Below, one piece after another: positions 1-64,000 of a DNA stretch of 64,000 nt (position 1 is the stretch's first letter; each line of letters opens with the position of its first letter). The stretch is from contig NZ_KB907941.1 in NCBI RefSeq assembly GCF_000382285.1, positions 1 to 64,000 of the forward strand. Reading direction: 5' to 3'. The stretch comes from Solimonas variicoloris DSM 15731. Its GTDB lineage: Bacteria; Pseudomonadota; Gammaproteobacteria; Nevskiales; Nevskiaceae. Below the pieces are notes generated by a model. The model worked only from the letters and a program-made list of their open reading frames with translations, was not told where the DNA came from and ran no database searches. Position numbers and translations under genes: made by a program.

Positions 1-279
1 GCGCATGAGCGCCACATCGTCGGCTCGGGCCGCAAGGCCGTCGAGCATCCGGCCTTCACGGCCGTCAACATCGTGCTCGGCAATCTCAAGACCGCGATCA
101 CCGGCACCTATCACGCCTTCGATTTCGCCAAATATGGCCATCGCTATCTGGCCGAAGTCGCCTATCGCTTCAACCGTCGGTTCGATCTGTCCAGCATCCT
201 CAGGCGCCTGATCCGCGCCGCCGCGCGGACCGCACCATGGCCTGATCCCAAGCTCAGGTTGGCTGCGATTCGCACCTAA
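1..279 (+). CDS. IS1595 family (ISXO2-like) transposase, C-terminal part
   Basis: The reading frame is open from the first base and stops at 277-279, so only the last 92 residues are inside the window. They carry the conserved end of ISXO2-like DDE transposases: a His followed by VEHPAFTAVN, then VLGNLKTAITGTYHAF, KYGHRYLAEVAYRFNRR. These residues contain the last catalytic region of the RNaseH-like fold that cuts and joins IS1595 element ends. The downstream 100 bases show no convincing terminal inverted repeat, so the element boundary cannot be placed. The copy looks intact up to its stop. The tRNA-Thr gene begins about 100 bases further on, which may be a coincidence or a target preference. 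Confidence 0.8.
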   Translation, partial: AHERHIVGSGRKAVEHPAFTAVNIVLGNLKTAITGTYHAFDFAKYGHRYLAEVAYRFNRRFDLSSILRRLIRAAARTAPWPDPKLRLAAIRT

Positions 280-384
280 TCAGGTTCGGAAATGCCATCA
301 GGCCTGATGGCCCGTACCGTTCCCGACTCTACCGAGGCGATACGGCACTTGCCACCTCGCGCGGATCACGTCGGAATCGAGCAT

Positions 385-460
385 TGGTGCCGACAGAGGG
401 ACTCGAACCCCCGACCCACTGATTACAAATCAGTAGCTCTACCAACTGAGCTATGCCGGC
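385..460 (-). tRNA. tRNA-Thr (anticodon TGT), CCA encoded
   Basis: Read on the minus strand, the 76 bases fold as a complete tRNA. The seven-pair acceptor stem GCCGGCA/TGTCGGC has one G-T pair, the D-arm region is AGCTCAGTTGGTAGAGCT, and the anticodon arm is CTGAT TTGTA ATCAG with TGT as the anticodon, which reads ACA (Thr). The T loop is GTTCGAGTC. Discriminator A and a genomically encoded CCA end the gene at 385. Confidence 0.96.
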
Positions 461-568
461 GCGCGCCGGATTGTAGCCGGGATGCCGCCGCGCCAGACAA
501 GCCGAGCTGTATCACGGCCAGCACTGCCACGATAATGCGCGCTTTCCACGTTCTGCCTGCTGCGACCC

Positions 569-1516
569 ATGAGCGAAATCGAACTGCACCGCAAACTGCT
601 CGGCGATGCACCACGCAATGCCGCTTTTCACCGCGCGCTGCAGCAACTGATCCGGCCAGGCCACAGCACGGTGCTCGACATCGGCGCCGGGACCGGCTTC
701 CTGTCGTTTCTCGCACGTCGCCTCGGGGCGCGCCAGGCCACCTTGATCGAATACACCGACGCCCTCGAGCTGGCCGAGGAACTGGCACGCCGCAACCGCA
801 TCGACGGGCTCAGCTTCCTGAAGGCCCACTCCAGCGAGGTCCGGCGCAAGATGTCGGTTGACATCGTTGTCACTGAAACTCTCGGAAACTACGCGCTGGA
901 AGAGAATTTTCTGGAGACGGCGATCGACGCGCGACGCTTTCTCAAGGCCGATGGCGCCATCATCCCCGGCCGCCTGCGCCAGTTCGTCGCGCCGGTCTTC
1001 GCCTCCCGCCTGCAGGCCGAGATCGATGTCTGGCCGCAGATCGGTTATGACCTCGATCTGGCGCCGGCGCGCAGCATCTCGCTCAACAATATGTACGTGC
1101 GCAGCATCGAAGCGAGTGACCTCGGCGGCAGTGCCGAGCATGCTCAACTCTGGGATGATCTGGACGTCCGTCCGCAGCGTCCGGCACCGCCGAGTGCGCG
1201 GCGCCGGACGCTGCACTGGAAGGCAGCAGCGCTGCCTTCCTCGCGCATCGAAGGCTATGCACTGTGGTGGGAGGCGGAACTCGTCGAGGGCGTGACGATC
1301 TCCACCTCGCCGTTCTCGCCGCCGACGCACTGGCAGCAGATCTACCTGCCGCTGCTCGCTCCCTGCGTGCTCGACGCGGGCGACACGCTGGAGCTGACAC
1401 TGGGCTCCGATACCCGGCCGGAAGTCGGCGTGCGGGTCTCATGGAAGACCCGTGTGCTGCGCGCCGGCAAGGTGATTCAGGAACAAGCGCTCGACAGCCT
1501 GCGCGGCCAGCTCTAG
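569..1516 (+). CDS. PRMT-like SAM-dependent methyltransferase
   Basis: This 315-residue protein has the hallmarks of protein arginine methyltransferases. SAM motif I is VLDIGAGTGFLS (residues 35-46), with an acidic post-I residue in LIEYTDA. A double-E loop TETLGNYALEE has E103 and E112 nine residues apart, as in PRMTs, and a THW motif (PPTHWQQ, T253-H254-W255) lies in the C-terminal beta-barrel-like half. In the family, the two glutamates bind the substrate guanidinium and the THW loop helps shape the active site, so an arginine or guanidinium substrate is likely but unproven. The start ATG lies in a short leader after the tRNA. The stop overlaps that of the convergent ykgJ-like gene. Class I methyltransferases acting on other substrates remain possible. 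Confidence 0.8.
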   Translation: MSEIELHRKLLGDAPRNAAFHRALQQLIRPGHSTVLDIGAGTGFLSFLARRLGARQATLIEYTDALELAEELARRNRIDGLSFLKAHSSEVRRKMSVDIVVTETLGNYALEENFLETAIDARRFLKADGAIIPGRLRQFVAPVFASRLQAEIDVWPQIGYDLDLAPARSISLNNMYVRSIEASDLGGSAEHAQLWDDLDVRPQRPAPPSARRRTLHWKAAALPSSRIEGYALWWEAELVEGVTISTSPFSPPTHWQQIYLPLLAPCVLDAGDTLELTLGSDTRPEVGVRVSWKTRVLRAGKVIQEQALDSLRGQL

Positions 1517-1791
1517 GGGTTGCGGTTCGCCACCTGGCCAGGCGCCGTGTCCCGTTCGAGTTCACTCAGATGCCGCAACGCGTACTCGCGACCGTCGCCG
1601 CACATCTCCAGGCTCGGCTGCAGGCCGCCGCAGACCGCCGGCCGACGCGGATCGCCGAACAGGTCGCAGCCGAGGTCGGTCCGCAAATGCAGACAGGGCA
1701 CACCCGCCGGCTTGCCGCCCGGCATCAGCGGCAGCGGTGAGCTGATCGACGGCGCGATACAGCAAGCGCCGCAGCGCGGCCGGCACTTCAT
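1513..1791 (-). CDS. YkgJ-like cysteine cluster protein (UPF0153-like)
   Basis: This is a 92-residue protein rich in cysteines near the N-terminus (CRPRCGACC at residues 3-11, then Pro), with further Cys in PCLHL, CDLFG and the C-terminal third. This is the pattern of the YkgJ/UPF0153 putative zinc- or iron-chelating family. The LHL...DLGCDLFGDPRRPAVC segment matches that family's central part. No enzyme activity is known for the family. It converges with the PRMT-like gene, the two stops sharing the CTAG at 1513-1516, and diverges from tesB. Confidence 0.75.
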   Translation of the reverse strand: MKCRPRCGACCIAPSISSPLPLMPGGKPAGVPCLHLRTDLGCDLFGDPRRPAVCGGLQPSLEMCGDGREYALRHLSELERDTAPGQVANRNP

Positions 1792-1845
1792 CGCGTCAAT
1801 GCCTTAGGCTTGCGCCACGAAATTTCTGGCTTTGGATTCCATGAC

Positions 1846-2718
1846 ATGAACCGCATTCTCAAGGACCTCGTCAATCTGCTCAATCTCGAGACCCTCGAGG
1901 ACAATCTGTTCCGCGGCGAATCGCGCGATCTCGGCGGCAAGAGCGTGTTCGGGGGGCAGGTCATCGGCCAGGCGCTGGCCGCGGCGTCGCGCACGGTCAG
2001 CGACGCGGTGCCGCACTCGCTGCATGCCTACTTCCTGCGTCCGGGCGACATGAGCCGCTCGATCGTCTACGAGGTCGACCGCATCCGCGACGGGCGCAGC
2101 TTCACGGCGCGACGCGTACAGGCGATCCAGGGCGGGCAGCCGATCCTGTCGATGATGGCTTCGTTCCAGCGCCCCGAGGCCGGTCTGGAACATCAGGCGC
2201 CGATGCCGCCGGTACCGTCGCCCGATCAGCTCAAGCCGATGTCCGCGTACTACGAGCAGTGGCTCGACGAAGTGCCGGATCTGCCCGAACGCGTGCACAC
2301 CGCCCTGACGCGCGAGGTCGCGATCGAATTCAAGCCGGTGAATCCGTACAACCCGCTGAAGCCCTCGCAGCTCGACCCGGCGCAGGGTATCTGGTTCCGC
2401 GCCGGCGGCAAGCTGCCAGACGACCCGCTGCTGCATCGCTGCGTGCTCGCCTACGCCTCCGATTTCCATCTGCTGTCGACGGCATTGCGCCCGCACGCCA
2501 GGACCTGGCTCACCGACAGCATGGCGGTCGCCAGCATCGATCACGCGATCTGGTTCCACCGCGAGCTGCGTGTCGACGACTGGCTGCTGTACGCGATGGA
2601 CTCGCCGACCGCGCAGGGTGCGCGCGGCCAGTCGCGCGGACTGATTTATGACCGCGCCGGCCGGCTGGTCGCCAGCGTCGTGCAGGAGAACCTCATGCGC
2701 GAGCTCTCGCCCGGCTGA
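1846..2718 (+). CDS. tesB: Acyl-CoA thioesterase II
   Basis: This 290-residue protein hydrolyses acyl-CoA to free fatty acid and CoA in the cytoplasm. It has the TesB double hot-dog layout: an N-terminal LVNLLNLETLEDNLFRG, then GGQVIGQALAAA and SLHAYFLRPGD in the first half, and the second hot-dog domain from about residue 165, including HLLSTALRPH and MAVASIDHAIWFHR. The start at 1846 was preferred to an in-frame ATG at 1810 because TesB proteins begin just before the LLNLE block. The length fits the family (about 285-290). It is a stand-alone gene followed by a lipase-like gene on the same strand. Confidence 0.93.
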   Translation: MNRILKDLVNLLNLETLEDNLFRGESRDLGGKSVFGGQVIGQALAAASRTVSDAVPHSLHAYFLRPGDMSRSIVYEVDRIRDGRSFTARRVQAIQGGQPILSMMASFQRPEAGLEHQAPMPPVPSPDQLKPMSAYYEQWLDEVPDLPERVHTALTREVAIEFKPVNPYNPLKPSQLDPAQGIWFRAGGKLPDDPLLHRCVLAYASDFHLLSTALRPHARTWLTDSMAVASIDHAIWFHRELRVDDWLLYAMDSPTAQGARGQSRGLIYDRAGRLVASVVQENLMRELSPG

Positions 2719-2800
2719 AGCGCCAGCGCTGCATGGCGCCGCCACCCGCCGCTGCCGCCCCGCCAATGCAGACCGCGCGGTAGAGGCCTAAGCTGCCGGC

Positions 2801-4111
2801 ATGAACAAGCGAGCCGGACATCCGCCGCCGAAGCGTGTCGCGCCAACCGACCTGCAGCGCTGGCGCGGGCTCGTCTCGTTGTGCGGCGACGCCTACGCGC
2901 AGGCGAGCGCGCGCATTCACGACTTCCATCGCGCGATTGCCCGCCGCCCGTTCGCGGCGCTCGATGCCGTTCCGGGCATCGCACAGGCGGCGACGCCCGT
3001 GCGCGTGCTGCATGACGGCATCACCGACGGCGTCTATCTCGGCGTGCACCAGATCGGCGCGCTGGCCTTCGACACCGCCACCGCCGCGCTCGACGCCGCA
3101 GCCCGCATACGCGGTGCCGAAGCGCCGCGCGCACGGCCGCGCTTCGACGCCATTGCCAGCGCCCTGAGCGGCGCCTTCGGCGACCACCTCGCGGTCCGGC
3201 GCAGTGCGCTCGCCCCGCGCGCGGCCTTCCATGCCGACGGCCTGCCCCTGCCGCTGACGCGCGAAGCGCTCGCGCAATCGTTCGCGGCGCCGCAGCCGCG
3301 GCTCGTCGTGTTCGTGCATGGCCTGTGCTGCAACGAGACCAGCTGGCAGCTCTATCGGGATCCGCAACGCCCGCAGACGCGCCCCTACGGCGAACGCCTG
3401 CAAGACGTCGGCTACAGCGCGCTCTATCTGCGCTACAACACCGGCGCGCATATCTCGCACAGCGGCCGCCGCCTCGCGCACTTGCTGCGTCGGCTCGTCG
3501 CGCAATGGCCGGTCGCGGTCGACGAGATCGTGCTGATCGGGCACAGCATGGGAGGTCTGGTCAGCCGCGCCGCCATCGCCCACGGCTTGCGCCGCGGCGA
3601 CGCCTGGACGACGGCCGTGCGCCATGTGTTCTGCCTGGGTTCGCCGCACCGCGGCGCTCCGCTCGAAAAAGCCGTGCACGGCGCGACGCAGCTGATGCAG
3701 GCCTTCGAGCTTTCGCGGCCCTGGGCGCAGGCGCTCGATCTGCGTTCGGTCGGCATCCGCGACCTGCGCCATGGCGCGACCGCCGACGCCGACTGGCGCC
3801 AGGCCGCGCGGCGTGAATGGCGCCCGCCGCAGCCGCTGCCGCGCGCCGGACACGCGCGCTACCACTTCATCGGCAGCAGCCTCGGCCTCGATGCCCGCGA
3901 CTGGCGCGGTCGCTGCTTCGGCGACGGCCTCGTGCGCCTGCCGAGCGCGCTGGCCCATGAACTCGCCGACGCCGACACCGCGGTGCTGTTCGGCCGCCAT
4001 CACCTGCAGCTGCTCAACGACCCGGACGTCTACCGCCTGCTCGCCAGTACGCTCGGGCTCGGCACCGGCGCGGACGAACGCTTGACCGACGCGCCGATCG
4101 CGTCGGCCTGA
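2801..4111 (+). CDS. Alpha/beta-hydrolase, PGAP1/lipase-like
   Basis: The 436-residue protein has a long N-terminal region of about 160 residues without a recognised domain, then an alpha/beta-hydrolase fold. The oxyanion strand is RLVVFVHGLCCNETSW (168-182) and the nucleophile elbow is LIGHSMGGL with Ser249. FCLGSPHRGAPL follows, typical of PGAP1-like and triacylglycerol lipase families. A catalytic His is likely near the C-terminus (FGRHHLQLL). No signal peptide is seen, so it is probably cytoplasmic or peripheral. An esterase or lipase role is expected; the substrate is unknown. It ends seven bases before the convergent dusB stop. Confidence 0.78.
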   Translation: MNKRAGHPPPKRVAPTDLQRWRGLVSLCGDAYAQASARIHDFHRAIARRPFAALDAVPGIAQAATPVRVLHDGITDGVYLGVHQIGALAFDTATAALDAAARIRGAEAPRARPRFDAIASALSGAFGDHLAVRRSALAPRAAFHADGLPLPLTREALAQSFAAPQPRLVVFVHGLCCNETSWQLYRDPQRPQTRPYGERLQDVGYSALYLRYNTGAHISHSGRRLAHLLRRLVAQWPVAVDEIVLIGHSMGGLVSRAAIAHGLRRGDAWTTAVRHVFCLGSPHRGAPLEKAVHGATQLMQAFELSRPWAQALDLRSVGIRDLRHGATADADWRQAARREWRPPQPLPRAGHARYHFIGSSLGLDARDWRGRCFGDGLVRLPSALAHELADADTAVLFGRHHLQLLNDPDVYRLLASTLGLGTGADERLTDAPIASA

Positions 4112-4117
4112 GCGCGC

Positions 4118-5098
4118 TCAGGCGACGGCCGACTCGACGCCGTCTTCGAAGAAGCGCGCCACGGCCTCGCGCTGCAGGCGCACATCGGTGAGCTGATTGA
4201 TCGCGCCCCAGAAGGTGGCCGCATCCGGCTGCGCCTGGCAGTACCACTGGATGTGCTTGCGCGCCACGCGCACGCCGCGCCCTTCGCCGTAGAAAGCGTA
4301 GAGCGCGTCCAGATGCTCCAGCAGCCAGCGCCGGATCTCGAAACGCGACGGCGGCGGCAGGGGCTCGCCGGTCGCCAGGAAATGAGCGATCTCGCGAAAG
4401 ATCCACGGTCGCCCCTGCGCCGCACGACCGATCATCAGTGCGTCGGCGCCGGTGCGGCGCAAGACCTCGCGCGCCTTCTGCGGCGCATCGATATCGCCAT
4501 TGGCGATGATGGGAATCCGCAGCGTCTGCTTGACCGCCGCGATCGTCTCGTACTCCGCCTCGCCCTCGTAATGATCCTCGCGCGTGCGCCCGTGCACGGT
4601 CAGCGCCTGGATGCCGCAGTCCTCGGCGATGCGCGCGATGCGCAGCGCGTTGCGCTCGGCGCGCGAGAAACCGGTGCGGATCTTCAAGGTCACCGGAACC
4701 TCGACCGCGGCCACCACCGCAGCGCAGATCCGCGCCACCAGCGCCTCATCGCGCAACAGCGCCGAGCCGGCATCGACGCGGCAGACCTTCTTCGCCGGGC
4801 AGCCCATGTTGAGGTCGATGATCTGCGCCCCGTGCGCCACGTTGTAGCGCGCCGCCTCGGCCATCTGCTGCGGATCGTAGCCGGCAATCTGCACCGCGAT
4901 CGGCGCGTGCTCGCCGTCGTGATCGATGCGCAGCCGCGACTTCTCGGTATGCCAGAGGCTGGCGTCGGAACTCGTCATCTCGCTGACCGCGAGTCCCGCT
5001 CCCAGCCGGCGGCAGAGCTGCCGGAACGGACGATCGGTGACGCCCGCCATGGGCGCCAGCAGCAAGGGAGTAGCGATGGAGTAAGGGCCGATCTGCAT
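4118..5098 (-). CDS. dusB: tRNA-dihydrouridine synthase B
   Basis: DusB reduces specific uridines in the tRNA D-loop with FMN and NADPH. The 326-residue protein starts MQIGPYSIATPLLLAPMAG and shows the family landmarks: APMAGVTDRPFRQL, the catalytic cysteine in LNMGCPAKKVC, KIRTGFSRAERNA, TVHGRTREDHYEG, PIIANGDI and ALMIGRAAQGRPW for FMN phosphate binding. An in-frame ATG at 5152 would add 18 residues, but DusB proteins begin at the MxIG strand and the extra segment overlaps a palindrome (5133-5147), so 5098 was chosen. Unlike in enterobacteria, no fis follows; the downstream neighbour is a convergent lipase-like gene. Confidence 0.93.
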   Translation of the reverse strand: MQIGPYSIATPLLLAPMAGVTDRPFRQLCRRLGAGLAVSEMTSSDASLWHTEKSRLRIDHDGEHAPIAVQIAGYDPQQMAEAARYNVAHGAQIIDLNMGCPAKKVCRVDAGSALLRDEALVARICAAVVAAVEVPVTLKIRTGFSRAERNALRIARIAEDCGIQALTVHGRTREDHYEGEAEYETIAAVKQTLRIPIIANGDIDAPQKAREVLRRTGADALMIGRAAQGRPWIFREIAHFLATGEPLPPPSRFEIRRWLLEHLDALYAFYGEGRGVRVARKHIQWYCQAQPDAATFWGAINQLTDVRLQREAVARFFEDGVESAVA

Positions 5099-5132
5099 CG
5101 GCGTATTGTCGCGGAGCGGCGCCAGCAAGTCA

Positions 5133-5147
5133 TTCAAATACTTTGAA
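5133..5147. promoter_or_regulatory. Perfect 15-bp palindrome upstream of dusB
   Basis: TTCAAA-TAC-TTTGAA is a perfect 6-3-6 inverted repeat located 35 bases upstream of the chosen dusB start and just before the candidate small RNA on the other strand. It could be an operator for either transcript. No regulator can be named. Confidence 0.3.
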
Positions 5148-5232
5148 GTCATACCTCAAATCATTTTGCTGTCGTCGCTCAGAGGAGATGACTATTGTGA
5201 ACGCTAACAGCCGGTCCCCCAACGTCATCCGT

Positions 5233-5249
5233 CCCCCCCCCCCCCCCCC
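5233..5249 (+). repeat. Poly-C tract, 17 bases
   Basis: An uninterrupted run of 17 cytosines is the longest homopolymer I see in the window. It forms most of a 19-base loop closed by the inverted repeat ACGTCATCC/GGATGACGT. Such tracts slip during replication and are also prone to sequencing error, so the exact count is uncertain. Confidence 0.9.
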
Positions 5250-5266
5250 GGATGACGTCCCCCCGA

Positions 5267-5294
5267 CGGCGGATCGCAAGATCCGCCGTTTTTT
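5267..5294 (+). terminator. Rho-independent terminator (plus strand)
   Basis: The stem CGGCGGATC/GATCCGCCG with a GCAA tetraloop is followed by six T. The T tract exists only in the plus-strand sense, so it ends a rightward transcript and not the flanking leftward genes. Confidence 0.85.
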
Positions 5295-5471
5295 ATTGCG
5301 CGGCGCCGAGAGCTCGTCCGGAAGGGCGCGAACCCGGCCGCGGCCGGCCATCGACCTCGATGCGCCGGGCGCTGGCCATCGGCTTGGCGCCAAGCTTTAT
5401 CGACGGCGGCAGAACGCGCGTGCGGCCGGAAACGGCGTCGGCGCTACTCGGCGCGCCGCGCTTCGCCGGAC

Positions 5472-7274
5472 TCAGAAACCGTCGAGCGGCATCGTCAGGC
5501 AAGTCTCGTCGAAGCGAACGAGCAGCGCCGCCAGCCGCTCGATCTTCGGCAGCTCGTAACGGGTGAAGAAGCGGCAGGCGTGGCGCTTGCCGCGATAGAA
5601 CGCCTGTCCGGCCTCGTCGGCCGCCGCCGCCAGCGCGCGCTCGGCGACGAGGGCCTGCAGCAGCCACATCCAGGCGACGACCACCTGCCCCAGCATTTCC
5701 AGGTACGCCGTCGCGTTGGCGAGGAAGCGTTCGATCTCGCCGCGCTGCGCGCCCGCGGCGAGCTGCGCGGTGACGTCGGCGACCCGCGCGACCGCGGCGC
5801 GCAGCGCCTCGGCATCCTCGGCGAGCGCCGGCAGCGCCGCCGCCTCGTCGGCGGTCGCCGTGATGCGCGCAAGCAGCAGACGGAACGCCGCACCGTTGGC
5901 CATCAACACCTTGCGGCCGAGCAGGTCGAGCGCCTGGATGCCGGTCGTGCCTTCATGGATCGGATTGAGCCGGTTGTCGCGGTAGAGCCGTTCCAGCGGA
6001 TAGTCGCGCGTGTAGCCGTAGCCGCCGAGCACCTGGATCGCCAGCTTGTTCGCCTCCAGCCCGAATTCGCTCGGCCAGCTCTTGGCGATCGGCGTCAGCA
6101 CCTCGAGCAGCTGATGCAGCGCGTGGCGCTGCGCCTCGTCCTCGGCGATCGCCTGCTCGTCGACCAGCCGCGCGCAGTACAGGCACAGCGCCAGCGCGCC
6201 CTCGGCATAGACCTTCTGCTGCAGGAGCATGCGGCGCACGTCGGCATGCTCGATGATCGGCACGGGTTTGGCGTCGGGATCCTTGTTGGCGACCGGCCGA
6301 CCCTGCGGCCGATGCCGCGCGTAATCGAGCGAATAGCGATAACCGGCGCAGGCCAGCGCTGCCGCGCCCATGCCGACGCCGATGCGCGCCTCGTTCATCA
6401 TGTGGAACATGTAGGCGAGGCCATGGTTCGGCTCGCCGATCAGCTCGCCGACCGCCGGCTCGCTCTCGCCGAAGTTCAGCGCCGCATTGACGGTGCCGCG
6501 ATAGCCCATCTTGTGATTGAGGCCGGCCACGTGCACGCCGTTGCGCGCACCGATGCGGCCTTCGCCGTCGACCCGGAACTTCGGCACGATGAACAGCGAG
6601 ATGCCGCGCACGCCGGACGGCGCGCCGTCGATGCGCGCGAGCACGTGATGAACGATGTTCTCCGACAGCTCGTGATCGGCGCCCGAGATCCACATCTTGT
6701 TGCCGACCAGGTGATACGTGCCGTCGGCCTGCGCAATCGCACGCGTGCGGATGTCGCCCAGCGAGGAGCCGGCCTGCGGCTCGGACAGGCACATCGTGCC
6801 GAACCAGCGTCCTTCGAGCATCGGCCGCATGTAGCGCGCCTTCTGTGCGGCGCTGCCGTGCGCACGCTGCAGATTGGCAGCCGCCGCGGTCAGGAACGGA
6901 TAGCCGGCGGTGCCGGCGTTGGCGGCGGTGAAATAGCCCATCGCCGCCCCGGTCAGCGTGTACGGCAACTGCAGGCCGCCGTCTTCGATCGGGAACGCGG
7001 CGGCGATGAAGCCGCCGTCGATGTAGGCGGCGAGCGCCTGCTTGACCTCCGGAATCAGCGCCACGCGACTGCCGTCAAAGCTCGGCTCGTTGGCGTCGAG
7101 CTTGGCCGCATGCGGCAGGAACTCCTCTTCGGCGATCTTCTGCGCCGCGTCGAGCACGGCATCGAAGCTCGCACGGTCGTGCATCGAAAAGCGCGGCGCC
7201 GCGGTCAGCTCGGTGAGGCGCAACACTTCATGGAGCAGGAAGTCGAGATCCCGGCGTTCGATCAGCTGCGGCAC
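5472..7274 (-). CDS. Acyl-CoA dehydrogenase, 600-residue FadE/DmdC-like type
   Basis: This FAD enzyme makes the first double bond in acyl-CoA beta-oxidation. Visible blocks are FGTMCLSEPQAGSSLGDI (substrate/FAD contact), VGNKMWISGADHELSEN, GISLFIVPKF, LNHKMGYRGT, EARIGVGMGAA, VLGGYGYTRDYPLER and, near residue 440, HEGTTGIQALDLLGRK with the catalytic glutamate position. The extra C-terminal 150 residues form the helical domain of the long (about 600-residue) dehydrogenases. The start is GTG at 7272-7274, chosen because AAAGGAGAG lies 5-7 bases upstream; the longer frame to 7352 has no such site. It is a paralogue of the enzyme at 37441-39222. No terminator is seen directly after its stop. Confidence 0.92.
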   Translation of the reverse strand: MPQLIERRDLDFLLHEVLRLTELTAAPRFSMHDRASFDAVLDAAQKIAEEEFLPHAAKLDANEPSFDGSRVALIPEVKQALAAYIDGGFIAAAFPIEDGGLQLPYTLTGAAMGYFTAANAGTAGYPFLTAAAANLQRAHGSAAQKARYMRPMLEGRWFGTMCLSEPQAGSSLGDIRTRAIAQADGTYHLVGNKMWISGADHELSENIVHHVLARIDGAPSGVRGISLFIVPKFRVDGEGRIGARNGVHVAGLNHKMGYRGTVNAALNFGESEPAVGELIGEPNHGLAYMFHMMNEARIGVGMGAAALACAGYRYSLDYARHRPQGRPVANKDPDAKPVPIIEHADVRRMLLQQKVYAEGALALCLYCARLVDEQAIAEDEAQRHALHQLLEVLTPIAKSWPSEFGLEANKLAIQVLGGYGYTRDYPLERLYRDNRLNPIHEGTTGIQALDLLGRKVLMANGAAFRLLLARITATADEAAALPALAEDAEALRAAVARVADVTAQLAAGAQRGEIERFLANATAYLEMLGQVVVAWMWLLQALVAERALAAAADEAGQAFYRGKRHACRFFTRYELPKIERLAALLVRFDETCLTMPLDGF

Positions 7275-7424
7275 GGCCGCTCTCCTTTGATGGTTCGTTC
7301 TGGACCGCAGCCGACGGCGCCGCGGGCCGGCAGGATAACGAGCGTCGCGCACCAGCGTCGAGCCGCGCCGCGGTCAGCACGCATCCGCTAAGCTGCGCGC
7401 CGCTTTGTCATTTTCGTCGCGTCC

Positions 7425-8129
7425 ATGCCCGTCCAGAATCTTCCGGCGCCGAGCACGCCGCTGCTGCTGCTCGAAACCCGCCTCGGCCTCGAGCTTGCGT
7501 CGCTCGCCCTGGCTTATCCGCGCCTGCGCCGCACGCTGCCGCGCGGCAGCGGCCAGCCGGTGCTGGTCATCCCCGGCTTCGGCATGAGCGATCGCACCAT
7601 CACGCCGCTGCTGGCCGTGCTTCGGCGCCTCGGCTATGCCGCCTGCGGCTGGGGCCTCGGCCGCAATCTCGGCATGCGCCGCGGCGTCAAGGAACAGCTG
7701 GCGACGCGTCTGCGCGAACTGCACGAGCAGCACACGCAGCCGGTGACGCTGGTCGGCTGGAGCCTCGGCGGCGTCTTCGCGCGCGAACTGGCCCGGCATC
7801 AGGCCCCGTACGTACGCCGCGTCATCACGCTCGGCAGCCCGATCAACGGCCACCCCGACGCCAACAACATGGTCACGCTGTTCCGCCTCGCCAACCGCGG
7901 CCAGCCGGTCAAGACCGATCTCGACGGCTTCGCGCGGCGCATCGCGCCGCCGCCGGTGCCGTGCACCGCCGTTTACACGAAGACCGACGGCATCGTCGCC
8001 TGGCGCGCCTGCCTCGAAGATCCGGCACCGAACACCGAGAACGTCGAGGTGCACGGCAGCCATCTCGGCCTGCCGTTCAATCCGCAGGTCCTGCGCGTCA
8101 TCGTCCAACGCCTCGCGCGCGCCGACTGA
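7425..8129 (+). CDS. Alpha/beta-hydrolase, lipase-like
   Basis: This 234-residue protein has a compact hydrolase fold: PVLVIPGFGMSDRTI (oxyanion strand), then LVGWSLGGVFARELA with nucleophile Ser113, ITLGSPINGHP, an Asp in YTKTDGIVAW and a His in VHGSHLGLPFNP. The triad is complete. No signal peptide is seen. The ATG follows a short divergent gap shared with the acyl-CoA dehydrogenase, so it may serve lipid metabolism, but its substrate is not known. Confidence 0.82.
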   Translation: MPVQNLPAPSTPLLLLETRLGLELASLALAYPRLRRTLPRGSGQPVLVIPGFGMSDRTITPLLAVLRRLGYAACGWGLGRNLGMRRGVKEQLATRLRELHEQHTQPVTLVGWSLGGVFARELARHQAPYVRRVITLGSPINGHPDANNMVTLFRLANRGQPVKTDLDGFARRIAPPPVPCTAVYTKTDGIVAWRACLEDPAPNTENVEVHGSHLGLPFNPQVLRVIVQRLARAD

Positions 8130-8192
8130 AACCCGTCGCTGTCGCCGCAGACCCTGCGGCTCGATCTGACGCGGCACCGGATTAGACACGTG

Positions 8193-8221
8193 TTGAATTA
8201 CTGACACTGCGTCAGTAAAGT
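8193..8221 (+). promoter_or_regulatory. Promoter of the tetR-RND operon with embedded operator
   Basis: TTGAAT (8193-8198) and TAAAGT (8216-8221) are 17 bases apart and fit a sigma70 promoter. The perfect inverted repeat TTACTGAC-ACTGC-GTCAGTAA (8198-8218) covers the spacer and both box edges. A TetR dimer bound there would block polymerase, which points to autorepression of the operon by the TetR protein that starts at 8249. Confidence 0.75.
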
Positions 8222-8248
8222 CGGGCACAGAATCTGGGAGGAGAACCC

Positions 8249-8938
8249 GTGAGCCGCGCCCGAACCGCGAGCCGCAGCCATAGCCGGCAGCGCCGCGACG
8301 ACGAGAAGGAATTGCGCCGCGAAGCGATCATCGATGCCGCCGAGGCGGTCTTCGCGCGCGCAGGTTTCGAGACCGCGAAGATGGAGGACGTCGCGCGCCG
8401 CGCGCGCATCTCGCGGGCGCTCGTCTACCTGTACTTCAAGAACAAGGCCGAGCTGCAGCTGGCCGTCTGCCGGCGCGCGCTTAACATCCTGCGCGAGCGG
8501 CTCGTCGCCGCCGCGGCGGCGGCACCGAGCGGCTATGCGCAGATCGGCGCGATCGGCCGCGCCTACATCGCCTTCGCCGACGAGTTCCCGCTGTACTTCG
8601 CGGCGCTGTCACGCTTCGAAGCGCACCGTCCGGAATCCGTGGCGCCGGGCTCGACCGAACGCGCCGTACTCGAAGCCGGCGTCGCCGTGCACGAAGTGAC
8701 GATCGCCGCACTCCGCCAAGGCATGCGCGATGGCACGATCCGCCGCATCGACAAGCCGATGCTGGTGGCGCTGACCCTGTGGGGTTTCACGCACGGCGCG
8801 ATCCAGATCGCGCAGACCAAGGCCGCCTTTCTCGAGGAAGTGGGCCTGTCGGCCGACGAATTCCTCGGTCATGCGATCCGCTTCGGCACCGGTGGGCTGC
8901 AGCCCGCTGCCGCACCCGCCAAAGGCAAGCGCAAATGA
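8249..8938 (+). CDS. TetR/AcrR family regulator of the RND efflux operon
   Basis: The 229-residue protein starts with GTG behind a GGGAGGAG ribosome site. The N-terminal helix-turn-helix is typical of TetR: LRREAIIDAAEAVFARAGFE, METVARRA-like MEDVARRARISRALVYLYFKNKAEL. The C-terminal ligand-binding domain is helical and not recognisable to a ligand. It overlaps the outer-membrane factor gene by ATGA, so repressor and pump are co-transcribed. The operator at 8198-8218 probably makes the operon inducible by a pump substrate. Confidence 0.92.
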   Translation: MSRARTASRSHSRQRRDDEKELRREAIIDAAEAVFARAGFETAKMEDVARRARISRALVYLYFKNKAELQLAVCRRALNILRERLVAAAAAAPSGYAQIGAIGRAYIAFADEFPLYFAALSRFEAHRPESVAPGSTERAVLEAGVAVHEVTIAALRQGMRDGTIRRIDKPMLVALTLWGFTHGAIQIAQTKAAFLEEVGLSADEFLGHAIRFGTGGLQPAAAPAKGKRK

Positions 8939-10323
8939 GCATGGCGATCACCAGACGGGCGTGGCTCGTCGCCGCACTGCTGGCGCTGCCGGCCGGTCTT
9001 GCCGCCGCCGGCGATGAGAACCTGCAGGCCTATCTCGACGAGGCACTCGCCGCCAACCCGGTGCTGGCGGCGCGCGGCGAGGACGTGCGCGCCAGCGACT
9101 ACGCGCTCGACGACGCCCGCGCCCAGCAGTATCCGCAGCTCAGCTTCAACGCCCGCTACACGCAGGCGCACGGCGGACGCACGATCGACCTGCCGGTCGG
9201 TGACCTGCTGAATCCGGTCTACGACACGCTCAACCAGATGCTCGTGCAGCAGGGCCAGCCGGCGCAGTTCCCGAACATCAACAACCAGCGCATCCGCTTC
9301 CTGCGCGAGCACGAGCAGGAAACCAAGCTGTCCCTGAGCGCGCCGCTGTTCACGCCCGAATTGTGGGCCAACGTCGACGCCAAGCGCGCGCTGGCCGGCG
9401 CCAGCCGCGCCGAACGCGAGGCGTACGCGCGCAGTCTCGTGCGCGAGCTCAAGCGCGCCTACTACGGCGCCGTCCAGGCCGAGGCCGCGGCCGGCATCCT
9501 CGAAGCGAGCGAACGCCTGCTCGCCGAAGACGTGCGGGTCTCGCAGTCGCTGACCGATGCCGGCAAGGCGACGCGCGATCGCGTGCTGCGCGCCGAAGCC
9601 GAGCGCCTCGCCGCCGTGCAGCGCCTCGATGAAGCGCGCGCCCAGGCCAAGCAGGCACGCCGGCTCGTCAATCTGCTGCGCGCGCAGCCGGACGATGCGC
9701 CGCTGACGCTGCCGGCGCCGGACTCCCTGCATCTGCCGCCGGCCGCGGCGCCTGCCGCGCAGACACGCCCCGAACTGCGCCAGCTCGACCGCACACTGAA
9801 CGCCGCCGAAGCCGGCGAGCGCGCCGCGCGCGCCGCACAGTGGCCGACGCTCGGCCTGGCTGCCGACTACGGCATCCAGGGCGAGGACTATCGCAGCGAC
9901 AGCGAATCGGACTTCGATACCGTCTCGCTGGTCTTGCGCTGGAATCTCTGGGATTCCGGCAGCCGCCGCGCGCAGCGCGGCCAGGCCGCTGCGCAAAGCG
10001 CCAGCCTGCGCGCCGAGCGCGACGATCTGGTCCGTCGCCTGCGGCTGGCGCGCCTCGCCGCCGAGGACAATCTGGCCACGGCGCTGCGCGCAGTCGACAG
10101 CGGCACCGCGCGCCTCACCGCCGCCGAGGAAAGCTTCCGCATCGCCGAACGCAAGCGCGCCGCGGCGGCGCTGTCGCAGATCGAGTTCCTCGACGCCGAG
10201 CGCGCGCTGCGCGAGGCCCGGCTGGGGCTGGCGATCGCGCGCTGCGGCGCGCTCGATCGCGGCGCCGAGCTGGAGCTGGCGAGCGCGAGCTATCCCCTTC
10301 CCGACTCTCTCGTGGCGCCCTGA
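8935..10323 (+). CDS. TolC-like outer-membrane efflux protein
   Basis: This 462-residue protein is the outer-membrane channel of the RND system. A signal peptide (MAITRRAWLVAALLALPAGL, then AAAG) is followed by two repeats of the OEP family with long coiled-coil regions rich in Ala, Arg and Glu. Recognisable parts are LDEALAANPVLAARGEDV at the start, a central AQYPQLSF-type strand and, in repeat two, QWPTLGLAADYGIQG and LRWNLWDSGSRRAQ. The start ATG lies within the tetR stop (ATGA). It is followed three bases later by the adaptor gene. Confidence 0.9.
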   Translation: MSMAITRRAWLVAALLALPAGLAAAGDENLQAYLDEALAANPVLAARGEDVRASDYALDDARAQQYPQLSFNARYTQAHGGRTIDLPVGDLLNPVYDTLNQMLVQQGQPAQFPNINNQRIRFLREHEQETKLSLSAPLFTPELWANVDAKRALAGASRAEREAYARSLVRELKRAYYGAVQAEAAAGILEASERLLAEDVRVSQSLTDAGKATRDRVLRAEAERLAAVQRLDEARAQAKQARRLVNLLRAQPDDAPLTLPAPDSLHLPPAAAPAAQTRPELRQLDRTLNAAEAGERAARAAQWPTLGLAADYGIQGEDYRSDSESDFDTVSLVLRWNLWDSGSRRAQRGQAAAQSASLRAERDDLVRRLRLARLAAEDNLATALRAVDSGTARLTAAEESFRIAERKRAAAALSQIEFLDAERALREARLGLAIARCGALDRGAELELASASYPLPDSLVAP

Positions 10324-10326
10324 CCG

Positions 10327-11391
10327 ATGAACGACTTCCACGCCTGCATCCGTCGTGCGCCCTGGCTCCTCGGTGGTGCGTTCCTGCTCAGCGCCTGCGG
10401 TCCGGGCCAGGCTCCGGAACCGGCGGCGGCGGCGCCGCGCGCGGTGCGCGCGGCGCTGGTCGCAAGCGGTCCGGCCGAAGCACCTATCATCGCCAGCGGC
10501 GTGCTCGCCTCGCGCGACGAGGCGCGGCTCGCGTTCAAGTCCGGCGGCGTCGTGCGCCGTATCGCGGTGCGCGCCGGCGACAGCGTGCGCAAGGGCGAGG
10601 TGCTCGCCGAGATCGAGACCACCGAGATCGGCGCCGGCGTCGCCCAGGCGCGCGCCGCCCACGACAAGGCGCGGCGCGATCTCGAACGCGGCCGCCAGCT
10701 CTACGCCGACGACGTCATCACCCGCGAGCAGCTCGACGATCTCGGCACCGCCGAGACGGTCGCGCGCGCGCAGCTCGACGCGGCGCAATACAACCTCGGC
10801 CACGCCCAGATCGTGGCGCCGGCCGACGGCGTCGTGCTGCGCCGCTACGTCGAGCCGCGCGAAACGGTTGCCGCCGGCCAGCCGATCGTCGAGATCGGCC
10901 AGACCGGCTCCGGCCACGTGCTCAAACTCGGGCTCGCCGACCGCGATGTGGTGCGCGTGATGCTCGGCGACCGCGCCGATGTCGAGTTCGACGCCTATCC
11001 GGCGCAGCGCTTCGCGGCGCGCGTGGTCGAGATCAGCCGCGCCGCCGACCCGCGCAGCGGCACCTTCCCGATCGAGATCGAACTCGACGCCGCCGCGATT
11101 GCGGCCGGGATGCGCCTGCCGAGCGGCCTGGTCGGCCGCGCCACGATCACCGCGCGCGGCGCCGGCGCGACGCGCAGCTACGTGCCGCTCGCCGCGCTGG
11201 TCGAAGGCGACCAGCACGCGACCACGATCTTCACCCTCGACGGCCAGGTCGCGCATCGGCGCAAGGTGGCCATCGCCTTCGTCGCCGGCGAGCAGGCCGC
11301 GCTCGAACAGCCGCTGCCCGAAGGCACGCGTCTGATCACCGACGGCGCCAGCTATCTGGTCGACGGCGAGACCGTGCGCGTCGTCGACTGA
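10327..11391 (+). CDS. RND efflux periplasmic adaptor lipoprotein
   Basis: This 354-residue membrane fusion protein links the inner-membrane pump to the TolC-like channel. It begins with a lipoprotein signal whose lipobox is LLSAC, so it is likely anchored to the inner membrane by a lipidated Cys. The lipoyl/barrel-sandwich halves are visible as GGVVRRIAVRAGDSVRKGE and LGHAQIVAPADGVVLRRYV, separated by a short alpha-hairpin. The beta-barrel and membrane-proximal regions follow. It sits between the outer-membrane factor and pump genes, with tiny spacers. Confidence 0.92.
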   Translation: MNDFHACIRRAPWLLGGAFLLSACGPGQAPEPAAAAPRAVRAALVASGPAEAPIIASGVLASRDEARLAFKSGGVVRRIAVRAGDSVRKGEVLAEIETTEIGAGVAQARAAHDKARRDLERGRQLYADDVITREQLDDLGTAETVARAQLDAAQYNLGHAQIVAPADGVVLRRYVEPRETVAAGQPIVEIGQTGSGHVLKLGLADRDVVRVMLGDRADVEFDAYPAQRFAARVVEISRAADPRSGTFPIEIELDAAAIAAGMRLPSGLVGRATITARGAGATRSYVPLAALVEGDQHATTIFTLDGQVAHRRKVAIAFVAGEQAALEQPLPEGTRLITDGASYLVDGETVRVVD

Positions 11392-11400
11392 GCCGCCGCC

Positions 11401-14400
11401 ATGCGCATTTCCGAATTCGCGGTCCGCAACGTCCCGTTCATGCTGGTCGCGTCGCTGCTGCTGACGGCGCTCGGCATTTCGGCGTGGACGAAGATCTCGC
11501 GCACCGAAGATCCACATTTCCCGATCTCGGCGTTCTCGATCGTCGTGCTCTATCCGGGCGCCGATCCCCAGGAAGTGGAGCGTCAGGTCGCCGAACCGAT
11601 CGAGGACGCGATCCACACGCTCGACGATGTCAAGGAGATCGTCAGCACCGCCGACGACAGCCTCGGCATCGTGCGTGTCGAGTTCGAGGCCTACGTCGAT
11701 ACCGACAAGAAATACGACGAGCTGACGCGCGAGCTCGATGCCCTGTCGCGCAAGCTGCCGCCCGGCGTCGCCAGCGTCGAGATCAACAAGATCAATCCGG
11801 GCGACGTCAACATCGTGCAGTACGCGCTGGTCTCGGCCGATGCCTCGTACCGCACGCTCGAGGATGCCGCCGAGGACCTCAAGGACGCGCTCGAGCGCGT
11901 GCCGGGCGTCAACAAATCGGAGACCTGGGCCTACCCGCAGCGCGAGCTGCGCGTCGAACTCAATCTGGAACGCATGGCCGAGCTGCGCCTGCAGCCGGCC
12001 CAGGTGCTCGGCGTGATCCAGGCCGACAACACCAACGTGCCGGGCGGCGCCGTCGAAGCCGGCCCGCGGCGCTTCAACATCAAGACCAGCGGCGCCTTCC
12101 ACAGCCTGCAGCAGATCCGCGATGCGGTCGTCACCGGCAACGGCGCGCATGCGATCCGCGTCGCCGACATTGCCGACGTGCGCTGGGACGCCGGCCCGTA
12201 CGACTACGTCGCCCGCTTCGACGGCCGCCGCGCGGTGTTCGTGACCGCCAACCAGAAGAGCGGCCGCAACATCTTCGAAACCAAGCAGGCGATCGACGCC
12301 GCGGTCGCGGACTACGCGAAGACGCTGCCGGCCGGCGTCACGCTCGAACTCGGCTTCGACCAGTCGCGCAACGTCAGGACCCGCCTCGACCGGCTCGGCC
12401 ACGACTTCATGCTGGCGATCGTGCTGGTCGCGGTGACGCTGCTGCCGCTCGGCCTGCGCGCCGCCGGCATCGTCATGGTGTCGCTGCCGCTGTCGCTGCT
12501 GAGCGGCCTTGCGGCGCTGTACTTCGCCGGCTTTTCGCTCAACCAGCTGTCGATCGCCGGCTTCGTGATCGCCCTCGGCCTGCTGGTCGACGATTCGATC
12601 GTCGTCACCGAGAACATCGCGCGCTTCCTGCGCATGGGCCATTCGCCGGACGAAGCGGCGATCCGCGCGACCCGGCAGATCGCGCTCGCCGTGCTCGGCT
12701 GCACGGCGACGCTGCTGTTCGCGTTCGTGCCGCTGCTGGCGCTGCCCGGCAACCCCGGCAAGTTCATCCGCTCGATGCCGCTCGCCGTGGTGCTCACCGT
12801 CAGCGCCTCGCTGCTCGTGTCGCTGACGGTGATCCCCTTTCTCGCCTCGCGCGTGCTGCCGCGCGACGGCGGCGAGGAAGGCAATGCCCTCCTGCACGGG
12901 CTGATGTACCTGATCCGCCGCATCTACTCGCCGTGGCTGCGCCGCGCGCTGGCGCATCCGCGCCTGACGGTGCTGCTGTCGGCGCTCGCCTTCGCGCTGA
13001 GTTTCGCGCTGGTGCCGCTGATGGGCCTGTCGCTGTTCCCCAAAGCCGATACGCCGCAGTTCCTGATCACGATCACGACGCCGAACGGCAGCAGCCAGAC
13101 GCGCACCGGCGAAGCGCTCAGCGCTGTCGAGGCGATCCTGCACGCGCATCCCGAGATCAACCACACGCTGTCGAATCTCGGCCACGGCAACCCGCGCATC
13201 TACTACAACGTGTTCCCGCACGAGAACGCCGCGAACTACGCCGAAGTCTTCGTCCAGCTGCAGCGCTACGACCCGCAGACGACCCCGGCGCTGCTCGACA
13301 CCTTGCGCCGTGAGTTCGACGCACTGCCGGGCACCGAAATCGTCGTCAAGGAATTCGAGAACGGCCCGCCGATCGAGGCCCCGATCGCGCTGCGCGTCAT
13401 CGGTCCGGACCTCGACCGCCTGCGCGAGCTGGCTGCCGAGGTCGAAACCCTGATGCGGGCGACGCCCGGCGTGCGCAACATCAGCAATCCGCTGCGCCGC
13501 GCGCGCGTCGATCTGCAGCTCGACGTCGATACCGCCAAGGCCGGCCTGCTCGGCGTGCCGGTGCTCGATCTCGACCGCGCCGTGCGTCTGGCCGTCGCCG
13601 GACTGTCGGCCGGCGACTTCCACGAGCCGGACGGCGACAAGTATCCGATCGTGCTGCGCGCACCGATGCGCGAGCGGCCGACGCTGGCGACCCTCGAAGG
13701 CATACACGTCGCCACCGCCGCCGGCGTGCAGGTACCGCTCGCGGAGCTGGCGACGCTCAAGCTCAGCGAATCCTCGCCGCGCATCTATCGGCGCAACCGC
13801 GAACGCGCGGTGTCGATCTCCGCGTATACCGAGAACGGCTACAACACCGAGTCGCTGACGCAGCAACTGCTCGCCGGCCTTGCGAAGATGGACCTGCCGC
13901 CGGGCTACCGCTACGAGGCCGGCGGCGAACTCGAAGGCCGCAAGGACAGCTTCGCCGGCTTCGGCACCGCAATCATCGTCGCGATCGCCGGCATCATGGC
14001 CGTGCTGGTGCTCGAGTTCGGCAGCTTCAAGAGCACGCTGATCGTCGCCGGCGTGATTCCGCTCGGCGTCACCGGCGGCATCGTCATGCTGTTCGTCTGC
14101 GGCTACACGCTGAGCTTCACGGCAATGATCGGCTTCATCGCCCTGATCGGCATCGAGATCAAGAACTCGATCCTGCTCGTCGACTTCACCAATCAGCTGC
14201 GCGAGCAGGGCAAGCCGCTCGACGAGGCGATCGCCGAGGCCGGCGAGATCCGCTTCCTGCCGATCCTGCTGACCTCGGTGACGGCGATCGGCGGCATGCT
14301 GCCGCTGGCGCTGCAGGACTCGCCCCTGTATTCGCCGATGGCGCTGGTCATCATCGGCGGCCTGATCAGCTCGACGCTGATCGGCCGCCTGGTCACGCCG

Positions 14401-14523
14401 GTGATGTACAAGCTGCTGCCGCCGGAACTGCGCACGCAGCCGGCAACGGTCGGCGCGCTTAGGCGCCGACCGCACGGCGCTCGTACCAGCGCCGCGAGCG
14501 GCGCACGATCGCGACCACGCTGA
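11401..14523 (+). CDS. RND efflux inner-membrane pump (AcrB/MexB superfamily)
   Basis: The 1040-residue protein shows the RND plan: a first membrane helix (NVPFMLVASLLLTALGISA), a large periplasmic porter loop, TM2-6 with the conserved Asp pair in LGLLVDDSIVVTENIAR, a second periplasmic loop and TM8-12 (MIGFIALIGIEIKNSILLVDF). The short-loop style and NPGDVNIVQYAL-type sequence place it among the less characterised HAE1-like pumps rather than close to AcrB. The substrate is unknown. Its last 21 codons (from about 14459) run antisense into the acr3 gene, so the C-terminal tail RRRPHGARTSAAS may be a recent extension. Confidence 0.92.
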   Translation: MRISEFAVRNVPFMLVASLLLTALGISAWTKISRTEDPHFPISAFSIVVLYPGADPQEVERQVAEPIEDAIHTLDDVKEIVSTADDSLGIVRVEFEAYVDTDKKYDELTRELDALSRKLPPGVASVEINKINPGDVNIVQYALVSADASYRTLEDAAEDLKDALERVPGVNKSETWAYPQRELRVELNLERMAELRLQPAQVLGVIQADNTNVPGGAVEAGPRRFNIKTSGAFHSLQQIRDAVVTGNGAHAIRVADIADVRWDAGPYDYVARFDGRRAVFVTANQKSGRNIFETKQAIDAAVADYAKTLPAGVTLELGFDQSRNVRTRLDRLGHDFMLAIVLVAVTLLPLGLRAAGIVMVSLPLSLLSGLAALYFAGFSLNQLSIAGFVIALGLLVDDSIVVTENIARFLRMGHSPDEAAIRATRQIALAVLGCTATLLFAFVPLLALPGNPGKFIRSMPLAVVLTVSASLLVSLTVIPFLASRVLPRDGGEEGNALLHGLMYLIRRIYSPWLRRALAHPRLTVLLSALAFALSFALVPLMGLSLFPKADTPQFLITITTPNGSSQTRTGEALSAVEAILHAHPEINHTLSNLGHGNPRIYYNVFPHENAANYAEVFVQLQRYDPQTTPALLDTLRREFDALPGTEIVVKEFENGPPIEAPIALRVIGPDLDRLRELAAEVETLMRATPGVRNISNPLRRARVDLQLDVDTAKAGLLGVPVLDLDRAVRLAVAGLSAGDFHEPDGDKYPIVLRAPMRERPTLATLEGIHVATAAGVQVPLAELATLKLSESSPRIYRRNRERAVSISAYTENGYNTESLTQQLLAGLAKMDLPPGYRYEAGGELEGRKDSFAGFGTAIIVAIAGIMAVLVLEFGSFKSTLIVAGVIPLGVTGGIVMLFVCGYTLSFTAMIGFIALIGIEIKNSILLVDFTNQLREQGKPLDEAIAEAGEIRFLPILLTSVTAIGGMLPLALQDSPLYSPMALVIIGGLISSTLIGRLVTPVMYKLLPPELRTQPATVGALRRRPHGARTSAASGARSRPR

Positions 14524-15526
14524 GCATCACCGGCACCTCGACGAGCACGCCGACGACGGTCGCCAGCGCCGCGCCCGAGTTGAGCCCGAACAGGCTGATC
14601 GCCGCGGCCACGGCGAGTTCGAAGAAGTTGCTCGCGCCGATCAGCGCCGACGGCCCGGCGACGCAGTAATCCTCGCCGCTCAGGCGGTTCAGCCAGTAGG
14701 CCAGTCCGGCGTTGAAATAGACCTGCACGATGATCGGCACCGCGAGCAGGCCGATCACCAGCGGCTGCGCGAGCAGCCGCTCACCCTGAAAGCCGAACAG
14801 CAGGACCAGCGTCGCCAGCAGCGCGAACAGCGAGACCGGCTGCAGGCGCCGCTGCAGCGCCGCGAGCCAGCCGCCGCGCAGCGCGAGATGGCGCAGCGCC
14901 TGGGCGAGCGCGGTCGGCACGACGATGTAGATCAGCACCGACAGCGCCAGCGTGGCCCACGGCACGCTGATCGCCGAAAAGCCGAGCAGCAGACCGACGA
15001 TCGGCGCGAACGCGACGACCATGATCGCGTCGTTCAGCGCCACCTGGCTCAACGTGAAATGCGGCTCGCCTTCGCACAGATTGCTCCAGACGAAGACCAT
15101 CGCCGTGCATGGCGCAGCGGCGAGCAGGATCAGGCCGGCGATGTACGAGTGCAGCTGTTCGGCCGGCAGCCAGGCCGCGAACCAGTGACCGATGAACAGC
15201 GCACCGAGCAGCGCCATCGAGAACGGCTTGACCGCCCAGTTCACGAACAGCGTCACGCCGATGCCGCGCCAGTGCCGCGCCACGCCGCGCAGCGCGCCGA
15301 AGTCGATCTTCAGCAGCATCGGCACGATCATCAGCCAGACCAGCAGCGCCACCGGCAGATTGACCTTCGCCAGCTCGATGCCGCCGAGCGCGGCGAAGCC
15401 CTGCGGCCAGAAGTGGCCGGCGCCGATACCGGCCACCATGCACAGCAGCACCCACAGCGTCAGCCAGCGCTCGAAGAAGCCGATCCGCGGCGCGCGCGGC
15501 GCCGAGCGCATGGTCGCCGCGCTCAT
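14459..15526 (-). CDS. acr3: Arsenite efflux permease, ACR3 type
   Basis: The 355-residue, ten-helix bile-acid-sodium-symporter-like protein exports arsenite. Signature parts are FFERWLTLWVLLCMVAGIG, MIVPMLLKIDFGALR, NWAVKPFSMALLG, the conserved cysteine in LLAAAPCTAMVFVWSNL (the key thiolate of ACR3), ALNDAIMVVAFAPIV and PSALIGASNFFELAVA. The start ATG at 15526 overlaps the arsC stop (ATGA), making it the last gene of the ars operon. The longer in-frame extension to 15724 lies inside arsC and was rejected. It converges and overlaps by 65 bases with the RND pump gene. Confidence 0.95.
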   Translation of the reverse strand: MSAATMRSAPRAPRIGFFERWLTLWVLLCMVAGIGAGHFWPQGFAALGGIELAKVNLPVALLVWLMIVPMLLKIDFGALRGVARHWRGIGVTLFVNWAVKPFSMALLGALFIGHWFAAWLPAEQLHSYIAGLILLAAAPCTAMVFVWSNLCEGEPHFTLSQVALNDAIMVVAFAPIVGLLLGFSAISVPWATLALSVLIYIVVPTALAQALRHLALRGGWLAALQRRLQPVSLFALLATLVLLFGFQGERLLAQPLVIGLLAVPIIVQVYFNAGLAYWLNRLSGEDYCVAGPSALIGASNFFELAVAAAISLFGLNSGAALATVVGVLVEVPVMLSVVAIVRRSRRWYERRAVGA

Positions 15527-16449
15527 GAGCGGACGATCTCGCGCACGCGCTGCTGCAGCGTCATGCGATCCAGCGACTCGAGCGGCAGACTCGCGAACAG
15601 CTCGATGCGACGGCACAGCTCGCGCCAGGTTTCGGAGAACGCGCGGCGCCGGACCTCGTCGCTGCCGACGACAGCGGCCGGGTCCGGCATGCCCCAGTGC
15701 GCGGTCACCGGATGACCCGGCCACAGCGGGCAGGCTTCACCGGCGGCCTGATCGCAGACCGTGAAAACGAAATCCATCGCCGGAGCACCGGCCTGCGCGA
15801 ACTCGTCCCAGCTCTTGCTGCGCAGCGTATCGGTCGCAATGCCGATCTCGCGCAGCAGCACCAGCGAGTTCGGGTTGACCTCACCCTTCGGCTGGCTGCC
15901 GGCGCTGTAGCCGCGGAAACGCTCGCGACTCACCGGCAGCGAGTTGATCGCGGCTTCGGCCAGGATCGAGCGCGCCGAATTGCCGGTGCAGAGGAAGAGG
16001 ACGTTGTAGGGCGCGTGCGGCATGGTCTTGCTCATGAAGGTGGCGGAGGAAGGGCAAATGGCGGAGAACTGCGGCTGCGCCGCGATCGCCGCCGGCGCCG
16101 CGTCGCGCGGCAGGCGGCAATAGCCACGCGCCGCGAACAAAGGCTCGGCGCTGTTGGTCAGCAGGTACAGCGCCGACAGGCGGTGGCGGCGCGCCAGGGT
16201 CTCGGCGGCAGTGATCAGCGCCGCGCCGGCGCCTTCGGCGCGGCGCCGCGGATCGACCGCGAGCGAGCGCAGCAGGCCGACGTCGCCGACGATGTCGATA
16301 CCGACCGTGCCGAGCAGCTCGCCGGCTTCGCGCCAGACGAGAAAGTGCGCGCAGGAGGCCTGCCCCAGATCGTCGACCGGCAGACCGCAGGCCGCGAGCA
16401 GGCCGCGGATCGCGGCGCCGTCGTCGTGCGTGGCGGGTGCGATGTCCAT
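15523..16449 (-). CDS. ArsN2-ArsC fusion: GNAT acetyltransferase joined to thioredoxin-type arsenate reductase
   Basis: One 308-residue frame holds two arsenic proteins. Residues 1-141 are a GNAT domain of the ArsN2 type (LASCG-like start, LLRSLAVDPRRRAEGAGAAL for acetyl-CoA binding, LYLLTNSAEPLFAARGYCRL) ending in the family's FSAICPSSATFM. Residues 143-308 are a low-molecular-weight phosphatase-like arsenate reductase: CTGNSARS (Cys154 to Arg160) is the P-loop, and FVFTVCDQAAGEACPLWPG holds the thioredoxin-linked cysteines. No ribosome site precedes the internal ATGs (codons 139 and 143), so a true fusion is likely. The ArsC half reduces arsenate to arsenite for ACR3 export; the ArsN2 role is unsettled. 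It overlaps arsH by ATGA. Confidence 0.9.
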   Translation of the reverse strand: MDIAPATHDDGAAIRGLLAACGLPVDDLGQASCAHFLVWREAGELLGTVGIDIVGDVGLLRSLAVDPRRRAEGAGAALITAAETLARRHRLSALYLLTNSAEPLFAARGYCRLPRDAAPAAIAAQPQFSAICPSSATFMSKTMPHAPYNVLFLCTGNSARSILAEAAINSLPVSRERFRGYSAGSQPKGEVNPNSLVLLREIGIATDTLRSKSWDEFAQAGAPAMDFVFTVCDQAAGEACPLWPGHPVTAHWGMPDPAAVVGSDEVRRRAFSETWRELCRRIELFASLPLESLDRMTLQQRVREIVRS

Positions 16450-17228
16450 CAGCAGCAGCCGCTGCGGGCGCAGGGCGCGGATGCCGGGGCCACGGCGATC
16501 GCGGCGAGATCACGGGCGCGGTCGGTGACCGGCGTGCCCGCTTCCTTGCGCTCCGAATAGCGATCGGTCAGCGCCGCGACCTGCGGCCGCAGCAGGACCG
16601 TGAAGCGCATCAGCTCTTCGACGACGTCGACCAGGCGCTCGTAGTACGAGGACGGCCGCATGCGGCCTTCGGCGTCGAACTCGTCGAAAGCCTTGGCGAC
16701 GCTCGACTGGTTCGGGATCGTGAACATGCGCATCCAGCGGCCGAGCAGGCGCAGCGTGTTGACCGCATTGAACGACTGCGAGCCACCGCTGACCTGCATC
16801 ACCGCGAGCGTCCGGCCCTGCGTCGGACGCAGGCCGCCGCTGTTCAGCGGCAGGTGGTCGATCTGCGCCTTCATCACCGCGCTGATCTGGCCATGCCGCT
16901 CCGGGCTGCACCAGATCTGCCCTTCGGACCACAGCGAGAGTTCGCGCAGCTCGCGCACCGCCGGGTGATCATCGCGCGGCACCTGATCGGGCAAGGGCAG
17001 CTCGCGCGGATCGAAGATCCGGGCCTCGCCGCCGAAGTAGCGCACGAGGCGCGCCGCTTCCTCGACGAGCAGGCGCGAGTACGAGCGCTCGCGCAACGAA
17101 CCGTACAGCAGCAGGATGCGCGGCGGATGACCGAGCGGGTCCGGCAGGCCGGCCGCCGGGCGCCGCTGCGCGTAGCGGGTGTCGAGCGCCGGCAGGCGCT
17201 CGGGATCGGGCAGTTCGCGCAAGCTCAT
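16449..17228 (-). CDS. arsH: Arsenical resistance protein ArsH, NADPH-dependent FMN oxidoreductase
   Basis: The 259-residue flavoprotein matches Ars[19 protein letters not shown] binds the FMN phosphate, followed by [33 protein letters not shown] and [30 protein letters not shown]. In other bacteria ArsH oxidises trivalent organoarsenicals to less toxic pentavalent forms. The start at 17228 overlaps the arsR stop; the longer frame upstream lies inside arsR. It is the second gene of the ars operon and ends with a Cys-Cys pair whose role is unknown. Confidence 0.94.
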
Positions 17229-17560
17229 CGCGCGGCCTCCTCGGCGGATACCGGCGTGCAGCCGACGCCGCAGGAGGCGCCGCCGCAGCAGTTCTCGGTC
17301 AGATAGCCGAGCAGCGCGTTCATCGCCTTGAAGTCGGGCGCGTAGTAGATGAAGCGGCCTTCCTGACGCGACTTCAGCAGGCCGGCGCGGCTCAGTTCCT
17401 TGAGGTGGAACGACAGCGTCGCCGGCGCCAGTCCGAGCCGCGTCGCGATGTCGCCGGCGCAGAGGCCTTCCGCGCCCTCCTGCACCAGGCAACGGAAGAT
17501 CGCCAGGCGTGATTCCTGGGCCAGTGCGGCGAGCCGCTCGACAGCGATTTCAGCTTTCAT
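17225..17560 (-). CDS. arsR: Arsenic-responsive repressor ArsR
   Basis: This 111-residue winged-helix repressor has the ArsR/SmtB fold: [39 protein letters not shown] (recognition helix) and [14 protein letters not shown] (wing). The usual CVC site in helix 3 is absent. Instead cysteines cluster at the C-terminus (C91, C92, C97, C101), like the Acidithiobacillus ArsR, whose C-terminal cysteines bind As(III). It heads arsR-arsH-arsN2/arsC-acr3, with ATGA overlaps throughout. An operator and promoter lie just upstream. Confidence 0.94.
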
Positions 17561-17566
17561 GTTTTT

Positions 17567-17595
17567 ATAATCATCAAAATAAAGTGGCGCGTCAA
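17567..17595 (-). promoter_or_regulatory. ars operon promoter, likely leaderless
   Basis: On the minus strand TTGACG (17590-17595) and GATTAT (17567-17572) are 17 bases apart. Only six bases separate the -10 box from the arsR ATG, and no Shine-Dalgarno site is visible. Transcription would start at or beside the A of the start codon, giving a leaderless arsR message. Confidence 0.6.
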
Positions 17596-17615
17596 ATTTC
17601 GATGTTCATCGAAAT
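17596..17615. promoter_or_regulatory. Probable ArsR operator
   Basis: ATTTCGATG-TT-CATCGAAAT is a perfect 20-bp inverted repeat that abuts the -35 box of the ars promoter. Position and symmetry fit an ArsR dimer site. The exact sequence is not matched here to a known ArsR box. Confidence 0.65.
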
Positions 17616-17702
17616 GTCATCCGCGCCTGTACGGCCCCGGCGATCGCCGCAAGGCAGCCGCGCGCGACGCGCCGGCTGCGCGCCGCACGCCGTCCGCGCC
17701 CC

Positions 17703-18392
17703 TCAGTGCGGCAGGTACTGTGCCGCCATACGCGCCAGTCCGTCGCGGTAATAGCCGAAGCGGTCGGCCAGCTCGCGGAATACCTGCTGCACGCCGAACT
17801 CGGCGGCGAGCGGATGACGCGACGCGGTGCAGTAGTACGAACGCCCCATCCTGCAGTAGTACTCGACCGTCACCGGCCGGCGCTTGTAGCGATGGCGGTG
17901 CTCGACCCATTCGGCGCACAGGCCCGCGGTGTACATCGCGTAGTTGCCGATGTGCGAATGCACGAGAAAGCCGCGCTCGGGGCCGGCACGCGAAGCGGCG
18001 GCGACCAGATCGACGAGATACTGGTAGGCGGCTTCGTCATCGCGGCTGACGCGATACAGGCGATCGGTGCGCGTGAACAGGCCGAGCAGGTTGGCGAGAT
18101 ACTGGATCGCCTGGCGCTCGGCGGCATTGCGGCGGCCGGGCAGGCAACGGCGCAGCATGATGCTGAAGAACAGCGCCGGCGATACCTCCAGCCATTGCGT
18201 CTGCCGGTCGCGCAGCGCCTCGTAAACGTAGTCGGCCTCGAGCATGGAGTCGAGCGTCGATGGCTGCGCGATGACGCGCTGCGCGGCTTCGACGGCGTCG
18301 ATGCCGGGCACCGGGAAGTGCTCGAACAGGAAGATCAGATCCTGCCGCGTCAGCGATGGCGACTGCCATTGCGCAAAGTCAGGTGCGTGCAT
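17703..18392 (-). CDS. Conserved-looking hypothetical protein
   Basis: I do not recognise this 229-residue protein. The start at 18392 is well supported by GGAGGG five bases upstream. It has no signal peptide or clear membrane helix. It is rich in Tyr, His and Arg in the C-terminal half (HSHIGNYAMYTAGLCAEWVEHRHRY and EYYCRMGRSYYC), with several Cys and His that could bind a metal. The N-terminal half is helical and acidic. It stands between arsR and opgD, transcribed away from opgD, and its codon use matches its neighbours, so a native single-gene unit is likely. Confidence 0.72.
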   Translation of the reverse strand: MHAPDFAQWQSPSLTRQDLIFLFEHFPVPGIDAVEAAQRVIAQPSTLDSMLEADYVYEALRDRQTQWLEVSPALFFSIMLRRCLPGRRNAAERQAIQYLANLLGLFTRTDRLYRVSRDDEAAYQYLVDLVAAASRAGPERGFLVHSHIGNYAMYTAGLCAEWVEHRHRYKRRPVTVEYYCRMGRSYYCTASRHPLAAEFGVQQVFRELADRFGYYRDGLARMAAQYLPH

Positions 18393-18587
18393 CCGTCCCT
18401 CCGACTTTCTGACATCCACGATCGACGAAGCAATTCCTTTGCCACGCGCCGCGCCGCAGCGTGCCGGCAAGCGGAGTTCAGTGCCCGTTCACGCCCGGCA
18501 CAGCCGCATGGCGCGCCGGCCGTCCCTCGTTATGATGGCGGCGACGGCCCGCCGGCCGGCCGACATCCTCCGATCACGCGAACACGA

Positions 18588-20177
18588 ATGGAAAGACGAG
18601 ACCTGCTGAAGTCGGCCGCGGCCCTGGCGGCGGCCGGTTGGATCGCCCCGGCCGCCTTCCTCGGCCGCGCCGCGCAGGCGGCCGAGGTGATGCCGCTCGG
18701 CAAGCCGCAGCCCTTCGACTATGCCAGCCTCAAGGGCCGCGCCCGCTTCATGGCACAGCAGCCGCATCAGGCGCCGTCGAACGCGCTGCCGAAGCCGATC
18801 GCCGATCTCGACTGGGACCGCTGGCAGTCGATCCGCTTCAAGGACGAGCACGCGCTGTGGAAGGACCAGAACCTGAATTTCCAGGCGCGCTTCTTCCATC
18901 TCGGCTTCACGATCCGCACGCCGGTACATATGTACGAGGTGGTCGATGGACAGGCCACCGAGATCGCCTACGACAGCGCGATGTTCGACTACGGCAGGAG
19001 CGGCGTGAAGGACGGCGCCCTGCCGAAGGATCTCGGCTTCGCCGGCTTCCGCCTCAACTACCGTGACGATTTCGTCCGCGACGTCGCCGCCTTCCAGGGC
19101 GCCTCCTACTTCCGCGCGGTCGGCGCCGAGAAGCAGTACGGCCAGTCGGCGCGCGGTCTGGCCGTCGACTGCGGCCTCGATCGCCCGGAAGAGTTTCCGA
19201 TCTTCGTCGCCTATTACCTCGAACGGCCGGCGCGCGGCGCCAACACCGTGACGGTCTACGGCCTGCTCGACTCGGCGAGCGTGACCGGTGCCTACCGTTT
19301 CGTGATGACGCCGGGCGAGAACTTCATCATGGAGATCGACGCGGCGCTGTATCCGCGCAAGGCCATCGAGCGCGTCGGCATCGCGCCGCTGACCAGCATG
19401 TACCAGTTCGGCGAGAACGACCGCCGCATGGCCAACGACTGGCGCCCGGAGATCCACGACACCGACGGCCTGCAGATCTGGACCGGCGGCAGCGAGTGGA
19501 TCTGGCGGCCGCTGGTCAATCCGCGCACGCTGCACGTCAACTCGTTCCACGACGACAATCCGCGCGGCTTCGGCCTGATGCAGCGCGACCGCAACTTCGA
19601 TCACTACCAGGACGATGGCGTGTTCTACGACAAGCGCCCCTGCGCCTGGATCGAACCGAAAGGCGACTGGGGCAAGGGTTCGATCATGCTGGTCGAGATT
19701 CCCACGGCCGACGAAACCTTCGACAACATCGTCGCCTTCTGGCACCCGGACCAAGCGATCGTGCCGGGCAAGGAATACCTCTACGCCTACCGCCTCAGCT
19801 GGGGCGCCGCCAATCCGTATCACCCGCCGCTGGCGACGACGCAGGCGACGCGGACCGGCATCGGCGGCGTCATCGGCCAGCCGCGCCGCTACTTCTCGTG
19901 GCGCTTCGCGATCGATTTCGCCGGCGGTCCGCTCGCGCAGCTGCCGCGCAACGCGAAGGTCGAGCCGGTGATCAGCGCCTCGCGTGGTCGCGTCGAAATC
20001 ACCTCGGCCCGGCCGCTCGACGCGATTCACGGCTGGCGCGCGATGTTCGACGTGGTGCCGGACGCGAGTCCGGACCCCATCGACCTGCGCCTGTACCTGC
20101 GCCTCGACGGCAAACCGCTGACCGAGACCTGGCTCTATCAGTACACGCCACCGCCGCCGGGCGAGCGCCGCTTCTAG
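18588..20177 (+). CDS. opgD: Glucan biosynthesis protein D (periplasmic, Tat-exported)
   Basis: The 529-residue protein matches OpgD/MdoD, which shapes the structure of osmoregulated periplasmic glucans. The N-terminus MERRDLLKSAAALAAAGW carries a twin-arginine signal, as in E. coli OpgD. Family blocks include FDYASLKGRAR, FFHLGFTIRTPVHM, DLGFAGFRLNY, GASYFRAVGAEKQYGQSARG, NPRGFGLMQRDRNFDHYQDD and TWLYQYTPPPPGERRF. The frame is open far upstream, but the Tat motif fixes the start at 18588. No opgH lies in the window, so the polymerase must be elsewhere. Confidence 0.93.
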   Translation: MERRDLLKSAAALAAAGWIAPAAFLGRAAQAAEVMPLGKPQPFDYASLKGRARFMAQQPHQAPSNALPKPIADLDWDRWQSIRFKDEHALWKDQNLNFQARFFHLGFTIRTPVHMYEVVDGQATEIAYDSAMFDYGRSGVKDGALPKDLGFAGFRLNYRDDFVRDVAAFQGASYFRAVGAEKQYGQSARGLAVDCGLDRPEEFPIFVAYYLERPARGANTVTVYGLLDSASVTGAYRFVMTPGENFIMEIDAALYPRKAIERVGIAPLTSMYQFGENDRRMANDWRPEIHDTDGLQIWTGGSEWIWRPLVNPRTLHVNSFHDDNPRGFGLMQRDRNFDHYQDDGVFYDKRPCAWIEPKGDWGKGSIMLVEIPTADETFDNIVAFWHPDQAIVPGKEYLYAYRLSWGAANPYHPPLATTQATRTGIGGVIGQPRRYFSWRFAIDFAGGPLAQLPRNAKVEPVISASRGRVEITSARPLDAIHGWRAMFDVVPDASPDPIDLRLYLRLDGKPLTETWLYQYTPPPPGERRF

Positions 20178-20179
20178 CC

Positions 20180-20947
20180 TCAGCGCTGGGCCGCCTCCGG
20201 TGGCCGCGACACGTCGCGGAAAACCAGCATCTCGCCGAGGCGCAGGGACGCGCCGTCGTGGAAGCCGGTCGCCGGAGCGAAATCGGGCGGGTTGCGGAAC
20301 GTGCCGAACACGAGATCGATCAGCGGCAGGTCGGCGTAGTTGTCGCGATGCCGGTCGCGCGCGTGGTGCCAGGAGTGCGACTCGGGACGCTGCAGGATGT
20401 AGCCGAGCCACTGCGGGGTCCGCACGTTCATGTGCTGGAAGATCGTCATCAGCGAGACTGTCAGCAGGACGACGGTGGTCGCCTGCGCCGACAGGCCCAC
20501 GATGATCGTCAGCGATACGCTGGCCACCGCCGTCCAGCCGACCATGTCGAACGGGTGAAACCAGAAGGCCCCGTAAGTGTCGAGCCGTTCGGCGCTGTGG
20601 TGCATCTGGTGCATGCCTCTCCAGAGCAGGTTCGAGGCATGCATGCCGCGGTGATAGACGTAGCCGACCGTCTCGTAGACCAGCAGGCCGACGAGCGCGC
20701 CCGTCCAGGTGCCGAGACCGCTGAGATCGAACAGCTGCAAGGGCAGCAGGTACGCCGTCCATAGCAGCGGCAGATAGCTCGACAGCAGAAAGTACAGCGC
20801 GAACGCCGCAAGCCCGCGCAGGCGCCAGCCGGGAACGTCGGGCAGCGCCCGCGCCGGCACCCGCCACTCCCACAGCATCAATACCGCATACATCGCGAAC
20901 ACCGCGAGCGAAACCGGATCGAGCAGAACGTCGACGAGCGTAGGCAT
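20180..20947 (-). CDS. Fatty acid hydroxylase / sterol desaturase family membrane protein
   Basis: This 255-residue integral membrane protein has the diiron histidine boxes of the family: HRGMH, HQMHHS, QHMNV and HSWHHARDRHRDNY. About four to five membrane helices surround them. Such enzymes hydroxylate or desaturate lipids, sterols or carotenoids. The start at 20947 follows a G-rich ribosome site; the longer upstream frame covers the divergent AraC gene and was rejected. Its stop lies two bases from that of opgD (convergent). Confidence 0.88.
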   Translation of the reverse strand: MPTLVDVLLDPVSLAVFAMYAVLMLWEWRVPARALPDVPGWRLRGLAAFALYFLLSSYLPLLWTAYLLPLQLFDLSGLGTWTGALVGLLVYETVGYVYHRGMHASNLLWRGMHQMHHSAERLDTYGAFWFHPFDMVGWTAVASVSLTIIVGLSAQATTVVLLTVSLMTIFQHMNVRTPQWLGYILQRPESHSWHHARDRHRDNYADLPLIDLVFGTFRNPPDFAPATGFHDGASLRLGEMLVFRDVSRPPEAAQR

Positions 20948-21037
20948 GGCGAGCCCCCCTTTGCGCGAGTCCCTACGATAGACTGCGGCGCAGCACGAAC
21001 CCACAGCCATTTCGGCAAAGGATCGGACGATTCGGCC

Positions 21038-22069
21038 ATGCCCACGCCCCGGCAGCCCCTGGTTGCGGTCCTGGCAATGCCCGAGAGCTCGGCCTCGGTC
21101 CTCTACGGCATGTATGACGTCTTCCTCTCCGCTGGCCGCGACTGGGACTATCTCGTCGCCGGCGCGCCGGGCACCGGGGCCGTGCGCACCATCGTCGTCG
21201 CCGCACGCACGGAGAGCTTCAAGGTCCTCAACGGCGTCAGTATCACGCCGGAAGCGAGCCTCGACGAGATTCCGATCCCCGACGTCGTCTGCGTGCCCGA
21301 TCTCGCCGTCGATCCGCTGGCCCCGATCGAGGACGGCCGCTTCGCGCGCGAGGTCGCATGGCTGCGCCGCTGCCACGCCGGCGGCGCCATCCTCGCATCG
21401 GCCTGTTCCGGCACCGTGCTGCTCGCCGAGACCGGCTTGCTCGACGGCTGCGACGCCACCACGCACTGGGCGTATGCCGCCGCCATCGCGCAGCGCCATC
21501 CGCGCGTGCGCATGCGCACGCAGAGCGCGTTGATCGTCGCGGGCGAAGGCCACCGCCTGGTCATGGCCGGCGGCGGGACCTCATGGAGCGATCTGACGCT
21601 GTATCTGATCGCACGCCTGACCGGCGTCGAGCGGGCGATGCAGGCCGCGCGCATGAACCTCATCGAATGGCATGCCGTCGGCCAGCAGCCGTATGCGCGG
21701 CTGGCGCGCACGCCGCAGGCCGCGGACGCCGTCATCGCCCGCTGCCAGGTGTGGATCGCCGAGCACTACGCCATTCCTTCGCCGGTCGCCGCGATGGCGC
21801 GCCTCAGCGCACTGGCCGAGCGCACCTTCAAGCGCCGCTTCCAGAAAGCGACCGGACTCGCGCCGCTCGAATACGTGCACACCTTGCGCCTCGAAGAGGC
21901 CAAACAGATGCTCGAGGCCGGCAACGAATCGGTCGAGGCGATCGCCAATGCCGTCGGCTACGAGGACGCCGGCTTCTTCGGCCGCCTGTTCCGCCGCAAG
22001 GTCGGCCTGTCGCCGCTGCAGTACCGCCGCCGCTTCGGCGCGATGCGCAGCGCGCTGGCGGAGAAGTGA
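21038..22069 (+). CDS. GlxA-type AraC family regulator (DJ-1/PfpI domain + AraC HTH)
   Basis: This 343-residue regulator has an N-terminal class I glutamine amidotransferase-like (DJ-1/PfpI) domain with the nucleophile elbow SACSGTVLLAETGLLDG, followed by a C-terminal AraC DNA-binding domain: VAAMARLSALAERTFKRRF and ESVEAIANAVGYEDAGFFGRLFRRKVGLSPLQYRRRF. Relatives sense nitrogenous or quaternary amine compounds. It diverges from the fatty acid hydroxylase gene over a 90-base gap, so it may control that gene. Confidence 0.9.
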   Translation: MPTPRQPLVAVLAMPESSASVLYGMYDVFLSAGRDWDYLVAGAPGTGAVRTIVVAARTESFKVLNGVSITPEASLDEIPIPDVVCVPDLAVDPLAPIEDGRFAREVAWLRRCHAGGAILASACSGTVLLAETGLLDGCDATTHWAYAAAIAQRHPRVRMRTQSALIVAGEGHRLVMAGGGTSWSDLTLYLIARLTGVERAMQAARMNLIEWHAVGQQPYARLARTPQAADAVIARCQVWIAEHYAIPSPVAAMARLSALAERTFKRRFQKATGLAPLEYVHTLRLEEAKQMLEAGNESVEAIANAVGYEDAGFFGRLFRRKVGLSPLQYRRRFGAMRSALAEK

Positions 22070-22099
22070 ACGCAACAGCCGCGGACTGCCGCGCTCGCC

Positions 22100-23047
22100 T
22101 CAGGCGGGCGCCGGCTTGTCGGCCTCGCCAAGCTCGATGCTGCCGGCCAGCGCGCACATGTCGCGAACCTGTTCGCGAATGATCTCGGACAGCCGCCAGG
22201 CGCCGCGGCCCGGATAGTCGCGGTCGGCGAAGACGAGGTAGAGCTCGGCGTAGCGCTCGCCGCCCTCGCGCAGCGGCAGGCGCTTGAGTTCGCCGCGTTC
22301 GAGCTCGCCGCGTATGGTTTCCTCGGCGAACCAGGCGAAGCCGAGTCCCATCCGGGCGGCGGCGATCTGCGTGGCCTTGTGCGTTACCGTCCAGCGCTGA
22401 TCGGCGCCGAGCCAGGCGCCGGAATCGCGGACGCGGTTCTGCGCCGAATCCCGTATCACCAGCTGCCGGTACGGCCGCAGGTCGCGATAGGTCAGTTCGC
22501 GGCCGAGCCGATGCAGCGGATGATCCGGATGCGCGGCGGCGACGAAGCGCACGCGCAGCAGCGGATCGCCGATGAAGCCGCCGGGCACATGCCCGGCGAT
22601 CGCGAAATCGACCTTGCGCTCGATCAGCGCTTCGTCGGTGCCGCCGAGCACGGTCTCGTAGAGCTGGATGCGGGTCTGCGGATGCTCCTGGGCGAAGGCC
22701 TCGAAACAGCGCAGCAGCAGCCAGGTCGGGAACACGATCTCGGCGGCGATGTTGATCTCGGCCTCCCAGCCCTCGGCCAGGCCGGTTGCGCCGTCCTCGA
22801 GCGCCGCCGCTTCAGCCAGCAGCGTCTGCGCGCGGCGGTACAGCACCTCGCCTTCGCGCGTCAGCTGCGCCTTGCGACCGTGGATCTCGAAAATCTTCAG
22901 GCCGAGCAGCGTCTCGATCTTCTGCACGGCATAGGTGATCGTCGACTGGGTCTTGTGCAGGACCTCGGCGGCCTGCGCATAGCCGCCGGCTTCGACGACG
23001 GCGGTCAGCGCGCGCCACTGCTCAAGCGTGATCTTGGGATGGCTCAT
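22100..23047 (-). CDS. LysR family regulator, divergent from azoR-doxX-pirin
   Basis: The 315-residue protein begins MSHPKITLEQWRALTAVVEAG and has the LysR helix-turn-helix (GGYAQAAEVLHKTQSTITYAVQKIETLLGLKIF) and a periplasmic-binding-like effector domain. The start at 23047 was chosen over 23104 because the family starts at the ITLEQWRAL helix. The divergent layout and the T-N11-A palindrome just upstream suggest that it autoregulates and controls azoR and its partners. Effector unknown; a quinone or electrophile is a reasonable guess. Confidence 0.9.
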   Translation of the reverse strand: MSHPKITLEQWRALTAVVEAGGYAQAAEVLHKTQSTITYAVQKIETLLGLKIFEIHGRKAQLTREGEVLYRRAQTLLAEAAALEDGATGLAEGWEAEINIAAEIVFPTWLLLRCFEAFAQEHPQTRIQLYETVLGGTDEALIERKVDFAIAGHVPGGFIGDPLLRVRFVAAAHPDHPLHRLGRELTYRDLRPYRQLVIRDSAQNRVRDSGAWLGADQRWTVTHKATQIAAARMGLGFAWFAEETIRGELERGELKRLPLREGGERYAELYLVFADRDYPGRGAWRLSEIIREQVRDMCALAGSIELGEADKPAPA

Positions 23048-23062
23048 ATCGAACGGTTCGAT
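23048..23062. promoter_or_regulatory. LysR-type operator (T-N11-A palindrome)
   Basis: ATCGAAC-G-GTTCGAT is a perfect 7-1-7 palindrome that begins one base upstream of the lysR start codon. It contains TCGAACGGTTCGA, a T-N11-A site typical of LysR regulators. Confidence 0.55.
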
Positions 23063-23159
23063 GTTTAAGGCCGATAAATTCCGCTTTTTTATCGAATCCC
23101 GCAATCGTTAAATGGCGCCACTTCTTCAAGAACAGTGGCGCAAGCCACGGAGTCGTGTC

Positions 23160-23762
23160 ATGACCACCCTGCTTCAGATCAAGACCAGCGTCTTCTCCGA
23201 CCACGGCCATTCGACCCAGCTCGCCAACGAGTTCGTCGCCCAGTGGCAGAAGCACCACCCGGACGGCCGTGTCGTCGTCCGCGACCTCGGCAGCGAGCCG
23301 CTGCCGCACCTGAGCGCCGAGCGCGTGCAGGCCTTCTTCACGCCGCCCGAGCAGCGCACGCCGGCGCAGCAGGCGCACGCCGACGCCAGCCAGGAGCTGA
23401 TCGACGAGCTGAAGGCGGCCGATGTCGTCGTCATCGGCCTGCCGCTCTACAACTTCGGCGTGCCGTCGACGCTGAAGGCCTACTTCGACCACCTCGCCCG
23501 CAACGGCATCACCTTCCGCTATACCGCCAACGGTCCGGAAGGCCTGATCGCCGACCGCAAGGTCTACGTGTTCGCGGCGCGCGGCGGCTTCTACAAAGAC
23601 ACGCCGGCCGACTCGCAGACGCCGTTCGTGAAGGCCTTCCTCAACTTCATCGGGCTGAAGAGCCTCGAATTCGTCTATGCCGAAGGTCTGAACGTGAGCG
23701 AGGATGCCAAGCGCACGGCGCTCCAGGCCGCCTCGCAGCAGATCGAACAGCTCGCAGCCTGA
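23160..23762 (+). CDS. azoR: FMN-dependent NADH:quinone oxidoreductase / azoreductase
   Basis: This 200-residue flavodoxin-like enzyme reduces quinones and azo bonds by two electrons with NADH. Family parts are LLQIKTSVFSDHGHSTQLANEF (FMN phosphate loop), GLPLYNFGVPSTLKAYFDHL, ITFRYTANGPEGL, VFAARGGFYKD and LKSLEFVYAEGLN. The ATG at 23160 is preferred to an ATG 48 bases upstream because the mature family begins at the first beta strand. It is the first gene of azoR-doxX-pirin. Confidence 0.94.
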   Translation: MTTLLQIKTSVFSDHGHSTQLANEFVAQWQKHHPDGRVVVRDLGSEPLPHLSAERVQAFFTPPEQRTPAQQAHADASQELIDELKAADVVVIGLPLYNFGVPSTLKAYFDHLARNGITFRYTANGPEGLIADRKVYVFAARGGFYKDTPADSQTPFVKAFLNFIGLKSLEFVYAEGLNVSEDAKRTALQAASQQIEQLAA

Positions 23763-23786
23763 ACTCAACGTCACGGGAGGCTGAAC

Positions 23787-24185
23787 ATGGACAAGATTTT
23801 CGACAGCTTCAAACCCTACGCCGAGCTCGCCGGCCGGATCCTGATCGCGGCGCTGTTCGTGATCTCCGGCTGGGGCAAGATCAGCGGCTACGCCGGCACC
23901 CAGCAGTACATGGCGGCGATGGGCGTGCCGGGTGCCATCCTGCCGCTGGTGATCGCGCTCGAGCTCGGCGGCGGCCTCGCCATCGTGCTCGGCCTGTTCA
24001 CGCGGCCGATCGCCCTGCTGCTGGCCGGCTTCAGCATCGTCGCCGCCGTGCTCTTTCACGGCGCGCCGGATCAGGTCAACCAGATCATGTTCCTGAAGAA
24101 CTTCGCGATCGCCGGCGGCTTCCTGTTCCTCGTCGCCAACGGCGCGGGCAAGCTGAGCGTCGATCAATTGCTGCGCAAGTCCTGA
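23787..24185 (+). CDS. DoxX family membrane protein
   Basis: This 132-residue protein has four membrane helices and the DoxX pattern AELAGRILIAALFVISGWGKISGYAG, ALELGGGLAIVLGLFTRP and FLKNFAIAGGFLFLV. It has a good ribosome site (GGGAGG). DoxX-like proteins often accompany azoreductases and pirins in electrophile or thiol stress operons; the molecular role is unclear. It lies 24 bases after azoR. Confidence 0.9.
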   Translation: MDKIFDSFKPYAELAGRILIAALFVISGWGKISGYAGTQQYMAAMGVPGAILPLVIALELGGGLAIVLGLFTRPIALLLAGFSIVAAVLFHGAPDQVNQIMFLKNFAIAGGFLFLVANGAGKLSVDQLLRKS

Positions 24186-24235
24186 ACCCACGCGCCGCGG
24201 ACTGCACATCCGCGGCGCCACGAAGGAGAAGCCCC

Positions 24236-25105
24236 ATGAGCACCCTCCGCACCCTGCGCCACGTCATCCCGTCGATCGCCACCGCCGACGGCGCCGGCGT
24301 CAAGCTGCGCCGCAGCATCGGCAGCCAGCGCGGTCTGTATCTGGACCCGTTCCTGATGCTCGACGAGTTCTACTCGGACAATCCGGACGACTACATCGCC
24401 GGCTTCCCGCCGCACCCGCATCGCGGCTTCGAGACGGTGACGTACATGCTCGACGGCCACATGCAGCATCAGGATCACCTCGGCAACGTCGGCGATCTCG
24501 GCCCGGGCAGCGTGCAGTGGATGACGGCGGCGCGCGGCATCATCCACTCGGAAATGCCGAAGCAGAGCGAGGGCCGCATGCGCGGCTTCCAGCTCTGGCT
24601 GAATCTGCCGGCCGCCGAGAAGATGAAGCCGGCCGGCTATCGCGACATTCCCGCATCCGAGGTACCGACCGTGCCACTCGCCGACGGCATCGAGGTGCGG
24701 GTGATCGCCGGCACGCTGCTCGACGGCGCGCGCCGCATCGACGGCCCGGTCAATCCGGCCGGCGCGCGGCTGTCGACCGATCCGCTGTACTGGGACGTGC
24801 GCATCCCGGCCGGCAGCCGCTTCACGCATGCGCTGCCGCAAGGCCACACGGCTTTCGTCTACGTTTACGAAGGCGACGCGGCGATCGCCGGCAAGACGCT
24901 GCCGAACCGCGCGGCCGGCGTGCTCGACGCCGGCGACACGGTGACGATCGACGCCGGCGCCGGCGGCGCGCGTGTGCTGCTGCTGGCCGCGAGGCCGATC
25001 GGCGAGCCGATCGTGCAGTACGGTCCGTTCGTCGTGAACACGCGTGAGGAGATCGAGCAGGCGATCCAGGACTACCAGAGCGGCGTCTTCGGCAAAGCCG
25101 CCTGA
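24236..25105 (+). CDS. Pirin family protein (quercetinase-like bicupin)
   Basis: The 289-residue bicupin has the pirin metal site in the N-terminal cupin: PPHPHRGFETVTYMLDG and MQHQDHLGN, then GIIHSEMPKQSEG with the fourth ligand. Some pirins are quercetin dioxygenases and others bind partner proteins. An AAGGAG site precedes the ATG. It closes the azoR-doxX-pirin unit and is followed by a clear terminator. Confidence 0.92.
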   Translation: MSTLRTLRHVIPSIATADGAGVKLRRSIGSQRGLYLDPFLMLDEFYSDNPDDYIAGFPPHPHRGFETVTYMLDGHMQHQDHLGNVGDLGPGSVQWMTAARGIIHSEMPKQSEGRMRGFQLWLNLPAAEKMKPAGYRDIPASEVPTVPLADGIEVRVIAGTLLDGARRIDGPVNPAGARLSTDPLYWDVRIPAGSRFTHALPQGHTAFVYVYEGDAAIAGKTLPNRAAGVLDAGDTVTIDAGAGGARVLLLAARPIGEPIVQYGPFVVNTREEIEQAIQDYQSGVFGKAA

Positions 25106-25124
25106 GTCGGCCAGGCGGGCATCA

Positions 25125-25152
25125 AAAGGGCTGGCATCCGCCAGCCCTTTTT
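25125..25152 (+). terminator. Rho-independent terminator after the pirin gene
   Basis: The 11-bp stem AAAGGGCTGGC/GCCAGCCCTTT with loop ATCC is followed by T's and CGTT. It ends azoR-doxX-pirin. Confidence 0.9.
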
Positions 25153-25237
25153 CGTTGCGGCGGCGTCACCGCGCCAGGAGCCGGCGCGATGATCGATCGA
25201 TATGGAATCTTTATGACCCTGATTTCAACAATCAATT

Positions 25238-25265
25238 TTGCAAATCGATTCGACGCGCCTAGGAT
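25238..25265 (+). promoter_or_regulatory. Putative ahpC promoter
   Basis: TTGCAA (25238-25243) and TAGGAT (25260-25265) are 16 bases apart, in an unusually AT-rich stretch 44 bases upstream of the ahpC start. No full OxyR site is recognised. Confidence 0.45.
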
Positions 25266-25308
25266 GTCGGCTCCGTATCCACCACCACGACTTCAAGAGG
25301 GATTTCCG

Positions 25309-25872
25309 ATGTCGCTGATCAACACCCCCGTCAAGCCGTTCAAGACCCAGGCCTTTCACAACGGCAAGTTCATCGAAGTCACCGAGGCCAGCCTGAAGGG
25401 CAAGTGGTCGGTCGTGATCTTCATGCCGGCCGCGTTCACGTTCAATTGCCCGACGGAAGTCGAGGACGCCGCCACGCATTACGCCGAGTTCCAGAAGGCC
25501 GGCGCCGAGGTGTACGTCGTCACCACCGACACGCACTTCTCGCACAAGGTCTGGCATGAGACCTCGCCGGCGGTCGGCAAGGCCAAGTTCCCGCTGGTCG
25601 GCGATCCGACGCACCAGCTGACGCGCGCCTTCGACGTGCATATCGAAGAAGAAGGCCTCGCGCTGCGCGGCACCTTCATCATCAACCCGGAAGGCATCAT
25701 CAAGACGCTCGAGATCCACTCGAACGAGATCGCTCGCGACGTGTCGGAAACCCTGCGCAAGCTGAAGGCCGCGCAGTACACCGCTTCGCATCCGGGTGAA
25801 GTCTGCCCCGCCAAGTGGAAGGAAGGCGCCAAGACCATCGCCCCCTCGCTCGACCTCGTCGGCAAGATCTAA
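25309..25872 (+). CDS. ahpC: Alkyl hydroperoxide reductase subunit C (2-Cys peroxiredoxin)
   Basis: This 187-residue AhpC reduces hydrogen peroxide and organic peroxides. The peroxidatic Cys is in AFTFNCPTEVED, the resolving Cys in GEVCPAKWKEG, and VTTDTHFSHKVWHE is typical. An RBS (AAGAGGGA) precedes the ATG at 25309. A strong terminator lies between it and ahpF, so ahpC is likely made in excess over ahpF. Confidence 0.97.
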   Translation: MSLINTPVKPFKTQAFHNGKFIEVTEASLKGKWSVVIFMPAAFTFNCPTEVEDAATHYAEFQKAGAEVYVVTTDTHFSHKVWHETSPAVGKAKFPLVGDPTHQLTRAFDVHIEEEGLALRGTFIINPEGIIKTLEIHSNEIARDVSETLRKLKAAQYTASHPGEVCPAKWKEGAKTIAPSLDLVGKI

Positions 25873-25938
25873 GCGATCTGCGCGATGCGTGCCGCCACGG
25901 CGGCACCACGAGGTGAGTTGAGCGGCAAGCCGTAAGAC

Positions 25939-25973
25939 CCTCGTCCGGTTCCCCGGACCGGACGAGGTTTTTT
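25939..25973 (+). terminator. Rho-independent terminator between ahpC and ahpF
   Basis: The 11-bp stem CCTCGTCCGGT/ACCGGACGAGG is followed by six T. It stands 66 bases after the ahpC stop and about 40 bases before ahpF. Confidence 0.9.
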
Positions 25974-26013
25974 GTCCCGAAATTTCCCTTTCAAGATGCT
26001 GCAGGAGGAGTCC

Positions 26014-27591
26014 ATGCTGGACGCCAATCTCAAAACCCAGTTGCAGGCCTATCTGGAAAAGGTCACGCGGCCGATCGAGATGGTCGCGTCCCTGGACGAC
26101 AGCGCGGCATCGAACGAGCTGCTCGAGCTGCTGCGCACGATCGAATCGCTGTCCGACAAGATCACGCTGTCGACGCACGGCACGGACGCGCGCAAGCCGT
26201 CGTTCGCGCTGACCACGCCCGGCCAGTCGATCCATCTGCGCTTCGCCGGCATCCCGCTCGGCCACGAGTTCACCTCGCTGGTGCTGGCGCTGCTGCAGGT
26301 CGGCGGCCATCCGTCGAAGGCGGCGCCCGAGCTGCTCGAACAGGTGAAGAACCTGCAGGGCTCCTACAAGTTCGAGACCTATTTCTCGCTGTCCTGCCAG
26401 AACTGCCCGGACGTCGTGCAGGCGCTGAATCTGGCGGCGGTGCTGAACCCGGCCATCGAGCATGTCGCCATCGACGGCGCGCTGTTCCAGGACGAGGTCG
26501 AGCAGCGCCAGGTGCTGTCGGTGCCGCAGGTCTTCCTCAACGGCGAGCCGTTCGCGTCCGGCCGCATGGATCTCGAACAGATCGTCGCCAAGCTCGACAC
26601 CGGCGCCGCCGCGCGCGACGCCGACAAGCTCAAGGCCAAGGCGCCGTTCGACGTGCTGGTCGTCGGTGGCGGCCCGGCCGGCGCGGCGGCGGCGATCTAT
26701 GCCGCGCGCAAGGGCATTCGTACCGGCGTCGCCGCCGAGCGTTTCGGCGGCCAGGTGCTCGACACCATGGCGATCGAGAACTTCATCTCCGTGCCGGAGA
26801 CCGAGGGCCCGAAGCTCGCCGCAGCGCTGCAGCAGCACGTGCAGGCCTACGACGTCGACATCATGAACCTGCAGCGCGCCGAGAAGCTGGTGCCGGCCGG
26901 CGCCGACGGCCTGATCGAGGTCCGGTTCGCCAACGGCGCGACGCTGAAATCGAAGACCGTGGTCGTCGCCACCGGCGCGCGCTGGCGGCAGATGAACGTG
27001 CCCGGCGAGAACGAGTACCGCAACAAGGGCGTGGCCTACTGCCCGCACTGCGACGGCCCGCTGTTCAAGGGCAAGCGCGTCGCCGTGATCGGCGGCGGCA
27101 ACTCCGGCGTCGAGGCGGCGATCGACCTCGCCGGCATCGTCAGCCACGTGACGCTGCTCGAGTTCGATGGCCAGCTGCGCGCCGACGCGGTGCTGCAGCG
27201 CGCGCTGTTCAGCCTGCCGAACGTCACCGTCATCACCTCGGCGCAAACGACCGAGGTCACCGGCGACGGGCAGAAGGTCAACGGCCTCGTCTACAAGGAC
27301 CGCAGGAACGGCGAGACGCAGCGCATCGAGCTCGAAGGCATCTTCGTGCAGATCGGCCTGCTGCCGAACAGCGAATGGCTGAAGGACACGGTTCAGCTCT
27401 CGCCGCGCGGCGAGATCGAGATCGACGCGCGCGGCCAGACCTCGGTGCCCGGCGTGTTCGCCGCCGGCGACGTGACCACGGTGCCGTACAAGCAGATCGT
27501 CATCGCCATGGGCGAAGGCTCGAAGGCCGCGCTGTCCGCCTTCGATCACCTGATCCGCAGCTCGGCACCGGCGCAGTCGAAAGCCGCGTAA
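26014..27591 (+). CDS. ahpF: Alkyl hydroperoxide reductase subunit F
   Basis: The 525-residue flavoprotein passes electrons from NAD(P)H to AhpC. The N-terminal tandem thioredoxin-like domain has the CxxC SCQNCPD. The thioredoxin-reductase part has [19 protein letters not shown] (FAD), [11 protein letters not shown] (redox CPHC), [17 protein letters not shown] (NADH) and [16 protein letters not shown]. The start at 26014 follows AGGAGGAG; an earlier in-frame ATG at 25972 lies in the ahpC terminator. Confidence 0.97.
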
Positions 27592-27618
27592 GCCGCGGTC
27601 CGTTCGCGGCCCCGTCAA

Positions 27619-27647
27619 GGCCTCCCGCTCCGGCGGGAGGCCTTTTT
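27619..27647 (+). terminator. Rho-independent terminator after ahpF
   Basis: GGCCTCCCGC/GCGGGAGGCC with loop TCCG is followed by five T, 28 bases after the ahpF stop. Confidence 0.9.
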
Positions 27648-27678
27648 GTTCCGGCCGACGCCGCGCAGAGGATCCGGC

Positions 27679-29766
27679 TCACTCGCCGCGCAGCGCCACC
27701 AGATCGGTCTGTCGGCGACCGAGGACCGTCAGCAGCACGCGCTCATCGTCCGCCAGCGCGATCGAGTTGTAGATGCGGATCGCATTGCGCGGCAGCTCGA
27801 CGACCGCACGCTCGTCGCCGCCCTGCAGCGAGCGCTGCATCAGGCGGTCATGCGTCGGCGTCCGCAGCACGTAGTACAGCGCGTCGCCGCGAATCCGCCA
27901 GTTGCCCCAGTCATCGATGCCCAGCGCGTCGAGCACGCGCTCCGGCTCTGCGGCGCTGCCGATGCGCAGGCGCCACAGGCCGGGCACGCCGGGCCGCGTG
28001 TGATAGAGGCCGTCGCCGACGCGCTGGCCGTAGATGCCGCCGACCTGCGTCAGCGGCGCCAGCGCGCCACCGTCGATCGCGTAGCGCCAAAGCTGCCAGC
28101 TGCCGCTGCGATTGCTGCTGACGATCAGGGCGCGGCCATCGGCCTCGAAACTGATGTGCTGGTAATCGTGTGCATCCGCAAGCACGACATGCCCGGCGCG
28201 CGTACCGTCGTCGCCGACATACAGCGCATCGTGCCGCGCACCGAACGGCCGCACCGCGACCGCGTAAGCCCCGCCCACCGGTGCCGCCGCCGGAACACCG
28301 GAGGTGCCGCGCGGCAGCGGCAGGCGCCGCGCATCGCGTCCGGCCGCGTCCGTGCTCCACAGCTCGAGACGGCCGCCGCGCGTCGAAATCAGCAGAATCC
28401 GCTGCAGCCCGGCCAGCCACTGCGCGTAAAGATCGCGCCCGCTCGACGAGATCGTCGACATCAGACTGCCGTCGCGCAGCGAGCGGATCTCGATCTGCTC
28501 GGCGGTGCGGTGCTGGGCGACGACAATGCCGCCGCCGGCAAGGGCGTCCATGTTGAACGGCGATTCGAGACGCGAGTAGAGGCGCGGTTCACCGCCGTCG
28601 GCGGCGATCCGCCAGATGGCGAAATTGCCGTCGCGCGTCGAGTTGAAGGCAAGCTCGCGGTCGCCGGCCAGCCAGGTGAGGCCGAACACGCCGGCCGCGC
28701 CGTCATCCGTCAACTGCTGCAAGCGCCCGCTGGCGAGATCTGCGACGTACAGCTCGCCGCTGCTGTAGCCGCGACGCACGAAGGCGAGACGACGACCGTC
28801 GTGCGAGAACGCCATCTGGCTGTCCTGCTTGCCATCGGCCGGCTGCGTCAGACGCCGCAGCGGCCGGCCATCGACTTCATAGAGGAAGATCGACACCGTG
28901 CCGCCCCCGGCATCGCGTTGCGCGATGGCGAAGGTTCTTCCGTCGGGCGACCAGTCGAAGATCGCATGCAGGCGCTCGTAGAAGCAGGCCGCGACGCGCC
29001 GTTCCTCGAAGCTCCGCAGGTCGCGCACCCAGACCGCACAGTCACCGGCCGGCGTCACGCGCGCGAACGCCAGCGACTGACCGTCCGGGCCGAACACCGG
29101 CCGCAGCTCGCTGTCTGCGCCCAGCGTCAGTTGCCGCAGCGGCGCCGCCGGATCGTGCAGGTCGCGGGCGTAGATCTGGCTCGGACGATCCTCGCGCTCC
29201 CAGGTGAACGCCAGCCAGCGCCCGTCGGGTGACAGGTTCGGGTACTCCTCCATGCCGTCGTACTCGGTCAACGATTCCGGCCGCGGCGGCGGCGCAGAGC
29301 TCGGCGGCGGCGCGTGCACCGGCCACGGGCGCAGCGCCGCCGCCACGGCCCCGAGCGCCAGCACCGCCAGCAGCACCGCCAGGATCCAGCGCCGTCGCGG
29401 CACGGGTCGGCGCGCCGGTTCGTCGAGCGCCAGCACCGGCAGCGTCAGCCGGTACCCGGTTTTGGCGATGGTCTCGATGGCGCTGTCCGCGGTGCCCTCG
29501 GCGTCGAACAGCCGGCGCAGCTGCCAGATCGCATTGGTCAGGCCGCGCGGCCCGGTGTAGGCGTTGCCGAGCCAGACCTGCTCGATCAACTGCTCGCGGC
29601 CGACGACGACGCCGGGCTGTGCCGCCAGCGCCTGCAGCACTTCGGCGACTTTCAGAGGCAGCGTCTCGCTACGGGTCTCGCGCCACAGCCGCCGCGACGC
29701 CGGCTCGAAATGCCAGTCGCCGATCTTCAGCACGGCCGCGCCGCGCCCCTCCGCGGAACCCTTCAT
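27679..29766 (-). CDS. CadC-like winged-helix membrane regulator with TolB-like beta-propeller
   Basis: This 695-residue protein has an N-terminal OmpR/CadC-type DNA-binding domain (residues 14-108: LPLKVAEVLQALAAQPGVVV, EQVWLGNAY, LTNAIWQLRRLF, IETIAKTGYRLTLPV), then one membrane helix (RRRWILAVLLAVLALGAVAA, about 124-143) and a Pro-rich linker. A long periplasmic domain of WD40/TolB-like repeats follows, such as YPNLSPDGRWLAFTWER and MAFSHDGRRLAFVRRG. Members are one-component membrane transcription factors that sense outside the cytoplasm. It diverges from the double subtilase gene and is a likely regulator of it. A pair of 11-bp-spaced repeats lies between them. Confidence 0.88.
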   Translation of the reverse strand: MKGSAEGRGAAVLKIGDWHFEPASRRLWRETRSETLPLKVAEVLQALAAQPGVVVGREQLIEQVWLGNAYTGPRGLTNAIWQLRRLFDAEGTADSAIETIAKTGYRLTLPVLALDEPARRPVPRRRWILAVLLAVLALGAVAAALRPWPVHAPPPSSAPPPRPESLTEYDGMEEYPNLSPDGRWLAFTWEREDRPSQIYARDLHDPAAPLRQLTLGADSELRPVFGPDGQSLAFARVTPAGDCAVWVRDLRSFEERRVAACFYERLHAIFDWSPDGRTFAIAQRDAGGGTVSIFLYEVDGRPLRRLTQPADGKQDSQMAFSHDGRRLAFVRRGYSSGELYVADLASGRLQQLTDDGAAGVFGLTWLAGDRELAFNSTRDGNFAIWRIAADGGEPRLYSRLESPFNMDALAGGGIVVAQHRTAEQIEIRSLRDGSLMSTISSSGRDLYAQWLAGLQRILLISTRGGRLELWSTDAAGRDARRLPLPRGTSGVPAAAPVGGAYAVAVRPFGARHDALYVGDDGTRAGHVVLADAHDYQHISFEADGRALIVSSNRSGSWQLWRYAIDGGALAPLTQVGGIYGQRVGDGLYHTRPGVPGLWRLRIGSAAEPERVLDALGIDDWGNWRIRGDALYYVLRTPTHDRLMQRSLQGGDERAVVELPRNAIRIYNSIALADDERVLLTVLGRRQTDLVALRGE

Positions 29767-29838
29767 TGCCCTTCACATCCCTGCTGAAGGCCGCGGCCGG
29801 CGCTCGATGGACGGCTCGCAAGCCCATGTTCCAAAAGA

Positions 29839-29856
29839 AAATGACAAAAAAATGAT
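29839..29856. promoter_or_regulatory. Two direct repeats at 11-bp spacing (possible winged-helix site)
   Basis: AAATGAC (29839-29845) and AAATGAT (29850-29856) start exactly 11 bases apart, with AAAA between. OmpR/PhoB-type domains commonly bind direct repeats with this spacing. The site lies between the CadC-like gene and the subtilase gene. Confidence 0.35.
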
Positions 29857-29948
29857 GTTGCTTCGAGAAAAAAGCGGTGGCCTCCGCATTGCCGGTCGCC
29901 AGCCGCCGACGCTATCACGGCAGCCGTCGACTCTCTGAAGGGGCTTCC

Positions 29949-32900
29949 ATGCGTCATCTGCTCACCGGCCTTGTTGCCGCCCTGCTCGCCACCAGCACGC
30001 TCGGCGCCTCGCACACGCCGCCCGAACGCCTGCATCGCCAGACCCTGGGGGCGGCCAGTTCCTCCGCGAGCGCATCGCGATACACGCTGCAACTCACCGA
30101 TGCCTCGCTCGATGACCGCAAGCTGGGGGCGGCGCTCGCCAAGGCCGCTCCGGGCGCCAAGCTGCGCTGGCGCTCGCGCCTGTGGCCGCAGTTCGCAATA
30201 GTCGAGGCACCGGAAGACAGTGCCAGCCGCCTGCAGCGGATACCCGGCGTCAGTGGCGTACAGCTCGCACGCTACACGCCGGCGGCCGTTGCGCGCAGCA
30301 CCGGAAAAACCACCACTGCAGTTCCTCGCCCCGCGCCTGCGAATTCGGCCGCCCTTGCCGAGCTGCCGCTCAGCAATGATCCCCTGGCCGGAAACAACGT
30401 TCGCGTCGGCATCATCAGTACCGGCATCGATTACACGCACGCTGCGCTCGGCGGCCCGGGCACACAGGCCGCATACGACTCCGCCTGGGCCAATGCCGCG
30501 GCGCCGTTCGACGGATTTCCGACCGACGTCGTGGTAGGCGGCATCGACCTCGCCGCCGAGAGCAATCTGGCATCCCGCGGCCGCAATCCGATCGACTCCA
30601 AGCTGCCCTGGGAAGACAGAGGCTTCGTCTATCCGACGGGTCGGGGCACCTATCTCGCCAGCATCGTCCACCGTCTAGCCCCCGGCGCGAAGCTGGTGGC
30701 GCTCAAGGGCAGCGCGGTGTTCGAGAGTGAGGGCGCACGGGTTCTGAAGTACGAGCTCGAAGCGATCGCGGCCGCCTTCGAGGCAGCGCTCGATCCGAAT
30801 CTCGATGGCGATACCTCGGACCACGTCGACGTGCTGCTCTACGATGACGATGCCGGCAGCTTTGCCTACTACGATCCGGGCAGCACCAGCCCGTCTCCCG
30901 ACAGCATGATCGCAGCGATGGTCGCCGGCGTGGCCGCGCGCGGCATTCCGGTCGTCGTCGGCAGCGGCGAGCTCATCTTCGACACCCCCTACAGCATCGC
31001 CCATGCCGGTGCCGTGCCGGATGCCGTCACCGTCGGCGGCCTCCAGCGCATCAGCGACGCCGATGTGGTGACGTCGTTCTCCGGCCGGGGGCCGGTACGT
31101 GGCACGGCGCGCTTCCTGAAGCCCGAGCTGGTGAGCGACAGCGTCTCCATCGACGGCGCCACGGTTGGCAGCGCAGACGGCATGGAAGTGCGGACCGGCG
31201 TCGATGCAGCGGCGGCGCGAATTGCCGCGGCGCTCGCGATCCTGAAGCAGCAGCGCCCTTCGCTGAGCAGCCTCGAGCTGAAGGCCGCGCTGGTCAACAC
31301 CGGCACGCGCGATGTCGGCCACGAGCCCGCACACCCCGACCAGCCCGCTGATGTCAGCCGTTCCGGTCTAGGCCGGGAGAACCTCGAAGGCGCAATCGCC
31401 ACGCCCCTGCTCGCCTGGGATGAGGATACCCGCCAGCCTTCGATCTATCTGGGCTTCAAGGAAGTGTCCGGAACGCAGCGCTATGTTCGCCATCTCCGCA
31501 TCCGGAACCTATCGAATCAAGCGCAGAGCTACTCCCTTCAGGTTCAGAGGGTCGGCGAAAAGCCGGGATTCTCCGCGCTGAAGATCGAGGCGCCGGTCAG
31601 TGCCCAGGTCCCCGCCGGCAGCAGCATCAGCATTCCGGTCGCCTTCGAACTGGATGCCGCAAAGCTGCCGCCCTGGACCCTGCGTGAAACCGGCGATTTC
31701 AGCGCCGCGAAATGGTCTCAGGCCGAGCTTTCCGGTTATCTGGTGCTGTCGCGGCCGACGGCGCCGGACGTGGCCGTCAGCTGGCTGTTGATGGCGCGCG
31801 CGAAGACCAGCATTACCAAGTTCGCCGACACGATGCGCGAGAGCTACAGCAGTCAATTCTGGCAACAGTACCTCGGCATCGACGAAACCTTCGAACTGAC
31901 GCAGGACTTCCGCAACGACAACCTTCACGCCGCGGACTTCGCCGTTTACCCCGTCGTCGCACGCGTCGACTACCCCGAATACGACAAGCAGAGGGCGTCC
32001 GGCAACATGCTGCGCTATGTCGGCGTTCGCGTCTTCGACGAAGCCGGATGCAGCTCCGGGCAGAAGCTGTCGATCGCGGCAAGTTTTTTCTCCCCGGCCG
32101 CGATCGCGCTGGCCAATTACTTCGAGCGCGGCTCGCAATTGCTGTACTGGGAGATCACGCCCAACCCTTTCAGGTCCGACGTCACGACCGACACCATCGG
32201 CTACGGCTGGGTTGAAATTGATGCCCAGGGCCAGCCCTTCACGACCTACATCGATCTGACGATCCCCTACGACCCGAGCAATCCGACGGGGCGCTATCGT
32301 CGTGCCAAGCTCCCCGCCAAGATGGCCAGCCATACGCGCAACGTCGTCAGCGAGGTCTGCCTCGATGAGCTCTATCACGACGACGTCACGAGCCCTGCCG
32401 CGTTCGATGCCAGATTGCGCTGGGTGTTCTCGACGGATCGCGACGCGATTCCCCGCCAGGAGAACGACCTCTTCCTGCACAATCCCATGCGGCCCGGCTA
32501 TGACGCCTTGTTACGCGAACCGGACGGCTCGCCGAGCAATTACGTCGAGCGGCTCGGCGCCGCAGGCGGCGCCACCCTGACCTTGACCGGGGCGAAGCAG
32601 GATGGCGGCATCGGCCCGATGTCGGAGGGGCGCCTCTACGAGCGCGACGGCTTCCTGCTCATCAGCCTGACCGACGACTTCGCGCTGTTCTCTCCGATCG
32701 ACTACAGCGAAGTGTCGTCCGTTGCGGCGCCTCGCGCCGATCAGACCTTCTCGGTGCGAGAAGATGCCGCATCGGGCACCGTGCTGGGACGCATAGAGAC
32801 CGATGTCGAGCAGTTCTTCGGCATCGGCAAGACATCCGAATTTTATCGGCTCGTGCTCGCCGGCGCGGTTCCGGGCGATCCCTTCAGCATCACGGATGAA

Positions 32901-35900
32901 GGAGATCTGGTGCTGAGCAACCCCGCCGGGCTCGACCACGAGATGGCGGCCACCCTGATCGTGCCGGTATACGCGCAGTACGGGCAGGCCCTGGGCGTGA
33001 CCGTGGACCTCGCCGTGCAGGTGATGGACGTCAATGACAACTCGCCGGAATGGATCGGCGAAGGCAGCGCACTCCCGGACGCTGCGACGAAAACCCCATA
33101 TCGCGTCGCGCTCGGCGCCAGCTTCCGCGACGCCGACGGCACGCCGCTGACTTATACGGCGAGCGATTTGCCGGCCGGCCTCGCACTGGACGCGATGACC
33201 GGCGACCTGCACGGCACGCCGACACTGGCGGGCGATTTCAGCGTCACGATCAAGGCCGACGACGGCGAGCGCAGTGCCGAGAAGGTGCTGGCGCTGAAAG
33301 TGCGCGGGACCGATGTCGTGCACAAGGACGGCGGCGGCGCCTGGTCGCCGGCGGCCGGTCTGCTGCTGGTCGTGATGGCGGGCCTGCGCGCGACACTACG
33401 CCGGCGCACGAAGCGCGCGGGCTTGGTGCTCGGCCTGCTGTCGGCGGGCATCCTGTCGGCGGCGGGCGCACTGCCGGCGCACGCCGCCGAAGAGCCGAGC
33501 CGGCCGCAGCCGCGCAGCAGCACGGCGACGGCGCTCAAGGGCGGGGCCGCGGCCGCGCACCTGCGCGACGAGCACGGCCGCGCGCTGTACTTCGTGCACC
33601 TGAAGGATGAACCGCTGGCCCGTTACGACGGGCGTCTCAAGAATCTGGCGGCGACCAGCCTCGCCGCCAGCGCCGGCCGCAACGCGACGAAGCGCGGCGT
33701 GCTGGACGTCAAGAGCGCGCGCAGCATCGCCTATCTCGACTACCTGCAAGCCCGCCAGGCCAGCGCGCTCAGCGGCATACAGCGCAAGATCGGTCGCGCC
33801 GCGGCGCCGCGCCAGCAGTTCCGTATCGCGCTCAACGCTCTGACGCTGTATCTGAGCGAGGCCGAGGCACAGTCGCTGCGCGGCCTGGCAGCGGTGCGCA
33901 CGGTCGAACGTGCCGAGCCACGCTACCTGCAGACCGATCGGGGCCCGCAGTGGATAGGAGCCCGCAACGTCTGGGCCGGCGTGCCGGCTGCATTGCCGAC
34001 GCAGGGCGAAGGCATCATCGTCGGCGTGATCGACACCGGCATCCGGCCGGAAGCGCCGTCGTTCGCAGCCGTCGGCGGCGACGGCTACCAGCACCGCAAT
34101 CCGCTCGGCGACGGCGTCTACCTCGGCGACTGCGTGCCACGCCCTGATCTATGCAATGACAAGCTGATCGGGATCGTGAGCTACGAGGAAATCACGTCGA
34201 GCTACGCCCATCTGCGCGAACCCAACGGCATCGATTACAACGGTCATGGCACGCACACCGCTTCGACCGTTGCCGGAAACGTCCTCAGCGAGGTGCCGAT
34301 CTACAACGCGCTCGGCCAGCTCGCGCAGCAGTCCTTTCCCCAGATCAGCGGCGTTGCACCGCATGCCAATATCGTCTCCTATCAAGTCTGCTTTCCGGGC
34401 GACGGCGATCCCTGCGTGCCGGATATGACGGTGCTCGCCGTCGAGCACGCGATCGAGCACGGCGTGCGCGTACTGAACTACTCGATTGGCGGGCCCATCA
34501 GAAGTCCCTGGGAATCTGCCGACGGCCTAGCCTTCCTTTCCGCACGCGAAGCCGGCATCCACGTGGCCGTCTCGGCTGGCAACAATGGGCCGGACGCCAG
34601 CACGATCAGCTCTCCGGGCAATGCCCCGTGGGTAACGACGGTCGCTGCGAGCACGCATGACCGCGCGTACACGTCGAAGACGATCGGCGACTTCAGCGGC
34701 GGCGTGCCGCCATCGACGATCACCGGCCGCGGCGTCACCGGCGGCTATACCGGCGGCGTCGTTGATGCCGCCCGCTACGGCGATGCGCTGTGCCAGGCAC
34801 CGTTCTCGGCCGGAACCTTCGCGGGGCAGATCGTGATCTGCTCGCGCGGGCAGAACGCACGGGTCGAGAAAGGCGCAAACGTGCTCGCTGGTGGCGCCGG
34901 CGGCATGATCCTCGCCAATGTCGATTCTGCTGCCGATGACGTCATCGAGGATTTCCACGTCCTGCCGGCGATCCACGTCGACTTCGCGTCGGGCACCGCG
35001 CTGCGCAACTGGCTCGCCAGCGACAGCGGCGCACCGCACTTGGCGACGATCAGCGCCAGCGCGCCGGCCCCCGACCCGTCGGCCGCCGACATCGTCGCCG
35101 ATTTCAGCTCGCGAGGTCCTGCGCTGCCGTACAAGGACTGGACCAAGCCGGATATCGCCGCCCCTGGCGTGAACATCTATGCGGCCTTCAGCCCCGATCT
35201 TCTGTGGCCGGCCGAAGGCGTGTATCCGGCACCGTACGGCTTCCTCAGCGGCACTTCGATGGCGAGCCCGCATGTGGCCGGCACGCTGGCGCTGCTCGCC
35301 GCCGCGCATCCGGACTGGACGCCGGCCGAAGCGCAGTCGGCGCTGGTCGCGACCGCGAAGGCCGACATGCGCACCGAATCGGGCGAAGCCGCCGGCGTGT
35401 TCGAGGTCGGCACGGGCCGCGTCCGCGCCGAGGCCGCCCTGCAGGCCGGTCTGCTGCTCCACGAGGACGCGACCCGCTATCAGGCAGCCGATCCGCAATC
35501 CGGCGGCTCGCCCGGGACGCTGAACCTGCCCTCGTTGGTCGCCGGCTCGTGTGTGCTGCAATGCCGCTGGATACGTACGGTTCGCGCGGCACGCGCCGGC
35601 ACCTACACGGCCAGCACCAGCACCGATGTACCGAACACCGGCATTGCGGTGGAACCCGCGAGCTTCACTCTGGCCGCCGGGCAGACGCAGGCCTTGACCG
35701 TCACGCTCGCCGCCAGCGGATCGGCCAGCGCAGGCAGCGTCGGCGGCAGCGTTGAATTGCGCTCGGACGACGCGACGCAGCCGACGCTGCGCTTCCCCGT
35801 CCGCGCCGAGCTGCGCACGAGCGATGTGCCGGCGTACACGCGCATCACCGCCACCGGCAAGCAAGGCACGCAGCGCATCGAAGGACTGCAGTCCACCGGC

Positions 35901-37199
35901 GGCGCCGTGCAGTACGGTCTGTGGGGCTGGAGCATCGCGCAGCGCTATCCGGCGACCTTGTTCCCCGATCCGACGCCGGACGATTTCGTGCCGGATCATC
36001 CGGAAAGCCTGCAGGTCGTGCCGCTCGAGGTCCGCAGCAACACCAAGCTGCTGGTCGTGCGCATCGTCGATGCGACGGCCAATGATCTCGATCTGTTCAT
36101 AGGTCTCGACGGCAATCTCAATGGCCGGCCGGATGTCGCCGAAAGCGCGTCCTTCTACTGCATGAGCGCCGACGACGACGCCGACGAGGAATGCGTGATC
36201 GTCGATCCGCAGCCGGGCAGCTACTGGATCGCCGTGCACAACTACGAGGGCAACGCCGCCGGCGACACGCACGCGCTGGTGGTGGCGCAGGTCAGGAACG
36301 GGGTCAACGGCCTGACCATGAGCGGCCCGGCCTCGACCACTTTCGGCGAGCCGTACGCGGTGGACATCGGCTGGAACCTGCCGGCACTGCGCTCCGCAGA
36401 TACCGCGTTCGCGGTGTTCTCGGCGCGCCCGCTCGACGCCGTCGGTACCGACAACGGCCCGTTCGGCATCGTCGAACTGGCGCGTACCGAGGATGGCGTC
36501 ACGGTGGACACGGAAACGACCGAGCTGCTGTCCGGCGCTGCGCTGCGCTACACGCTGCAGCTCGCCGGCAGCGCGCAGGCGACGACCGTCGACGTCGAGA
36601 TCCCGGAGCCGCTCAGCGTCGAATCCGCCGAGGGCGCCAGCGTCGACGGCGCGCGTCTGCGCTGGACGCTGCCCGCCGGCGCATCCGCCACGCAGTACGC
36701 GCTGGTGCTGGCGACGTCGGCGGTGCAGCTGACGCAGACCGTGGCGCTGCCCGTCGAGTACCGTCTCGGCGACGGCGAAGCCCGCGTCGCCGACGTCCCT
36801 TCCGTGCGCATCGAAGGCTATCCGCAGGCGCGCATCGACGGCGCTGCCAGCCTCGAGCTGCAGGCGCGGCGCGGCGAGACCCTGACGCTGACGACGGCGG
36901 GCAGCAGCGGCGCGCTCGACGGCGACACGCTGCAGTTCCGCTGGCAGCAGACCGCCGGCCCGGCCGCGCCGATCGTCAGCGCCCCGGACGGCGGCTACAC
37001 GCTGGCCATACCCGACGCCGCCGCCGGCCAGACGCTGCGCTACGCGCTCGTCGCCAGCAACGGGCGGCGCGAGTCCGAACCGGCGACGCTGAGCGTCACG
37101 GTCGCGGCCAGCGGCGGCGGAGGCGGCGGCGCCATGGACGCTGCCGGCCTGCTCGGCCTGCTGGCGGTCGCGGCGATCTGCCGGCGGCGACGATCCTGA
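29949..37199 (+). CDS. Giant fused double subtilase: dead S8 domain + active S8 protease, each with a sorting signal
   Basis: The frame runs 2416 residues without a stop. Part 1 (1-1156) has a signal peptide (MRHLLTGLVAALLATSTLGA), an S8 fold in which all catalytic positions are replaced (Asp by Ser157, His by Arg232, oxyanion Asn by Glu341, Ser by Val/Asp at 418-419), a long middle region, a cadherin-type motif DVNDN (1027-1031), an Ig-like domain and a GGGAW-hydrophobic-RRRTKR tail. Part 2 (from about 1143) begins with a second signal peptide ending PAHA and has an intact triad: Asp1362 (IDTGI), His1433 (NGHGTHTAST) and Ser1770 (GTSMASPHVAG), plus Asn1545, a PA-like insert near 1600-1690, beta domains and a final GGGGGG-hydrophobic-RRRR tail. 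It looks like two secreted, GlyGly-CTERM-type proteins now in one frame; a sequencing error that removed a stop is possible. ATG 29949 has GAAGGGG upstream. Confidence 0.85.
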   Translation: MRHLLTGLVAALLATSTLGASHTPPERLHRQTLGAASSSASASRYTLQLTDASLDDRKLGAALAKAAPGAKLRWRSRLWPQFAIVEAPEDSASRLQRIPGVSGVQLARYTPAAVARSTGKTTTAVPRPAPANSAALAELPLSNDPLAGNNVRVGIISTGIDYTHAALGGPGTQAAYDSAWANAAAPFDGFPTDVVVGGIDLAAESNLASRGRNPIDSKLPWEDRGFVYPTGRGTYLASIVHRLAPGAKLVALKGSAVFESEGARVLKYELEAIAAAFEAALDPNLDGDTSDHVDVLLYDDDAGSFAYYDPGSTSPSPDSMIAAMVAGVAARGIPVVVGSGELIFDTPYSIAHAGAVPDAVTVGGLQRISDADVVTSFSGRGPVRGTARFLKPELVSDSVSIDGATVGSADGMEVRTGVDAAAARIAAALAILKQQRPSLSSLELKAALVNTGTRDVGHEPAHPDQPADVSRSGLGRENLEGAIATPLLAWDEDTRQPSIYLGFKEVSGTQRYVRHLRIRNLSNQAQSYSLQVQRVGEKPGFSALKIEAPVSAQVPAGSSISIPVAFELDAAKLPPWTLRETGDFSAAKWSQAELSGYLVLSRPTAPDVAVSWLLMARAKTSITKFADTMRESYSSQFWQQYLGIDETFELTQDFRNDNLHAADFAVYPVVARVDYPEYDKQRASGNMLRYVGVRVFDEAGCSSGQKLSIAASFFSPAAIALANYFERGSQLLYWEITPNPFRSDVTTDTIGYGWVEIDAQGQPFTTYIDLTIPYDPSNPTGRYRRAKLPAKMASHTRNVVSEVCLDELYHDDVTSPAAFDARLRWVFSTDRDAIPRQENDLFLHNPMRPGYDALLREPDGSPSNYVERLGAAGGATLTLTGAKQDGGIGPMSEGRLYERDGFLLISLTDDFALFSPIDYSEVSSVAAPRADQTFSVREDAASGTVLGRIETDVEQFFGIGKTSEFYRLVLAGAVPGDPFSITDEGDLVLSNPAGLDHEMAATLIVPVYAQYGQALGVTVDLAVQVMDVNDNSPEWIGEGSALPDAATKTPYRVALGASFRDADGTPLTYTASDLPAGLALDAMTGDLHGTPTLAGDFSVTIKADDGERSAEKVLALKVRGTDVVHKDGGGAWSPAAGLLLVVMAGLRATLRRRTKRAGLVLGLLSAGILSAAGALPAHAAEEPSRPQPRSSTATALKGGAAAAHLRDEHGRALYFVHLKDEPLARYDGRLKNLAATSLAASAGRNATKRGVLDVKSARSIAYLDYLQARQASALSGIQRKIGRAAAPRQQFRIALNALTLYLSEAEAQSLRGLAAVRTVERAEPRYLQTDRGPQWIGARNVWAGVPAALPTQGEGIIVGVIDTGIRPEAPSFAAVGGDGYQHRNPLGDGVYLGDCVPRPDLCNDKLIGIVSYEEITSSYAHLREPNGIDYNGHGTHTASTVAGNVLSEVPIYNALGQLAQQSFPQISGVAPHANIVSYQVCFPGDGDPCVPDMTVLAVEHAIEHGVRVLNYSIGGPIRSPWESADGLAFLSAREAGIHVAVSAGNNGPDASTISSPGNAPWVTTVAASTHDRAYTSKTIGDFSGGVPPSTITGRGVTGGYTGGVVDAARYGDALCQAPFSAGTFAGQIVICSRGQNARVEKGANVLAGGAGGMILANVDSAADDVIEDFHVLPAIHVDFASGTALRNWLASDSGAPHLATISASAPAPDPSAADIVADFSSRGPALPYKDWTKPDIAAPGVNIYAAFSPDLLWPAEGVYPAPYGFLSGTSMASPHVAGTLALLAAAHPDWTPAEAQSALVATAKADMRTESGEAAGVFEVGTGRVRAEAALQAGLLLHEDATRYQAADPQSGGSPGTLNLPSLVAGSCVLQCRWIRTVRAARAGTYTASTSTDVPNTGIAVEPASFTLAAGQTQALTVTLAASGSASAGSVGGSVELRSDDATQPTLRFPVRAELRTSDVPAYTRITATGKQGTQRIEGLQSTGGAVQYGLWGWSIAQRYPATLFPDPTPDDFVPDHPESLQVVPLEVRSNTKLLVVRIVDATANDLDLFIGLDGNLNGRPDVAESASFYCMSADDDADEECVIVDPQPGSYWIAVHNYEGNAAGDTHALVVAQVRNGVNGLTMSGPASTTFGEPYAVDIGWNLPALRSADTAFAVFSARPLDAVGTDNGPFGIVELARTEDGVTVDTETTELLSGAALRYTLQLAGSAQATTVDVEIPEPLSVESAEGASVDGARLRWTLPAGASATQYALVLATSAVQLTQTVALPVEYRLGDGEARVADVPSVRIEGYPQARIDGAASLELQARRGETLTLTTAGSSGALDGDTLQFRWQQTAGPAAPIVSAPDGGYTLAIPDAAAGQTLRYALVASNGRRESEPATLSVTVAASGGGGGGAMDAAGLLGLLAVAAICRRRRS
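33330..33485 (+). other. Junction: internal C-terminal sorting signal overlapping a signal peptide
   Basis: These 52 codons hold GGGAWSPAAG, a hydrophobic stretch and RRRTKR (residues 1128-1156), the layout of a GlyGly-CTERM tail. They are followed at once by a second hydrophobic stretch ending LPAHA (1157-1179), a normal signal peptide. The basic RRRTKR would serve both parts. An in-frame ATG at 33375 could start a separate second protein, but no ribosome site precedes it. Confidence 0.65.
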
Positions 37200-37214
37200 A
37201 GCCAGAGGGGCAAC

Positions 37215-37242
37215 AAGGGCCGGCCACCGCTGGCCCTTTTTT
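37215..37242 (+). terminator. Rho-independent terminator after the double subtilase
   Basis: AAGGGCCGGC/GCTGGCCCTT (one G-T pair) with loop CACC is followed by a T run, 16 bases after the stop. Confidence 0.88.
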
Positions 37243-37357
37243 GTGGCCGCGTCAGCGCTGGCGAGGAAAGGGATGCGGCGCGTGCGGACGGCGGGCCGCC
37301 GCCCGCCGACGAACGGCCTGTCGGAAATTCATCACGGATGCTGCATCGCGGCAGAAA

Positions 37358-37373
37358 CATACGGTACAGTATG
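37358..37373. promoter_or_regulatory. Near-perfect palindrome upstream of acyl-CoA dehydrogenase
   Basis: CATACGGTACAGTATG matches its own reverse complement at 14 of 16 positions (CATAC-N-GTAC-N-GTATG). It lies 68 bases upstream of the dehydrogenase start. Shape and place suit a TetR-family operator for fatty acid genes. The regulator is not in the window. Confidence 0.45.
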
Positions 37374-37440
37374 GTCCATCGAATTTCGGGCGTTCCCGCG
37401 AACGCGCAAACCTTTTCCCTTTCAGATCCGGAGCTTTTCG

Positions 37441-39222
37441 ATGCCGCAATACACGCCCCCGCTGCGCGACATGCAGTTCGTCCTCCACGAGATGCTCAAT
37501 GTCGAGCAGGCCTTCAAGGAAATGCCGCCGCACGCCGACCTCGACGCCGACACCGTCAACTCGGTGATCGAGGAAGCCGGCAAGTTCGCCGCCAACGTCA
37601 TCTTCCCGCTCAACCAGTCCGGCGACGAAGAGGGCTGCACCTACGTCGGCGACGGCGTCGTCAAGGCGCCGAAGGGCTTCAAGGAAGCCTATGCGCAGTA
37701 CTGCGAGGCCGGCTGGCCGTCGCTGTCCTGCGACCCGGACTTCGGCGGCCAGGGCCTGCCGGAGCTGGTCAACAACGTGCTGTATGAAATGCTGAACTCG
37801 GCGAATCAGGCCTGGACCATGTACCCGGGCCTGTCGCACGGCGCCTACGCGGCGCTGATCGCGCGCGGCAGCGCCGAACTCAAGCAGACCTATCTGCCGA
37901 AGATCGTCTCCGGCGAGTGGACCGGCACGATGTGCCTGACCGAGCCGCATGCCGGCACCGACCTCGGCATCATCCGCACCAAGGCCGAGCCGAACGCCGA
38001 CGGCACCTACGCGATCTCCGGCACCAAGATCTTCATCTCGGCCGGCGAGCACGATCTGTCCGCCAACATCATCCACCTCGTGCTCGCGCGCCTGCCGGAC
38101 GCGCCGGCCGGCACCAAGGGCATCTCGCTGTTCATCGTGCCCAAGTTCATCCCGAACGCCGACGGCACGCCGGGCGAGCGCAATACCGTCAAGTGCGCGT
38201 CGATCGAGCACAAGATGGGCATCCACGGCAACGCCACCAGCGTCATCAATCTCGACGGCGCGAAGGGCTGGCTGGTCGGCGAGCCGCACAAGGGCATGAG
38301 CGCGATGTTCATCATGATGAACGGCGCGCGCCTCGGCGTCGGCATGCAGTCGCTGGGCCTCGGCGAAGTCGCCTACCAGAACTCGCTGGCCTATGCCCGC
38401 GAACGTCTGCAGTCGCGCGCGCTGACCGGTCCGAAGCTGAAGGACAAGCCGGCCGACCCGATCATCGTGCACCCGGACGTGCGCCGCATGCTGCTGACGC
38501 AGAAGGCGTACAACGAAGCCGGCCGCTTCCTGACCTACTGGGTCGGTCTGATGATCGATCAGTCGCACAAGCACACGGACGAGAAGGTCCGCGAGGACGC
38601 CGATGAGCTGGTCGCGCTGCTGACGCCGATCGTCAAGGCCTTCATCACCGACAACGCCTTCGAGAGCACCAATCTCGGCATGCAGGTGTTCGGCGGCCAC
38701 GGCTTCATCAAGGAGACCGGCGTCGAGCAGTACGTGCGCGACGCGCGCATCAACCTGATCTACGAAGGCACCAACACCATCCAGTCGCTCGACCTGATCA
38801 GCCGCAAGGTGCTGCTCGACGGCGGCAAGAAGCTGATGAAGTTCGGCAAGCTGGTGCAGGATTTCATCAAGGCCCAGGCCGGCACGCCGGAGATGAAGGA
38901 ATTCATCGAGCCGCTGATGGACATCGGCGACAAGGTGACGAAGCTGACCGCCGAACTCGGCCAGAAGGCGATGAAGAACCCGGACGAGCTCGGCGCCGCC
39001 GCGGTGCCGTACCTGCGCGTCGTCGGCCACCTCGTCTACTCGTATCTGTGGGCGCGCATGGCCGCCGTCGCGCTGGCCAAGCCCGAGGACGACTTCTACA
39101 AGGCCAAGCTGGCGACCGCGCGCTTCTACTTCGCCAAGCTGCTGCCGGAGACGGCGTACCAGATCCGTTCGGCGCGCGCCGGCAGCGACACGCTGATGGC
39201 GCTCGACGCGGCGCTGTTCTGA
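37441..39222 (+). CDS. Acyl-CoA dehydrogenase, 593-residue FadE/DmdC-like type
   Basis: This is a paralogue of the enzyme at 5472-7274. Blocks include WTGTMCLTEPHAGTDLGII, SGTKIFISAGEHDLSANI, GISLFIVPKFIPN, SIEHKMGIHGNAT, ARLGVGMQSLGLGEVAYQNS, MQVFGGHGFIKETGVEQY and LIYEGTNTIQSLDLISRK with the catalytic Glu position. The C-terminal helical extension (from about 440) is present. CGGAGC precedes the ATG at 37441; an upstream in-frame ATG at 37243 would run through the terminator and operator and was rejected. Likely long- or medium-chain beta-oxidation, single-gene unit. Confidence 0.94.
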   Translation: MPQYTPPLRDMQFVLHEMLNVEQAFKEMPPHADLDADTVNSVIEEAGKFAANVIFPLNQSGDEEGCTYVGDGVVKAPKGFKEAYAQYCEAGWPSLSCDPDFGGQGLPELVNNVLYEMLNSANQAWTMYPGLSHGAYAALIARGSAELKQTYLPKIVSGEWTGTMCLTEPHAGTDLGIIRTKAEPNADGTYAISGTKIFISAGEHDLSANIIHLVLARLPDAPAGTKGISLFIVPKFIPNADGTPGERNTVKCASIEHKMGIHGNATSVINLDGAKGWLVGEPHKGMSAMFIMMNGARLGVGMQSLGLGEVAYQNSLAYARERLQSRALTGPKLKDKPADPIIVHPDVRRMLLTQKAYNEAGRFLTYWVGLMIDQSHKHTDEKVREDADELVALLTPIVKAFITDNAFESTNLGMQVFGGHGFIKETGVEQYVRDARINLIYEGTNTIQSLDLISRKVLLDGGKKLMKFGKLVQDFIKAQAGTPEMKEFIEPLMDIGDKVTKLTAELGQKAMKNPDELGAAAVPYLRVVGHLVYSYLWARMAAVALAKPEDDFYKAKLATARFYFAKLLPETAYQIRSARAGSDTLMALDAALF

Positions 39223-39241
39223 AATCTCGCTGCAGCAACGC

Positions 39242-39271
39242 AAAAAGGGCCGGCATTCGCCGGCCCTTTTT
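39242..39271. terminator. Bidirectional rho-independent terminator
   Basis: AAAAAGGGCCGGC/GCCGGCCCTTTTT with loop ATTC has A and T runs on both sides. It serves the dehydrogenase on the plus strand and the ompW-like gene on the minus strand. Confidence 0.92.
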
Positions 39272-39286
39272 CGTTGGCGCCGTCCT

Positions 39287-39862
39287 TCAGAACTCGCCGA
39301 TCACGCGTATGCCGTAGCTGTCGGCCTTGTAGGAATCGCCGAACTCGTCTTTGTAGTCCATGCCGGTGTAGCTGGCGACGATCCAGCGCCAGCCGACTTC
39401 GAGCGTATAGCCGTAGGCATCGTCGAAATCGACGTCGGGCGCGATGTGATCGCCGTGGAACTTGATGGCCGTGTGCCAGACGCCGCCGGCACCGAGCCGC
39501 ACGCCGTTATCGAAGTGGTAGCTGCCGATCAGCTCGATCGGCACGCGCGACAGATAGATGTCGGCGTTCGAAGCCTTGGTCGTGACGTACTTGTAGCCGA
39601 CCGTGGCGCGCGCCGACCATTGTGGCGCCGGCCGCACATAGAAGCCGAGCGCCGCGCTGAGGCCCTCGCCGGCATCGACGCTCTGCTCGCTGTTGTCGTC
39701 GAAGTAGATGCGCGCGACCTCGTCGCCACCGAATTCGACGGCGCCCTGGACGGCGAAGCCGAAGTGGACCGGATAGTACGCCGGCGCCTGCTGCGCCCGG
39801 GCCGGCGTCGCGGCGGCAAGCGCCAGCACCCCTGCCAGTGCCGCGAAATGATGATGTTTCAT
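39287..39862 (-). CDS. ompW: OmpW family outer-membrane beta-barrel protein
   Basis: The 191-residue protein has a signal peptide (MKHHHFAALAGVLALAAATPARA) and eight amphipathic strands typical of OmpW: VGYKYVTTKASNADIYLSRV, PIELIGSYHFDNGVRLGAGG and TLEVGWRWIVASYTGMDY, ending in Phe as outer-membrane barrels do. OmpW forms a narrow hydrophobic channel. GGGAGA precedes the ATG. A longer in-frame extension to 40402 lies in the DUF3429 gene and was dismissed. Confidence 0.83.
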   Translation of the reverse strand: MKHHHFAALAGVLALAAATPARAQQAPAYYPVHFGFAVQGAVEFGGDEVARIYFDDNSEQSVDAGEGLSAALGFYVRPAPQWSARATVGYKYVTTKASNADIYLSRVPIELIGSYHFDNGVRLGAGGVWHTAIKFHGDHIAPDVDFDDAYGYTLEVGWRWIVASYTGMDYKDEFGDSYKADSYGIRVIGEF

Positions 39863-39960
39863 GGAATCTCCCTGTCGTGGATGCGCGCCCCCGAGCGCCC
39901 GGCGACGATAGCAGCGCGCGCGGCGGGCGGGCGACGCCGGCGCACGCGCCAGCGTGACGC

Positions 39961-40392
39961 TCAGCCCAGAACGAAACGCCAGGCGATGCAGACCAGTACG
40001 CCCAGCGTCAGGACGATGCGCAGACGAAAATAGCTGCTCATCGGATCGAGCTCGCGCTCGCGCCACAGTTCGGCGAGCCCCAGCAGCACAAAGACGCCGG
40101 CGAGCGCCGGCAGCGCCTCGCGGAACGGCAGCAGCGACGCGCCCCAGGCCAGCAGCATCAGGCCCGCCGACAACACCATGCCGAACAGGCCGGCCGGGTT
40201 CTCGGCGACGACCAGCGCCAGACCCCAGAAGCTGCCGGCCATGAAGGCCGCGATCATCGCCGCGTACAGCAGCCACGCGCGATCGAGCCAGTCCGGCGCC
40301 GTCTGCGGCGCCACGCTCAACCACAATGGACCGGCGACGAACGGCAGAAGGCCCGCGTAGCCGAGGGCGAACAACAGGCGTGGCAGATTCAT
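39961..40392 (-). CDS. DUF3429 membrane protein
   Basis: The 143-residue protein has about five membrane helices and the DUF3429 pattern LFALGYAGLLPFVAG, AAFMAGSFWGLAL and LLPFREALPALAGVFVLLGL. Function unknown. It is 98 bases upstream of ompW on the same strand and may share its transcript. Confidence 0.82.
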   Translation of the reverse strand: MNLPRLLFALGYAGLLPFVAGPLWLSVAPQTAPDWLDRAWLLYAAMIAAFMAGSFWGLALVVAENPAGLFGMVLSAGLMLLAWGASLLPFREALPALAGVFVLLGLAELWRERELDPMSSYFRLRIVLTLGVLVCIAWRFVLG

Positions 40393-40570
40393 CGCGGGGC
40401 ACCGGGCCGAAATCCTGCGGCAGCCTAGCGCGGCCGCGTGCCGATCAAAAGGGCGCCCGACGCAGGCCGGCACCGACGGGACGGCGCGGCCGCCCCGAGA
40501 GCACGCTGCCGCCGCTCGCATCGGCCGGCCGCCGGCCGCGAACGGCGCGCCGGATCGTCATCGCCGCCCG

Positions 40571-41152
40571 CTAGCGGGCGGCGCGGCGCGGCGGTTCGGC
40601 CGCCGGCTCGCCCTGGCGCCCGAGCTCGCCGAGCAGCGTGCTCAGATCCTCCGCATGCTCTTCCTCCTTGGCGAGGATCGCCTCCATCAGGCGCCGCGTC
40701 GTCGGATCGCGATCGCCGAGGTACTGGACGATCTCGCGATAGCTGTCGATCGCGATGCGCTCGGCAACCAGATCCTCCTCGAGCATCTGCACGATGTCCT
40801 CGCCTTCCACGTACTCGGAGTGGCTGCGGCCGAGCAGGCCGTCCGGCGAGAGATTCGGCCTGCCGCCGAGTTGCGTGATGCGCTCGGCGAGCTGGTCGGC
40901 GTGCTGCTGCTCCTCCTCGGCGTGTTCGAGGAATTCGGCGGCGACGCTCTTGGCATGGATGCCCGAGGCAGCGTGATGGTGGTCGCGATAGCGCAGCGTG
41001 CAGACGATTTCCGTGGCCAGCGCTGCGTTGAGCAGCGCGATGACCGCATCGCGGTCGGCGCCGTAGCCCTCGGTCACCGCGCCGCGCCGCAGATGCTCGC
41101 GCGCCCGGCGCCGGATCGTCTCGATATCGGTCAGGAACGGTTTGGCTGCCAT
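40571..41152 (-). CDS. Ferritin-like (bacterioferritin-related) diiron protein
   Basis: The 193-residue four-helix protein has the ferroxidase ligands of bacterioferritin-like proteins: LATEIVCTLRYRDHH, HAEEEQQHADQLAERI, EEDLVAERIAIDSYREIV and AKEEEHAEDLSTLL. The bacterioferritin haem Met cannot be confirmed from sequence alone. It probably stores or detoxifies iron. AAGGAG precedes the ATG. The sigma factor gene lies 95 bases upstream on the same strand. Confidence 0.87.
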   Translation of the reverse strand: MAAKPFLTDIETIRRRAREHLRRGAVTEGYGADRDAVIALLNAALATEIVCTLRYRDHHHAASGIHAKSVAAEFLEHAEEEQQHADQLAERITQLGGRPNLSPDGLLGRSHSEYVEGEDIVQMLEEDLVAERIAIDSYREIVQYLGDRDPTTRRLMEAILAKEEEHAEDLSTLLGELGRQGEPAAEPPRRAAR

Positions 41153-41247
41153 GGCTGGACTCCTTCGGCAGTGGTCGGTGCGGGCGATCCGCCGCTCCGG
41201 TCCACCTTGCCGCGCGGCGCTGAATCGCGCCTGACCGCGCAGTCCGC

Positions 41248-42135
41248 TCAGGGCGTGGCGAAACGGCGCAGCTTGTCGGGGTTGTGGATCACGTAGATGC
41301 CGCAAATGCGCAGCGCCGCATCGAGCTCGATCGCCATGGTCTGGATCGGCGTGCCGTCGGCGGTGCGCAGCAGCAATCCGGGCAGGCCGTTGATCCGCAA
41401 GGCTTCGACGCGCGTATCGGCGGGCAGCGGATGCTTGCGCAGCATGCCGGCGAAGACGCGCGCGATGCGCTCGCGACCGTCGATCGGAATGCCGATCGCG
41501 GCCACGCGCCGGCCGCCGTCGGAGATCAGCTGCGCGTCCTCGGCGAGCAGGGCCTTGAGCTGGTCGAGATCGCCGTCGCGGCTCGCGGCGAGGAAGGCCA
41601 GCGCCAGGCGCTCGCCCTGCGCCGGCGTCGCGGCATAGCGCGGACGCGCCCCGCGCAGATTGTCGCGCGCCCGCGACGCGAGCTGGCGGCAGGCCGCCGG
41701 ACTGCGCTGCAGGGTCGTGGCCACTTCGGCGAAGTCCACCTCGAAGACGTCGTGCAGCAGGAAGGCGGCACGTTCGAGCGGCGACAGTCTTTCGAGCGCG
41801 AGCAGGAACGCGTACGACAGATCGCTGGCCAGCTCGCTCGCCGCTTCCGGGCCGGGCACCCGCCAGGCCTCGTCGTCGGTCACCGGTTCCGGCAGCCAGG
41901 GTCCGAAGTACTGCTCGCGCCGGACCCGCGCCGACTTCAGCTGATCGAGGCACAGGCGCGTCACGGTGCGCGCCAGAAAGGCCCGCGGCGCCTGCACGGC
42001 CGCCGCGTCCGCCGCCTGCCAGCGCAGCCAGGCGTCCTGGACGACATCGTCGGCCTCGGCCTGCGATCCGAGCATGCGATAGGCCAGCCCGCGCAGGAAC
42101 GACCGCTGCGCTTCGAACGCAGCCGCGGCGCTCAT
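41248..42135 (-). CDS. ECF41-type RNA polymerase sigma factor (SigJ-like)
   Basis: The 295-residue protein has sigma-2 (RSFLRGLAYRMLGSQAEADDVVQDAWLRW) and sigma-4 (LSPLERAAFLLHDVFEVDFAEVATTLQRSPAACRQLASRAR) regions, plus a C-terminal SnoaL-like domain. The three ECF41 marks are there: WLPEP between the regions, a DGG motif (SDGGRRVAA) and NPDKL at the end. In ECF41 factors the C-terminal domain modulates activity instead of an anti-sigma factor. The usual partner (a carboxymuconolactone decarboxylase, oxidoreductase or epimerase gene) is not adjacent here. Confidence 0.93.
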   Translation of the reverse strand: MSAAAAFEAQRSFLRGLAYRMLGSQAEADDVVQDAWLRWQAADAAAVQAPRAFLARTVTRLCLDQLKSARVRREQYFGPWLPEPVTDDEAWRVPGPEAASELASDLSYAFLLALERLSPLERAAFLLHDVFEVDFAEVATTLQRSPAACRQLASRARDNLRGARPRYAATPAQGERLALAFLAASRDGDLDQLKALLAEDAQLISDGGRRVAAIGIPIDGRERIARVFAGMLRKHPLPADTRVEALRINGLPGLLLRTADGTPIQTMAIELDAALRICGIYVIHNPDKLRRFATP

Positions 42136-42279
42136 GCCGGCCGTTCCGCCGCCAGCGCCGGCGCGCCGGCCGCCTTCATTGCCGCGATCACCCTCTGCGC
42201 TGACTGCATCGCCGCTTCCGGCATTCGTCCCGCCTGAAGACGAGGCAGGCCGCCGCGCTGTGACATGCCGCGGCGCGCT

Positions 42280-42930
42280 TCAGCCGAAGCGACGGTCGGC
42301 GACGAACGGATTGTTGCGGCGCTCTTCGCCGAAGCTCGACAGCGGACCGTGCCCCGGCACGAAGCGGATCTCGTCGCCGAGCGGAAACAGGCGCTCGCGA
42401 ATCGAGCGCACCAGATCCTCGTGGTTGCCGCGCGGAAAGTCGCTGCGGCCGATGCTGCCGGCGAACAGCACGTCGCCGACGAAGGCGAGCTGCGACGGCG
42501 CGTGGTGAAAGACGACGTGACCCGGCGTATGGCCGGGACAATGCAGCACGTCGAGGCGCAGACTGCCGAGTTCGACGGTGTCGCCCTGCGCCAGCCAGCG
42601 GTCCGGCGTGAACGGGCGCGCCGGCGGAAAGCCGTAGCGCGCCGCCGCATCCGGCAGCGCGTCGATCCAGAACTGATCGTCGGGGTGCGGTCCTTCGATC
42701 GGTACGCCAAGACGTTCGGCGAGATCGGCGACGCCGCTGGCGTGATCGAGATGGCCATGCGTGACGAGCAGCTTGTCGATCGTCACGCCGTGATGGCGCG
42801 CGCGTTCGAGCAGGCGCTCGATCTCGCCGCCGGCGTCGATGAAGGCGCCGCGCATCGTCGCCTCGTCCCAGACCAGCGAGCAGTTCTGCTGGAACGGCGT
42901 GACCGGAATGATTTCGCAGCGCAGGCTCAT
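42280..42930 (-). CDS. MBL-fold metallo-hydrolase (YcbL/glyoxalase II-like)
   Basis: This 216-residue hydrolase has the metal motif THGHLDHASG, then the later ligands HCPGHTPGHVVF and LFAGSIGRSDFPRG, and FVPGHGPLSSFGEER. This is the pattern of glyoxalase II-like thioester hydrolases such as YcbL. Its ATG overlaps the mscS stop (ATGA), so the two are co-translated. Confidence 0.93.
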   Translation of the reverse strand: MSLRCEIIPVTPFQQNCSLVWDEATMRGAFIDAGGEIERLLERARHHGVTIDKLLVTHGHLDHASGVADLAERLGVPIEGPHPDDQFWIDALPDAAARYGFPPARPFTPDRWLAQGDTVELGSLRLDVLHCPGHTPGHVVFHHAPSQLAFVGDVLFAGSIGRSDFPRGNHEDLVRSIRERLFPLGDEIRFVPGHGPLSSFGEERRNNPFVADRRFG

Positions 42931-44036
42931 GCGCGCCGCGCCTCGGGCCACGCGTCGCTGCCCGGACCGCGGTCGGCTGGGCCGCGGACCTGCAGCGGCG
43001 CGGCCATGTGCAGCTTGCGCGCCGGATAAGCGAGGCCGATGCCTTCCTGATCGAGGCGACGCACGATCGCCAGATTGATGCTTTGCTGCGTATCCATATA
43101 TTGGTTGTAGTCCGGGTCCAGCATCCAGTAGACGACTTCGAAGTTGTACGACCACTCGCCGATGCTGGCGAAGTGGGCGCGGTCGAAACGCACCTGCGGC
43201 TGCGCGCTGACGATCTCGCGCAACAGCGCGGCGACCCGCTCCAGCTTGTCCGCCGGGGTTTCGAACAGCAGACCGAACTGGAAGACGACGCGGCGTTCGC
43301 GCATGCGCTTGTAGTTGCGCAGGCGCGCCTTCAGCAGATCGCTGTTCGAGAACACCAACTGCTCCCCACCGAGACTGCGGATACGCGTGGTCTTCAGGCC
43401 GACGTGCTCGACCGTGCCCATGTACTCGTCGACGATGATGAAGTCGCCGATCACGAACGGCTTGTCGATCACGATCGACAGCGACGCGAACAGGTCGCCG
43501 AGAATGTTCTGCACGGCGAGCGCGACGGCGACGCCGCCGACGCCCAGGCCAGCGATCATCGCCGTGACGTCGATGCCGAGATTGTCGAGCGCGACCAGCA
43601 GCAGGATCGCCCACAGCGCCGTCTTGGCGACGAAGGTCAGCGCCGCGAGGCTGGTCGCCGCGCCGGAGCCCTCTTGCGCGGCGCGCGCCCGCGAACGCTC
43701 GACCCAGAAATCGATCCCCGCCGCCAGCCAGAGGCCGAACTGCCAGATCATTGCCAGGATCGCGGCCCCGCGCAGCAGCGCGTCGATGCGCTCGGGCAAG
43801 GTCAGCGATTGCGCGGCGACCCAGAGCGCCGGCAGCCAGACCAGCCACAGCCGGGTGCGCCGTGTGACCGCGATCAGCGAGTCGTCGACGCGGGTCGAGG
43901 TCAGCGCCGCGTAGCGCGACAGGCGCCGCACGATGAACTGGCGCAGCGCCCAGACGACGAAGACGGTCAGAACCGCGGCAGCCGACGCGAACAGCCAGCT
44001 GGCGAGCGGATTGCCGAAAATCATGTGCTGGAGCAT
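42927..44036 (-). CDS. MscS family mechanosensitive ion channel
   Basis: The 369-residue protein has about four membrane helices, with a pore helix of the MscS type (IAGLGVGGVAVALAVQNILGDLFASLSI), followed by KPFVIGDFIIVDEYMGTVEHVGLKTTRIRSLGGE, the beta domain of MscS. It opens under membrane tension to let out solutes. The start at 44036 is the first ATG before the first helix; the larger frame beyond it is antisense to the PHB-depolymerase-like gene. Confidence 0.93.
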   Translation of the reverse strand: MLQHMIFGNPLASWLFASAAAVLTVFVVWALRQFIVRRLSRYAALTSTRVDDSLIAVTRRTRLWLVWLPALWVAAQSLTLPERIDALLRGAAILAMIWQFGLWLAAGIDFWVERSRARAAQEGSGAATSLAALTFVAKTALWAILLLVALDNLGIDVTAMIAGLGVGGVAVALAVQNILGDLFASLSIVIDKPFVIGDFIIVDEYMGTVEHVGLKTTRIRSLGGEQLVFSNSDLLKARLRNYKRMRERRVVFQFGLLFETPADKLERVAALLREIVSAQPQVRFDRAHFASIGEWSYNFEVVYWMLDPDYNQYMDTQQSINLAIVRRLDQEGIGLAYPARKLHMAAPLQVRGPADRGPGSDAWPEARRA

Positions 44037-44222
44037 CGCGGGCGTCGTCCTGTCGATGGCAACGGGACGTCCAATAGTAATGATATCGGCGCGTGTGTCG
44101 ACATTTTCCGACAGCGCCTCCGACCGCGAAGCCGTTACGCTTCTCCGCAAAGCTTTAAGAAATACGACCGGCCGCCGGTATGCGGGACGGATGGGTGGTT
44201 GGTGCTGCTTAAGGGGAGTTGG

Positions 44223-45320
44223 ATGTCTTCTGCGAAATTGCTGCGCGCGCTCGGTGCTGCGCTCCTGGTGGTGCTCGGGGCCTCGGCCTGCGGCGGCGGT
44301 GGCGGCGGATCGGGCGGCGGCAGCGTCGTCGATACCAAGCTCGCCTGCACCGAGCAGTTCAACCCCGACAAGGCCGCTGCCGGCGAAGACTGCAAGCCGA
44401 CCTACGGCGCCTTTTGCCCGGATACGGGCTCCGGTTCGCCGATCTTCAACGACAGCGAAGTCACTGCCTGCGACGGCGTGACGGTCAGCAGCGGCACGGT
44501 CGAGGCCAACGGTCTTGCCTCTGATTACGTCGTGCTCAAGCCCGCCAACGGCAGCGGCGACAAGGCGCTTTACATCGGCCTGCACTGGGCGCTCGCCAAC
44601 GGCGACACCATGGCCAACCGCATGCGCATGGCCGAGCTCGCCAAGAGCCGCAACGTCACCGTGGTGCTGCCGACGGCGCCGGGCTCGTTGCTGAATCGTA
44701 CCTGGGGCCGCTCGGCCGGCATCCCGCCGGCGGCCAACCGCGCCGATCGCGTCGCCCTGATCGACGCGCTGATCGCGCAGACCAAGCCGCTGGTGTCGGG
44801 CTCGACGCCGGTGCTGATCGCCGGCGTCTCCGGCGGCGCGGTACTGAGCTTCGAGTACGCCTGCGATCGCGCCGAGAACATCTCCGGCGCGATCGTCGTC
44901 GCCGGCGAGATTCCGCCGGACGATCTGAGCAACTGCGCGATGGCCCGCGGCGTCGCCACCGTCCAGGTGCACGGCACGTCCGATCTGATCGGTCCTTACG
45001 ACGGCAACCTGCTGTACGCCTCGGTGCCGGACACCTTCGCGGCGCTGCAGACGCAGAACGGCTGCGACAGCACCGCGATCAAGACCGCGTCGCTGCCGAC
45101 CGTCGACGGCGAGCTGCCGACCGGCTACGAGCTGCAATGGGTCACCGCCTGCAGCACCGGCAAGGGCAGCGCGCTGCTGACCGTCGACGGCGGCGGCCAC
45201 AACTGGCCGGGCTATCAGGGACCGCTCGACCAGCTGCCGATCAGCCTGTTCGGCGCCAAGGCCAGCGGCTTCGACACCACGCTGCAGGGCTACGACCTGG
45301 TGCGCTATCTCGGCGACTGA
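44223..45320 (+). CDS. Lipoprotein with PHB-depolymerase/LpqC-like esterase domain
   Basis: The 365-residue protein has a lipobox (LGASAC) followed by a Gly/Ser linker, so it is probably lipidated and exported. The esterase fold has the nucleophile in AGVSGGAV, an Asp in VHGTSDLIG and a His in DGGGHNWPGYQG, the last a signature of polyhydroxybutyrate depolymerase-like enzymes. Three or more extra Cys may form disulfides. It likely hydrolyses esters outside the cytoplasm. AAGGGGAG precedes the ATG. It is a single-gene unit with its own terminator. Confidence 0.86.
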   Translation: MSSAKLLRALGAALLVVLGASACGGGGGGSGGGSVVDTKLACTEQFNPDKAAAGEDCKPTYGAFCPDTGSGSPIFNDSEVTACDGVTVSSGTVEANGLASDYVVLKPANGSGDKALYIGLHWALANGDTMANRMRMAELAKSRNVTVVLPTAPGSLLNRTWGRSAGIPPAANRADRVALIDALIAQTKPLVSGSTPVLIAGVSGGAVLSFEYACDRAENISGAIVVAGEIPPDDLSNCAMARGVATVQVHGTSDLIGPYDGNLLYASVPDTFAALQTQNGCDSTAIKTASLPTVDGELPTGYELQWVTACSTGKGSALLTVDGGGHNWPGYQGPLDQLPISLFGAKASGFDTTLQGYDLVRYLGD

Positions 45321-45342
45321 TCGCGCCGACCCCGAATGGAGC

Positions 45343-45370
45343 AAAGGCCGCGGCATTGCCGCGGCCTTTT
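45343..45370. terminator. Rho-independent terminator (probably bidirectional)
   Basis: AAAGGCCGCGGC/GCCGCGGCCTTT with loop ATT lies between the esterase and the convergent YchJ-like gene. The flanking A and T runs are short. Confidence 0.8.
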
Positions 45371-45403
45371 GCGTTGCGGAGCCCGCGCGTTGGACGCCCG
45401 GGC

Positions 45404-45811
45404 TCAGGCCTGCGGGAACGTGCCGTCGACATAGAACCAGCGACCTTCGCGCCGCACGAAGCGGCTGATCTCGTGCAGGCGCTGCGCGCTGGCGCCGCCG
45501 CTGCGGCTGCGCGCGACGAATTCGACGAGCGCTTCGTCGCCGTCAGCCTCGTGGCGCACGATCTTCAGCCCGAGCCAGCGGGTCGCCGGATCAAGAGTCA
45601 GCTCGGCAGCCGACGGCCGCGTCGCCGCATCCCAGCTGGCCAGCAGGTAGTCGACACGTCCGAGCACATACGCGCTGTAGCGCGAGCGCATCAGCGCCTC
45701 GGCATGCGCGGCCGGCACACCGGCATGCAGCGGCGCGCAGCAGCGCGCGTACGGCAGTCCGGAGCCGCAAGGGCAGGCTTCGTCCGCAAGGGATCGGCTG
45801 GATTTCGTCAT
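45404..45811 (-). CDS. YchJ family protein with SEC-C zinc motif
   Basis: The 135-residue protein starts with the SEC-C-type zinc motif ACPCGSGLPYARCCAPLH and continues with the YchJ/NTF2-like domain (EALMRSRYSAYVLGRVDYLLASW, TRWLGLKIVRHE, VEFVARSRSG). Function unknown. The start at 45811 is preferred because the zinc motif then sits at residue 13. Confidence 0.88.
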   Translation of the reverse strand: MTKSSRSLADEACPCGSGLPYARCCAPLHAGVPAAHAEALMRSRYSAYVLGRVDYLLASWDAATRPSAAELTLDPATRWLGLKIVRHEADGDEALVEFVARSRSGGASAQRLHEISRFVRREGRWFYVDGTFPQA

Positions 45812-46071
45812 CGTGTTCTCGCGCTGCACCGTCGCTGGCGCCCGTCATGCCAGAAGACCACCGGCATGTGCCGCCGGGCGCGCCAGCCTAGGGCAGCCCC
45901 GCGCACCGGACAAGCAACGTTCCCGCCCGATAGCACCGTGCGTCGCGCCGCTGCAGGCCCGCCCGCAGCCGCCCGCCGTTCCGGACACAGTGCAACGGCC
46001 GCACCGTCAAGGACAACCGCGCGAAGCCGGCCTGCCCGACCGCAAGCGCGACGAAAACCGCCGAGACGCGC

Positions 46072-46836
46072 TCAGCCCTTCTGCGCCGTCACCGTCAGCG
46101 TCGGCACCAGAAAGAGGAAGTTCGGGCCGCTGACGCGCACCTGTGCATAGCCGCGCTCGCGCAGCCAGGCGGCATACGCGTGGCCGTGGCGGATGTCGAT
46201 CAGCGCGACGCGACCGCCGGGCTTGAGCACGCGGTCGATCTCGCGCAGTGCCTGCACGCGTTCGTCGGCGCCGGCGAGATGGTGCAGTGCCCAGCTCGAC
46301 ACGACGGCGTCGAAGCCGGCGGCGTCGAACGGCAGCCGGCGCATGTCGGCGGTGCGCACCTCGGCGCGCGCCGCGACGCCTTCGATGCGCAGATTGCGGC
46401 GCGCCGCGTCCGGGCCGTTGCGCACCTGATCCTGGCTGCGCCAGACGTCGACGCCGATGACCTGTCCGTTCGGCACGCGTTGCGCCACGCCGGCCGTCAT
46501 CAAGCCACGTCCGCAGCCGACATCGAGCACGCGCTCGTCGCCGCGCCAGGGCAGCGCATCGAGCACCCGGTCGCGCAAGCGCAGCTTGCCGACGCGGCTG
46601 CCCCACAGCATCAGACAGGCGGTCGCGACGAAGCCATAGCCCATCCAGCCGAGCGACCGAGCGGTTCCCTGCAGGATCTGCGCGTACGACACCGGCACCA
46701 TCGCCAGCAGTGAAGGCGCGGCGAACTGCAGCACGATGGCGACCGAGCCGACCGTGAGAAAGCGCCGCACCACGTCGGGCGCATCGACGCCGTAATCGGG
46801 GCGCTCGCCCCGCTCCTGCGATTTTCGTTCGCTCAC
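46072..46836 (-). CDS. Membrane-anchored class I SAM methyltransferase
   Basis: The 254-residue protein has two N-terminal membrane helices (SVAIVLQFAAPSLLAMVPV and MGYGFVATACLMLWG), then a methyltransferase domain with VLDVGCGRGLMTAGVA (motif I), VIGVDVW and VVSSWALHHLAGADERV. The substrate is unknown. GTG at 46836 is the preferred start; an ATG at 46908 lies in the terminator of the TonB-dependent receptor. Upstream of it is the receptor gene, same strand. Confidence 0.83.
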   Translation of the reverse strand: MSERKSQERGERPDYGVDAPDVVRRFLTVGSVAIVLQFAAPSLLAMVPVSYAQILQGTARSLGWMGYGFVATACLMLWGSRVGKLRLRDRVLDALPWRGDERVLDVGCGRGLMTAGVAQRVPNGQVIGVDVWRSQDQVRNGPDAARRNLRIEGVAARAEVRTADMRRLPFDAAGFDAVVSSWALHHLAGADERVQALREIDRVLKPGGRVALIDIRHGHAYAAWLRERGYAQVRVSGPNFLFLVPTLTVTAQKG

Positions 46837-46887
46837 TTCTGTCCCGGCCCGCTGCAATCGGCCCAGCATACGGGCAAACCGGCAGGC

Positions 46888-46919
46888 AAAAAAAATCCCG
46901 GCTGACATCCAGCCGGGAT
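46888..46919 (-). terminator. Rho-independent terminator of the TonB-dependent receptor
   Basis: On the minus strand ATCCCGGCTG/CAGCCGGGAT with a 5-base loop is followed by eight T, 23 bases beyond the receptor stop. Confidence 0.92.
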
Positions 46920-46941
46920 CTTGCCTTCCTGCCGCGCTGCC

Positions 46942-49791
46942 TCAGAAGTTGTACTTCACGCCGAACGTGAAGAAACGACCGACCGCACCCGACTGGTGGA
47001 ACGCCGGGTTGTAGTTGAGGCCACCGTAGGTGTACGGATCGAACGGCGCCATGCGGTTGAACAGGTTCTGGACCGAGCCGCTCAGGATCCAGTTGCTGCC
47101 GACCTCGACCTTGGCGAACCAGTCCACCGTCGTGAACGACGACAGCGAGCACCCCGAGCGCGGCGTGCCGTCCGGGTTGTAGACGCCGCACACCGGACCG
47201 TTCGGATCGGCGACGTAAGCGCCCTCGCCGGTGGACGTCGTCACCGTGCCGTCGCCGATGTCGTACAGCTCCTCGCCCTTGTGGTCGATCATGTCCATCG
47301 CGCCGACGTAGCTGACCAGCAGCGAGGTCGACCACCAGCTGCGGTCGAGACCGAGCTCGAACGTGGCGCGGTCCTGCGGCGTGCCGGCGGCGGCACTGAG
47401 CACGTACGGCCCGTGCGTGCCGGCATACTCGCGCGTCTCATCGCCGACCTTGCGCTCGAAGTTGAGGACGTGCGTCCAGGTCAGCGAAGCCGTGATCGTG
47501 CCGATGCCGTCCAGCTTCATGCGGTGCCGCAGGTCGAGGTCGAGACCGTCGGTCGTGGTCGAGTTGGCGTTGACGTAGGGCGCCGAGATCGAGCCGATGC
47601 GGCCCAGCTCGTTGTAGTAGACCATCGAGTTCGGCAAGGCGCCGGGGATGGCGCTGTCCGGCTCGCCGTTCGGATCGATCCCGTCGAGCACCAGCGCCTG
47701 ATCGGCCGCGATGATCTCGTCGCGCCGCTTGATCTTGTAGTAATCGAGCGAGGCGCTCAGACCCGAGAGCGGCTCGACCACCAGGCCCAGGGTATAGCTC
47801 TTGGCCTTCTCCGGCTTGATGTCCGGATTGCCGATCGTGAGGATGCCGATGCCCGTGTATCCGAACGTCGCGCTGTCGCCGCTCTCGGCCGGACCGGGGG
47901 CGCGGAACGCCTCGGCATAGGAGCCGCGCAGGGCCAGCTGGTCGATGGGCTTGAACTTCACGCCGAACTTCGGCGTCGTCGAGCTGCCGACATCGCTGTA
48001 GTGGTCGTAACGCACGGCGGCGTTCAGCTCGAGCACCTTCAGCACCGGCGCGTTGATCTCGGCGTAGCCGGCGTAGACGTCGCGGTCGGCCTTGAACGCC
48101 GAGTAGCCGAGGCCGATCACGTCGGCGATGTCCGTGTAGGGACTCGGCGGCGTATCGGTCTTTTCCTTGCGCCACTCGGCACCGAAGGCCACGCCGAAGG
48201 GACCGCCCGGCAGATCGAACAGGCTGCCCGAGATCTTCGCATCGGCGAACGTAATCGAGGTCTTGGCGTCGCGAACGAGCTTCGGCGAGATTTCGTCGCG
48301 CAGCGACTGCGGCACGGCGGCGGGGTTATTGATCCGGTACGTGCCGTTGTTCAGCGCCTCCTGCAGCTTCGAGAAGCGGACATATCCCGTCGCCTCGGTC
48401 GTCAGCTTGTTCTCGATGTAGCCGAGGCCGGAATCCCAGTTCCACATGCCGACGTCGCCGCTGAGCCCCGCCAGCACGCGGATCACGTCGCTTTCGGACG
48501 TACCGTCACGTCCGCCGAGCTCCCGCGTCATGTAGTACAGCTGGCGATCGCCTTCCTCCGGATTGTCCGGATGCCCCGCCGGCAGGACGATCCGATGCCG
48601 CACCGGCGTGCCGGGGTTGCTCGGATCGAACACGCCGCTGTCGCGCACGCCGCTCGGCGTGCCGCGCGCCTCCGTCTTCGAGTAGAAATAGCCGGCCTCC
48701 GCATAGGCCTGCAGCATCTCGGCGATACGGAAGGCCCCACGCGTATAGAGGTTGAAACGATCCTGCTGCGGCTGGATCTCGTAGTAGTCGATCGGATCGA
48801 ACACGCACATGCCGGTGACGCCCGAAATCTCGGGGCAGTCGGTCAGGTTGATGCGATGACTCTGATTGGGATCGCCGATCGGGCGGATCGAGCCCCAGGG
48901 CGTCTGCGCATTGAACGCCGGGCCGGTTACATCCCCCGTCTCTTCGTCGTAGAACATGCCGGAGCCCGCCGCCGCCGCGCCGACCCGGTTGTCGTACCAG
49001 CCGTACGAGGTCAGATCGTTGGTGCCGAGATAGCCCGGCCGCGTGTTCTGCTTGATGGCCTGCTGCGTCGAGCCTTCCGCCGTCACGAAGACGTTGTAGC
49101 CGTCGGCGGCGATATCGCCGATGCCGTAGCTGGCGTTGAGGCGCTTGATGTCGCCATCGTCCATGTACGACGTGCCGAAGTTGGCGCCGAAGCTGGCGCC
49201 CTGATAGTTGCGGCGCAGGATGATGTTGACCACGCCGCCGACGGCGTCAGAGCCGTAAATCGCCGAGGCGCCGTCCTTGAGGACCTCCACCCGCTCGACC
49301 GCTTCGAGCGGGATCGAGTTGAGATCGACGAAGCTGCGCTGACCGTCGTCGGCGAGGCCGTATGGCGCCATGCGCCGGCCGTTGACCAGGACCAGCGTCG
49401 AGCTCAGACCGAGACCGCGCAGCGACACGCCGGCCGAACCGGAGGCGAAGCCGTTCGAGAAAGACGTCGGCAGCGAGCCCTGGTTGTCGGCGGACACGCT
49501 GCGCAGGATTTCGGCGATGTTCTGCTTGCCGGTGCGCTCGATGTCCTCGCGCGACAGAATCTGCACCGGCGAGGCGGTTTCCTTGTCGGTGCGGCGGATG
49601 TTCGAGCCGGTGACGACGATCGTCTCGATCTCGTCGGCAGGCGCCGCAGCCGGGGCGTCGCTCCCAGTGCCCTGCGCGGCGGCCGCGAACGCGACGGCGC
49701 TGAGGCCGGTGCCGACGAGGCTGCCGAGGGCCAGCCGCCACGCCAGCGCCGAGCGACGCACGGCACGCACTGCGTGTAAAGAATCCGTCAT
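46942..49791 (-). CDS. TonB-dependent outer-membrane receptor
   Basis: The 949-residue receptor has a signal peptide, then a plug domain (IETIVVTGSNIRR, ASPVQILSREDIERTG, LRGLGLSSTLVLVNGRR, VEVLKDGASAIYGSDAVGGVVNII) and a 22-strand-type barrel ending GRFFTFGVKYNF. The style (TDKETASPV, no carboxypeptidase-like N-terminal domain) is common in receptors for peptides, sugars or other organic ligands in Xanthomonadales-like bacteria. The ligand is not evident. The start at 49791 follows GGGAGAC. Confidence 0.93.
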   Translation of the reverse strand: MTDSLHAVRAVRRSALAWRLALGSLVGTGLSAVAFAAAAQGTGSDAPAAAPADEIETIVVTGSNIRRTDKETASPVQILSREDIERTGKQNIAEILRSVSADNQGSLPTSFSNGFASGSAGVSLRGLGLSSTLVLVNGRRMAPYGLADDGQRSFVDLNSIPLEAVERVEVLKDGASAIYGSDAVGGVVNIILRRNYQGASFGANFGTSYMDDGDIKRLNASYGIGDIAADGYNVFVTAEGSTQQAIKQNTRPGYLGTNDLTSYGWYDNRVGAAAAGSGMFYDEETGDVTGPAFNAQTPWGSIRPIGDPNQSHRINLTDCPEISGVTGMCVFDPIDYYEIQPQQDRFNLYTRGAFRIAEMLQAYAEAGYFYSKTEARGTPSGVRDSGVFDPSNPGTPVRHRIVLPAGHPDNPEEGDRQLYYMTRELGGRDGTSESDVIRVLAGLSGDVGMWNWDSGLGYIENKLTTEATGYVRFSKLQEALNNGTYRINNPAAVPQSLRDEISPKLVRDAKTSITFADAKISGSLFDLPGGPFGVAFGAEWRKEKTDTPPSPYTDIADVIGLGYSAFKADRDVYAGYAEINAPVLKVLELNAAVRYDHYSDVGSSTTPKFGVKFKPIDQLALRGSYAEAFRAPGPAESGDSATFGYTGIGILTIGNPDIKPEKAKSYTLGLVVEPLSGLSASLDYYKIKRRDEIIAADQALVLDGIDPNGEPDSAIPGALPNSMVYYNELGRIGSISAPYVNANSTTTDGLDLDLRHRMKLDGIGTITASLTWTHVLNFERKVGDETREYAGTHGPYVLSAAAGTPQDRATFELGLDRSWWSTSLLVSYVGAMDMIDHKGEELYDIGDGTVTTSTGEGAYVADPNGPVCGVYNPDGTPRSGCSLSSFTTVDWFAKVEVGSNWILSGSVQNLFNRMAPFDPYTYGGLNYNPAFHQSGAVGRFFTFGVKYNF

Positions 49792-49860
49792 TGATGTCTC
49801 CCAAATGAACTGCATGATTGAGTGCAGGAGCCGGACGGCTTCCAACACGAGCGGTATCCC

Positions 49861-49883
49861 GGGCCGGTGCCCCCCACCGGCCC
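49861..49883. other. GC-rich hairpin between receptor and orphan HTH genes
   Basis: GGGCCGGTG/CACCGGCCC forms a 9-bp stem with a five-C loop. A T-rich stretch follows only on the plus strand, where no gene ends, so it is not a clean terminator for the leftward HTH gene. Confidence 0.4.
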
Positions 49884-49904
49884 GTTCTTTGTGCTCCGCT
49901 GCGC

Positions 49905-50201
49905 TCAGGCGACGGCGCGGACGGGATACGCCGCCGCGCGATAGGCCGGCAGCCGCATATCCGGATTGCCGTAAAGGCGCGCATCGATCAGCGCCCGCAG
50001 GGCGCGCACTTCCTGCTCGAGCGCGGCCAGACGCTGCTCGCCGGCCGACTCGCTGCCGTACTTGGCGCGCCAGTAGTAATAGGCCTGCCGGGAGATGCGG
50101 TGTTTTGCGCAGAGGCTCACGACCGACGGCGATTCGCCGCTGTCATACTCGCGCAGGATGGCGAGGATTTCCGCCTTCGAATATCGACATTTCATGGGCA
50201 A
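49905..50201 (-). CDS. Orphan IS3-type OrfA-like helix-turn-helix protein
   Basis: The 98-residue protein has the HTH_Tnp_1 domain: KCRYSKAEILAILREYDSGE, LCAKHRISRQAYYYWRAKYG and a leucine-zipper-like LAALEQEVRALRALI. These are the DNA-binding half of IS3 transposases. No orfB, inverted repeats or target duplication are visible, and the last 20 residues do not look like OrfA. It is therefore a decayed remnant or a domesticated DNA-binding protein. It diverges from the kinase pair. Confidence 0.7.
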   Translation of the reverse strand: MPMKCRYSKAEILAILREYDSGESPSVVSLCAKHRISRQAYYYWRAKYGSESAGEQRLAALEQEVRALRALIDARLYGNPDMRLPAYRAAAYPVRAVA

Positions 50202-50259
50202 TTCCTGGTCGGGAAGAAAGGTGTGAGCGGCACGCTACGGCGCCCGCCCGCCAGCGTCC

Positions 50260-50297
50260 TTAGGCGTGCCTGAGGCTTTTTTGAGGTTTTCTTGAGG
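50260..50297 (+). promoter_or_regulatory. Four pentamers at exact 11-bp period (candidate OmpR-type site)
   Basis: TTAGG at 50260, TGAGG at 50271, TGAGG at 50282 and TGAGG at 50293 start exactly 11 bases apart, with T-rich spacers in the middle copies. Direct repeats of this period are the typical site of OmpR/PhoB winged-helix proteins. The block sits 79 bases upstream of the first kinase gene, whose product has that DNA-binding domain, so autoregulation is likely. Confidence 0.6.
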
Positions 50298-50375
50298 CGG
50301 AAAATCTCCCGTCATATCAAGAATCTGTGAGAACGGTGGGGCGGCTCGTGGCGATCGTGCGCAGCGGAGGAGCGA

Positions 50376-53129
50376 ATGAACGCAGCGGTTCCTGAGGCGA
50401 ATCTGCAGCCGGCGCGCTGGCGTTTCGGCGACGCCGAGCTGGACGAGTTCCGGCTCGAGGTCGTCCGCGGCGGCAACATCGTCGCCGTCGAGCCGAAGTC
50501 GCTGGAGCTGCTGCGCCTGTTCGTCCGCCATCCCGGCGAAGTCCTGACCAAGGACGAACTGATGGAGGCCGTCTGGCCGGGCCGCGTGCTCAGCGAATCG
50601 GTGCTCGCCCGCGCGATCTCGCTGCTGCGGCGCGCGATCGGCGACGGCGGCCAGAGCGTCATTCGCACGGTGCACGGCTACGGCTACCGCTTCGATGTCG
50701 CCGTCGAGCGCCTGACGCCGGTCCGGACCCAGTCGCCCGCCGTGCTGGCCCTGCAGCCGGGCGGGCAACCGCCGCTGCGCCCGAACTGGAAGCTCGTCGA
50801 ACGCCTCGGCGAGGGCCGCAACGAAACCTGGCTGGTCGAGCACGACAAGACTCATGAGCGCCGCGTCATCAAGTTCGCCGGCGACGGCGCCGGCCTGTCG
50901 ACGCTCAAGCGCGAGATCACCCTGCAGCGCCTGCTGACCGAGAGCCTCGGCGCGCGCGCCGCGCTCGTGCCGCTGCTCGACTGGAACCTGCAGCAGGCGC
51001 CCTACTTCATCGAAACCGAATGGTGTCCGGCCGGCAGCCTCGAAGCCTGGCTCGGCGCGCACCCCGGCATCGGCCTGGAGATCCGCCTCGAACTCGTCGC
51101 CCAGGCCGCCGAGGCGCTGGCCGCCGCGCACGCCGTCGGCGTGCTGCACAAGGACGTCAAGCCCGCCAACCTGCTGATCGTCGAGACCGCTGGCCGGCCG
51201 GCGATCCGGCTCGCCGACTTCGGCTCGGGCGCGCTCATCGACGACACCCGCCTGCAGGCGCTGGCGATCACCCGCCTCGGCCTGACCCGCGACCTTCGCG
51301 GCGGCGATCCCTCCGGCTCGCTGATGTACCTGGCGCCCGAGATCATCGCCGGCCAGCCGGCGACGCTGCGCAGCGACGTCTACGCGCTCGGCGTGCTGCT
51401 CTACCAGCTGATCGTCGGCGACCTGCGCCGCCCGCTGGCGCCCGGCTGGGAGCGCGACATCGCCGATCCGCTGCTGCGCGAGGATATCGCCGCCGCCGCC
51501 GAGCTCGACCCGGCCCGCCGCCTCGCCGACGCCAGCCAGCTCGCCGAGCGCCTGCGCGCGATCGACGGCCGCCGCCTGCAGCGCGAACGCGACCACGCCG
51601 AGGCGCAGCGCGCCGCGCGCACGCGCCGGCAGATCGAGCGCTGGCGCGCCCGGCGCGGCTGGGTGTTCGCCGCCTGCGGCGCGCTGGCGCTCGGCATGGC
51701 GCTGAGCACCGGCCTCTATGTCGCCGCGCGCCAGGCCCGCGATCAGGCCCGTCAGGCCGAGGCGTCCGCGTCCGCCGTCAACCAGTTCCTGCTCGACGAC
51801 CTGCTCGCCGCCACCGATCCGCAGCTGTCGGGCCGGCCCGACATCACGGTCCGGGAGCTTCTGTCGGTCGCCGCCGAACGCGTCGGCGCGCGTTTCGCCG
51901 CGCAGCCGCTCGCCGAGGCGCGCGTGCGGCGCGCCCTCGGCAGCGCGCTGGACGGCCTCGGCGAGCCGGTCGCCGCCGGCGAGCAATTTCAGGCGGCCCA
52001 GGCCCTGGTCGAAGCCCACGCCGCCGAGCAGCCGCGCCTGGCCGCGCAGATCTATCTCGGCCTCGCCAGCCGGCTGCGCGCCGACGAGCAGCTGGCGCCG
52101 GCGCAGGCCGCGCTGCACGAGGCGCTGGCACTGGCGCGCTCCAGTCGTTCGCCCGAGCTCGAACTCGAGGCCCGCCTGGAGCTGGCCAAGTTCGGCCCGC
52201 CGGCCTCGACGCTCGAAACCGCCCTGAGCGAACTCGAGGCGCTGCGCGACGAAGCCCGCTCCCGGCTCGCCGCCGATCACCCGCTGCAGCTCAAGATCCT
52301 GCGTTCGCGGGCCACCACGCTCTGCGACCTCGGGCGCATCGAGGATTGCGAACGCAGCAGCGCGGAGGCGCTCGAGCTCAGCCTGCGCTTCTATCCCGCG
52401 ACGCATCCCGAAGCCCTCATCTCGCGCTATGTCGCCGGCTCCGCCCTGCTCCTTTCCGGGCGCTACGCCGAAGCGCGCGTCAAGCTCGAATCCCTGCGAA
52501 CGGACGCGCGCCTGGCGCTCGGGCCGCAGCACCAGATCAGTCTGCTGGTCGCACAGGCGCTCGGCATCGTCATGGACTACCAGAACGACGATGGCGCGGC
52601 GCTGGCGCTGATCGAGCAGACCCTCGCCGAACAGATCCGCGTGCTCGGCCCGCGGCACACGGACGTGCAGAGCACGCGCAATGCGCTGGCGAGCCTGTAC
52701 AGCGATCTGGGCCGCGTCGAGGCCGCTGCCGCCCTGTATCGCGACGTCTACGACGTGCAGATCGCCAAGTTCGGCGCCGGCGACAGCTATTCGATGATCG
52801 CGGCGCAGAACTATGGCCGCATGCTGCAGGATCTGAACCGCTGGGACGACGCCCTGGCGGTGCAGCGCAGATTGTATGCGGACGCCCACGGCGCGCTGCC
52901 GCCGGACCACTGGCTGAACGCCGTCGCCGAATACTCGCTCGCGCGCACGCTCGGCAAGCTCGGCCAGCACGACGAAGCGGAGCGCCTGTTCGCGACCGCG
53001 ATCGCGCGCCTGCGGCGCCTGCCGGACGTCGACCCCCGCTATCTGCAGCGTGCGCTGCAGCTGCAGGCCGAATGGCATGCCGGCCGATCCCTTCCTTCGC
53101 CCTCTCCAAAAATGACCGCACGGGCATGA
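50376..53129 (+). CDS. Membrane protein: OmpR-type DNA-binding + Ser/Thr kinase + TM + TPR
   Basis: The 917-residue protein has four parts. Residues 12-110 are an OmpR/CadC winged helix (PKSLELLRLFVRHPGEVLTK, EAVWPGR, VIRTVHGYGYRF). Residues 140-395 are a protein kinase: G-loop GEGRNETWLV, Lys166 in VIKF, Glu180, HKDVKPANLL (catalytic Asp260), DFGSG (Asp281) and MYLAPE. Residues 428-450 are one membrane helix after a basic stretch. Residues 500-900 are helical repeats like TPRs. The kinase residues are intact. By topology the DNA-binding and kinase parts are cytoplasmic and the repeats periplasmic. It could couple a signal to phosphorylation and transcription. It overlaps its paralogue by ATGA. 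Confidence 0.88.
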   Translation: MNAAVPEANLQPARWRFGDAELDEFRLEVVRGGNIVAVEPKSLELLRLFVRHPGEVLTKDELMEAVWPGRVLSESVLARAISLLRRAIGDGGQSVIRTVHGYGYRFDVAVERLTPVRTQSPAVLALQPGGQPPLRPNWKLVERLGEGRNETWLVEHDKTHERRVIKFAGDGAGLSTLKREITLQRLLTESLGARAALVPLLDWNLQQAPYFIETEWCPAGSLEAWLGAHPGIGLEIRLELVAQAAEALAAAHAVGVLHKDVKPANLLIVETAGRPAIRLADFGSGALIDDTRLQALAITRLGLTRDLRGGDPSGSLMYLAPEIIAGQPATLRSDVYALGVLLYQLIVGDLRRPLAPGWERDIADPLLREDIAAAAELDPARRLADASQLAERLRAIDGRRLQRERDHAEAQRAARTRRQIERWRARRGWVFAACGALALGMALSTGLYVAARQARDQARQAEASASAVNQFLLDDLLAATDPQLSGRPDITVRELLSVAAERVGARFAAQPLAEARVRRALGSALDGLGEPVAAGEQFQAAQALVEAHAAEQPRLAAQIYLGLASRLRADEQLAPAQAALHEALALARSSRSPELELEARLELAKFGPPASTLETALSELEALRDEARSRLAADHPLQLKILRSRATTLCDLGRIEDCERSSAEALELSLRFYPATHPEALISRYVAGSALLLSGRYAEARVKLESLRTDARLALGPQHQISLLVAQALGIVMDYQNDDGAALALIEQTLAEQIRVLGPRHTDVQSTRNALASLYSDLGRVEAAAALYRDVYDVQIAKFGAGDSYSMIAAQNYGRMLQDLNRWDDALAVQRRLYADAHGALPPDHWLNAVAEYSLARTLGKLGQHDEAERLFATAIARLRRLPDVDPRYLQRALQLQAEWHAGRSLPSPSPKMTARA

Positions 53130-55852
53130 GCACACCGAGCCCCGAACCGCATTTGCGTCCCGCGCGCTGGCGCTTCGGCGACACCGAACTCGACGAGTTC
53201 CGCCTCGAAATCCTGCATCGTGGCGAGCCGATCAACATCGAGTCGAAGTCGCTGGAACTGCTGCGTCTGTTCGTTCGCCATCCCGGCGAAGTCCTCACCA
53301 AGGACGAGCTGATGGAAGCGGTCTGGCCCGGCCGCGTGCTCAGCGAATCGGTGCTGTCGCGGGCGGTGTCGCTGCTGCGGCGCGCGATCGGCGATGCCGG
53401 GCAGAACCTGATCCGCACCGTGCATGGCTACGGCTACCGCTTCGACGCCTCGGTCGAGCGCCTGACCCCGGTGCAGACCCAGTCGCCGGCGGCCCTGCAC
53501 CTGCAGGCCGGCGAACATCCGCCGCTGCGCCCGAACTGGCGCTTGCTGGAACGCCTGGGCCAGGGCCGCAACGAAACCTGGCTGGTCGAGCACGAGAAGA
53601 CGCGCGAACGGCGGATCTTCAAGTTCGCCGGCGACGGCAGCGCCCTGTCCACGCTCAAGCGCGAAATCACCCTGCAGCGCCTGCTCTCCGAAAGTCTCGG
53701 CGAACAGGCCGCGCTGGCGGCGGTCCTCGACTGGAACCTGCAGCAGGCGCCGTACTTCATCGAGACCGCGTGGTATCCGAACGGCAGCCTGGAATCCTGG
53801 CTCGGCCAGCATCCGCAGACGCCGCTCGCGCAGCGCATCGAATTCGTCGCGCAGGCCGCGGCCGCGCTCGCCGCCGCGCATCGCGTCGGCATCCTGCACA
53901 AGGACGTCAAGCCGGCGAACCTGCTGGTCGCGGACGATCACGAGGGCCTGCGCATCCTGCTCGCCGACTTCGGCAGCGGACGCCTGATCGACGACACGCG
54001 CCTCGAAGCGCTGTCGATCACGCGCCTCGGCCTGACGCGCGACATCTCCGAGGACGATTCGTCCGGCTCGCTGCTTTACATCGCGCCCGAGCTGCTCGCC
54101 GGCCAGCCGGCGACGCTGAAGTCCGACATCTACGCGCTCGGCGTCCTGCTGTACCAGCTGGTCGTCGGCGATCTGCGCCGCCCGCTGGCGCCGGGCTGGG
54201 AACGCGACGTCAGCGACGAGCTGCTGCGCGAGGACATCGCCGCCGCCGCCGATCTCGATCCGGCGCGCCGCCTCGCCGACGCCTCCGAGCTGGAACGGCG
54301 TCTGCGCTCGCTCGAGCAGCGCCGGCAGCGGCGTACGCTCGAACGCGAATCCGCCGAGCGCGCCGAGGCGACGCGGCGGCAGATGGAACGCTGGCGCGCG
54401 CGGCGCGGCTGGATGATCGCCGCCTACGCCCTGCTGGTCGTCGGCCTGACGGCGAGCAGCACGCTCTACTACCTGGCGCGCAAGGCTCGTGACGCGGCGC
54501 GCGACGCCCAGGCGGAGACCGCGGCGATCAACGATTTCCTGCAGCACGATCTGCTCGACTCGGCGGACCCGCGCGCTACCGGGCGCAGCGACATGACCGT
54601 GCGCGAAGTCGTCGAAACGGCGGCGCGGCGCATCGGCGAACGTTTTGCCGACCGCCCGCAACTGCAGGCGCGCTTGCGCAGCACGCTCGGCTCGGTGTTC
54701 TCGGGCCTGGCGCAGGACGAGGCCGCGATCGAGCAGCTGCAGGCGGCGATCGCCCTGCTGCAGCCCGAGGACCGTTACCCTGAAACGCTGATCGACGCCC
54801 GGCTGCTGCTCGCCGACGTATACGCCAATCTCGATCGTTACGAGGAGAGCATTGCCGAGTACGAGGCGGCGCGGCGCCTGGCCGATCGCCACGGCCAGAA
54901 AGAACGCGCGCTCGAAACGCAGATCTTCGTCGCCGAGCTGCAGCGCGGCCTCGGCCAAGCCGAGCTCGGCCTGCGCCAGATCGAGGCACTGCGCCCGCAG
55001 GTGGCTCGGCTGGATCAGAAGTCCGAACTCGGCGTCCACTACGCGCGGATCCGCGCCAACCTCCTCGAGGAACTCGGCCGTCCGGAAGCCGACGAGGCTT
55101 ATCAGACGGCGCTGCAGCGTTACGTGAGTGTGCTGGGCGCCGACGCCCCGGCAACGCTGACGCTGCGCGTTTCGGTCGGTGGTCGACTGGCCGGGCAGGG
55201 CCGCGACCAGGAGGCCCTAGCGATCCTCGATCCTCTGTATGCCGACATGCAGCGCATCTATGGTCCGACGCATCCGCAGACCCTGGTCACGGCCAATCAG
55301 CTCTCGCTCGCCCTTCAGCATCTGGGCCAGGTCGACCGGGCGATCGCGCTGCAGGAGTTCGCGTCGCGCGAGATCGTCGCCCGTTTCGGCGAGCTCGACG
55401 CCAGCGGCCTGCAGGTCCGCGCCAATCTGGCGACGCTCTACGCCCAAAAGGGCGAGCATCAGAAGGCCCTGGATCTCTACGGCAAGGTCTACGCGGGACA
55501 GGTGCAGGCCCTGGGCGAGGACCGCCGTGAAACGCTGATGACCGCGCACAACATCGCCCGCAGCCTGCAGGATCTCGGACGCTGGCAGGAAGCGCTGGCC
55601 TTGCAGCGCAAGACCTCGGCACTCGCGCACCGCGCGCTGACCGATGCGCACTACGTGACCTGGACCATCGACATCTCGCTGGCGCGCACGCTCGGCGCGC
55701 TCGGCCAGTACGCCGAGGCGCAGGCCCTGATGGACCGTGCGACGCAGAATCTCGAAAAACTGCTGGGCCGCGAGCACCGCCTCACGCAGCGCGGCTACAG
55801 CTACCAGAAGGAGCTGCGCGAGCGGTTGCAAAGCCGCACGGCGCCGCAATGA
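53126..55852 (+). CDS. Paralogue: OmpR-type DNA-binding + Ser/Thr kinase + TM + TPR
   Basis: The 908-residue protein is a close paralogue of the gene before it, with the same plan and motif positions: winged helix 12-108 (DELMEAVWPGRVLSESVLSR), G-loop GQGRNETWLV, Lys166 in IFKF, HKDVKPANLL with Asp260, DFGSG with Asp281, LYIAPE, a membrane helix near 428-452 (GWMIAAYALLVVGLTASS) and TPR-like repeats to the end (ALDLYGKVYAGQVQALGEDR). The first 460 residues are highly alike in both; the repeat region differs more, which suggests different ligands or partners with a shared output. The ATG lies in the upstream stop (ATGA), so the two are translationally coupled and might form heterodimers. Confidence 0.88.
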   Translation: MSTPSPEPHLRPARWRFGDTELDEFRLEILHRGEPINIESKSLELLRLFVRHPGEVLTKDELMEAVWPGRVLSESVLSRAVSLLRRAIGDAGQNLIRTVHGYGYRFDASVERLTPVQTQSPAALHLQAGEHPPLRPNWRLLERLGQGRNETWLVEHEKTRERRIFKFAGDGSALSTLKREITLQRLLSESLGEQAALAAVLDWNLQQAPYFIETAWYPNGSLESWLGQHPQTPLAQRIEFVAQAAAALAAAHRVGILHKDVKPANLLVADDHEGLRILLADFGSGRLIDDTRLEALSITRLGLTRDISEDDSSGSLLYIAPELLAGQPATLKSDIYALGVLLYQLVVGDLRRPLAPGWERDVSDELLREDIAAAADLDPARRLADASELERRLRSLEQRRQRRTLERESAERAEATRRQMERWRARRGWMIAAYALLVVGLTASSTLYYLARKARDAARDAQAETAAINDFLQHDLLDSADPRATGRSDMTVREVVETAARRIGERFADRPQLQARLRSTLGSVFSGLAQDEAAIEQLQAAIALLQPEDRYPETLIDARLLLADVYANLDRYEESIAEYEAARRLADRHGQKERALETQIFVAELQRGLGQAELGLRQIEALRPQVARLDQKSELGVHYARIRANLLEELGRPEADEAYQTALQRYVSVLGADAPATLTLRVSVGGRLAGQGRDQEALAILDPLYADMQRIYGPTHPQTLVTANQLSLALQHLGQVDRAIALQEFASREIVARFGELDASGLQVRANLATLYAQKGEHQKALDLYGKVYAGQVQALGEDRRETLMTAHNIARSLQDLGRWQEALALQRKTSALAHRALTDAHYVTWTIDISLARTLGALGQYAEAQALMDRATQNLEKLLGREHRLTQRGYSYQKELRERLQSRTAPQ

Positions 55853-55889
55853 GCACGGCCGGCCGGCGGGGCGCGGCCGCGAAGCGCCG

Positions 55890-56492
55890 CTACGCGCGAC
55901 GCTGCCAGACGAGGCTGCGATTGTTGGCCGGCATCGCCAGGTCGGCGAGTCGTTCGCAGCCGATGCCGCGCGCCAGCGCGTCGACCGCCTCGAGGTCGCG
56001 AAGGCCCATCTGCGCGCCGCGGGCCCTGAGCCATTCGTCGAACGCGGCATTGCTGTCGCTGGTGTAGCGCCCGCCCTCGTTGAACGGGCCGTAGACGACC
56101 AGACGACCGCCCGGGGCGAGCACGCCGGCGCCGAGACCGGCGAACAGCTGCTCGACTTCGGGCCAGGCCATGATGTGTAGCGTATTGGCGGTGAACACCG
56201 CGTCGTACGCCTGCGCCGGCCACGGGTCGCGCCCGATCTGCAGCGCGATCGGCGCCAGCACGTTCGGCAAGGCGGCTTCGTCGAGCCAGGCACGAATGCC
56301 CGCGTGCGCCTCGGCGCGCTCGGACGTCTGCCATTGCAGCTGCGGCAAGGCGGCGCCGAAGTGGACGGCGTGCTGCCCGGTGCCGCTGCCGATCTCGAGC
56401 ACGCGACGGCGATCGGCGAAGTATTCACGCAGCACCGCGAGGATCGGGTCGCGGTTGCGCTCGCACGACGGCGCATGGGGTTTGTCGTTCAT
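55890..56492 (-). CDS. DUF938 class I SAM-dependent methyltransferase
   Basis: The 200-residue protein has the DUF938 pattern: SCERNRDPILAVLREYFADRR at the start, VLEIGSGTGQHAVHFG (motif I), LPQLQWQTSERAE, ANTLHIMAWPEVEQLFAGL and YGPFNEGGRYTSDSNAAFDEWL. Substrate unknown. It converges with the second kinase gene. Confidence 0.9.
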   Translation of the reverse strand: MNDKPHAPSCERNRDPILAVLREYFADRRRVLEIGSGTGQHAVHFGAALPQLQWQTSERAEAHAGIRAWLDEAALPNVLAPIALQIGRDPWPAQAYDAVFTANTLHIMAWPEVEQLFAGLGAGVLAPGGRLVVYGPFNEGGRYTSDSNAAFDEWLRARGAQMGLRDLEAVDALARGIGCERLADLAMPANNRSLVWQRRA

Positions 56493-56531
56493 GCGCCGAG
56501 CTTTGCCGGAGCGGGCGCGCCTGGCAAGCCT

Positions 56532-57290
56532 TTACGCCGCGTGCGGCAGCCAGGCGGCAATGCGCTCGGCGACCCAGTCGGCGTCGTCGAGCGGCAGGTC
56601 GTGACCGGCACTCGGGTGTGCGGCGATCGGGCTGTTCCAGGCTTGTGCGAGTCGCTGCGAACAGCGCGGATCGACGAGCCGGTCGCCGAGGCCGACGAGC
56701 ACGAACAGCCGCGTCGCCGGGGCGCGACGCGGCGCGCGAAAGCGGATCGCGGCATGCAGCTGGCGCAGCGCGTTGGCGCGCGTGACCGGGCAGGCGAGAC
56801 GCCAGGCGACCCAGTCGTCGAGTACGCCGCGATGCTCGGCGCTGCGCGTCGTCGTCAGCCGCAGCACGGTCTCCTCGCCGCGACGGGGGTCCGCGCGCAG
56901 CAGCATGCCGAGAATGCGCGGATAGGCCGGCGGCCGCAGGCGCTGCCAGAACGGACTGAACGGCCGCAGGCTGGTATTGACGAGCACCGCGGCATCGAGC
57001 TCCTGCGGATGCGCCTGCGCCCACGCGGCGGCTACCATCGCGCCGAGCGACATCGCCAGCACGCGATACGGCGGCCGCAGGCCGCGGCGGCGCAACTCGT
57101 CCCGGCAGTAGGCGACCATGCCCTCGACGCGGTCCGGGCTGGCCTGCGCGTGCAGCACGCCGTTGCCCGGCAGATCGAGCGCGACGACCGGCGGGTGACC
57201 GAGGCGGGCCGCCAGCGTCCGCGGGAAATCGCCCCAGTGCCGGCTGTCGCGAATCAGGCCGCGCAGCAATATCCAGGGGGTGTCGTTCAT
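56532..57290 (-). CDS. Alpha/beta-hydrolase
   Basis: The 252-residue protein has LLRGLIRDSRHWGDF (oxyanion strand), VVALDLPGNG, VLAMSLGAMVAAAWAQ (nucleophile Ser), LVGLGDRLVDP (Asp) and HPSAGHDLPLDD (His). It resembles BioH-like and other small hydrolases but cannot be assigned. The start overlaps the stop of the M14 peptidase gene (ATGA), so the two are probably functionally linked. Confidence 0.85.
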   Translation of the reverse strand: MNDTPWILLRGLIRDSRHWGDFPRTLAARLGHPPVVALDLPGNGVLHAQASPDRVEGMVAYCRDELRRRGLRPPYRVLAMSLGAMVAAAWAQAHPQELDAAVLVNTSLRPFSPFWQRLRPPAYPRILGMLLRADPRRGEETVLRLTTTRSAEHRGVLDDWVAWRLACPVTRANALRQLHAAIRFRAPRRAPATRLFVLVGLGDRLVDPRCSQRLAQAWNSPIAAHPSAGHDLPLDDADWVAERIAAWLPHAA

Positions 57291-58324
57291 GCGCGCAGCT
57301 TCGCATACCAGCGCGCCAGGGCCTGCGCCTGATGCGCAGCGCGCTCGCCGTCGCGCGGCAGCCAGCGCCGGTAGCCGATCGCCGCGCGCATGAAGAAATC
57401 GAGCAGCGCGATGTGGCGGCGCATCACCCGCTGCTGGCGATGCGCGATCAGCGGATTGAAGATGCCGTAGCGCGTGAACAGCTGGCGCGGGTTCTTCTTG
57501 ACCCACAGCCACGAGCCCATTTCCAGCGTCAGCGGCAGGAAGGTCTGCGCCGGCTCGCGCAGCGCGCGCAGATAGAGGTGATCCCACAGATCGCCGTGCG
57601 TCAGGTACTGCAGGCTCTGCGGCTCGAACACGTAGCGATGGTGGGCGTGGCTGCTCGCGAAGATCGCGTTCAGCGCGTGCATCTCGGCCAGATGCGGAAT
57701 CGGCTGACGGGTGTGCGCATACGGAAACCAGAGGCGATCGTCGACGCCGAAGCCGGAATGGCAGTCGATGGCGATCGCGAACGGCCGACCGAGCAGCTCC
57801 TGCTCGACCAGCGCGCACAGCGCCGCGCTTTCGGCTTCCATCGCCGCGCCGCTCGCGCCGCGATACCACGGCAGGCCGGCACTGAGGCGCTGTCCGCCGA
57901 CCATGAACGGCACTGCCTCAGCCGCATCGACCGGCGCGTTGCGCATCAGGTCAACGCCACGCGGATTGGCGCGCGTGCCCAGCCACAGCCCGCCCGGATT
58001 GACGAGCGGCATGAAGACCAGGCGCACGTGTTCGAGCTGCTGATGCAGCGCAGCGTCCCAGGCCAGGCGCGAAACGAGACTGCGCAGATAGGCGATGACG
58101 ACCTCGGCGCCGATGCGTTCGAGACCATGCACGCCACCGAAGAAGCCGACTGCCGGCAAGGCCGGGTCGGGATTGCCGAGCGTCAGCGCGTGCACCGGCA
58201 GGCGGCGCTCGCGGACCTCGATCTCGCAGAGCACGCGCGCCTGCAGCGTCGGCGGCGCCGCGTCGATCAGGCGCTGCAGTTCGGCCAGCTCGGCGGGAAG
58301 GGCGGACGTGAGGAGGGGCGGCAT
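57287..58324 (-). CDS. M14 family zinc carboxypeptidase-like protein
   Basis: The 345-residue protein has the M14 zinc ligands: GGVHGLERIGAEV (H-x-x-E), DCHSGFGVDDRLWFPYA (third His) and a likely catalytic Glu in LPLTLEMGSWLW. RANPRGVDLMRNAP is typical of the group. There is no signal peptide, so it is likely cytoplasmic and may trim a peptide or amide. An ATG at 58357 would add 11 residues, but neither start has a good ribosome site. It is co-transcribed with the hydrolase. Confidence 0.83.
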   Translation of the reverse strand: MPPLLTSALPAELAELQRLIDAAPPTLQARVLCEIEVRERRLPVHALTLGNPDPALPAVGFFGGVHGLERIGAEVVIAYLRSLVSRLAWDAALHQQLEHVRLVFMPLVNPGGLWLGTRANPRGVDLMRNAPVDAAEAVPFMVGGQRLSAGLPWYRGASGAAMEAESAALCALVEQELLGRPFAIAIDCHSGFGVDDRLWFPYAHTRQPIPHLAEMHALNAIFASSHAHHRYVFEPQSLQYLTHGDLWDHLYLRALREPAQTFLPLTLEMGSWLWVKKNPRQLFTRYGIFNPLIAHRQQRVMRRHIALLDFFMRAAIGYRRWLPRDGERAAHQAQALARWYAKLRA

Positions 58325-58483
58325 CGGCCGACGGATCTTGGCGCGCCGATATGTCATCCCTTTGACACGCGGCGGTCACGGGCGCCGCTGTCACGGGTAC
58401 GCCATCGTCCCGTCACACGGCCTTGATACGGTCGCCGCCAGATATCCCGATCCCGGCCCGATCCGCGCCGGCAGGAGCCCGCC

Positions 58484-58612
58484 ATGGCCCGTCTCGTCCG
58501 CAGAATGATGACCTCGACGCCCGTCACCCTCGGCGGCGCCGCCGTGCTCGGCGCGCTCGAATTCGTCGCCCTGCAGCGCTCGCGCGCGCTGGCCAAGCTG
58601 CAGCTGCGCTAG
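58484..58612 (+). CDS. 42-residue membrane microprotein
   Basis: This short frame encodes MARLVRRMMTSTPVTLGGAA..., 42 residues, with a basic N-terminus, one hydrophobic stretch (VTLGGAAVLGALEFVAL) and a basic C-terminus. GGCAGGAG lies at a good distance from the ATG. The frame fills a gap between two leftward genes. No family is recognised. Codon use fits the genome. It is probably a small inner-membrane protein. Confidence 0.5.
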   Translation: MARLVRRMMTSTPVTLGGAAVLGALEFVALQRSRALAKLQLR

Positions 58613-58642
58613 TAGGCCGGTCGCCGCGACCGGCGACCGCGC

Positions 58643-59590
58643 CTAGGCGCGCGCCGCCGGCACCGCCTCGGCCACGTCGACGATCGCGCGGCGGTTGACG
58701 ACGCCGGCCGACACATGCCCCGTCGGCCCGGCGACGACGGCGGATTCGCAGTGCGAAACCTGATCGTCGAAAAAGAAATCCGGCTCGAACTCGCGCAGGA
58801 ACGGCCCTTTCTGCAGTCCGCCGAGGAACATCGCCTCGTCGACCTCGATGCCCCAGTCCATCAGCGTGCGGATCGCACGCTCGTGCGCCGGCGCGCTGCG
58901 CGCGGTGACGAGCGCGGTGCGCAGCCGGATCGAGACCTTCTCTCCGGCCGCGCGCTGCAGCCGGTGCAGCGCTTCGAGCAGCGGCTTGAACGGACCCGGC
59001 GGCAGCGGCCGCGCCACATGCGCCGTTTCGTGCGCCTGGAAAGCATCGAGGCCGGCCGACTGATAGACCTGTTCGGCCTCGTCGGAGAACAGCACCGCGT
59101 CGCCGTCGAAGGCGATCCGCAATTCCTGCGGATGGCGCGCGGCGTCGACCAGCGAGGTCGAGAACACGCGCGCGGCCGGGAACTTCGAATCGAGCGCGCC
59201 GTGCACGTCGTCGGGATTGGCCGACAGGAACAGATGCGCGCCGAGCGGCTTCAGATAGCGATACGGCGCCTCGCCCTTGGTGAAGACGCCGCGCTGCAGG
59301 TTGAGCCCTTCCGCCTTCGCCGAGTTGAACACGCGCAGGCCGGAGACCGGATCGTTGCGCGACAGGATCACGACCTCGACGCGGTGCTCGCCGTCCTCGT
59401 TGAACGCGAGCAGCTTCTTGACCAGCGGAAACGCGACGCCGGGCCTCGCCGGCTGGTCGATGCGCTCCAGCTGCAGGCGCTCGTAGGCGCCGTCGCCCTG
59501 CTCGTCGAAGACGCGGTTCTCGGCCTCGAAATCGAACAGTGCGCGCGAGGACAAGGCGACGACCAGCTTGTTGTCGAGGGTGACGCCCAT
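58643..59590 (-). CDS. 5'-nucleotidase (PF06189, cytosolic NT5C1-like)
   Basis: The 315-residue protein matches the bacterial homologues of cytosolic 5'-nucleotidase I: LVVALSSRALFDFEAENRVFD (the HAD-like motif 1 region), VEVVILSRNDPVSGLRVFNS, PYRYLKPLGAHLFLSAN, IAFDGDAVLFSDEAE (motif with acidic residues) and EVDEAMFLGGLQKGPFL. It removes phosphate from nucleoside monophosphates. The start at 59590 lies at the family's N-terminus; an in-frame ATG 30 bases upstream is possible. Confidence 0.9.
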   Translation of the reverse strand: MGVTLDNKLVVALSSRALFDFEAENRVFDEQGDGAYERLQLERIDQPARPGVAFPLVKKLLAFNEDGEHRVEVVILSRNDPVSGLRVFNSAKAEGLNLQRGVFTKGEAPYRYLKPLGAHLFLSANPDDVHGALDSKFPAARVFSTSLVDAARHPQELRIAFDGDAVLFSDEAEQVYQSAGLDAFQAHETAHVARPLPPGPFKPLLEALHRLQRAAGEKVSIRLRTALVTARSAPAHERAIRTLMDWGIEVDEAMFLGGLQKGPFLREFEPDFFFDDQVSHCESAVVAGPTGHVSAGVVNRRAIVDVAEAVPAARA

Positions 59591-59633
59591 CGGCGGCTCC
59601 GGATTTTTCGATGCGCGCATTGTGCGACGAACC

Positions 59634-59652
59634 GGGCTCAGTTTCTGAGCCC
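59634..59652. promoter_or_regulatory. 8-3-8 inverted repeat upstream of the nucleotidase
   Basis: GGGCTCAG-TTT-CTGAGCCC lies 44 bases upstream of the nucleotidase start. It could be an operator or an RNA hairpin in the leader. There is no T tract to make it a terminator. Confidence 0.3.
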
Positions 59653-59790
59653 CGCACCGCGTTAGATAGCGACGAACCCGATCCCGAGAGTGCCATGCCC
59701 CAGCCGACCCGCATCGCCAGAACGCCCGTCGGCGGCCGCTGCGCCGCGGTGATGGTCCGCCGCTACGGCCAGCGCCGCCGGCCGGCAGCT

Positions 59791-60606
59791 TCAGGCCAGC
59801 AGCATCTTGAGACCGACCACCGTCAGCAGCAGCGAAATCAGGCCGCGGATCAGGCGCTCGGGCGCGCGCGCCGCGGCCAGCGAGCCGAGCGCAATGCCGG
59901 GCACCGAGCCGACCAGCAGGGTGCCGAGCAGCGCGAAGTTGACGTTGCCGAGCAGCAGATGCCCGGACCCGGCCAGTAGCGTCAGCGGGATCGCATGCAC
60001 GATATCGGTGCCGACCAGCGTGCTCGGCTTCATCCGCCGTGGGTACAGGTACAGCAGCAGCACGGCGCCGAGCGCGCCGGCGCCGATCGAGGTGAAGGTG
60101 ACGAGAAAACCCAGGACCGCGCCGGCGGCCACGGTCGCGCCCGGCTGCATCGCCTTGAACGCGGCGGCGCGCTCGGCGCGCATCCGCTCGCCGATGCGGT
60201 GCACCGACTGGCGGAACACCGCGGCGATCGAGGTCAGCACCAGCACGAAGCCGAGCGTCTTCAGCATCAGGCCGTTGTGCGACGGGGCGCTGCCGCTCTG
60301 ATGCAGCCACAGCAGGGTCAGCAGCGCGGCCGGAATGCTGCCGTAGAACATGCGGCGCAGGACCTGCCAGTCGACCGAGCCGCGCTTGCCGTGCACCCAG
60401 CCGCCGACGATCTTGGTGATCGCGGCGAACCACAGATCGGTGCCGACCGCCGTATGCGGCGCGACGCCGAACAGCAGCACCATGATCGGCGTCATCAGCG
60501 CGCCGCCGCCGACGCCGGTCAGTCCGACCAGCACCCCGACGCCGAATCCGGCCAGTACGTTAATCCAGTCGAGCACCGCAAGCTCACTATCGCCGCGCCA
60601 CTGCAC
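59791..60606 (-). CDS. TauE/SafE family membrane permease
   Basis: The 271-residue protein has eight membrane helices in two repeats, each led by the family's glycine-rich helix: VGVLVGLTGVGGGALMTPIMVLLFGV and GFLVTFTSIGAGALGAVLLL. The family exports sulfite or organosulfonates. Substrate cannot be deduced. It diverges from the lhr-like gene over a 132-base gap. Confidence 0.9.
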   Translation of the reverse strand: MQWRGDSELAVLDWINVLAGFGVGVLVGLTGVGGGALMTPIMVLLFGVAPHTAVGTDLWFAAITKIVGGWVHGKRGSVDWQVLRRMFYGSIPAALLTLLWLHQSGSAPSHNGLMLKTLGFVLVLTSIAAVFRQSVHRIGERMRAERAAAFKAMQPGATVAAGAVLGFLVTFTSIGAGALGAVLLLYLYPRRMKPSTLVGTDIVHAIPLTLLAGSGHLLLGNVNFALLGTLLVGSVPGIALGSLAAARAPERLIRGLISLLLTVVGLKMLLA

Positions 60607-60738
60607 GGCGGATCGAGAAGGAGGAATAACTGCGCAAGCGCTTCATTCTATGGGAAACGTCGAGCGGTCCGCACGCCTGTGTGGAAACCACCCGGGCGCC
60701 GGGATCGTTCGCGCCTGACGATGGTCTAAGCTAGCGTC

Positions 60739-63700
60739 ATGCAGCACTCGCTTCCCCTCGCCGCCCGCCGGACCGCCAGCGAAGGTCCGCTCGCGGGCCT
60801 GTTCCATCCGGCCGTCGCCGACTGGTTCGGTGCGGCGTTCGGCGAGCCGACCGCCGTCCAGCGCCAGGCCTGGCAGGTCACGACGCAGCGCCGCGACGCG
60901 CTGATCACCGCGCCGACCGGCTCGGGCAAGACGCTGGCCGCCTTCCTCGCGGCGATCAACGAGCTGGTCGCCGAAGGCGTCGAGCAGGGCCTGCCGGACG
61001 AAACGCAGGTGCTGTACATCTCGCCGCTGAAGGCGCTGTCGAACGACATTCAAAAGAACCTCGAAGCGCCGCTCGCCGGCATCGCCGCGCGGGCGCGCGA
61101 TCTGGGCCTCGGCGAGCTGGCGATCCGCACCGCGGTGCGCACCGGCGACACCTCCAGCTTCGAGCGCGAGCGCATGAAGAAGGTGCCGCCGCACATTCTC
61201 GTGACGACGCCGGAATCGCTGTTCATCCTGCTCAGCTCGGATGCCGGGCGCGGCATGCTCGGCAAGGTCCGCACCGTGATCGTCGACGAGCTGCACGCGG
61301 TCGCCGGCACCAAGCGCGGCGCGCATCTGGCGCTGACGCTGGAGCGGCTCGACGCGCTGTGCGAGCGCGCGCCGCTGCGCATCGGCCTGTCGGCGACGCA
61401 GAAGCCGATCGAGCTGATGGCGCAGATGCTGCTCGGCGCCCGCGCCGCGCAGTGCGCGATCGTCGACGCCGGCCACAAGCGCGAGCGCGATCTCGCGCTG
61501 GAAGTGCCGCTCGCGCCGCTGACGCCGGTGATGGCCAACGAGGTCTGGGGCGAGGTCTACGACCGCCTCGCGGCGCTGATCGCGGAACACCGCACGACGC
61601 TGATTTTCGTCAACCAGCGCCGCCTGGCCGAACGCATCGCTCATCATCTCGCCGAGCGCATCGGCGCCGAACACGTCACCGCGCATCACGGCAGCCTCGC
61701 CAAGGAACACCGCCTGCGCGCCGAGCAGCGCCTCAAGGCCGGCGAGCTGAAGGCGCTGGTCGCGACCGCCTCGCTCGAACTCGGCATCGACATCGGCGAC
61801 ATCGACCTGGTCTGCCAGATCGGCTCGCCGCGCGGCATCAACGCCTTCCTGCAGCGCGTCGGTCGCGCCGGCCACGCCGTGCGCGCGGTGCCGAAGGGCC
61901 GGCTGTTTCCGGTCTCGCTCGACGATCTCGTCGAATGCGTGGCGCTGCTCGACTGCGTGCAGCGCGGCGAGCTCGACCGCGCGACGATCGTGCCGGCGCC
62001 GCTCGACGTGCTCGCGCAGCAGATCGTCGCCGAGGTCGCCTGCCAGGACTGGCCGCTCGACGCGCTGTACGCGCGCTTCGCCCGCGCGCTGCCGTACCGC
62101 GAGCTGACGCCGGAACGCTTCGAGGAAGTCGTGCGCATGCTCGCCGACGGATATGCCACGCGGCGCGGCCGCCGCGGCGCGCTGCTGCACTACGATCAGG
62201 TCAACCGCCGCCTGCGCGGCCGGCGCGGCGCCAAGCTGACCGCGGTCACCAACGCCGGCACGATCCCCGATCAGTTCGATTCCGAAGTCGTGCTCGCGCC
62301 GGAAGACCTGCGCATCGGCACGCTGAACGAGGACTTCGCGTTCGAATCGCTGCCCGGCGACATCTTCCAGCTCGGCAACGCCTCGTACCGCATTCTCAAG
62401 ATCGAGACCGGCCGCGTCATCGTCGAGGACGCCAAGGGCCAGCCACCGAACCTGCCGTTCTGGCTCGGCGAAGCGCCGGGCCGCAGCGACGAGCTGTCGG
62501 TCGCCGTCTCGCGCCTGCGCGCCCGCGCCGACGCGGCGCTCGCCGACGGCGTCGACGCCTGCGCGCAGTGGCTGGTCCGCGATCTCGGCCTGTCCGGCGG
62601 CGCCGCGGTGCAGCTCGCGCAGTACCTGCATGCCGCCAAGACCGCGCTCGGCCTGCTGCCGACGCGCGAGAAGATCGTCTTCGAACGCTTCTTCGACGAG
62701 GTCGGCGACACGCATTTCGTGATTCACGCGCCGCTCGGCTCGCGGATCATGCGCGCCTGGGGCCTGGCCCTGCGCAAGCGCTTCTGCCGCCAGTTCAACT
62801 TCGAACTGCAGGCCGCCGCGCTCGAGGATTCGCTGGTGCTCTCGCTCGGTCCCACGCACAGCTTTCCGCTCGAAGACGTCGCGCACTACCTGCATTCGAA
62901 CAGCGCGCAGGACGTGCTCGTGCAGGCGGTCCTGCAGGCGCCGATGTTCGGCACGCGCTGGCGCTGGGCGGCGTCGGTCGCGCTCGCCGTGGCGCGCAAC
63001 CGCAACGGCCGGCGCGTGCCGCCGCAGTTCCAGCGCTCCGACGCCGAGGACCTGCTGACGCACGCCTTCCCGGACGCGGTCGCCTGCCAGGACAACCTGC
63101 CCGGTGACCGCGAGGTGCCGGACCATCCGCTCGTGCACCAGACGCTGGACGACTGCCTGCACGAGCTGATGGACGTCGACGGTTTTCTCGCGCTGCTGCG
63201 CCGGCTCGAATCGGGCGCCGTCGAGATCGTCTGCCGCGACCTCACGGCGCCCTCGCCCTTGTCGGAGGCGATCCTCAGCGCCAAGCCCTATGCCTTTCTC
63301 GACGACGGCGCCGCCGAGGAACGCCGCACGCTGGCGGTGAAGAGCCGCAGCAGCCTCGAACCGCAGACCGTCACCGATCTCGGCCGCCTCGATCCGGCGG
63401 CGATCGAGCGTGTGCGCGACGAGTTGCGCCCCGACCCGCTCAACGAGGACGAGCTGCACGATGCGCTGGTCGTGCACGGCTTCCTCGCCGACGGTGAGGT
63501 GCGTCCCTGGGCGGCGATGCTGAAGAACCTGGTGGCGGCGCGGCGCGTCGCGCGCCTGCGGCCGGCCGGCAACGGCGAGGCCCTGTGGGTCGCCGCCGAA
63601 CGCCTGCGCGAACTCGGCACCGTGCTGCCCGACGCCGCCGTCGACGGCGACGCGCCGCTGCTCGGCGCACCGCTCGAACGCGAGGCCGCAATGCGCGAGC

Positions 63701-64000
63701 TGCTGCGCAGCCGCCTCGAAGGCCTCGGCCCGATCAGCGCCGACGAACTGGCGCGGCCGCTCGGCGTCGAGCCGGCGGAAATCGAGCTGGCGTTGCTCGC
63801 GCTCGAACAGCAGGGCTTCGTGATGCGCGGCGCGTTCACGCCGGAGGCGGTCGCCGCCGACGCCGTCGAATGGTGCGAGCGGCGGCGCCTGGCGCGCATT
63901 CACCGCTACACGCGCGACCGCAAGCGCGCCGAGTTCGCGCCGGTCTCGCCGGCCGCGCTGATGCGCTTCCTGCTGAGCTGGCAGGGCCTCGCCGGCGGCG
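60739..64000 (+). CDS. lhr: Lhr-type superfamily 2 ATP-dependent helicase (5' part, continues past window)
   Basis: The first 1087 residues are in the window and the frame is open at the right edge. Helicase motifs are [12 protein letters not shown] (I, residues 58-69), [18 protein letters not shown] (Ia), TTPESLF (Ib), [15 protein letters not shown] (II), GLSATQKP (III), [21 protein letters not shown] (IV), [21 protein letters not shown] (V) and [10 protein letters not shown] (VI). The Lhr winged-helix and beta-barrel core follows. Lhr unwinds DNA and RNA-DNA hybrids in repair. Full Lhr cores run about 1400-1500 residues, so the stop should lie just outside. No ribosome site is strong; the start is the first ATG of the frame. 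Confidence 0.92.

Follow-up and report, generated by a model that had tools for sequence, protein, structure and literature searches.

Solimonas variicoloris carries one natural frame for a predicted exported polyprotein, in which a pseudo-subtilase is joined to an intact subtilase through an internal GlyGly-type tail and a second signal peptide

The fused subtilase frame

The window analysed here, a stretch of 64,000 nucleotides from Solimonas variicoloris DSM 15731, belongs to contig 17 of a draft genome of 48 contigs (labelled G000). It contains a single open reading frame whose product comprises, from N- to C-terminus, a predicted signal peptide, a putatively dead subtilase, an Ig-like domain, a GlyGly-type tail, a second predicted signal peptide, an intact subtilase and a second tail (Table 1). 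The mechanical start of the frame is GTG 29877, upstream of ATG 29949, and the latter is preceded by a Shine-Dalgarno-like AAGG. The first-pass annotation had described one frame of 2416 residues at 29949-37199, and this frame is indeed open throughout. The landmarks of the join also lie where they had been placed, with GGG at residues 1128 to 1130, an Arg cluster extending to residue 1156, PAHA at residues 1176 to 1179, and M1143 encoded by ATG 33375.

Table 1. Features of the fused frame, in nucleotide positions of the window.
Feature	Position	Strand	Evidence
Single open reading frame, 2416 aa, predicted polyprotein of a pseudo-subtilase and an active-site-intact subtilase	29949..37199	+	Sequence; same frame in S. 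flava
First signal peptide, residues 1-20, MRHLLTGLVAALLATSTLGA	29949..30008	+	Sequence; cleavage site by eye; SD-like AAGG upstream
First S8 (PF00082) domain, residues 148-454, predicted catalytically dead	30390..31310	+	41.2 bits (cut-off 21.8); alignment; dN/dS
Catalytic Asp position, Ser157	30417..30419	+	Alignment; PDB sequence search
Catalytic His position, Arg232 (GRGTY replacing GHGTH)	30642..30644	+	Alignment
Oxyanion-hole Asn position, Glu341	30969..30971	+	Profile alignment; stretch not aligned by MAFFT
Catalytic Ser position, Asp419 (GVDAA replacing GTSMA)	31203..31205	+	MAFFT; profile alignment; PDB sequence search
Ig-like domain He_PIG, residues 1041-1118	33069..33302	+	PF05345, 40.2 bits (cut-off 24)
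Internal GlyGly-type tail (GGG, hydrophobic helix, RATLRRRTKR), residues 1128-1156	33330..33416	+	Tripartite sequence; TIGR03501 12.1 bits, under 15.5
Internal signal peptide, residues 1157-1179, predicted signal peptidase I cut AHA/A	33417..33485	+	By eye
Second S8 domain, residues 1353-1810, triad intact (D1362, H1433, N1545, S1770)	34005..35378	+	PF00082; alignment
PA domain within second S8 domain	34758..35003	+	PF02225, 42.5 bits
fn3_6 domain after second S8 domain	35520..35777	+	PF17766, 31 bits (cut-off 26.4)
Terminal GlyGly-type tail, GGGGGGAMDAAGLLGLLAVAAICRRRRS	37113..37196	+	Sequence; TIGR03901 18.6 bits vs cut-off 20

The Pfam S8 family matches the protein with 187.9 bits in two stretches, the better of which is residues 1353 to 1810. 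Two subtilases had been proposed on first inspection, and S8 matches are indeed present in both halves, but the Asp/His/Ser triad and oxyanion-hole Asn of an active S8 domain are found in the second domain and entirely replaced in the first. The replaced Asp, His and Ser positions were read from a MAFFT alignment with six active S8 domains of the order (two from contig 22, the second domain of the window's own protein, and those of G060, G064 and G066) and the Asn position from a profile alignment, and a PDB sequence search aligned the Asp- and Ser-region stretches in the same way. Asp161 was considered as a retained catalytic Asp and rejected, since the alignment makes it non-catalytic and assigns the catalytic column to S157. 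All four replacements (S157, R232, E341 and D419) are identical in Solimonas flava. The dN/dS of the pseudo-S8 domain (residues 141 to 500) is 0.127, as low as the 0.158 of the active S8 domain. Judged by its residues, the first 'subtilase' is a pseudoprotease, yet a conserved one. AlphaFold2 gave models of low confidence, with a pLDDT of 29 for the N-terminal half and of 35 for the pseudo-S8 domain run with eight sequences. Cadherin/Ig-like domains had been annotated as well; the Ig-like part is borne out by He_PIG, whereas the cadherin label comes from a DxNDNxP motif at residue 1027, which we take to be a cadherin motif, the sole Pfam cadherin match being far under its cut-off (13.2 vs 35).

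At the join, the internal tail runs into a hydrophobic stretch (residues 1157 to 1175) followed by PAHA (1176 to 1179) and AEEPSR. Both tails of the protein are tripartite, with a Gly motif without Cys, a hydrophobic stretch and a basic cluster, as in the definition of GlyGly-CTERM (PMC3237569, in the part available to us), and the invariant Cys of MYXO-CTERM is absent from both Gly motifs. The C-terminal location that characterizes GlyGly-CTERM is seen for the second tail and not for the first, which lies at residues 1128 to 1156 of 2416. With TIGR03501 (cut-off 15.5) the internal tail scores 12.1 bits and the terminal tail is unlisted at E-values up to 10; the MYXO-CTERM model TIGR03901 (cut-off 20) gives 16.9 bits for the internal and 18.6 bits for the terminal tail, so that both fail. 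The tails are therefore GlyGly-CTERM-like in build, as had been annotated, but neither is a certified member, because both lie under the curated cut-offs of the two models. A secretory polyprotein would combine one frame and two or more export signals with separate mature products; the frame and the signals are seen in the sequence.

The same fusion was found in S. flava DSM 18980 (G038, taken as that strain), in a frame of 2446 amino acids from stop to stop. Identity between the two proteins is 91% over the first half and 93% over the second. They differ by many substitutions but are colinear through the join, which has neither a stop nor an indel in S. flava. Within the part they share, the alignment has a single gap, of one Gly, in the terminal tail. 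The GG motif, helix, Arg cluster and AHA/A site are all kept, as is M1143. Between the two species dN/dS is 0.22 for the first half, 0.21 for the second and 0.20 for the indel-free junction (residues 1126 to 1195). The colinear open frame in S. flava, together with the low dN/dS and the indel-free junction, indicates that the 2416-residue frame is real, natural and kept by selection. A stop lost through assembly or sequencing error, an option raised by the first-pass annotation and conceivable in a draft of 48 contigs, is excluded because the separately assembled S. flava has the same frame with no indel or stop at the join despite many substitutions, and a decaying gene is extremely improbable given a dN/dS of about 0.2 in both halves.

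Translated searches matched the first half in two of 58 genomes of the family (E up to 1e-20) and two of 85 genomes of the order (E up to 1e-12), both matches falling within one genus, in the window's genome and G038. In the class it was matched in one of 369 genomes, the window's own (E up to 1e-25); this sample was an even draw, with at most two candidates scored per listed genome. All first-half searches scored the best candidates per genome. A wider scan of genome contigs returned one locus, that of S. flava DSM 18980. Among the genomes searched, the pair is present in two sister species only, and a relative carrying its halves as separate genes was not found in these searches. The comparison with homologues proposed earlier thus returned the fusion and not the separate-gene version of this pair; the reading as a natural fusion of two exported parts, with a sorting-type tail and a signal peptide inside the chain, is supported. 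The second half alone has relatives in G060, G064, G066 and G067, with 42-45% identity and frames of 772-1075 amino acids.

Internal tails followed by export signals in other genes

In 11 genomes of the genus, 77 rows were found and 72 read, five being without fetched sequence; G041:C4 (twice), G045:C20 and G043:2998202 were dropped from the count as they have no GG tail. Eight of the 68 GlyGly tails read are internal and 60 are terminal. All eight internal tails are followed by a second export signal, vs four of the 60 terminal tails when read past their stop (4, 1 and 3 of 60 in the three frames). The rule applied was an 11-residue uncharged hydrophobic core with a basic residue before it and a small-x-small motif or lipobox after it, and was set post hoc with the joins already seen. 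Fisher's test gives p = 7e-8 for a post hoc rule and non-independent rows, which represent about six distinct events since three rows belong to a single orthologous family and two come from the same frame. Taken alone, six of the eight internal tails pass TIGR03501 (21.4, 20.4, 20.4, 18.6, 17.8 and 15.8 bits), with those of G041 (14.6 bits) and the window (12.1 bits) under its cut-off. The other internal tails of the window's own genome were first flagged by TIGR03501 matches.

For the order and class we used a profile (A3) built from 11 tail-plus-signal joins; these searches thus favour joins, whereas the genus count is unbiased. Among the matches listed for the order, 61 rows were read, comprising nine internal tails, 50 terminal tails and two that are not tails; a row whose match contained a stop was counted as terminal unread, and some rows without a stop were left unread (e.g. 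G022:C399 and G027:C480). For the class, 10 of 15 rows outside the window's own genome were read, with five internal and five terminal tails. In all, at least 27 joins were read in 21 genomes, many of them between a tail protein and an OmpA-like barrel. At least 22 lie in 16 genomes of the order, in four genera of one family, and at least five in five genomes outside the order, in two further families of the class. In the 27 joins, the second segment ends with a small residue or Val at -3 and a small residue at -1 or, in two of them (G039 and G355), before a lipobox-like Cys, the cuts being placed by eye. Six of the 27 have no in-frame ATG, GTG or TTG in the scanned stretch. From their sequences, the joins are recurrent rather than a one-off, which suggests a little-noticed route to several surface proteins from one chain.

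Two further frames of the window's genome illustrate this arrangement. The first (L027, G000:C22:26619-36305, minus strand) extends over 3229 amino acids from stop to stop and comprises three tail-bearing proteases and two tail/signal-peptide joins; its order according to Pfam is M36 metallopeptidase, tail, signal peptide, S8 with kelch, tail, signal peptide, S8 with kelch, tail. The rhombosortase-dependent M36 model NF038111 scores 1096 bits (cut-off 1700) in an alignment that runs to 1313/1315 and stops at the first internal tail, and is outscored by the myxosortase-dependent M36 model with 1219 bits (own cut-off 1500). The second frame (L028, G000:C6:144179-146578, plus strand) has 800 amino acids, with a Calx-beta protein, a GlyGly tail, a signal peptide and an OmpA-like barrel. 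The OmpA porin model PRK10808 begins, at model position 8, in the internal signal peptide. Relatives of this fusion are nearly full length in G038, G041 and G018, in G006 a single frame matches in two pieces, and single-frame relatives occur in other genera of the family. The barrel partner was at one point considered 'OmpW-like', a label rejected as Pfam identifies it as OmpA-like (PF01389). This family was found in three of four fused barrel proteins tested (L028, L103 and L184) and is absent from L171. Outside the order, the joins L212, L215, L219 and L222 precede OmpA-family porins, with an outer-membrane barrel and an OmpA domain according to Pfam in three of the four, and L224 precedes a lipobox-like Cys.

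Separate-gene versions were found for other joins. The partner after the join in G039:C13 (L206) is a CehA/McbA metallohydrolase-like protein with a lipobox-like Cys; a protein of G003:C3 (L205), 85.6% identical to the G039 upstream half (residues 210 to 849), ends in TGATGA directly after its tail. In G054:C127 (L154) and G007:C399 (L199), the tail protein and the OmpA-like barrel are separate genes in different frames that overlap by ATGA, an arrangement that suggests a functional pair of a surface protein and an outer-membrane barrel. In four barrel homologues encoded by genes of their own, an N-terminal signal peptide takes the place that the internal one has in the fusions, which argues that the internal segment corresponds to a real signal peptide. 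Judged from these genes, the barrel pair occurs in two arrangements, joined in frame or as overlapping genes. In a tree of 19 barrels, fused and separate versions are not cleanly grouped and four changes are needed, at least two of them forced. An internal ATG preceded by AGGAGG is present in G015:C93, which may be two genes.

Proposed processing and alternatives

A search of the genome for a rhombosortase, as proposed in the first-pass annotation, was positive. TIGR03902 has one clear match of 140-141 bits (cut-off 84) and a second of 33.9 bits, under the cut-off. The rhombosortase gene (L008 5705-9944, G000:C3) adjoins, and is divergent from, the pseudopilin genes of a type II secretion system, which encode GspG, a GspH-like protein (79.2 vs cut-off 80), GspJ and GspK. 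A rhombosortase over the cut-off is present in 64 of 85 genomes of the order, including all 16 order genomes with joins; because it is so widespread, its presence says little for cutting.

We consider it fairly probable that the window's frame encodes one exported polyprotein that is processed by two enzymes, signal peptidase acting on the internal signal peptide and rhombosortase on the tail. Cleavage into two products, one of the fates proposed earlier for the fusion, is thus our best reading of the sequence. According to the positive-inside rule, the Arg cluster is placed in the cytosol. Signal peptide 1 would take the chain into the Sec channel, the tail helix would halt transfer and leave its Arg cluster on the cytosolic side, and signal peptide 2 would restart transfer, with the Arg cluster of the tail doubling as its n-region. 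Signal peptidase I would then cut after AHA (1179/1180), freeing the active protease half, and rhombosortase or another rhomboid protease would cut the GG motif of each tail. Both products would exit separately via type II secretion, possibly as lipid-modified surface proteins. Through the fusion, the pseudoprotease and the protease would be produced 1:1, and the former may be the latter's chaperone, its inhibitor or a partner that binds substrate. A probable origin of such fusions is a pair of adjacent genes with coupled translation, one ending in a tail and the next beginning with a signal peptide, that come to share a frame.

Signal peptidase could also cut while the weak internal tail escapes rhombosortase, in which case the pseudoprotease half would be held in the inner membrane as a hairpin and the protease released and sorted. 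The sub-threshold scores of the internal tail with TIGR03501 and the MYXO-CTERM model would fit such an escape, but GG, helix and Arg cluster are kept in both species and most internal tails of the genus pass the TIGR03501 cut-off by themselves, those of G041 and the window excepted; we regard this course as unlikely. Were the join left uncut, the product would be a single protein of 2416 amino acids, a hairpin-anchored pair of S8 domains. This is decidedly improbable: the frame is one and conserved, and a hairpin could form from a tail helix and the hydrophobic segment after it, but the AHA/A site is kept in both species and equivalent joins precede OmpA-like barrels and lipobox-like Cys proteins that need release. 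OmpA-like barrels must leave the inner membrane to work.

Translation of the second half alone from an internal start, with the fusion product as a by-product, seems very improbable. Internal initiation at ATG 33375 had been put forward earlier; its Met is conserved, an ATG with an SD-like sequence occurs at a few joins (G015 AGGAGG, G008 GAGG, G006a AAGG), and S. flava has a GTG at -20 with GAGG upstream. However, no Shine-Dalgarno sequence precedes ATG 33375, and internal initiation cannot be general because of the six joins without an in-frame start codon in the scanned stretch. Moreover, as there is no stop at the join, the first half could not be made alone.

Relation to known sorting and polyprotein systems

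In the available part of Haft and Varghese 2011 (PMC3237569), sorting tails are described as extreme C-terminal and as the sole membrane segment besides the signal peptide, C-terminal location is a curation criterion for GlyGly-CTERM, and none of 219 proteins has a transmembrane helix between signal peptide and tail. The join departs from this described rule, since no such helix is found in those 219 proteins. The portions at hand of two further papers describe GlyGly-CTERM as an independent targeting motif (PMC13393428) and report that rhombosortase cuts the GG motif of VesB from Vibrio cholerae before type II secretion, VesB being modified with a glycerophosphoethanolamine-containing moiety (PMC6219818). 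The window's protein resembles such substrates in its signal peptide, protease-type passenger, GG motif, helix and Arg cluster, and in the rhombosortase and type II secretion genes of its genome. It differs from them in that its first tail is internal and followed by a signal peptide and a protein, and in that both tails are under the cut-off.

CspBA of Clostridioides difficile (PMC3567191, in the part available) is likewise a gene fusion of an active subtilase and a pseudo-subtilase, and is processed between the domains. Here, by contrast, the order is reversed, there is no spore context, and the join consists of a sorting tail and a signal peptide. FbcH, the cytochrome b/c1 precursor of Bradyrhizobium, is encoded by one gene that gives two proteins through a signal peptidase cut at an internal signal peptide, and offers a precedent for such a cut by signal peptidase I; it yields respiratory membrane proteins, however, and has no C-terminal sorting tail. 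In secretory polyproteins of enveloped viruses, a stop-transfer helix is followed by an internal signal peptide that is cut by signal peptidase, whereas the joins described here concern cellular surface proteins of bacteria and contain a rhomboid-type sorting tail. Our literature search found no paper on bacterial polyproteins with internal signals or on how FbcH is processed, and 'polyprotein' was absent from the matches listed.

Whether bacteria with a rhombosortase use a general polyprotein strategy, in which tails joined in frame to the next signal peptide give two or three products in a fixed ratio, is a question on which we are evenly divided. Such a strategy, with the Arg cluster of the tail doubling as n-region and with signal peptidase and rhombosortase as the cutting enzymes, would deliver surface proteins, outer-membrane proteins or lipoproteins and, in the window, a pseudoprotease with its cognate protease. 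Tails of this internal kind, each leading into a further export signal, were found in three families of the class, one of them within the order and two outside it. If the proposed processing is true, bacterial envelopes would be partly built from polyproteins, the annotation of long 'proteases' and 'OmpA proteins' could mislead, and stop-transfer segments within a chain could be substrates of rhomboid proteases. An inactive but conserved subtilase that is produced in equal amount with an active one would also constitute a testable pseudoprotease partnership.
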